Virus record (IMG/VR): IMGVR_UViG_3300010885_047889 | Coordinates: 1-21,640 of that record | DNA length: 21,640 nt | Reading direction: 5' to 3' (one strand) | Origin: a virus | Shown: positions 1-21,640 of the stretch, one piece after another | How positions within the stretch are numbered: the stretch's first letter is position 1 | How the letters are laid out: each line of letters starts with the position of its first letter | Program-made: the position numbers and the translations under genes | Notes under the pieces: generated by a model | What the model saw: the letters and a program-made list of their open reading frames with translations, nothing else | Database searches by the model: none | Told to the model about the DNA's origin: nothing

Positions 1-832
1 CTATTAAACTAAAATCAGTATTGGCCATGTCTCCGGCTTGACTGTAATTAGGATGGTCAGTTATAAATGCTGGAATTCCTTCTATCACTGCCACAGCACT
101 TGGAGTACTGTTATGGCAAACCACGGCCCAACAATTTTTTAAATCTTCTGTTATATGTTTGCCTTCTGGGCTTACAGTAACATTAAATTGGCGTAGCATC
201 TCAGCATACTTAGGATATTCCTTCCAGTTACCGGGATGCCACCGCATGACAATAGGGCGATCTGTATTGGCACGAATTTTGCCTACAGTTTCATGCAACC
301 ATGTTTCAAGATTAATGCCACGCATACTCCATCCCAGAGGGCGTTGTAGTGTTACAAGAATATGATTGCCGGTAGTTCGCCAAGGTTTCAAATCCATGTT
401 ATAATGCCGACGCATATTGTTCCAGTTTTCGTCACCGGGCGCTTCATTACAATAAATTCCTGTGGCAGGAAATACACCGTTGAAACTATAACGCAAATAT
501 GTGTGAGGATTAGTGCGATCCTTGTAGATAAAAACATTGCTATCAATACTAAGCCAATACTTGCCCAGTTCTGCTTGTGTTTTCATAACCATTTCACGAA
601 CTTTATAATGACTTAATTTAACTTTACTTAGATTACTAGCAAATGCATTACCAATAATTGCACCAACGTCGCATGGTTCATATGTTTGTGATCTTGTAAC
701 TACAGCAGTATCGCCGCACTTGGCCGCACCTTCAGCAAAATACGTCAAGGCATTGGTTTTTTCTTCGCCGTTGATTCTAACCGGAAGGCTACTAAGGTAG
801 CTTTTAATAATTAAAGGTCGGCCGTTGGTCAT
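1..832 (-). CDS. GT-B-like capsule/surface-polysaccharide transferase homolog, 3' end cut by window edge
   Basis: The frame is open from an ATG at 832 to the window edge, giving 277 residues without a stop; the C-terminus lies outside. Residues 192-200 (RPIVMRWHP) and 237-256 (VVCHNS followed by AVIEGIPAF) form the pattern seen near the nucleotide-sugar site of Kdo/capsule-type GT-B proteins: a basic HP strand, then a V-x-x-x-NS loop and a helix ending in G-I/K-P. The next gene upstream has the same block (LVTYNS, YGIPAF), so the two are probably distant paralogs. The family assignment rests on motif memory; the substrate is unknown. The start overlaps the end of the preceding gene by 29 nt, which suggests translational coupling. 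A plausible role is making or modifying a sugar on virion, DNA or host surface; this is inference from the cluster. Confidence 0.6.
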   Translation of the reverse strand, partial: MTNGRPLIIKSYLSSLPVRINGEEKTNALTYFAEGAAKCGDTAVVTRSQTYEPCDVGAIIGNAFASNLSKVKLSHYKVREMVMKTQAELGKYWLSIDSNVFIYKDRTNPHTYLRYSFNGVFPATGIYCNEAPGDENWNNMRRHYNMDLKPWRTTGNHILVTLQRPLGWSMRGINLETWLHETVGKIRANTDRPIVMRWHPGNWKEYPKYAEMLRQFNVTVSPEGKHITEDLKNCWAVVCHNSTPSAVAVIEGIPAFITDHPNYSQAGDMANTDFSLI

Positions 833-1850
833 TTTCTTGTACTATTTGCCAGGCCTTGCCTGTGAGTATTTCACTAAGACTATATTGCCCATAGGCTACA
901 CTTGATAGCCATTTGTAAACAATATCTTCGTGTGGGCGAGGTGGTGTTTCGATTAAGGTTAAATCTGTTGAACTTACTGTGCTGGCTGCTGTAGGAGCCA
1001 TGCTAAATGCTGGAATACCGTACTGTATTGCTTCTACGGCTGCAATACTGTTATAAGTTACCAGAGCATATACGTCATTGTCTAATGCGTCATAGATAGT
1101 ATCGTTAGTGCGTTCACTGCGCCCGGCTTTTTCTCTAATGACAATTTCTCTATCGGTATATTTTTTAAGAGTTTTTATTGTTTTATCAATCCATTGTTGT
1201 CGATGGTGTCCATAATATTCAAACGGTTTATCTGTACTCATAATCAATAAAATTTTACTACCAGGGTTCTTCCACCCACGATAAGTCAGGCTAGGATTAA
1301 ATTTGCACAATTCTCGCCATCGATCGTCAGGAACATCCAAAATACGATTTTGTTGCATGTCGTTTTTTTCTATGCGATGATACACTTTTCTGCCTGTGCG
1401 ATTATTATCACTAGGATAATTACCCAGGTACCCAGTTTCTACAAAGTAATAATCTCTATTATTTTTTCTTGCATGTTTAGCGTACTCGCCCGAACTGATG
1501 CCTCTAATTAAGATAGGATCTGTAATATCATCCTTGGCTCGTTTATAATCGTGACTTGATATAAACTTAGCCTCAGAATATGCGGCCATAATCATAGCAG
1601 AATAGTCACTAAACTTTATCAAACGAAATAGGCGTTCTTCCTTTTCACGAATCATAAGTTCTAATTTTTTGTCTCGACTTTTAGATGCCTTGTCGTTTCC
1701 GTAAGAATACAATGTACCAAGTTGTTCAAGTTCGCGATACAGTTTTAATGCATCCCCAACATTGTGTTTAAGAGCACTGGTTATGTCGGTGTGTTGTTTT
1801 TGATATTCTTCGTTGGGCCACCGAGTAACCACCGCTAATGGCAATGTCAT
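804..1850 (-). CDS. GT-B-like glycosyltransferase-family protein (capsule biosynthesis type)
   Basis: The product is 348 aa from the ATG at 1850. The ORF extends seven codons further upstream to 1871, but the 1850 start makes an ATGA overlap with the preceding glycosyltransferase stop, as at other junctions here, so I prefer it. Residues 262-282 (YALVTYNS, then AVEAIQYGIPAF) match the C-terminal nucleotide-sugar block of capsule/Kdo-type GT-B proteins. Around residue 203 a strand, KILLIMSTDKP, followed by a helix fits the start of the second Rossmann domain. The N-terminal half is rich in charged residues and not recognisable. It resembles the truncated gene downstream in architecture. The donor and acceptor sugars cannot be inferred. 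Confidence 0.6.
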   Translation of the reverse strand: MTLPLAVVTRWPNEEYQKQHTDITSALKHNVGDALKLYRELEQLGTLYSYGNDKASKSRDKKLELMIREKEERLFRLIKFSDYSAMIMAAYSEAKFISSHDYKRAKDDITDPILIRGISSGEYAKHARKNNRDYYFVETGYLGNYPSDNNRTGRKVYHRIEKNDMQQNRILDVPDDRWRELCKFNPSLTYRGWKNPGSKILLIMSTDKPFEYYGHHRQQWIDKTIKTLKKYTDREIVIREKAGRSERTNDTIYDALDNDVYALVTYNSIAAVEAIQYGIPAFSMAPTAASTVSSTDLTLIETPPRPHEDIVYKWLSSVAYGQYSLSEILTGKAWQIVQENDQRPTFNY

Positions 1851-2533
1851 ACATCGGTCCGTTGCAAGCAATAATCTGTAAGCATACGCTCACGATGCCA
1901 TTCGTCTCCCTGCGGTGTGGTGGCAAATTCTGTAAAGCAAGGGGCACCTAGTGTGTAGTGTAAAAGTTTAGCATCAGGATTTGGACCGTATTCATCAGGC
2001 AACCAGTTCCATTCCTTAGGTAGCTCACCAATACGATCATCATTGATCCAACTGAAGCGATGCAAGTATGCACCGGTTGATTGTTCAATAAACTCAGGAG
2101 TAAGTCGTTGGTTAGGATGATTACTACAATTCCATAAGATTACACTGGACCAATTCTTGCGTGGATAGTCTTCGTTCTTTGACCCAAGATACTTTTCTGT
2201 CATTTTGGTTTTGTAATCATGTTTAACTACCATGACATCTTTACCGGCCTCACGCAGATTCCAAAGTTTAACAATGTCGTCACGTACAATCATATCACCG
2301 TCAATAAAGATGGCCCAGCCGGTGTAACTCATTAGGTGTGGAACTAAGAAACGACTGTAGATAAACTGATTGCTACCGTCAGTATGTGTTTCTGTGTAAT
2401 CTTTGAACAAGTTCAGGGCCAAGGGCATGATTGCTACTGGCTGACTTGCATGACGAATAATACTATTGGCACATACGTGAAACGCAATGGCCTCTCGAGG
2501 GTCGTACCCTATAAAAATTGGAATTGGAGTCAT
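1847..2533 (-). CDS. GT8-like glycosyltransferase
   Basis: The product is 228 aa. It opens with the strand PIPIFIGYDPREAIAFHV, followed by a conserved SRFLVPHL at about 60-67 and a D-x-D metal-binding motif (FIDGD, residues 77-80) where GT-A enzymes hold the Mn2+-nucleotide sugar. It continues through YPRKNWSSVILWNC, HRFSWINDD and ELPKEWNWLPDEY and ends with LLHYTLGAPC. This order matches a family of short GT8-like glycosyltransferases common in alphaproteobacteria and their phages. It should transfer a sugar from a nucleotide donor in the cytoplasm; the acceptor is unknown. It is translationally coupled (ATGA) to the next gene. The ATG has no Shine-Dalgarno sequence, and the predicted start of late transcription falls on the A of the ATG. 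Confidence 0.8.
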   Translation of the reverse strand: MTPIPIFIGYDPREAIAFHVCANSIIRHASQPVAIMPLALNLFKDYTETHTDGSNQFIYSRFLVPHLMSYTGWAIFIDGDMIVRDDIVKLWNLREAGKDVMVVKHDYKTKMTEKYLGSKNEDYPRKNWSSVILWNCSNHPNQRLTPEFIEQSTGAYLHRFSWINDDRIGELPKEWNWLPDEYGPNPDAKLLHYTLGAPCFTEFATTPQGDEWHRERMLTDYCLQRTDV

Positions 2534-2554
2534 ATAGGTATTTATATACCTATA
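2533..2554 (-). promoter_or_regulatory. Late promoter octamer inside a start-site hairpin
   Basis: Plus-strand bases 2533-2541 and 2546-2554 are perfect 9-bp inverted repeats around a 4-nt loop. On the minus strand the palindrome contains TATAAATA (2546-2539), the T4 late-promoter octamer. With T4 spacing, +1 falls at about 2533, the A of the glycosyltransferase ATG. A read-through transcript would carry the whole hairpin ending at the AUG; a late transcript would lack it. The repeat and octamer are seen directly; promoter function and the start site are inferred from T4. Confidence 0.6.
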
Positions 2555-2566
2555 TAATGAGAAAAA

Positions 2567-3328
2567 TTATTGCTGGGCGAAACTTGTTAAACTATGATCT
2601 AACCATGGTAAAACCAAATCTTGTTGAAATAACTCGCCATGTGCATAAACGCTTCGATCGGCACTGTCTGGTAGTAGCTTTTTTTCCATTAAATCAAACC
2701 ATGTAGTAGTCCGAGGATTCATTGGAGCATGATCGCTTTTATATACAACAGCATATAACCACGGATCTCGAGGATTTTTTTTAAAAAATCCGTGTTTACA
2801 ATCCCACCCTGCAACGGCTAGCATATGAATAAGACTGACCATAGTGTAATGATAGTAGCATCCGCTTTCTTGAGTGAAAAATAATCGGTGCCTATATATG
2901 TTTGTAGTCTGTGGAACTATGATTGTTAACATGCTGCCATCACTAGCAATATTCCACCAGTTACTCAACGTGGTTACAGGATTTACAGCATATTGAAATG
3001 AATCATGAGACCATAAAATGTCAAATTTATTTTTTGTAGGGGTATGTACAACTCCCTCAAAATCTGTTTGTTGATAGGTAACATTTAGATGTTGGTGAGC
3101 AATTGATAGCTCATCCAATACATCAACTCCAGTGCACCTGATATTCAGTGGTTGTGGATTGTCATCTCTAGTGGTTCGTGTTGCCCACCATGCAATATCA
3201 AGACCGGTGCCGCAACCAAGATCTACCACGGTGGAAATGCTTTCCATAAAATCATCATATTCATACAAGGCATTTAAGGTTTGAAGACTATGAATGTGGC
3301 TATCTTCTGGTGTGGCAAACATTGTCAT
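2567..3328 (-). CDS. Class I SAM-dependent methyltransferase
   Basis: The product is 253 aa from the ATG at 3328, which forms an ATGA overlap with the uvsY stop. An in-frame ATG 57 nt upstream (3385) is less likely because it lies within uvsY. Motif I of Rossmann-fold methyltransferases is clear (VVDLGCGTG, residues 34-42). It is followed by the acidic strand-2 residue in CTGVDVLDE (about 66-73), a motif II/III-like TDFEG and a strand-4 region, KFDILWSHDSFQY. The acceptor may be a sugar, small molecule, DNA or protein; no substrate domain is visible. It sits between the recombination genes and three glycosyltransferases and leads into the latter, so a role in a sugar-modification pathway is plausible but unproven. 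Confidence 0.8.
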   Translation of the reverse strand: MTMFATPEDSHIHSLQTLNALYEYDDFMESISTVVDLGCGTGLDIAWWATRTTRDDNPQPLNIRCTGVDVLDELSIAHQHLNVTYQQTDFEGVVHTPTKNKFDILWSHDSFQYAVNPVTTLSNWWNIASDGSMLTIIVPQTTNIYRHRLFFTQESGCYYHYTMVSLIHMLAVAGWDCKHGFFKKNPRDPWLYAVVYKSDHAPMNPRTTTWFDLMEKKLLPDSADRSVYAHGELFQQDLVLPWLDHSLTSFAQQ

Positions 3329-3777
3329 ACTGTAATATCTTCCATGCCGGCTGTGCGTAAACGCACAACGTGACCCATTTGCCACTGTTTTGTGTCTAGG
3401 CCTTTAAGAATACCCAACCAACGATTACGCAAAAATGCTACTTCATTAATAATTGTTTCAAAGTCAATGACTTCATCTTCGCCATCCACATACTTTTCTG
3501 CATCACGGCTAGTAAGTGCTCGTTGATAGCCTTCTAAGTACTTTTGAAAATAACGGCGGCGAATCTTGCGTAACTGTATGTTAAGATGGTTTAAGATCGC
3601 TTCGATTTCTTGTAGTTGATTGAAACGATGTTCGGTAATTCCAGGAAGAGCGGTAATATTTTTTTCTACAAGCCCACCAATTCGACAGTCGCGTTTAGCA
3701 TCTTCAAGCTCTTTTTCATAGTAGGCAATAAAGTCTGGAATATTGCCAAGATCGGATGTGACCTTACTATACCACAT
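3325..3777 (-). CDS. uvsY: UvsY-like recombination mediator
   Basis: The product is 150 aa, close to the 137 aa of T4 UvsY. UvsY loads the UvsX recombinase onto gp32-covered single-stranded DNA. The protein is helical and charged, with a basic middle (LRKIRRRYFQKYLEGYQ, about 69-85). Its C-terminal helix pattern, FLRNRWLGILKGLDTKQWQMGHVVRLRT, aligns by eye with the end of T4 UvsY, where a short hydrophobic segment around 'yWgilld' is followed by a basic helix. uvsX and gene 32 lie just upstream in the same transcription unit, which supports the call. It overlaps the preceding frame by 11 nt and the methyltransferase by 4 nt. Sequence similarity in this family is weak, so context carries much of the weight. 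Confidence 0.72.
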   Translation of the reverse strand: MWYSKVTSDLGNIPDFIAYYEKELEDAKRDCRIGGLVEKNITALPGITEHRFNQLQEIEAILNHLNIQLRKIRRRYFQKYLEGYQRALTSRDAEKYVDGEDEVIDFETIINEVAFLRNRWLGILKGLDTKQWQMGHVVRLRTAGMEDITV

Positions 3778-4129
3778 ACGTATGAATTACCAATGCTTGT
3801 TTTGATATTACACCATTTTTAATAAAATTGTCACTACAATGCAGATATTTTTCATTCCAGTATACTACGCAACCAGATTTCCAGTTTGCAATAATTTTTA
3901 TAGTTAAACATTCAAGATTTTCAACAGATAAATGAGATAATAATCCTGAACCTAGACTCAGCGAATTATTTTCTTTTTGAACTCTATTATTTTTCCAAAG
4001 TTCATTAGACCATTGTTTGATAGGATTTTTGTCATCAGTATACACATCTTCCTCATTGAATATTACAGTGTTTGTCTTTCCAACTTGACTCATATCTTCA
4101 TTTACTGATAACGGTATTAGAAACGCCAT
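3767..4129 (-). CDS. C-terminal half of a frameshifted 2OG-Fe(II) oxygenase
   Basis: The 120-aa frame begins MAFLIPLSVN, which is the second core strand of a 2OG-Fe(II) dioxygenase rather than a natural N-terminus. It carries the distal iron ligand H97 (YLHCSD) and a basic residue K110 (SKQALVIHTY) where the 2-oxoglutarate carboxylate is normally bound. The first H-x-D pair is in the preceding overlapping frame. Together they make one jelly-roll enzyme of about 225 aa. Adding one G at 4126/4127 on the minus strand would read ...GPLTWAFLIPLSVN... across the junction. It may be a broken gene, a sequencing indel or two coupled halves. The region is markedly AT-rich (14 G/C in 60 bases at 3781-3840). 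Confidence 0.65.
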   Translation of the reverse strand: MAFLIPLSVNEDMSQVGKTNTVIFNEEDVYTDDKNPIKQWSNELWKNNRVQKENNSLSLGSGLLSHLSVENLECLTIKIIANWKSGCVVYWNEKYLHCSDNFIKNGVISKQALVIHTYVV

Positions 4130-4437
4130 GTAAGGGGTCCTATAGATTTATGATAATAGTCACTATGCAATCCCCAAGGGGTTTTTTCATCTAGATAACT
4201 TCCAAATATAAGGCGGATATCAATAGGTGTTAATTCTTTTATTTTATTAAAAACTTTTTTACAAAACCACGAATAAAATATGTGTTCTTGTGAAATAGCC
4301 GCAAAAGAATTTCCGTCGATGCTAGAATAATTCTTAGGTAGTGTTGACATGTATTTGACTACGGTAACTAGCTCATCTTGAGAAAATACATTATCAATTA
4401 CACCAGCGTCTGATTCTAACCTATTAATAGTCGTCAT
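4117..4437 (-). CDS. N-terminal half of a frameshifted 2OG-Fe(II) oxygenase
   Basis: The product is 106 aa from the ATG at 4437. The ORF continues upstream to an ATG at 4476, but those 13 codons lie in the acidic-tail repeat of the previous gene, and 4437 has a strong GAGGA ribosome site 5-6 nt ahead. Residues 78-95 (FGSYLDEKTPWGLHSDYY) contain the H91-x-D93 iron-binding pair of 2OG-Fe(II) dioxygenases. The frame ends abruptly two codons after GPLTW, exactly where the second core strand should begin; that strand starts the next frame. Phage enzymes of this type hydroxylate proteins, nucleic acids or small molecules; no substrate can be named. It follows the small acidic protein downstream of uvsX. 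Confidence 0.65.
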   Translation of the reverse strand: MTTINRLESDAGVIDNVFSQDELVTVVKYMSTLPKNYSSIDGNSFAAISQEHIFYSWFCKKVFNKIKELTPIDIRLIFGSYLDEKTPWGLHSDYYHKSIGPLTWRF

Positions 4438-4678
4438 CGTCTTCCTCATCTTCCTCGTCGTCATTGTCTTCCTCATCTTCCTCGGCGTGGTCTTTGAGAT
4501 AACTGGTTAATGCCCGTTTAATATCGCTTTCACTTTTAAATACAGATTTAATTTCGTCTGCGTCGACATCATTATCAATCAACACTGCAACCAGTGTTTC
4601 TGCAGCTTCATCGCGATCAACAGTGTTAATGTGACGCCTGAGTTCACTCCAAATTTCCTTGGCTAATTCTACTGACAT
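4424..4678 (-). CDS. Small acidic conserved phage protein downstream of uvsX
   Basis: The product is 84 aa. The N-terminal 60 residues are predicted helical (LAKEIWSELRRHIN..., DEAAETLVAVLIDNDVDADEIKSVF), and the last 19 (66-84) are almost entirely Glu/Asp ending in Tyr. I recognise the type as a small protein accompanying uvsX in T4-like phages but know no function. An acidic tail could mimic DNA and interact with UvsX, UvsY or gp32, as the acidic C-terminus of T4 gp32 does with its partners; this is inference. The start follows a strong GGAGGAATAAA ribosome site overlapping the end of uvsX. Its tail codons also form the ribosome site of the next gene. Confidence 0.75.
   Translation of the reverse strand: MSVELAKEIWSELRRHINTVDRDEAAETLVAVLIDNDVDADEIKSVFKSESDIKRALTSYLKDHAEEDEEDNDDEEDEEDDDDY
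4438..4457 (-). promoter_or_regulatory. Ribosome binding site embedded in an acidic-tail coding repeat
   Basis: On the minus strand this reads CGAGGAAGATGAGGAAGACG just before the ATG at 4437. Two GAGGAAG copies arise from Glu/Asp codons of the preceding gene, and the nearer one is placed well as a Shine-Dalgarno sequence. This decides the 4437 start over 4476. Confidence 0.55.
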
Positions 4679-4679
4679 T

Positions 4680-5738
4680 TTATTCCTCCGTTTGGGTTTC
4701 TTCAGTACTTACCGTTTCTCGCTGATTTACAAAGTCAGCCATTACTTTATCCAAACAACCATCTTCGTTGCTTTCCCAGGCCTTGCGGAATTGCTTAATG
4801 ATTTCACCATCGCTAGTAACAAACATTAAACGGTTACCATCTTTCTTAAGCAGACCTTTTTTCTCTGCCAGGTCGGTTAATCCGCTGTACGGGTTCATTC
4901 CGGTTTCGTATGGAATCTTAACCTGCATGCCTTCAAATGGTTTTGCGTAACGAGTTTTCATTACCTTGCAACCAGCACGGATGCCCATAACGTCTGAAAT
5001 CTTATTTCCATCTTCATCTTCCTTGAGTTTCATTTTCTTCATAGCAACAACAATACTTGATGCATAGATAAAACCTTGTCCACCTGATATTTTATCATCA
5101 GGATCAAACATATCTTGACTAGCATAGGTGTGATTGGTACATACCAAGCCTACATTATAGCTACCAAACATGTTGACTGAGTTCCTGACCAGGGCTGTTA
5201 ATGCTTTAGGTTTACGACCCATGTCGCCTTTCATATCTCCGGCTTCAAACTGGTTAACATCAGTGGGCGTTAATAACATACCCAATGAGTCAATCACCCA
5301 TAACACTTTCATGCGCTCACCATCAGGTAGGGCTTTGTAGTCTGTCATAAACGTAGAGATTGCCTTGGCTACATCATCAATCATGCTCATGTTTAATTTA
5401 AGCAACTTACTATCGCTAGTATCAACTCCGAGATCGTGCAACCATTTCTCATCGAGCGCATTTTCTGTATCCACTAGAATAACAAAAATACCTTGCTCTT
5501 GTGCGTTCTTAACAATATTTCCAGAGCAGATATATGATTTACCTGCACCAGACTCACCAGCAAACACCGTAACCTTGCCCAACGGAATGCCTCTATTAAA
5601 ATCTCCAGAGATTAGATAATTTAAGGCAAAGTTACCTGTGCTAATCCAGTCTGTTGGATCGTTAAATCCAATACTAAGACCGTCAATGCTCTTAGTAATA
5701 TCCTTGCGGAACTTGCTTACGTCAAATGGTTTTGCCAT
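4680..5738 (-). CDS. uvsX: UvsX RecA-family recombinase
   Basis: The product is 352 aa. Walker A is GESGAGKS (61-68), the strand VILVDTENA (about 86-94) carries the RecA-type catalytic Glu region, and Walker B is VLWVIDSLG (145-153). Loop L2 lies around TNHTYASQDM through KISGGQG (201-222). Length and motif order match T4 UvsX (about 390 aa) and its cyanophage relatives. UvsX forms filaments on single-stranded DNA and drives strand invasion for recombination-dependent replication and repair, working with UvsY and gp32, both encoded nearby. The acidic C-terminus (STEETQTEE) is typical. An AAAGGATAAATC ribosome site precedes the ATG, three bases from the previous gene. Confidence 0.95.
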   Translation of the reverse strand: MAKPFDVSKFRKDITKSIDGLSIGFNDPTDWISTGNFALNYLISGDFNRGIPLGKVTVFAGESGAGKSYICSGNIVKNAQEQGIFVILVDTENALDEKWLHDLGVDTSDSKLLKLNMSMIDDVAKAISTFMTDYKALPDGERMKVLWVIDSLGMLLTPTDVNQFEAGDMKGDMGRKPKALTALVRNSVNMFGSYNVGLVCTNHTYASQDMFDPDDKISGGQGFIYASSIVVAMKKMKLKEDEDGNKISDVMGIRAGCKVMKTRYAKPFEGMQVKIPYETGMNPYSGLTDLAEKKGLLKKDGNRLMFVTSDGEIIKQFRKAWESNEDGCLDKVMADFVNQRETVSTEETQTEE

Positions 5739-5741
5739 GAT

Positions 5742-6644
5742 TTATCCTTTTATTTGTTGTATTGAAAATGTGTTGTTGCTTAAGAGATTATGAAAAATAA
5801 TTTTACGATATTTTGTGAGATTTTCATAGAGATTTGGTATATTTCCGATATTTAATTGAGTTCCACTGGGCACTTTGTTGTGTAGTTTGCACCAATTAAT
5901 ATATTCTGCACTTAACGGAATAGTTTGGGGTAGTGCTAAACTTAATGTTATAAACCCTAGCAATTGATCATACGAATTTTCGTCGTCGTATTTGAGATTC
6001 ATATCAAAGTTGGTATATTTATTATACAATGTTCGACCTAAATGATTAAAAGATATACTCAAGTTTGCAATATTATTAGTAAGAATATTTTTTGGAAATG
6101 GATTATTTGCAATCATGGTCCATGCGTCACTTACTTGATAGCGAATAGAATCAAAAGAACTTTCTAATTTATGAATATGCGGCTCATTCAAAGACCGGTA
6201 AATTTCAGCCTTCCCAATCCTATCTATCACTGTGCTCAACGGTGGTGTTTGTATGGCGTCTGGAAATTTATCATGTATCTGTTCTGCAATACCTAAAAAA
6301 TTGAATTGCTTTCTTTTTTTCTGTATGTCGTAAATTAAAGATTGAGAGTTTACCCAGTCGGCATGTATTTGGTTTAAAATGTCTTGATCAAGATACTTCT
6401 CAACATCGTACACACCAATTTTCATGTCTGTTAAATCATATAACCATTTGTTAACTTCTATAATACATGTTTTAAACTGTTCAATCTTACTTAATATTGT
6501 CTTTCCTAAATTTTGATTTTTAGCAGAAAATTTATTAAGTCCTCGCTGATTCAATTGTTCAATATAAAAGCTCAGAACTTCACAATTTACTGATTCAAAG
6601 GGTAATGAATCACCGGAGTTTTCAAAAACTAAAGAAAATTTCAT
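5742..6644 (-). CDS. Hypothetical protein between gene 32 and uvsX
   Basis: The product is 300 aa and not recognised. It looks mostly alpha-helical, with many Asn, Ile, Leu, Lys and Tyr residues and no cysteine motif, Walker motif or transmembrane segment. Possible helical blocks occur at LSFYIEQLNQRGLNKF and ILSKIEQFKTCIIEV near the N-terminus. Its codons are much more AT-rich than those of gene 32 or uvsX (14 G/C in 60 bases at 6001-6060 against 30 in 60 at 6781-6840 in gene 32), which suggests separate origin. The ATG at 6644 has no clear ribosome site; a stable hairpin lies 14 bases upstream. Position suggests a replication or recombination accessory role, but nothing in the protein shows it. 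Confidence 0.7.
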   Translation of the reverse strand: MKFSLVFENSGDSLPFESVNCEVLSFYIEQLNQRGLNKFSAKNQNLGKTILSKIEQFKTCIIEVNKWLYDLTDMKIGVYDVEKYLDQDILNQIHADWVNSQSLIYDIQKKRKQFNFLGIAEQIHDKFPDAIQTPPLSTVIDRIGKAEIYRSLNEPHIHKLESSFDSIRYQVSDAWTMIANNPFPKNILTNNIANLSISFNHLGRTLYNKYTNFDMNLKYDDENSYDQLLGFITLSLALPQTIPLSAEYINWCKLHNKVPSGTQLNIGNIPNLYENLTKYRKIIFHNLLSNNTFSIQQIKG

Positions 6645-6657
6645 ATGTTGTATAGTT

Positions 6658-6683
6658 TAGTCCGAGCGTTGCTGCCCGGACTA
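6658..6683 (-). other. Intercistronic RNA hairpin downstream of gene 32
   Basis: A 10-bp stem with a 6-nt loop (AGCAAC) lies seven bases past the gene 32 stop. On the minus strand all ten pairs form, one being G-U; on the plus strand that pair would be a C-A mismatch, so the structure suits minus-strand RNA. The bases after it, AAACTATAC, are not a U-tract, so it is more likely a 3'-protecting or processing hairpin, or a brake before the next gene, than a terminator. Confidence 0.5.
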
Positions 6684-6690
6684 TTTTAAA

Positions 6691-7653
6691 TTACTGCTTT
6701 TGCCGTGCGCGAATCATTGCTAAAATATCTTCAGCCTTTTGTGTTGCTGGTTTAGCCTCAACCGGAGTTGCAGCCACCGCTGGTTCGTCATCAAAGTCAC
6801 TACTTGCAACAGGCGCTGGCGCACTAGTAGTTTCTTCTGCGGCTGGTGCGCTACCTTGAGGAGCATTAACACCAGGTGGGCGGAAATATTGGCCCCAACG
6901 TTCTGCATCGTAACTTTGTCCATCAACACTTGCTTCAAACATTTCTTTGATAACTTTCAATTCTACTTCGCCTGGGCGTTTTGGTAAGAATGTACTTAAA
7001 TCAAATAAGCCATACTGCTCAATTGCCGCTTGTTCAGCTTCGGTTAGAGCAGATTCTTTACGAGCCCACTTGCTTGAACTGTAGTCAGCGAAGCCACCTT
7101 TTTGTGTCTTGCTAATACGAAAGTCTAATCCACGTAGCAAGTCTGTTGGCAATTCTTCCAGCTCTGGATCCATCAACGCACCCTTAATTAAGGTAAAGAT
7201 TTGTGGTCCAATAATGAATCGACGGATTGGATTTGCTGGAGCCTTGTCATCACTGATAGGATTTTCACGAACAAAGCCTTGGAAAATGTAACTACGCTTT
7301 TTCCAATACTTACGACCCATCTCTTCTAGACTTTTATCTTTAAACCAAGTGCGTACTTCTGCCAAGATTGGGCAGGCGTCGCCATACATTTCTACGCATG
7401 GTACGGGTACAATAACTTGTTTACTATCCATTTCGCCTTTGATACCGTTGAATGGTAAACGGATTTGTGCTCGCTCTGCCCAAAAGAAAGTATTCTTTGG
7501 ATTACCATCTGGGAGAAAACGGAGTGTTGCGGAAGAACCTTCTTCCATGTTCCAGTGTGGGTAAATTGCATTATCACCACCTGTGGAACTATTGCCGCCT
7601 TGTTTTGATTCGCTAGCGGCCAGTCGTGCGCGAATTTCTGCTAATGATGCCAT
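6691..7653 (-). CDS. 32: gp32-like single-stranded DNA-binding protein
   Basis: The product is 320 aa, close to T4 gp32 (301). An N-terminal basic segment (MASLAEIRARLAASESK) stands where T4 gp32 has its cooperative-binding arm. The OB-fold core follows (ATLRFLPDGNPKNTFFW, LPFNGIKG, VPVPCVEMYGDACPI), then a Pro/Ala/Glu linker from about 260. Only two cysteines (C86, C94) remain in the zinc region with H33 nearby, fewer than the three Cys and one His of T4, so zinc binding may be lost or altered. The C-terminus ends in a basic helix (AEDILAMIRARQKQ) instead of the acidic tail of T4. It coats ssDNA and recruits UvsX and UvsY. An AAAGG ribosome site lies within the leader repeats. Confidence 0.9.
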   Translation of the reverse strand: MASLAEIRARLAASESKQGGNSSTGGDNAIYPHWNMEEGSSATLRFLPDGNPKNTFFWAERAQIRLPFNGIKGEMDSKQVIVPVPCVEMYGDACPILAEVRTWFKDKSLEEMGRKYWKKRSYIFQGFVRENPISDDKAPANPIRRFIIGPQIFTLIKGALMDPELEELPTDLLRGLDFRISKTQKGGFADYSSSKWARKESALTEAEQAAIEQYGLFDLSTFLPKRPGEVELKVIKEMFEASVDGQSYDAERWGQYFRPPGVNAPQGSAPAAEETTSAPAPVASSDFDDEPAVAATPVEAKPATQKAEDILAMIRARQKQ

Positions 7654-7655
7654 TT

Positions 7656-7715
7656 TAAGTTGCCTTTCAATTTTTATAAAATGTTGCCTATCTATTTCTA
7701 GATTCTAAGTTGCCT
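7656..7715 (-). repeat. Three AGGCAAC repeats in the gene 32 leader
   Basis: On the minus strand AGGCAACTTA occurs at 7715-7706 and 7665-7656, with AGGCAACAT at 7689-7681 between them. The spacing is about 24-26 nt. The copy nearest the gene carries the Shine-Dalgarno AGG. T4 gp32 represses its own translation by binding its leader, so these repeats are candidates for an operator; that role is inference. A weak TATAAAAA (7677-7670) lies between copies. Confidence 0.5.
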
Positions 7716-7726
7716 GTGACACTAAA

Positions 7727-7762
7727 TGAAAAAGCGCACATACTGTGTAGTATATACGCTTT
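7727..7762 (-). terminator. Rho-independent terminator downstream of the 825-aa gene
   Basis: Minus-strand RNA from 7762 to 7731 folds into a 14-bp stem (arms 7762-7749 and 7744-7731) with loop ACAC, followed by UU and C at 7730-7727 after the U-rich arm end (CGCUUUUUC). Two pairs are U-G on this strand and would be A-C mismatches on the other, so the element is oriented for minus-strand transcription. It stands between the 7808 stop and gene 32. Confidence 0.75.
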
Positions 7763-7770
7763 ATTTCTTA

Positions 7771-7793
7771 GCGTCAACATATATTTATGACGC
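7771..7793 (-). promoter_or_regulatory. CATAAATA late-promoter-like octamer within an inverted repeat
   Basis: GCGTCA (7771-7776) and TGACGC (7788-7793) are perfect 6-bp inverted repeats. The minus strand carries CATAAATA at 7790-7783, identical to the octamer before three other genes here. With T4 spacing +1 is about 7777. A transcript from it would meet the terminator within 50 nt. Bases 7770-7774 (AGCGT) can also pair with 7756-7760 (ACGCT) in the terminator's first arm, giving alternative folds. Confidence 0.5.
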
Positions 7794-7807
7794 GGTTGTT
7801 CTATTTG

Positions 7808-10285
7808 TTAGATTTTGTCTGAACGCATCATTCCTGAAAGTTCTTTTAACCTGGTCAAAAAGTCTGCATGTTCAGCTACTGATTCTAATTTGCCAGGGTG
7901 TCCATATTGACCTTGTAGTGGAGTTTCTTCCTTCTTAGTAAGACGATCTTGGAGAGCACTACCTAACTTGGCACCAGCAATAGCACCACCTGGTGTTTTA
8001 GTTGCGGCCATACCTAATACTCCACCGCCTAATGCACCCAATTTACCTTCGTCGGTTTCTTCGGTATCATCTTCTGGTTTGTGCATTTCTGCGCCAATTT
8101 TTACTGCACTAGGCGGTGGCATACCTCCGGCACCATCGGGCCCTTTTAGATAATCGCCAACAACACCACCAACTTCGTCGGCCGCTGCGCCAACTCCTCG
8201 ACCAACGGCACTAGCAGCTGTTCCTATACCGCGACCAACAGCTCCGATTGCATCCATGGCGCCAGCACCAATAGCGGCTAGTACTGGTAAAAACTCATTT
8301 AACTGTTCTTCATCAGTTACTTTTTTTTTAAGCCCAGCAATTTCTCGCATTCTTTCTAATACTGGATCTGGGGCGCTTTCCAATGTAGCACCACCTGCTG
8401 GAGCCATGCCTGCTGTCCCCCAACATTCTTCTACGCCATGCATCGGGCATGATTCTCCAGCTTCAGTCATGTTGCAAAGTTTTTCTTCAGGCAATCCTTC
8501 TTCGTTTACATCTGTGCCTTGTTGATTCGTCATAACGTCAGCCATAAATTCATTAGAAGAATCGCCACCGATACTTGTAACATCTTCAAGATTTTCTTCA
8601 GTAGCATAATCTACGCCTTCACGTTCAAGACTTGGATCATCTTCAGAACCAATACCAGGGCTGTTGCGACCGTATCCAGGTAAGCCCAAGTCGGCGCCAA
8701 ATCGATCTGATACCCATTCGTATGGGTCGCCAGTGCGAGCTTTTTGTACACCATATGGCATGTCATCAAAATAGTAGTCGTATAATGCATCATGCAAGTG
8801 TTGGCTCATTTCACCACTAGTCTCAAAGTCTTTAACATCACGTTTGAATGTATTTAAAATGTGTTGTAATGTTGAACCGTCTTCATCTAGGGTAACATTT
8901 TCTGCTAGCATCTTGAGTCCGGCATTGCGACGAATATCATTTAACGAAACACTTTCCGTGGTAGGAACTGGTGCTTGTTCAGGAGGAGCACTTGCAGCAG
9001 CGTCAGTAGGTGCGGCTGGGTTCATAGTTGCTGCAGGTTCAATTTGAATTTGGTCAATCACGGCCCGAACATCTGGATCATCCGACAACATCTGCATGCG
9101 GTCATAAACAACTTGACGGCAATCAGCATCTGGGTCTGTTTCGGCTAGAGCCTCTAGCTGGTCAAACAATTCATCATCACCAAACAGATCATATAACTGT
9201 TCTGTGGCATTAGTAGCATCGGGACCAACCGGAAACTCTGCACTCATCAACTCAACTAGTTTGGCTTGTTTTTCTTTATCGTCTGGAATGGCCCATGTGC
9301 CTTCTACTAGGCTTTCTGCCCAGGTTTCAAATATGTTAGCTTCTTTCATTGCGGTTCCTTGTTCGCGTATTTTTGCCAATAATGGCAATGCATCTTCGAT
9401 GCGTGTGTCTAAACTTTGTGTTACAAATAAATGTTTGAGACCTTCAATAACTACTTCTTGTTCGGTAATTTCGTTAGGTTGCCATGCTTCAAAATATGAA
9501 GTATACCCACGATTTGTACTCAGGCCTTTTAGTGACCGTTGTAAATTTTCATAATAGGTTGTGGTTTCTTCGACCAGTTGTGCTGTGTCACCTTCAAAAA
9601 TCTTGCCATGATTGGCGCGGCGGAAACGACTTAACACATTTAATTCTGTAACCATTTCTGTAATATGTTGGCCGCGGGCATCGTAGACTTTGCCACCATT
9701 GCGTACATGCTCTACCATGGCACGGCCGCCGCTTAATTTTGTAAAAGGTAATTTGTAACGTTCACCTTCGGCAGTTTCAATAAACAAACTTTCTACATAA
9801 CGAAAACGAGCATCATTCTCTCCTAGAGGACGCTTGTGTTTGATCATTAACCTGGCTTCTGTGGCCACTCCATTCCAACTTTGTGTCCTTGTTCCTGTCC
9901 AGGATTCGAATAGGCCTTCTTTAATTGCAGCCTGCCCTTGCATGCTGTAACGCAAACGATTTAAATTTTTAGGACTAAAACTCATCAAATTTTTAGTGGC
10001 AAAATGTTTAAGGGCGTATAGGAATTCAAACCATTGTTTTTTATCCTCGCCTTCCATACCTTTGCCAAGATTGTCACCAAAATAAACTTGCATATCATTA
10101 TCGTCAGCTAACATAATAACTACAGTTCCATAGTCATTGCCAGATTGTGCGGTATAGTCAAAACTAAACACTTCGGTTTCTGCAGGATCTGGGCTAGGTT
10201 TGCCCACAGCATCCAGGCATTCTGGGTCAAAATCTTTAGTGACTAAAAGTTCAAATAGTTGTCGTGCGGGTGTTTGATGGGCCAT
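7808..10285 (-). CDS. Large probable virion protein with glycine-zipper segments
   Basis: The product is 825 aa. Residues 1-300 form a conserved domain I have seen in T4-like environmental phages (ARQLFELLVTKDFDPE, NDYGTVVIMLADDND, NLMSFSPKNLNRLRYSMQGQAAIKEGLFE); its function is not known to me. A Pro/Ala linker (about 417-443) follows, then SLNDIRRNAGLKML (448-460), a small Cys/His cluster (CNMTEAGESCPMHGVEEC, 604-621) and RMREIAGLKKK (645-655). Two Gly/Ala-rich amphipathic stretches (about 670-712 and 749-779) carry GxxxG-type spacing that could insert in or perturb a membrane. It ends LTRLKELSGMM. A late promoter lies 8 nt before the ATG, a terminator follows, and terL precedes it; all fit a late structural or ejected protein. 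There is no ribosome site, so it may be nearly leaderless. Confidence 0.75.
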   Translation of the reverse strand: MAHQTPARQLFELLVTKDFDPECLDAVGKPSPDPAETEVFSFDYTAQSGNDYGTVVIMLADDNDMQVYFGDNLGKGMEGEDKKQWFEFLYALKHFATKNLMSFSPKNLNRLRYSMQGQAAIKEGLFESWTGTRTQSWNGVATEARLMIKHKRPLGENDARFRYVESLFIETAEGERYKLPFTKLSGGRAMVEHVRNGGKVYDARGQHITEMVTELNVLSRFRRANHGKIFEGDTAQLVEETTTYYENLQRSLKGLSTNRGYTSYFEAWQPNEITEQEVVIEGLKHLFVTQSLDTRIEDALPLLAKIREQGTAMKEANIFETWAESLVEGTWAIPDDKEKQAKLVELMSAEFPVGPDATNATEQLYDLFGDDELFDQLEALAETDPDADCRQVVYDRMQMLSDDPDVRAVIDQIQIEPAATMNPAAPTDAAASAPPEQAPVPTTESVSLNDIRRNAGLKMLAENVTLDEDGSTLQHILNTFKRDVKDFETSGEMSQHLHDALYDYYFDDMPYGVQKARTGDPYEWVSDRFGADLGLPGYGRNSPGIGSEDDPSLEREGVDYATEENLEDVTSIGGDSSNEFMADVMTNQQGTDVNEEGLPEEKLCNMTEAGESCPMHGVEECWGTAGMAPAGGATLESAPDPVLERMREIAGLKKKVTDEEQLNEFLPVLAAIGAGAMDAIGAVGRGIGTAASAVGRGVGAAADEVGGVVGDYLKGPDGAGGMPPPSAVKIGAEMHKPEDDTEETDEGKLGALGGGVLGMAATKTPGGAIAGAKLGSALQDRLTKKEETPLQGQYGHPGKLESVAEHADFLTRLKELSGMMRSDKI

Positions 10286-10292
10286 AGTGTTG

Positions 10293-10300
10293 TATTTATG
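10293..10300 (-). promoter_or_regulatory. Late promoter CATAAATA before the 825-aa gene
   Basis: The minus strand reads CATAAATA just after the terL stop. T4 spacing puts +1 near 10287, two bases ahead of the ATG at 10285, so the transcript would be almost leaderless. No Shine-Dalgarno sequence is present. Confidence 0.6.
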
Positions 10301-10302
10301 CT

Positions 10303-11865
10303 TTATCTGAATACCGCAACAAAGGGCATGGGTGGTGTTACCACTTCGCCGTGATCTCTAAGTTGATTATCAATACCCAAATCAAATGTTTGTAATAGCT
10401 GTAGCATACGCACAGCCAATAATGCGGACATTACTAGGTCATCGGTTTCACCGGGTTTTGCCGCATAACTTACTCCGTGCGCTACAAAAGTTTTTAACTC
10501 GGATATTAGACTACTACTACGAATTTTCATTTTTCCTGTTTCAATCAAGGTTTTTAATTTGTTGCAGGCTGCAAGTTTAGGCTTGTTGCTGGTGTTAAAT
10601 CCTTTACGATATCTACGACTACTACCGCCGCCCCCTTCACTTAAGAAATATCCCTGTATGTTTTCTTCGCCATATTCAGCAATACTAATAAGAGCCGCTT
10701 CACCAATGGTGTTGTTTTCTATACTAAAATAAATGTTTTTAGGATCATTTATAGTTTCATTGAGATGTTTAACAATGTCGGCCAAAATACGAATTTGCTC
10801 AGGAATTGGTGTTCGATTGTGACGCCATTCAGCAATTTGTTCCGTAGTATTGGCCTCAAATACTTGTATTGCAGACGGGTCGCCGCCGGTACCAAGACTT
10901 GGGTCCAATGCTACTACATATATTCTATCAGCTTTTGGTCTTTGATACCAGCGAACCTGTCCAGTTTTATACAGTGGTTCGTGGCCTGACAAATCTATTA
11001 GTTTAGCAGGAGCAATTAAAGTTTCATCGTTGATAATAAATTCACAACACATTTCTCGACGGAAACGATCTTCACCTAATTGTGCTCGTTGCTCTGCGGC
11101 CCATTTTTCGTCACGATCTGGATGTTCATTCCAGTAGCTACGATAGGCCTTAAATCCGTTGATGCCGAGATCAGTAGGGGTGCCAAATTCATCTTCGCAC
11201 TTGTTAGCACCTTTCCATAACAATGCAAACTGATCTTCGTCTGAGTTTGGAGTCGAAGTAATGATCGCCTTACCACCAGTTGACAGTGTAGGCGATATGG
11301 AAGTCCAGAATTCTTTAGCTATGCCGGGTCGAACAAATGCAAACTCATCTGCGTATAGTAAGGATATACTCATACCACGACCGGTGTTTTCAGTTGTTGT
11401 TGCTGATACAATACGACTTCCGTTTTCAAAGTCTAAACTTAATTTATTATAGCTGGTACAGCCTGCTCGTATGTAGTCTGGACATAGCTCATAGGCATAT
11501 CGAATGCGGGTCATAATTTCTTGAGAGCCAGTATACTTGTGTGCCGCTACAAGAATAGTACTGTCAGGAACAAACATGGCATACCATAACAAGTATCCTG
11601 CGGCACTGGTTGACTTACCCGTTTGTCGAGGCATCATACTAATACTAAAACGATAATTATGGTAGGTATCAATTAGACGTTTTTGATAGTCAAATGGATG
11701 ATACAACATTTTACCTCTAATAGGATGCTGTATATAAAAGAAATTGTCCATAAAGTATTGCGGACCTGTAACCGGATCCGCACATTTCAAAAACTCTATT
11801 AACTGTTCGTCGGTAAAAGCCGTTTTTTTATAAGGACTTTTAACTAAGGATGTTTCATCTGCCAT
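10303..11865 (-). CDS. 17: Terminase large subunit (gp17)
   Basis: The product is 520 aa, shorter than T4 gp17 (610). The N-terminal ATPase has Walker A MPRQTGKS (78-85), Walker B LLYADE (169-174) with catalytic E174, and the coupling motif ITSTPN (202-207). The C-terminal RNase H-fold nuclease has D321 (VALDPSLG), E383 (FSIENN) and the D475-D476 pair (ETDDLVMSAL). It forms the packaging motor at the portal and cuts concatemeric DNA at headful. The small subunit lies about 5.7 kb upstream rather than adjacent as in T4, with structural, nuclease and radical SAM genes between. No clear ribosome site precedes the ATG, six bases from the previous stop. Confidence 0.96.
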   Translation of the reverse strand: MADETSLVKSPYKKTAFTDEQLIEFLKCADPVTGPQYFMDNFFYIQHPIRGKMLYHPFDYQKRLIDTYHNYRFSISMMPRQTGKSTSAAGYLLWYAMFVPDSTILVAAHKYTGSQEIMTRIRYAYELCPDYIRAGCTSYNKLSLDFENGSRIVSATTTENTGRGMSISLLYADEFAFVRPGIAKEFWTSISPTLSTGGKAIITSTPNSDEDQFALLWKGANKCEDEFGTPTDLGINGFKAYRSYWNEHPDRDEKWAAEQRAQLGEDRFRREMCCEFIINDETLIAPAKLIDLSGHEPLYKTGQVRWYQRPKADRIYVVALDPSLGTGGDPSAIQVFEANTTEQIAEWRHNRTPIPEQIRILADIVKHLNETINDPKNIYFSIENNTIGEAALISIAEYGEENIQGYFLSEGGGGSSRRYRKGFNTSNKPKLAACNKLKTLIETGKMKIRSSSLISELKTFVAHGVSYAAKPGETDDLVMSALLAVRMLQLLQTFDLGIDNQLRDHGEVVTPPMPFVAVFR

Positions 11866-11871
11866 AGTTGT

Positions 11872-12987
11872 TTACTTAGCCGTTAATTCTGGCCAAAGAT
11901 GCCTAAATTGACCTTGTTGATCTGTGTGATATTTTGATTCTATTTCAGAAATATGTTGATAGAAATCTATTCTTAAATCTTCTAACTCGGCATTAAAATG
12001 TATATTCTTAAAAAACTCTTCTTCGCTAGGTGTACATAATCCAGATTCTAACAGGCAAACTTGTTCTTGTTTGGCCTGTTGTATAAATGAGGAACCTAAC
12101 CGCTGTGGATCCAGATATTCGGGCTGATATAAACTTTGCCAGTGTATCGTTAATCCTCTATTGCGAGCAAACTCAGTAAACTCCACCAGGCGTGTGGCAT
12201 TGTAGATGTTATATACAGCATGTATTCCACCCCAGTGCCCTTGCTTCATTAACGCTTGAATAAGATCAAGATTATGTAATAGCTTGTTCCATGTGGCTCC
12301 GTGTCTAACATACTCAAAACGACTGCCTACGTTGTCAAAACTGATTGACCATCCTACCTTTTGACGATCGGCTAACTTTTTAAAGATTTTATTGGACTCT
12401 AAATCTACACTACCATTAGTTATCAATGTAATAACTGAATCAGTGGGTATAACATCTAACAGTCGCTCGTTCTCTGGCAGCAATAATGGTTCGCCGCCTA
12501 CAAGTGCTACCTCTTTGATATATTGTTGATGTCCTTCCAAGTATTCACACACTTGTTCATAGTAAGGTCGAGTACCAGACTTAACTGATATGTTTTTTAA
12601 TGCGGCCCATTTTGAACTGCACTTGTCGCCGCAATAGTTACAACTTAGATTACAAGTGGTATTCCAGCGCACATCTATTAGGACAGGATGATGATCTAGG
12701 TCAGATACTGTGGTAGGATCAAAATCAGGATTTAGATTGTTATGCCAGTTGCGCTCACTGCGTCCATAACGTTCGGCCTGCACACAATTATAACAGTAAG
12801 CATGAGGCTTGCCCTGGCGTAAAGTTTGTCTTATTTCTTGCATCACCGGGCCGTGTAGCACCTCGGTGATTGATTGCTCATTAAGATTACCCAGCATGTT
12901 TGGATCACCGGCACAACATGTTTTTACATCACCTCTGGGATTGATGTGCAGGCCCCGCCAAGGAGCCGCACAATAAAAATTGCTCAT
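11872..12987 (-). CDS. Radical SAM protein with N-terminal twitch/SPASM-like cysteines
   Basis: The product is 371 aa. An N-terminal cysteine region (FYCAAPWRGLHINPRGDVKTCC, C6, C24, C25, with C65 and C68 in YCYNC) resembles an auxiliary iron-sulfur (twitch/SPASM) module placed ahead of the core. The radical SAM cluster is CNLSCNYC (C112, C116, C119), followed by the SAM-contact GGEP (164-167) and TNGS (about 191-194). It should cleave SAM to a 5'-deoxyadenosyl radical; related enzymes modify peptides, sugars or cofactors. Radical SAM proteins of this layout recur in T4-like environmental phages without known substrate. No obvious RiPP precursor stands beside it. It lies between a secreted nuclease and terL in a late gene block. 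Confidence 0.85.
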   Translation of the reverse strand: MSNFYCAAPWRGLHINPRGDVKTCCAGDPNMLGNLNEQSITEVLHGPVMQEIRQTLRQGKPHAYCYNCVQAERYGRSERNWHNNLNPDFDPTTVSDLDHHPVLIDVRWNTTCNLSCNYCGDKCSSKWAALKNISVKSGTRPYYEQVCEYLEGHQQYIKEVALVGGEPLLLPENERLLDVIPTDSVITLITNGSVDLESNKIFKKLADRQKVGWSISFDNVGSRFEYVRHGATWNKLLHNLDLIQALMKQGHWGGIHAVYNIYNATRLVEFTEFARNRGLTIHWQSLYQPEYLDPQRLGSSFIQQAKQEQVCLLESGLCTPSEEEFFKNIHFNAELEDLRIDFYQHISEIESKYHTDQQGQFRHLWPELTAK

Positions 12988-13005
12988 ACTGTAATTATGA
13001 GCAGT

Positions 13006-13707
13006 TTACTGACCTAAGTTGAATTTCATTCCTGTAGCCTGCTCTACTGCGGTCATTGTAGTTTGATATTTTGGTAAATCTTCTACAGGAAGTGGAGTAT
13101 TGGGAATTAAGTATGCCGTGACAACCTTGGTTTGTTTGTCAATGATAACTTTGTACAGGTGTGTTGGAACACCTACACCGTTGCCAATGGTCTTGTGTCC
13201 TGGAGCAAAGATACCGCCACTGATAATATAGAAGTCACCACCTTTAAGAACCCAAAAGCGTTCCCAGGTTTCTAACTGCTTCCAGATACCACGATTGTTG
13301 TTAGGAACTTGGGCGACCATGTTAGTTAGAAAGAAGCTTTCACTCATGGCCTGTGGTGTGTGTGTAAAGTTACCAGCCGGAGCCATGTGTCCTCGGTCAT
13401 ACGGTTGTCCCACAAAATCACTAAGCTGTGCTTGGCATTGCGGATGTACTTGTGGATCGGGGCGGAAGTCATCTCTACGTTTGTTAACTCCGTTAATCAT
13501 GGCTGGCAAGACATGTTCAAACACAGCAATAGGTGCCTTGACGCCGCAACGGTGAATGATAGCATAGTTACTTTTACATAACTCTTGATCGCCGGGCTGT
13601 GCCTGATACTGTGGAGTTCCGTTTACCGTAAACTGTGGACATTGTTTGTTGATCTGGGCTAGCGCGGCCAGGGGTGTAAAAAGTAATACTAAAAGTAGCT
13701 TGTTCAT
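13006..13707 (-). CDS. Secreted DNA/RNA non-specific endonuclease (NUC family)
   Basis: The product is 233 aa. Residues 1-18 form a Sec signal peptide (MNKLLLVLLFTPLAALAQ) with an ALA|Q-type signal peptidase I site and no lipobox. The mature protein has the beta-beta-alpha-Me nuclease motif DRGH (104-107, catalytic H107), then N138 and E146 in NNNRGIWKQLE, the Mg2+-binding helix of Serratia-type nucleases, and five or so cysteines suited to the periplasm. It would degrade DNA and RNA without sequence preference outside the cytoplasm. For a phage this could clear extracellular DNA at lysis, salvage nucleotides or destroy superinfecting DNA; none is shown. An AATAAATA late-promoter variant and AAGGA ribosome site lie ahead. 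Confidence 0.9.
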   Translation of the reverse strand: MNKLLLVLLFTPLAALAQINKQCPQFTVNGTPQYQAQPGDQELCKSNYAIIHRCGVKAPIAVFEHVLPAMINGVNKRRDDFRPDPQVHPQCQAQLSDFVGQPYDRGHMAPAGNFTHTPQAMSESFFLTNMVAQVPNNNRGIWKQLETWERFWVLKGGDFYIISGGIFAPGHKTIGNGVGVPTHLYKVIIDKQTKVVTAYLIPNTPLPVEDLPKYQTTMTAVEQATGMKFNLGQ

Positions 13708-13735
13708 GAAAATCCTTATTGTTATAATATGATAT

Positions 13736-13743
13736 TATTTATT
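13736..13743 (-). promoter_or_regulatory. Late promoter variant AATAAATA before the nuclease gene
   Basis: The minus strand reads AATAAATA immediately after the stop of the 99-aa gene. T4 spacing gives +1 near 13730 and a leader of about 23 nt holding AAGGATTTTC before the ATG at 13707. It differs by one base from the CATAAATA copies. Confidence 0.45.
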
Positions 13744-14043
13744 TTAAGGTTGGTAGTACACTACTTCGCCTGTGGTAGGATCAAAATAAAGTTGATTTAG
13801 GCCGGCTGTGCTAGAAACCACACGCACATTGCCTAAAAATGTATTGGCGCCATTACTGGAAATTACTAAGTTTAAGTTACCATTGGTATTGCCAATGTAA
13901 ATTTGGCTGGTATTTGGATTAACAGTCATTTCGCCTGGACGAGCATTGCCGTTATAGTTAATAACTGTTTCTTGTGCGTTGTCTTTCATCACCGTGCGGC
14001 TTATACCAGTGATATTGGCATATGGTGGAGGAGGACTTGCCAT
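13744..14043 (-). CDS. Small beta-rich putative virion protein
   Basis: The product is 99 aa. After a Pro-rich start (MASPPPPYANITG), its phrases GEMTVNPNTSQIYIGNTNGNL and NQLYFDPTTGEVVYYQ resemble the short 'label' modules of phage head or tail fibre proteins, where a strand-turn-strand ends in Y-I-G-N-x-x-G-N. It has no cysteine, signal peptide or enzyme motif. It could be a head decoration or fibre component; the exact place in the virion cannot be told. It starts at an AAGGTAATC ribosome site and is the last gene of the run from gp16 to the nuclease. Confidence 0.7.
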   Translation of the reverse strand: MASPPPPYANITGISRTVMKDNAQETVINYNGNARPGEMTVNPNTSQIYIGNTNGNLNLVISSNGANTFLGNVRVVSSTAGLNQLYFDPTTGEVVYYQP

Positions 14044-14045
14044 GA

Positions 14046-14432
14046 TTACCTTGGATAGCCCTTAAATGCTTTAACTGGACTGATCTTGTCCACTGACGGT
14101 GGTTCATGGCTTTGGGCTGTGCCAATTAATTTTTTCCCACCCGGGGTCTTGGTCATTTTTAATGCTTGATCTATAATTGGATCCACGTTCTTGTTTATAC
14201 CGGCTACTAAGGCATGATTTCCAAAGACTTCTTCTGCATTCCAGGGCAATATATAAGGATTCACACTATCCTCGACTGCATTGCTCCTGGCACGAGCCAG
14301 GGCCATGCCAAATCTATAAATTTGATATGGCTGATCAGAACTCAATCCCGGAAGTATAAAAGTTTGACGCAGTGGGTCGGCTTGCTCAGGTGGTAACCTT
14401 TGTTCTTCGGTGATAAATTCTCGGGCTCTCAT
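14046..14432 (-). CDS. Putative packaged internal protein with CTS-like N-terminus (paralog B)
   Basis: The product is 128 aa. The N-terminus MRAREFITEE has the form of the T4 internal-protein capsid-targeting sequence (as I recall MKTYQEFIAE for IPIII): basic residue, x-x-E-F-hydrophobic-x-E. It ends in I-T-E, which fits the gp21 prohead protease rule (L/I)-x-E. The C-terminus SPVKAFKGYPR is shared with the next upstream gene (SPVTGFKGYPR), and both have a helical, Ala/Asn-rich middle, so they are probably diverged tandem duplicates. If packaged, the mature protein would enter the host with DNA. It starts by ATGA coupling. Function is inferred from the termini only. Confidence 0.7.
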   Translation of the reverse strand: MRAREFITEEQRLPPEQADPLRQTFILPGLSSDQPYQIYRFGMALARARSNAVEDSVNPYILPWNAEEVFGNHALVAGINKNVDPIIDQALKMTKTPGGKKLIGTAQSHEPPSVDKISPVKAFKGYPR

Positions 14433-14800
14433 CTGGGATAGCCTTTAAATCCAGTGACAGGACTGCGTTTATTTGTTGACTCTAATTCTTTACTTTTTAG
14501 ATCACCGTGATTGAGATCTTCATATTCTGATCCTACAGCCTGGAATGCTTTTTCTAACATGTCTTGTTCAACATCAGTGTAGGGCATGGCCAGATTGTAA
14601 CGTCCTGCCCAAGATTCATGATCTATATCTGGAACAAATGTGCCGTCTGTAGACGCAACAGCCATCATAACACGATTGAGTTCGTAAAATCTATCAGCTA
14701 GATCTACATCTCTAAACTTGTTAAGTCCGACGGTGGCCTGGCTTTTTCGTTGGCCAATCTTGCCGGCCTGTTTCTCAATGAGAAACTCTTGAGCTCGCAT
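14429..14800 (-). CDS. Putative packaged internal protein with CTS-like N-terminus (paralog A)
   Basis: The product is 123 aa. It starts MRAQEFLIEK, again a basic, E-F-hydrophobic-x-E decapeptide like the T4 capsid-targeting sequence, with L-I-E as a candidate prohead-protease site. The middle is helical and charged (DRFYELNRVMMAVASTDGTF, YTDVEQDMLEKAFQAVG) and the end is SPVTGFKGYPR, matching the C-terminus of the next gene. A predicted mature chain of about 114 aa would remain after cleavage. It is not recognised beyond these features. It follows the 98-aa protein by two bases and overlaps its paralog by four. Confidence 0.7.
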   Translation of the reverse strand: MRAQEFLIEKQAGKIGQRKSQATVGLNKFRDVDLADRFYELNRVMMAVASTDGTFVPDIDHESWAGRYNLAMPYTDVEQDMLEKAFQAVGSEYEDLNHGDLKSKELESTNKRSPVTGFKGYPR

Positions 14801-14802
14801 GA

Positions 14803-15099
14803 TTAGGTTCCAGCGGCGTTGTATACACCCGATTGTGCTGAAGTGGTGGTGCCAAGTGCTCTGACAGTAAATGTGGTTCCTACCATGGTGAGTTTATTGC
14901 CGGCACCAACGTAAATTTCTTGTGTGGTCCCATTGGGCACCGAAACCACATTGGCATACAAATTGCCCACAGGTGCAGCTGATCCTAGGGCCAGGGCATA
15001 TACCTGATAGGTAACATCTGCACTGCCGGCACTAATTTCTGCTTTGTCTGTGGTCCATACTACATTAGCTGCCGCAGTGTTAATTACTTGAATAGCCAT
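14803..15099 (-). CDS. Small beta-rich putative virion protein
   Basis: The product is 98 aa, rich in Ala, Thr, Val and Gly, with alternating hydrophobic strands (VTYQVYALALGS, GNLYANVVSV, QEIYVGAGNKLTMVGTTFTVRAL). It lacks charge clusters, cysteines and membrane helices. This composition fits a small immunoglobulin-like or jelly-roll head decoration or fibre protein; I do not recognise the family. It sits between the 617-aa acidic protein and the two internal-protein-like paralogs. A GGTTAATCAA ribosome site overlaps the preceding stop region. Confidence 0.7.
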   Translation of the reverse strand: MAIQVINTAAANVVWTTDKAEISAGSADVTYQVYALALGSAAPVGNLYANVVSVPNGTTQEIYVGAGNKLTMVGTTFTVRALGTTTSAQSGVYNAAGT

Positions 15100-15104
15100 T
15101 TTGA

Positions 15105-16958
15105 TTAACCTTTATAATTTTTCCAAGTCTTGAACAAACTACGTTCAAGTTCTACGTTCTCTTCCATACTTGTTTGGCGACGCGATTGGCTTGCAACTAC
15201 CGGAATGGTTGTTTGACCAGTTGATTTAGGACCATTTAATCCGCCTGAGTATGTGCGTAGCTCTGGTTGGGCTGCTAATGTTTCCGTATCAGTGGGCCAA
15301 TCTGGTGAATTCTCATCGACAACTTCGGCACAACCGCAGGGTGCTTCACCACACTGTGGGCATGATGCGGCTTGATTGCTATGTCTACTTAGGCCAGCCA
15401 TTTTTAACAATTCTGCTAACTTGTCTGCATCTTCGTCAGTTGCAGTAACAGTAATTGACTTTTGTGCTTGACCTTGTTCGTCTGTACTCATGTTAACTGT
15501 AATATTCATACTTTCAGCAATTATGTTTTCAACTTTACTATTAATTCCTTCGTACACACCTTTACCAAACTGCATACTTTTGCTAGCTTTAGGAGCAGAA
15601 GAAGCTGTAGCTACACTCCCACTAGTTGTTGTTTCATCAACCTTTTTTTCTTTCTTGTCAGCGACTGCTTTCTTAAATGTTTCTTTTTTGTCGCCGTCTT
15701 TGTCCATATCTAAGAAGTCTGGCTTGCCGGCTTCGTTAACTTCACTGGCTTTTTCATTAACTTCTTGGTCCTGATTCTGCATGTATTCATCTACAGCAAT
15801 CATCATGCCTTCAATTTTGGCCAACTTGGATTGGACCCATTCTGGTAAATTGTCGTCATCACCTAAGATTTTATGCAAGGCTTGTGCATGGCGAACAATA
15901 GTTTTGATATCGTGTTTGGCCGATTCGCCTTCTTGATCGTATTCACCACGATCAGTTACTGGAATTTCTTCAGCAATTGCATCTTTACTGGCTAACTTGC
16001 TACGACCGCTGTGTTTAGCACCGATAGCACGTTTTGTTCCAGCAGGACGACCTTTTTTCTTAATAGTGATTGTGGTTATTTCTGTGTCGTCATCTTCCGG
16101 TTCTGGTTTACGAGTATATGTTGTAGCTTTCATTCCGCTGGGCAGTGTACGTTCTTTTTTATCAAACTTACCAGTGCCTTTTTCTTTTTCGCGGCTCTTC
16201 AACCATGCATCCATCTCAGCATAGCCTTCATCCATTTTTGCTTCACCAAGGCCTGTTGGGTCAGCTTCTACTACTTTGTATTTTTTACCATCAACTTCAA
16301 ATTCATCTTTGTGTTGAGCTTTTGCCTTGGCCAAGTTGCCTGTGAACTCGTTGCCTTCTTCCATGTCGGCTTCGTCCATTTTGTCGTAGCGATTACGAAT
16401 CTGATTCATTTTTTCTTTGCCAGCATGTTCACGGCCGGCCTTGCGTAGAGCATCCATGCCCTCTTTACCATATTTTTTGTTGCCGAGATAAGCCTGTAAA
16501 GCACTTTCTTCCATGCTGTCACACTTGCATGGTGAACAATCACATGCTGGGCAATGGCCTTCTTCAAGACTACTTGTATCTGTAAATTCTTTACCACCTA
16601 CTTTAAACTTACCACCTTTTGGTGTAGTTTTGAGTGCTCCAGTAAAAGCATTACCTTCGTCAGTGACATCTTCCTTGGCATGACGCAACTTGTTTAACAC
16701 CGCACCAGCTACACGCTCGCCAGCGGCTTTGCTACCATATCTGGCACCTGCTGACTTAGCAATCTTACTAAAGTTCTTTCCTGGCTTACCAATGTCCTTA
16801 CCTGCAGCAGCTTTTTTGGCACTGTAATCAGTTTCTTCTAATGCTTCGGCTAATTGACTACAAGGAGCAACAGATTTCACTTCCTTGGCAGTTTGCATAG
16901 CATCTTGTTTTGCAGCCAATTTGGCCATGCGTTGATTCAATTCGTAAAAAAATGTCAT
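15105..16958 (-). CDS. Modular Lys/Glu-rich putative virion protein with Cys clusters
   Basis: The product is 617 aa, highly charged and probably largely disordered. Two copies of an EGN-x-FTG module occur (101-107 and 201-207), each leading to a short KF-V-GK-F/Y strand. Two cysteine clusters, CPACDCSPCKC (136-146) and CPQCGEAPCGC (533-543), could bind zinc. LPEWVQSKLAKIEGMM (371-386) and FLDMDKDGDKKETF (415-428), the latter with an EF-hand-like D-x-D-x-D-G loop, recur in T4-like environmental phage proteins. LLKMAGLSRH (517-526) matches an AGL motif in the 825-aa protein. Several (L/I)-x-E sites, such as IIAE at 479-482, could be cut by prohead protease. A scaffold-core or internal capsid role is likely, unproven. 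A GAGGA site precedes the ATG. Confidence 0.7.
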   Translation of the reverse strand: MTFFYELNQRMAKLAAKQDAMQTAKEVKSVAPCSQLAEALEETDYSAKKAAAGKDIGKPGKNFSKIAKSAGARYGSKAAGERVAGAVLNKLRHAKEDVTDEGNAFTGALKTTPKGGKFKVGGKEFTDTSSLEEGHCPACDCSPCKCDSMEESALQAYLGNKKYGKEGMDALRKAGREHAGKEKMNQIRNRYDKMDEADMEEGNEFTGNLAKAKAQHKDEFEVDGKKYKVVEADPTGLGEAKMDEGYAEMDAWLKSREKEKGTGKFDKKERTLPSGMKATTYTRKPEPEDDDTEITTITIKKKGRPAGTKRAIGAKHSGRSKLASKDAIAEEIPVTDRGEYDQEGESAKHDIKTIVRHAQALHKILGDDDNLPEWVQSKLAKIEGMMIAVDEYMQNQDQEVNEKASEVNEAGKPDFLDMDKDGDKKETFKKAVADKKEKKVDETTTSGSVATASSAPKASKSMQFGKGVYEGINSKVENIIAESMNITVNMSTDEQGQAQKSITVTATDEDADKLAELLKMAGLSRHSNQAASCPQCGEAPCGCAEVVDENSPDWPTDTETLAAQPELRTYSGGLNGPKSTGQTTIPVVASQSRRQTSMEENVELERSLFKTWKNYKG

Positions 16959-16962
16959 TCTA

Positions 16963-17571
16963 TTATCCTCGGGGTTGGGCGCCGGTGGCTGGGCGCGGTG
17001 GGCGTTTAACTTTGGTCATTGGGCTGGTTACACCCATGGGCAAATCATTTGTAGTTTCTGCAGGAGGAGTCTTGCCACCAGCTACAGTAAAGTCACTGCG
17101 ATATGCATTTTTTAACACTGCATGTTGATATGGATTGGCCGAGTAATCTTTACTCAGGGCCTTTTGTTCTGCATCAGGAGCAGGAAAATCTGTATCAGTT
17201 AACAGGTCTTTATTTTGAACTTCAACCTTTTCACGCTCACTATCCATGCTGTTTTCAAATGGAGTGGTCAACATGATAATGCGGTTTGGATCTAAAAACA
17301 ATAATTGCGCTAACTGTTTGATTTGAGGCTCAATAGCTGGATAGCGAAATTCAACATCTACTGATGTTACACTGTCATTTGCATGTTTTGGAAAATCTGC
17401 TGGTGCCAACTGAACTGGAGTGGTTTTAGACTTGCCGAAGCTCACAATGTCAAATTGTTGACATTTTTCTTCCAGCTGTTTAAGCCATCCGCTATCAACA
17501 TCACCTACAATTTTGATCCTATAAGAATAGGTTCTTTCGGATTCTGCTAAGTATTCCTTGAAAAGTTTCAT
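16963..17571 (-). CDS. Putative virion protein with CTS-like N-terminus and ferredoxin-like domain
   Basis: The product is 202 aa. The N-terminus MKLFKEYLAES resembles the T4 capsid-targeting sequence and ends in L-A-E, a gp21-type cleavage site. Residues 15-105 alternate strands and helices (SYRIKIVGDVD, LKQLEEKCQQFDIVSFGKSK, SVTSVDVEFRYP, EPQIKQLAQLLFL) in a beta-alpha-beta order typical of a ferredoxin-like fold. The C-terminal 60 residues are Pro/Lys-rich and end RPPRPATGAQPRG. I believe homologs occur near the terminase genes of T4-like environmental phages, function unknown. It has its own late promoter and an AAGGAAATTATT ribosome site, and follows gp16. Confidence 0.75.
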   Translation of the reverse strand: MKLFKEYLAESERTYSYRIKIVGDVDSGWLKQLEEKCQQFDIVSFGKSKTTPVQLAPADFPKHANDSVTSVDVEFRYPAIEPQIKQLAQLLFLDPNRIIMLTTPFENSMDSEREKVEVQNKDLLTDTDFPAPDAEQKALSKDYSANPYQHAVLKNAYRSDFTVAGGKTPPAETTNDLPMGVTSPMTKVKRPPRPATGAQPRG

Positions 17572-17589
17572 AATAATTTCCTTATATGA

Positions 17590-17597
17590 TATTTATG
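17590..17597 (-). promoter_or_regulatory. Late promoter CATAAATA before the CTS-like 202-aa gene
   Basis: The minus strand reads CATAAATA in the 31-nt gap after the gp16-like gene. T4 spacing gives +1 near 17584 and a 13-nt leader containing AAGGA, well placed before the ATG at 17571. Confidence 0.65.
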
Positions 17598-17602
17598 CTT
17601 GT

Positions 17603-18088
17603 TTAATCTTTTGATCGATCGCCAATCAGGCGTTCCAGCAAATCATTACGACTAAGCACTTGCCCATGTGCTGTTTCTACAGTGGGATCTTGGCTGGAGT
17701 TTTTGGCCGCATCTTGATCTAACTTCATTTTTTTCATCTGCAGATCAAGCATTTTTAATTTTTTTTGTAATTTGGTAGTTTTAGCAGTCAGAGCATGTCC
17801 TAACATGGTACCAGCTACTGCAAACAATTCTGCAGCATAGCGACTGTCGACATTAAATCCTAAATCTGTAAGATTCTCAAAAGTTTCCGTGGCTTTTGTC
17901 GCAATATCATCTAGTTCTCGGTCACTGCTATCTAGGTCGCGAACAGCAGGCAATGCTTGATCAATTTTATCTATAGTAGCATCTATTTCCACTATAGCAG
18001 CTCGAGTTTCTTCTGTTGTTTGTGGCTGTGCTTCTTCGGCATCAACTGTCTGCTCAAACCCAAATAAGGATTCCAATTTTTTGGTCAT
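17603..18088 (-). CDS. 16: Terminase small subunit, gp16-like
   Basis: The product is 161 aa, near T4 gp16 (164). It starts with an acidic segment, has helices rich in Asp/Glu and Ala (IDATIDKIDQALPAVRDLDSSDRELDDIATKATETFENL) and then a long basic helix (AGTMLGHALTAKTTKLQKKL, LQMKKMKLDQDAA, about 101-138) likely to be coiled coil. By eye the segment from ATKATETF to LKMLDLQMKKMK follows the T4 gp16 central region, in which helices oligomerise the subunit. gp16 recognises concatemeric DNA and stimulates gp17. The N-terminal form MTKKLESLFGF is typical of environmental T4-like small terminases. An AGGGT ribosome site precedes the ATG. It lies immediately after the gp4-like gene. Confidence 0.78.
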   Translation of the reverse strand: MTKKLESLFGFEQTVDAEEAQPQTTEETRAAIVEIDATIDKIDQALPAVRDLDSSDRELDDIATKATETFENLTDLGFNVDSRYAAELFAVAGTMLGHALTAKTTKLQKKLKMLDLQMKKMKLDQDAAKNSSQDPTVETAHGQVLSRNDLLERLIGDRSKD

Positions 18089-18118
18089 ACCCTATTTACC
18101 GTAAAATACAGTAGTCAG

Positions 18119-18550
18119 TTACTTTTTTCCGTTTTTAAAAATTTGATCTTCGGTAATAATTCTAAAAGTGAGCCCGTTTGCCTTACACCATTTTTGAGCT
18201 GCATCCCATTTGGCATAGTTAATGGCAACCACTGCTCGATCTCTTGAGTTCATTTTGTCTTCGATAAGACTTTGTTTTTTTGGTTTAATTTCAATCAGTT
18301 CTGCACGGGTGGTATTGTTAGGACCGCGATAGGTCACAATAAAATCTGGAACGTAGGTTGTCATTTTACCAGTCAAGGGGTGACGATAAGGAATACGCAC
18401 CGGCTCGCTTGCCCACTGCATAATATGTTCATTGGTATCACAAAAATTCATAAAGGCCCACTCCCAACTGGAACGGTACCGGGGTTCACCACGACCCACG
18501 TATTTTGTTGAGTCTTTTACTGTGTACTGGCCTTGCGCAAACTTGGCCAC
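18119..18550 (-). CDS. 4: Head completion protein, gp4-like nuclease
   Basis: The product is 143 aa with a GTG start at 18550; AGGAG seven bases upstream supports this choice. The pattern YRSSWEWAFMNFCDTN (25-40), VRIPYRHPLTGK (51-62), YVPDFIVTY (66-74) and AELIEIKP (83-90) matches T4 gp4, which has 150 aa. Acidic residues E30, D69 and E87-x-K89 make a PD-(D/E)xK nuclease site as in TnsA-type enzymes. gp4 is needed to finish DNA-filled heads so tails can join, possibly by trimming DNA ends. It sits between a conserved structural protein and gp16, within the late cluster. Confidence 0.88.
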   Translation of the reverse strand: MAKFAQGQYTVKDSTKYVGRGEPRYRSSWEWAFMNFCDTNEHIMQWASEPVRIPYRHPLTGKMTTYVPDFIVTYRGPNNTTRAELIEIKPKKQSLIEDKMNSRDRAVVAINYAKWDAAQKWCKANGLTFRIITEDQIFKNGKK

Positions 18551-18553
18551 GGT

Positions 18554-18916
18554 CTAGCTCCTGACGTTTCTTGCAGCGTAGTAGTTAGGAGTAGTCGAGG
18601 CATTGATGCCTAGTAAGGTAGCTGGGCTACGAATATTATTGAGATAGTAGGCCAAGGTTAAATTTAAATCAGCTTGATCGGTACCTTGGATTTGCTCTAG
18701 CAAATCCATCACAGGAATAGTACTGGCCTGTGCAACTCTAAACAAACTTACAGTAAAGTTTCCTGCGGCTAGTTCAGTACCATAGATACTGCGGAAAAAA
18801 CTGTAGACCGCATCGTATTCTAGACTAGGAACATCTACTTCATAAGCATAAAATCGATCAAAGATTTTTACAGTTTGATCGATTTTAGGATTAGAATAAT
18901 TTACTGACCCAGTCAT
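18554..18916 (-). CDS. Conserved T4-like phage protein of the tail/neck cluster
   Basis: The product is 120 aa. It begins SVNYSNPKIDQTVKIFDRFYAYEVDV and continues with EYDAVYSFFRSIYGTELAAGNFTVSLFRVA and LLEQIQGTDQADLNLTLAYYLNNIRS. I recall a protein of this shape in cyanophage and other environmental T4-like genomes near the tail tube, annotated only as structural or hypothetical. It is helical and soluble, without signal peptide or enzyme motif. Its place between tube-like and gp4 genes suggests a tail or neck assembly role, which is inference. A GGTGGAT ribosome site precedes the ATG. Confidence 0.75.
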   Translation of the reverse strand: MTGSVNYSNPKIDQTVKIFDRFYAYEVDVPSLEYDAVYSFFRSIYGTELAAGNFTVSLFRVAQASTIPVMDLLEQIQGTDQADLNLTLAYYLNNIRSPATLLGINASTTPNYYAARNVRS

Positions 18917-18918
18917 CG

Positions 18919-20154
18919 TTATCCACCTTGTCCGTTGGGTAAGAATCCAACCTGTCCCACTGGCAGTTGCGAAGCACGACGTGGTGGTGTAGGAAATATC
19001 ATGCCGTTGACTGCTCCGAGTGCCTGGCGGGTATATCCAGGTAAACTATATTGAGCAATTTGTGCCGCTGCCACATTGGCATCGTTGCTAATAATGCTAG
19101 AAAGACTTTTATTTTTAAAGGTGTTGTAAGCTGTGCCGGCTGTTTGTACTGCACCAATGACATTGTTTAGGCTACCTTGCCCTGATGCCAATGCATTCAA
19201 GTCGTCAATAACGCCTAATCCTGCATCTACTAGGCCGCCCTGACCAAATACTGTCTGTGTTGATCCAGGACGTGCCAATGCTGAACGAGTTAAATCGTAG
19301 TGGGTTGGATCTGCAAATCCTGGCACGGTATTACTTGGAGTTGCTCCCCCAATAGCGCCACTGTAATATTTGACTGTTTCGTATTTAATTTCTACAGTAT
19401 TACTCATAGTACCATTACCTTCAGCATAGGCATAATTGTCATGTTTCCATGATGTAATCATAGGATTGATCAACACATAACTTGCAAATTTTTTCTGACT
19501 CAGACCATAAATGCGAATGTCTCGGAAGAACGGCGGCTTACCAGTATAGGATCCATTTCCGGTAGTGGTTAATGGATTAGTTCCGTCGCCATAACTTTCA
19601 CCAATGTAACCCCAATCATTGACCTGGCGACTATTATTGTAAGTATCGCGAGTGTTGTAACCAAACCCGTTGAATAATGTATTCAAATTACCCAATGTGC
19701 CATTATAAGCCGGAACATTTTCATACTGCTGACTTGGATCTTTATAGTAGTAACTATAGTAGTTGTACCACATGTTGCGAATCAAATCACTTTGATCATC
19801 GTGAAATACTAAATTGATTGGATTGTATTCAATTTTACTTTGTACCAGACGTTTACGATTATATTGATTCATAGTATCAACACTGATTGCATAACTAGGA
19901 AGATCAACGCTTTTAACCATAAGACCTATGGTGGCAATTTCATCTGACCCATATGCCGCCGCTAGAGATTTAATTTGACCTGTATTGATATTAAAAAATA
20001 CATGGAATAGGAACTTATTACGAGGAGTTAGCTGGTAACCGTTGGGTCTAAATGTATCTGAGGCATGTTGGTAATCTTTAAGGCCAGGAGGACTTAATGT
20101 AAAGCCTTCCTGGAAACCTTGAAGAAAATTTTGCCCGAAGTAACCGGTGGCCAT
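18919..20154 (-). CDS. Tail-tube-like protein, possibly baseplate-tube junction (gp54/gp48 type)
   Basis: The product is 411 aa. Residues about 40-140 follow the tube-protein fold of gp19: a strand NKFLFHVFFNINTG, then VKSVDLPSYAISVDTMNQYN, KRLVQSKIEYNPINLVFHDD and a helix IRNMWYNYYSYYY. The rest is a Gly/Asn/Thr-rich insertion, a strand-rich middle (FASYVLINPMITSWKHDNY, NTVEIKYETVKYYSG) typical of the second half of such folds, and an Ala-rich C-terminal helix region. T4 gp54 and gp48, at the start of the tail tube, are tube-domain proteins with C-terminal extensions, so this may be one of them; a second tube is the alternative. It follows gp19 by four bases and has no good ribosome site. 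Confidence 0.68.
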   Translation of the reverse strand: MATGYFGQNFLQGFQEGFTLSPPGLKDYQHASDTFRPNGYQLTPRNKFLFHVFFNINTGQIKSLAAAYGSDEIATIGLMVKSVDLPSYAISVDTMNQYNRKRLVQSKIEYNPINLVFHDDQSDLIRNMWYNYYSYYYKDPSQQYENVPAYNGTLGNLNTLFNGFGYNTRDTYNNSRQVNDWGYIGESYGDGTNPLTTTGNGSYTGKPPFFRDIRIYGLSQKKFASYVLINPMITSWKHDNYAYAEGNGTMSNTVEIKYETVKYYSGAIGGATPSNTVPGFADPTHYDLTRSALARPGSTQTVFGQGGLVDAGLGVIDDLNALASGQGSLNNVIGAVQTAGTAYNTFKNKSLSSIISNDANVAAAQIAQYSLPGYTRQALGAVNGMIFPTPPRRASQLPVGQVGFLPNGQGG

Positions 20155-20158
20155 TGTA

Positions 20159-20776
20159 TTAGCCTGTAGCTACGTCGCCGACTGTCCGTCCTACTGTGGC
20201 TCCAACGCCAGTTCCGTTAGGTGTTTGTAGTGCATTATCGTATGTGATTGTCATGGCCACAGTCATTGCTTCACTGGTGCCATAGTTGGCGTCACCGTAG
20301 TCAACTGACTTCAAGTAGCAACCATAAATTTCCCAAGTTTCAAGAACAGTAGGAGTATCTGTACCGTTGCCGCCGTCGAGCACTTCAAATACTGTGGTAA
20401 ACTTATAGTCGATACCACTTGCAGCACTAGCTTGTTCCATGAAGTCTAACTGCTTCTGTAGTTGTTCGCCAACTAACTTACTTACATTGCCGCCAGCATC
20501 ATCACGCAGGTTACAAGTAACATCAGTCCAGGTATGCTTACCAACTAGTTTGATTGTACTATTATAAATTGGCACATCAATTTGTGCGAATTCAACCGTT
20601 GGACGTTTGAAGTCAATGACTTGCTTTGTCAATTCTGTTGTTGGTTGACTTACGCCAAAATTCAAAAAAGTAACGCGAAAGCGATACTTTAATTTTGGCA
20701 TTAACAAACCTTGAACTGAACTACTTTGATCACTTGCCAAAGGCACTGTCATTCTACTTAATGATGATACGGCCAT
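20159..20776 (-). CDS. 19: Tail tube protein gp19
   Basis: The product is 205 aa, above T4 gp19 (163 aa). After a Ser-rich start it reads MPKLKYRFRVTFLNFG (26-41), ELTKQVIDFKRPTVEFAQIDVPIYNSTIKLVG, WTDVTCNLRDDAGGNVSKLV, then LETWEIYGCYLKSVDYGDANYGTSEAMTVAMTITYDNA. This is the gp19 tube signature: RFRV/xxF strand, hydrophobic loop, LRDD and an end strand with MT(I/V)xYDNA. It forms the inner tube of the contractile tail through which DNA passes. It follows the sheath gene, the same order as T4 18-19. Its late promoter and AGGAGATATT ribosome site lie just upstream. Confidence 0.93.
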   Translation of the reverse strand: MAVSSLSRMTVPLASDQSSSVQGLLMPKLKYRFRVTFLNFGVSQPTTELTKQVIDFKRPTVEFAQIDVPIYNSTIKLVGKHTWTDVTCNLRDDAGGNVSKLVGEQLQKQLDFMEQASAASGIDYKFTTVFEVLDGGNGTDTPTVLETWEIYGCYLKSVDYGDANYGTSEAMTVAMTITYDNALQTPNGTGVGATVGRTVGDVATG

Positions 20777-20798
20777 TTTAATATCTCCTATATGCTGT

Positions 20799-20806
20799 TA
20801 TTTATG
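20799..20806 (-). promoter_or_regulatory. Late promoter CATAAATA before the tail tube gene
   Basis: The minus strand reads CATAAATA in the 47-nt gap after the sheath stop. T4 spacing gives +1 near 20793 and a 17-nt leader with AGGAG before the ATG at 20776. It would allow tube expression apart from sheath, in line with the high copy number of tube protein. Confidence 0.7.
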
Positions 20807-20823
20807 GTATCTCTGTTCCCGAC

Positions 20824-21640
20824 TTAAATCGTAGTTGCGTTAGCAATAGTACCGGTGTTCTGGATACGCACTGGAATGTAGATAAACTCAACAGCTTTCA
20901 CTGGCTCAATAGCAATATCAACATAAAGTTCGTTACGATCAATTGTAGTAGGTGTGTTATTGCTCAAGTCACAAACTACCAAGTAATCATAGATACCACG
21001 TTTAGCTACAAGATCAATCATTAAACTTGTACAAGCACTTTGGATGGAATCACGAGTAATTTGATCGTTTGGCTCAAACAGGTACTGTTTAGCAATTTCG
21101 TTTAAACGGCCACGTACAAAAGCTACTAACCGTGCCACGTTGATACGATCCAACGCACTAGTTAAACTAGTTGTTGTCTTGTTACCAAAGTTAGTAATAC
21201 CTACACCAGGAATAAATGTGATTGGATTTACGCGGTTTGTGTAAAGTACATCACGCAGGCCTTGATTTACACCCAATGTTGTAAACTCACCTGTTATAGC
21301 ATTAATATAACCAATTTGAGCGGCATTGTCGATGACACCGCGACGTGTTCCAGCAGGTGCCAACCATGGATAAGCTACTTCATCACTACGAATAATTGTA
21401 CGAATCATCATATGACTTGGTGGTTGTACTACTGGATTACCAGACAAATCTGTTGTTTGGCAACTTGGGTAAAAAGTACCAGCATACGCATCACCAACCA
21501 ATAGACCATCACCTGTAGCACGACCCAAGCCGTCATTATTAGTAGCAAACTCTACAATCTCTTGTGGAGTTAAACGTAATGGTGTATCAACAACTGTAAA
21601 TGCTGTGTTGCCACGCTCATCGTTAAGTGCAACCATGTTA
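20824..21640 (-). CDS. 18: Tail sheath protein gp18, C-terminal part (5' end outside window)
   Basis: The frame is open to the window edge (the codon before the Met at 21636 is Asn), so only the last 271 or so residues are seen. The segment NMVALNDERGNTAFTVVDTP opens the sheath subtilisin-like core. RSDEVAYPWLAPAGTRRGVID, NAITGEFTTLGVNQGLRDVLYTNRVNPI and GVGITNFGNKT are the highly conserved C-terminal sheath blocks, and LDRINVARLVAFVRGRLNEIAKQYLFEPND is the last conserved helix. gp18 subunits wrap the tube and contract to drive it into the cell. The stop at 20824 is followed by the tube promoter. In T4, gene 17 precedes gene 18; here sheath comes before both terminase genes. Confidence 0.95.
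   Translation of the reverse strand, partial: NMVALNDERGNTAFTVVDTPLRLTPQEIVEFATNNDGLGRATGDGLLVGDAYAGTFYPSCQTTDLSGNPVVQPPSHMMIRTIIRSDEVAYPWLAPAGTRRGVIDNAAQIGYINAITGEFTTLGVNQGLRDVLYTNRVNPITFIPGVGITNFGNKTTTSLTSALDRINVARLVAFVRGRLNEIAKQYLFEPNDQITRDSIQSACTSLMIDLVAKRGIYDYLVVCDLSNNTPTTIDRNELYVDIAIEPVKAVEFIYIPVRIQNTGTIANATTI

What the first reader, a model, noticed from the sequence alone, without database searches (positions are those of the whole stretch)
14046..17571. Three proteins with capsid-targeting-like N-termini: candidate ejected effectors
MRAREFITE, MRAQEFLIE and MKLFKEYLAE share basic-x-x-E-(F/Y)-hydrophobic-x-E, the form of the T4 internal-protein targeting peptide, and each ends in a (L/I)-x-E prohead-protease site. 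Their mature chains are otherwise unlike. This suggests that unrelated cargoes are addressed to the capsid and delivered with DNA. T4 internal proteins include anti-restriction and host-takeover factors, so these are good candidates for new effectors.
Basis: partly seen in the sequence, partly recalled or inferred. Interest (0 to 1): 0.65.

Follow-up and report, generated by a model that had tools for sequence, protein, structure and literature searches.

The report
Phage head-targeting tags on three proteins
Three proteins of an uncultured T4-like giant phage begin with a nine- or ten-residue tag that very likely sends them into the phage head and is then cut off; a near-identical tag sits on at least twenty unrelated protein types in related phages, including a predicted kinase, acetyltransferases and cell-wall enzymes, so it offers a way to find proteins that phages may inject into bacteria.

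Summary
(1) The 128- and 123-aa proteins are paralogues over their whole length (both end SPVxxFKGYPR), so the window holds two cargo families, not three. (2) All three genes are standard residents of the gp16-gp17 interval of this jumbo-phage group, so they look more like conserved internal head proteins than host-specific effectors. The targeting idea itself is strongly supported. In relatives MRAxEF[ILV]xE and MKxFxxYLxE are near-invariant, with conservation in the MRA family collapsing right after the Glu. MKLFKEYLAE aligns without gaps to T4 MKTYQEFIAE, including every position mapped as functional in T4. Relatives encode a gp21-type protease, and their major capsid protein carries the same (Y/F)LxE site. 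A distant homologue of the 202-aa protein is recorded in PA5oct virions. A scan of 2.9 million viral contigs found at least 120 stretches with the MRA tag (13 for a permuted control, 0 backwards), on 22 mutually dissimilar clusters: T7-kinase-like, GNAT, GH19, ParB-like, DUF6267. Best reading: a T4-type capsid-targeting and prohead-cleavage module, elaborated to load many cargoes. Cleavage, packaging and ejection remain untested.

The parts
14046..14432 (-). 128-aa protein, MRAREFITE|EQRLPPE..., ends SPVKAFKGYPR; member of the MRAxEF/GYPR paralogue family; predicted mature form 119 aa, pI 9.0
14406..14432 (-). nine-codon N-terminal tag MRAREFITE with presumed gp21-type cut after Glu9
   Evidence: information content about 4 bits at R2, A3, E5, F6, E9, dropping to about 2 bits or less (mostly 1-1.6) from position 10 on in 68 non-redundant relatives
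14429..14800 (-). 123-aa protein, MRAQEFLIE|KQAGKI..., ends SPVTGFKGYPR; paralogue of the 128-aa protein, reading frames overlap by ATGA
14774..14800 (-). nine-codon N-terminal tag MRAQEFLIE
16963..17571 (-). 202-aa virion-type protein MKLFKEYLAE|SERTYSYRIKI...; predicted ferredoxin/S6-like core (about residues 12-102) and disordered C-terminal tail
17542..17571 (-). ten-codon N-terminal tag MKLFKEYLAE, aligning without gaps with T4 IPII/IPIII MKTYQEFIAE
15105..16958 (-). 617-aa charged, repetitive structural-region protein between the tagged genes (PHROG 24078 match, unknown function); untagged, conserved position
14803..15099 (-). 98-aa untagged protein; in relatives this interval can instead hold an MK..KxY(L/I)xE-tagged 245-353 aa protein
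17603..18088 (-). gene upstream of the 202-aa protein in conserved order, gp16-like by position only (PHROG 16202, unknown function)
10303..11865 (-). gp17-like large terminase, other end of the interval (assigned from sequence and synteny)

Best explanation
The three N-termini are cleavable capsid-targeting tags of the T4 internal-protein type. During assembly the tag binds the prohead core and carries the protein inside the prohead (inferred). A gp21-type prohead protease then cuts after the terminal Glu of (F/Y)(I/L/V)xE, as it is presumed to do in the major capsid protein, leaving the mature chain in the head (inferred), from where it may leave with the DNA (inferred). In this jumbo-phage group the MRAxEF[ILV]xE form is a portable module on many unrelated proteins (shown by sequence). 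The three proteins in the window are most likely standing internal head proteins (one virion-protein family plus a tandem paralogue pair); a host-takeover function is possible but not indicated. My confidence: targeting and cleavage tag about 0.8, mature proteins in the virion about 0.75, ejection about 0.55, a counter-defence or takeover role for these three about 0.3.
For: Conservation is confined to the tag in the MRA families: about 4 bits at R2, A3, E5, F6, E9, about 3 at position 7 (I/L/V), about 1-2 from position 10. In the MK family K2, F4, Y7, L8, E10 are near-invariant. Tag codons vary synonymously, so the peptide is selected, not the DNA. T4 control: nearly the same pattern over 568 T4 ORFs hits only IPII, IPIII (both MKTYQEFIAE) and gp61.1. 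T4 positions 4 and 7 govern targeting and 8 and 10 processing (PMC9026906), and all four match in MKLFKEYLAE. gp21-type protease (PF03420) in 15 of 20 related records and in all 7 tagged contigs over 140 kb; gp23 in the same 15, with conserved (Y/F)L(K/R/V)E|NA about 40 residues in. PA5oct homologue EST35_0202 is recorded as a structural protein by ESI-MS/MS; 38 of 41 members match PHROG 14802 'virion structural protein'. Modularity: viral scan at least 120 stretches against 0 (backwards) and 13 (permuted); 22 clusters of mature chains; in-frame stops just upstream; the L271 245-aa protein shares only residues 1-13 with the 202-aa protein; DUF6267 homologues in cyanophages start without the tag.
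Against: No mass spectrometry on any MRA-tagged protein. The MRA tag lacks the aromatic at position 4 that matters in T4 and is one residue shorter. In PA5oct and Phosso homologues of the 202-aa protein the Glu10 is missing (MKSFRDYYDAS, MKNFYEYLSSV), so there the N-terminus cannot be cut at this site although the PA5oct protein is in virions; the conserved MKxFxxY may partly serve the fold. The window itself is a 21.6-kb fragment without gp21. Cut sites in gp23 are inferred from conservation only.
Confidence: 0.77

Rival explanations
1. The tagged proteins in the window are prohead core or scaffold components (like T4 gp67, gp68 or the morphogenetic role of IPIII), targeted and trimmed for head assembly, with no effector role after infection.
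For: They sit in a conserved structural/packaging interval; 36 of 56 contigs spanning it carry exactly two MRAxEF ORFs of this size, and the 202-aa family extends to PA5oct and Phosso in the same neighbourhood.
Against: The dedicated core genes (gp67/68-like, gp21, gp22, gp23) lie in a separate cluster; T4 internal proteins are both packaged and ejected, so the two roles are not exclusive.
Confidence: 0.45
2. The three are ejected effectors against host defences or for host takeover.
For: The same tag is carried elsewhere by proteins of effector type: a T7-kinase-like protein (PHROG 15752, E=8e-10), GNATs (PF00583, E=7e-8) whose homologues lie in DarB-like and PLxRFG proteins, ParB-like and DUF6267 proteins. 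The paralogue pair diverges fast behind the tag.
Against: No recognisable domain in the 128- or 123-aa protein (AlphaFold pLDDT 63). Near-universal presence in place suggests a core role rather than a variable weapon.
Confidence: 0.3
3. The shared N-termini are only the first helix of homologous folds, not a tag.
For: AlphaFold gives a short helix at residues 4-11 in both models; two of the three proteins are homologous.
Against: MRAxEF[ILV]xE precedes 22 mutually dissimilar clusters; homologues without the tag exist; in the MRA family conservation ends at the Glu; L271 and the 202-aa protein share only the first 13 residues.
Confidence: 0.06
4. The tag addresses proteins elsewhere (tail, membrane, or another protease pathway) rather than the head.
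For: Some tagged cargoes are GH19 cell-wall enzymes, one with a Tat signal directly behind the tag, unusual for a head cargo.
Against: The Glu-ending motif equals the inferred gp21 site in gp23, matches T4 head tags, and all 7 large tagged contigs carry gp21.
Confidence: 0.08

Closest known systems
T4 capsid targeting sequence (CTS) of IPI, IPII, IPIII and Alt, cut by gp21 (Mullaney and Black 1996; review PMC9026906)
   Same: Short N-terminal peptide ending in (L/I)xE; MKLFKEYLAE matches MKTYQEFIAE at K2, aromatics 4 and 7, E6, aliphatic 8, A9, E10; gp21-type protease in the group; unrelated mature chains
   Different: The MRAxEF form is nine residues with Arg-Ala and no aromatic at 4; it is found on far more cargo types; the window's genes sit between gp16 and gp17; the 123- and 202-aa mature chains are acidic (pI about 5.7), T4 internal proteins are basic
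PA5oct-type virion protein EST35_0202 (Arenbergviridae; PHROG 14802)
   Same: Homologue of the 202-aa protein in the same neighbourhood; K2, F4, Y7 conserved; recorded in virions by ESI-MS/MS
   Different: No Glu10, so no cut at that site
Polyvalent proteins injected by phages (Iyer et al. 2017, PMC5512222)
   Same: Tagged proteins of relatives carry similar domain types (GNAT, kinase, ParB-like), and the GNAT is homologous to parts of DarB-like and PLxRFG proteins
   Different: Here as separate, individually tagged proteins, not one giant polypeptide
phiKZ/SPN3US ejection-protein propeptides (PMC5694885, PMC9026906)
   Same: Jumbo phages whose head proteins are cut after xxE by a gp21 relative, with propeptides thought to target
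   Different: Propeptides there are mostly over 100 residues; here nine or ten

Membership tests
T4 internal proteins / CTS cargo | N-terminal decapeptide with aromatic residues at 4 and 7, aliphatic at 8, Glu at 10 (202-aa protein) | tested here: met
   202-aa protein and its relatives (39 sequences): F4, Y7, L8, E10 invariant; T4 peptides read from the T4 record
T4 internal proteins / CTS cargo | The same decapeptide in the 128- and 123-aa proteins | tested here: not met
   Nine residues, no aromatic at 4; only the E-F-(I/L/V)-x-E half matches. They are not filed as strict T4-CTS members, only as working like it
T4 internal proteins / CTS cargo | Phage encodes a gp21-type prohead protease | tested here: met
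   In relatives: 15 of 20 records, 7 of 7 tagged contigs over 140 kb. The window fragment lacks that region
T4 internal proteins / CTS cargo | Same cleavage consensus in the major capsid protein | tested here: met
   gp23 of relatives: conserved (Y/F)L(K/R/V)E|NA in 12 sequences; the cut itself is inferred
T4 internal proteins / CTS cargo | Sequence homology of the mature chain to T4 internal proteins | tested here: inconclusive
   202-aa protein: weak match to PHROG 2667 'internal head protein', E=0.007, residues 1-50 including the tag; none for the other two
T4 internal proteins / CTS cargo | Protein present in the virion | not testable with these tools
   Only indirect: PA5oct homologue of the 202-aa protein annotated ESI-MS/MS
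T4 internal proteins / CTS cargo | N-terminal peptide removed, protein ejected with DNA | not testable with these tools
   Needs proteomics and infection assays
Polyvalent proteins | Two or more effector domains in one injected polypeptide | tested here: not met
   The three window proteins have no Pfam domain and are 123-202 aa

The most novel reading that the evidence does not exclude
MRAxEF[ILV]xE is a general delivery address of environmental T4-like jumbo phages: a modular nine-residue tag, different from T4's, under which dozens of unrelated enzymes (kinases, acetyltransferases, ParB-like and GH19 enzymes), some in tandem islands, are loaded into the head, released by the prohead protease and injected, so that a phage's injected repertoire could be read directly from the genome.
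Probability: 0.5. Interest if true: 0.85.

Novelty: new variant of a known kind. Interest (0 to 1): 0.7.

Why it matters
Proteins that phages carry in the head and inject are hard to find because their mature parts share nothing. A short, statistically clean N-terminal address would let one list such cargo from metagenomes. None of the 15 papers in the held library that use the term 'capsid targeting sequence' together with 'phage' shows, from its title and abstract, a description of this tag; the library lacks most subscription journals.

Tried and rejected
tblastn of the 128- and 123-aa proteins, and of a divergent relative (L413), against 50,697 phage records gave nothing, so no cultured phage could lend virion data for the MRA family. 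AlphaFold on the 123-aa protein gave pLDDT 63 / pTM 0.39; no fold search was run on it. The fold matches of the 202-aa protein to ribosomal protein S6 show a common ferredoxin-like fold and are not taken as function. Pfam gave no domain for the three window proteins. The strict MRA pattern has no match in PA5oct or Phosso, and among PA5oct ORFs only one 79-aa ORF of doubtful relevance fits the looser pattern, so the MRA tag is not universal among homologues. The PA5oct proteomics paper itself was not read; the virion claim rests on the GenBank notes. The idea that the tag is a DNA element was rejected because its codons vary freely.
Full report
WHAT IS THERE. The window is a 21.6-kb uncultured virus contig with T4-like structural and packaging genes on the minus strand. 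The three N-termini exist as stated: MRAREFITE (14046-14432), MRAQEFLIE (14429-14800), MKLFKEYLAE (16963-17571). In six related genomes the pattern M[RK].{1,4}[FY][LIVMFA]xE occurs at 6 of 10,992 internal methionines. Two or more such gene starts in a window of about 25 genes would have P about 9e-5. In G009, the record with the closest copy of the 123-aa protein, the ORFs fitting the pattern are exactly the counterparts of these three genes.

A CORRECTION. The 128- and 123-aa proteins are paralogues: 27% identity over the full length, E=1e-8, common end SPVxxFKGYPR, and an alignment of 61 members keeps 16 invariant columns. They are unrelated to the 202-aa protein. So the window shows two cargo families under two forms of the tag.

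CONSERVATION OF THE TAG. In 68 non-redundant relatives of each MRA protein, positions R2, A3, E5, F6, E9 hold about 4 bits and position 7 (I/L/V) about 3; from position 10 on it falls to about 2 or less, mostly 1-1.6. This is the profile of a peptide cut off after Glu9. In the 202-aa family K2, F4, Y7, L8, E10, S11 are near-invariant while 3, 5 and 6 vary; there the chain behind the tag is conserved too. Codons inside the MRA tag vary synonymously (AGA/CGA; GCC/GCT/GCA/GCG; GAG/GAA; TTT/TTC), so the peptide is under selection.

COMPARISON WITH T4. I read the T4 peptides from the T4 record: IPII and IPIII MKTYQEFIAE, IPI MKTFKEFTSTTTPVSTITE, Alt MELITELFDE, gp24 MAKINELLRE, gp23 ...FLTE|A (cut positions from established knowledge). 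A closely similar pattern applied to 568 T4 ORFs finds only IPII, IPIII and the 54-aa gp61.1. According to the review PMC9026906, residues 4 and 7 of the T4 peptide govern targeting and 8 and 10 govern processing. MKLFKEYLAE matches at all four; MRAxEF[ILV]xE matches only the EF-aliphatic-x-E half.

PROTEASE AND SITE. A gp21-type protease (PF03420) and a gp23-type capsid protein (PF07068) are each found in 15 of 20 related records. In relatives gp21 sits in a cluster with gp67/68-like, gp22-like and gp23 genes (these names are by position and appearance). gp23 carries a conserved (Y/F)L(K/R/V)E|NA about 40 residues in, the counterpart of T4's FLTE|A. That gp21 cuts there, and in the tags, is inference.

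VIRION EVIDENCE. The 202-aa protein has homologues in PA5oct and relatives (33% identity over residues 1-103, E=2e-8) and in Sinorhizobium phage Phosso. 38 of 41 family members match PHROG 14802 'virion structural protein'. PA5oct and Phosso keep K2, F4, Y7 but lose Glu10, so targeting-type residues outlast the cut site. Its predicted fold is a ferredoxin/S6-like core with a disordered tail.

THE TAG AS A MODULE. Of 101 tagged ORFs read, 93 close with a stop inside the stretch held, and nearly all have an in-frame stop a short way upstream. With the tag removed they fall into 22 mutually dissimilar clusters. Besides the GYPR family (the largest, 45) they include a T7-kinase-like protein (L423, PHROG 15752 E=8e-10), GNATs (L427, PF00583 E=7e-8), GH19 enzymes (L455, L461, L442; E between 1e-14 and 1e-12), a ParB-like protein (L405), DUF6267 (L401) and DUF6934 (L396). 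DUF6267 homologues in cultured cyanophages begin at the domain without the tag (MAKNTHLEHLEDD...), and HTVC008M has MYNDLLVE|DKNTHLEHLED. The GNAT is homologous to parts of DarB-like and PLxRFG proteins of other phages, domain types described in injected polyvalent proteins (PMC5512222). In a relative of the window (L271), a 245-aa neighbour starting MKSLKDYLAESE shares its first 13 residues with the 202-aa protein and nothing else. All seven tagged contigs longer than 140 kb have gp21. The 22-cluster count comes from an arbitrary first batch of hits and is a lower bound on diversity, not a census; the linkage was by BLAST at E=1e-3, so remote homology between clusters is not excluded.

WHAT THE THREE PROTEINS PROBABLY DO. 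Of 56 contigs that span the interval, 36 carry exactly two MRAxEF ORFs of this size and 13 carry one. Such constancy, with the structural neighbours, suggests standing internal head proteins. T4 IPIII shows that one protein can matter for head assembly and also act in the infected host (PMC9026906; PMC9391042), so an effector role is not excluded. I put targeting and cleavage at about 0.8, ejection at about 0.55, and a counter-defence or takeover role for these three at about 0.3.

LIMITS. Nothing here shows packaging, cleavage or ejection. The window's own genome is not available beyond 21.6 kb. The relatives are uncultured, so hosts are unknown. Weak domain matches below curated cut-offs (several GNAT and ParB hits, Kinase-PolyVal E=0.005) are leads only. 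The literature check was limited to the held open-access library.

Noticed in passing
L394, L396, L400, L461, L384: Different MRAxEF-tagged ORFs stand in tandem, some directly abutting or overlapping (for example L394: 193, 206 and 282 aa; L400: 293 and 277 aa), like small islands of tagged cargo.
   Followed up: partly
L442:3861-4493 (-), L394:2992-3609 (+): GH19-type protein with the tag followed at once by a Tat signal (MRATEFVTE-MDRRGFLRG; PF10518 E=5e-5); L394 has MRAVEFIAE-IDRRGFLGA. If cut after Glu9, a Tat substrate would be released; reason unknown.
   Followed up: no
L329:18966-19130 (-), phage T4 gene 61.1: The 54-aa T4 protein gp61.1 (annotated hypothetical) starts MKTFKEFIKE, a perfect fit to the T4 capsid-targeting peptide form.
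   Followed up: no
G002:287163-294860 (in L295): A 1408-aa protein with an amidoligase domain (PF12224) is followed by tagged 180-aa and GNAT-like 160-aa proteins and a NUDIX protein starting MRANEF without the xxE end.
   Followed up: partly
G001:82202-89164, G002:293431-294597: Multi-domain proteins contain repeated (Q/E/K/N/A)GVAE(G/D/S/N/A) motifs (7 and 3 observed genome-wide against about 0.2 in shuffles); possibly linkers that could be prohead-protease sites. Absent in G004, G005, G009.
   Followed up: partly
window 13006-13707 (-): DNA/RNA non-specific endonuclease (PF01223 E=3e-41) with a signal-peptide-like start (MNKLLLVLLFTPLAALAQ) in the structural interval; in G004 and G002 a different secreted-looking protein occupies the place.
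   Followed up: no
window 11872-12987 (-): Radical-SAM-like protein (CNLSCNYCG cysteine motif) next to gp17, conserved in G009, G004 and G002; function unknown.
   Followed up: no
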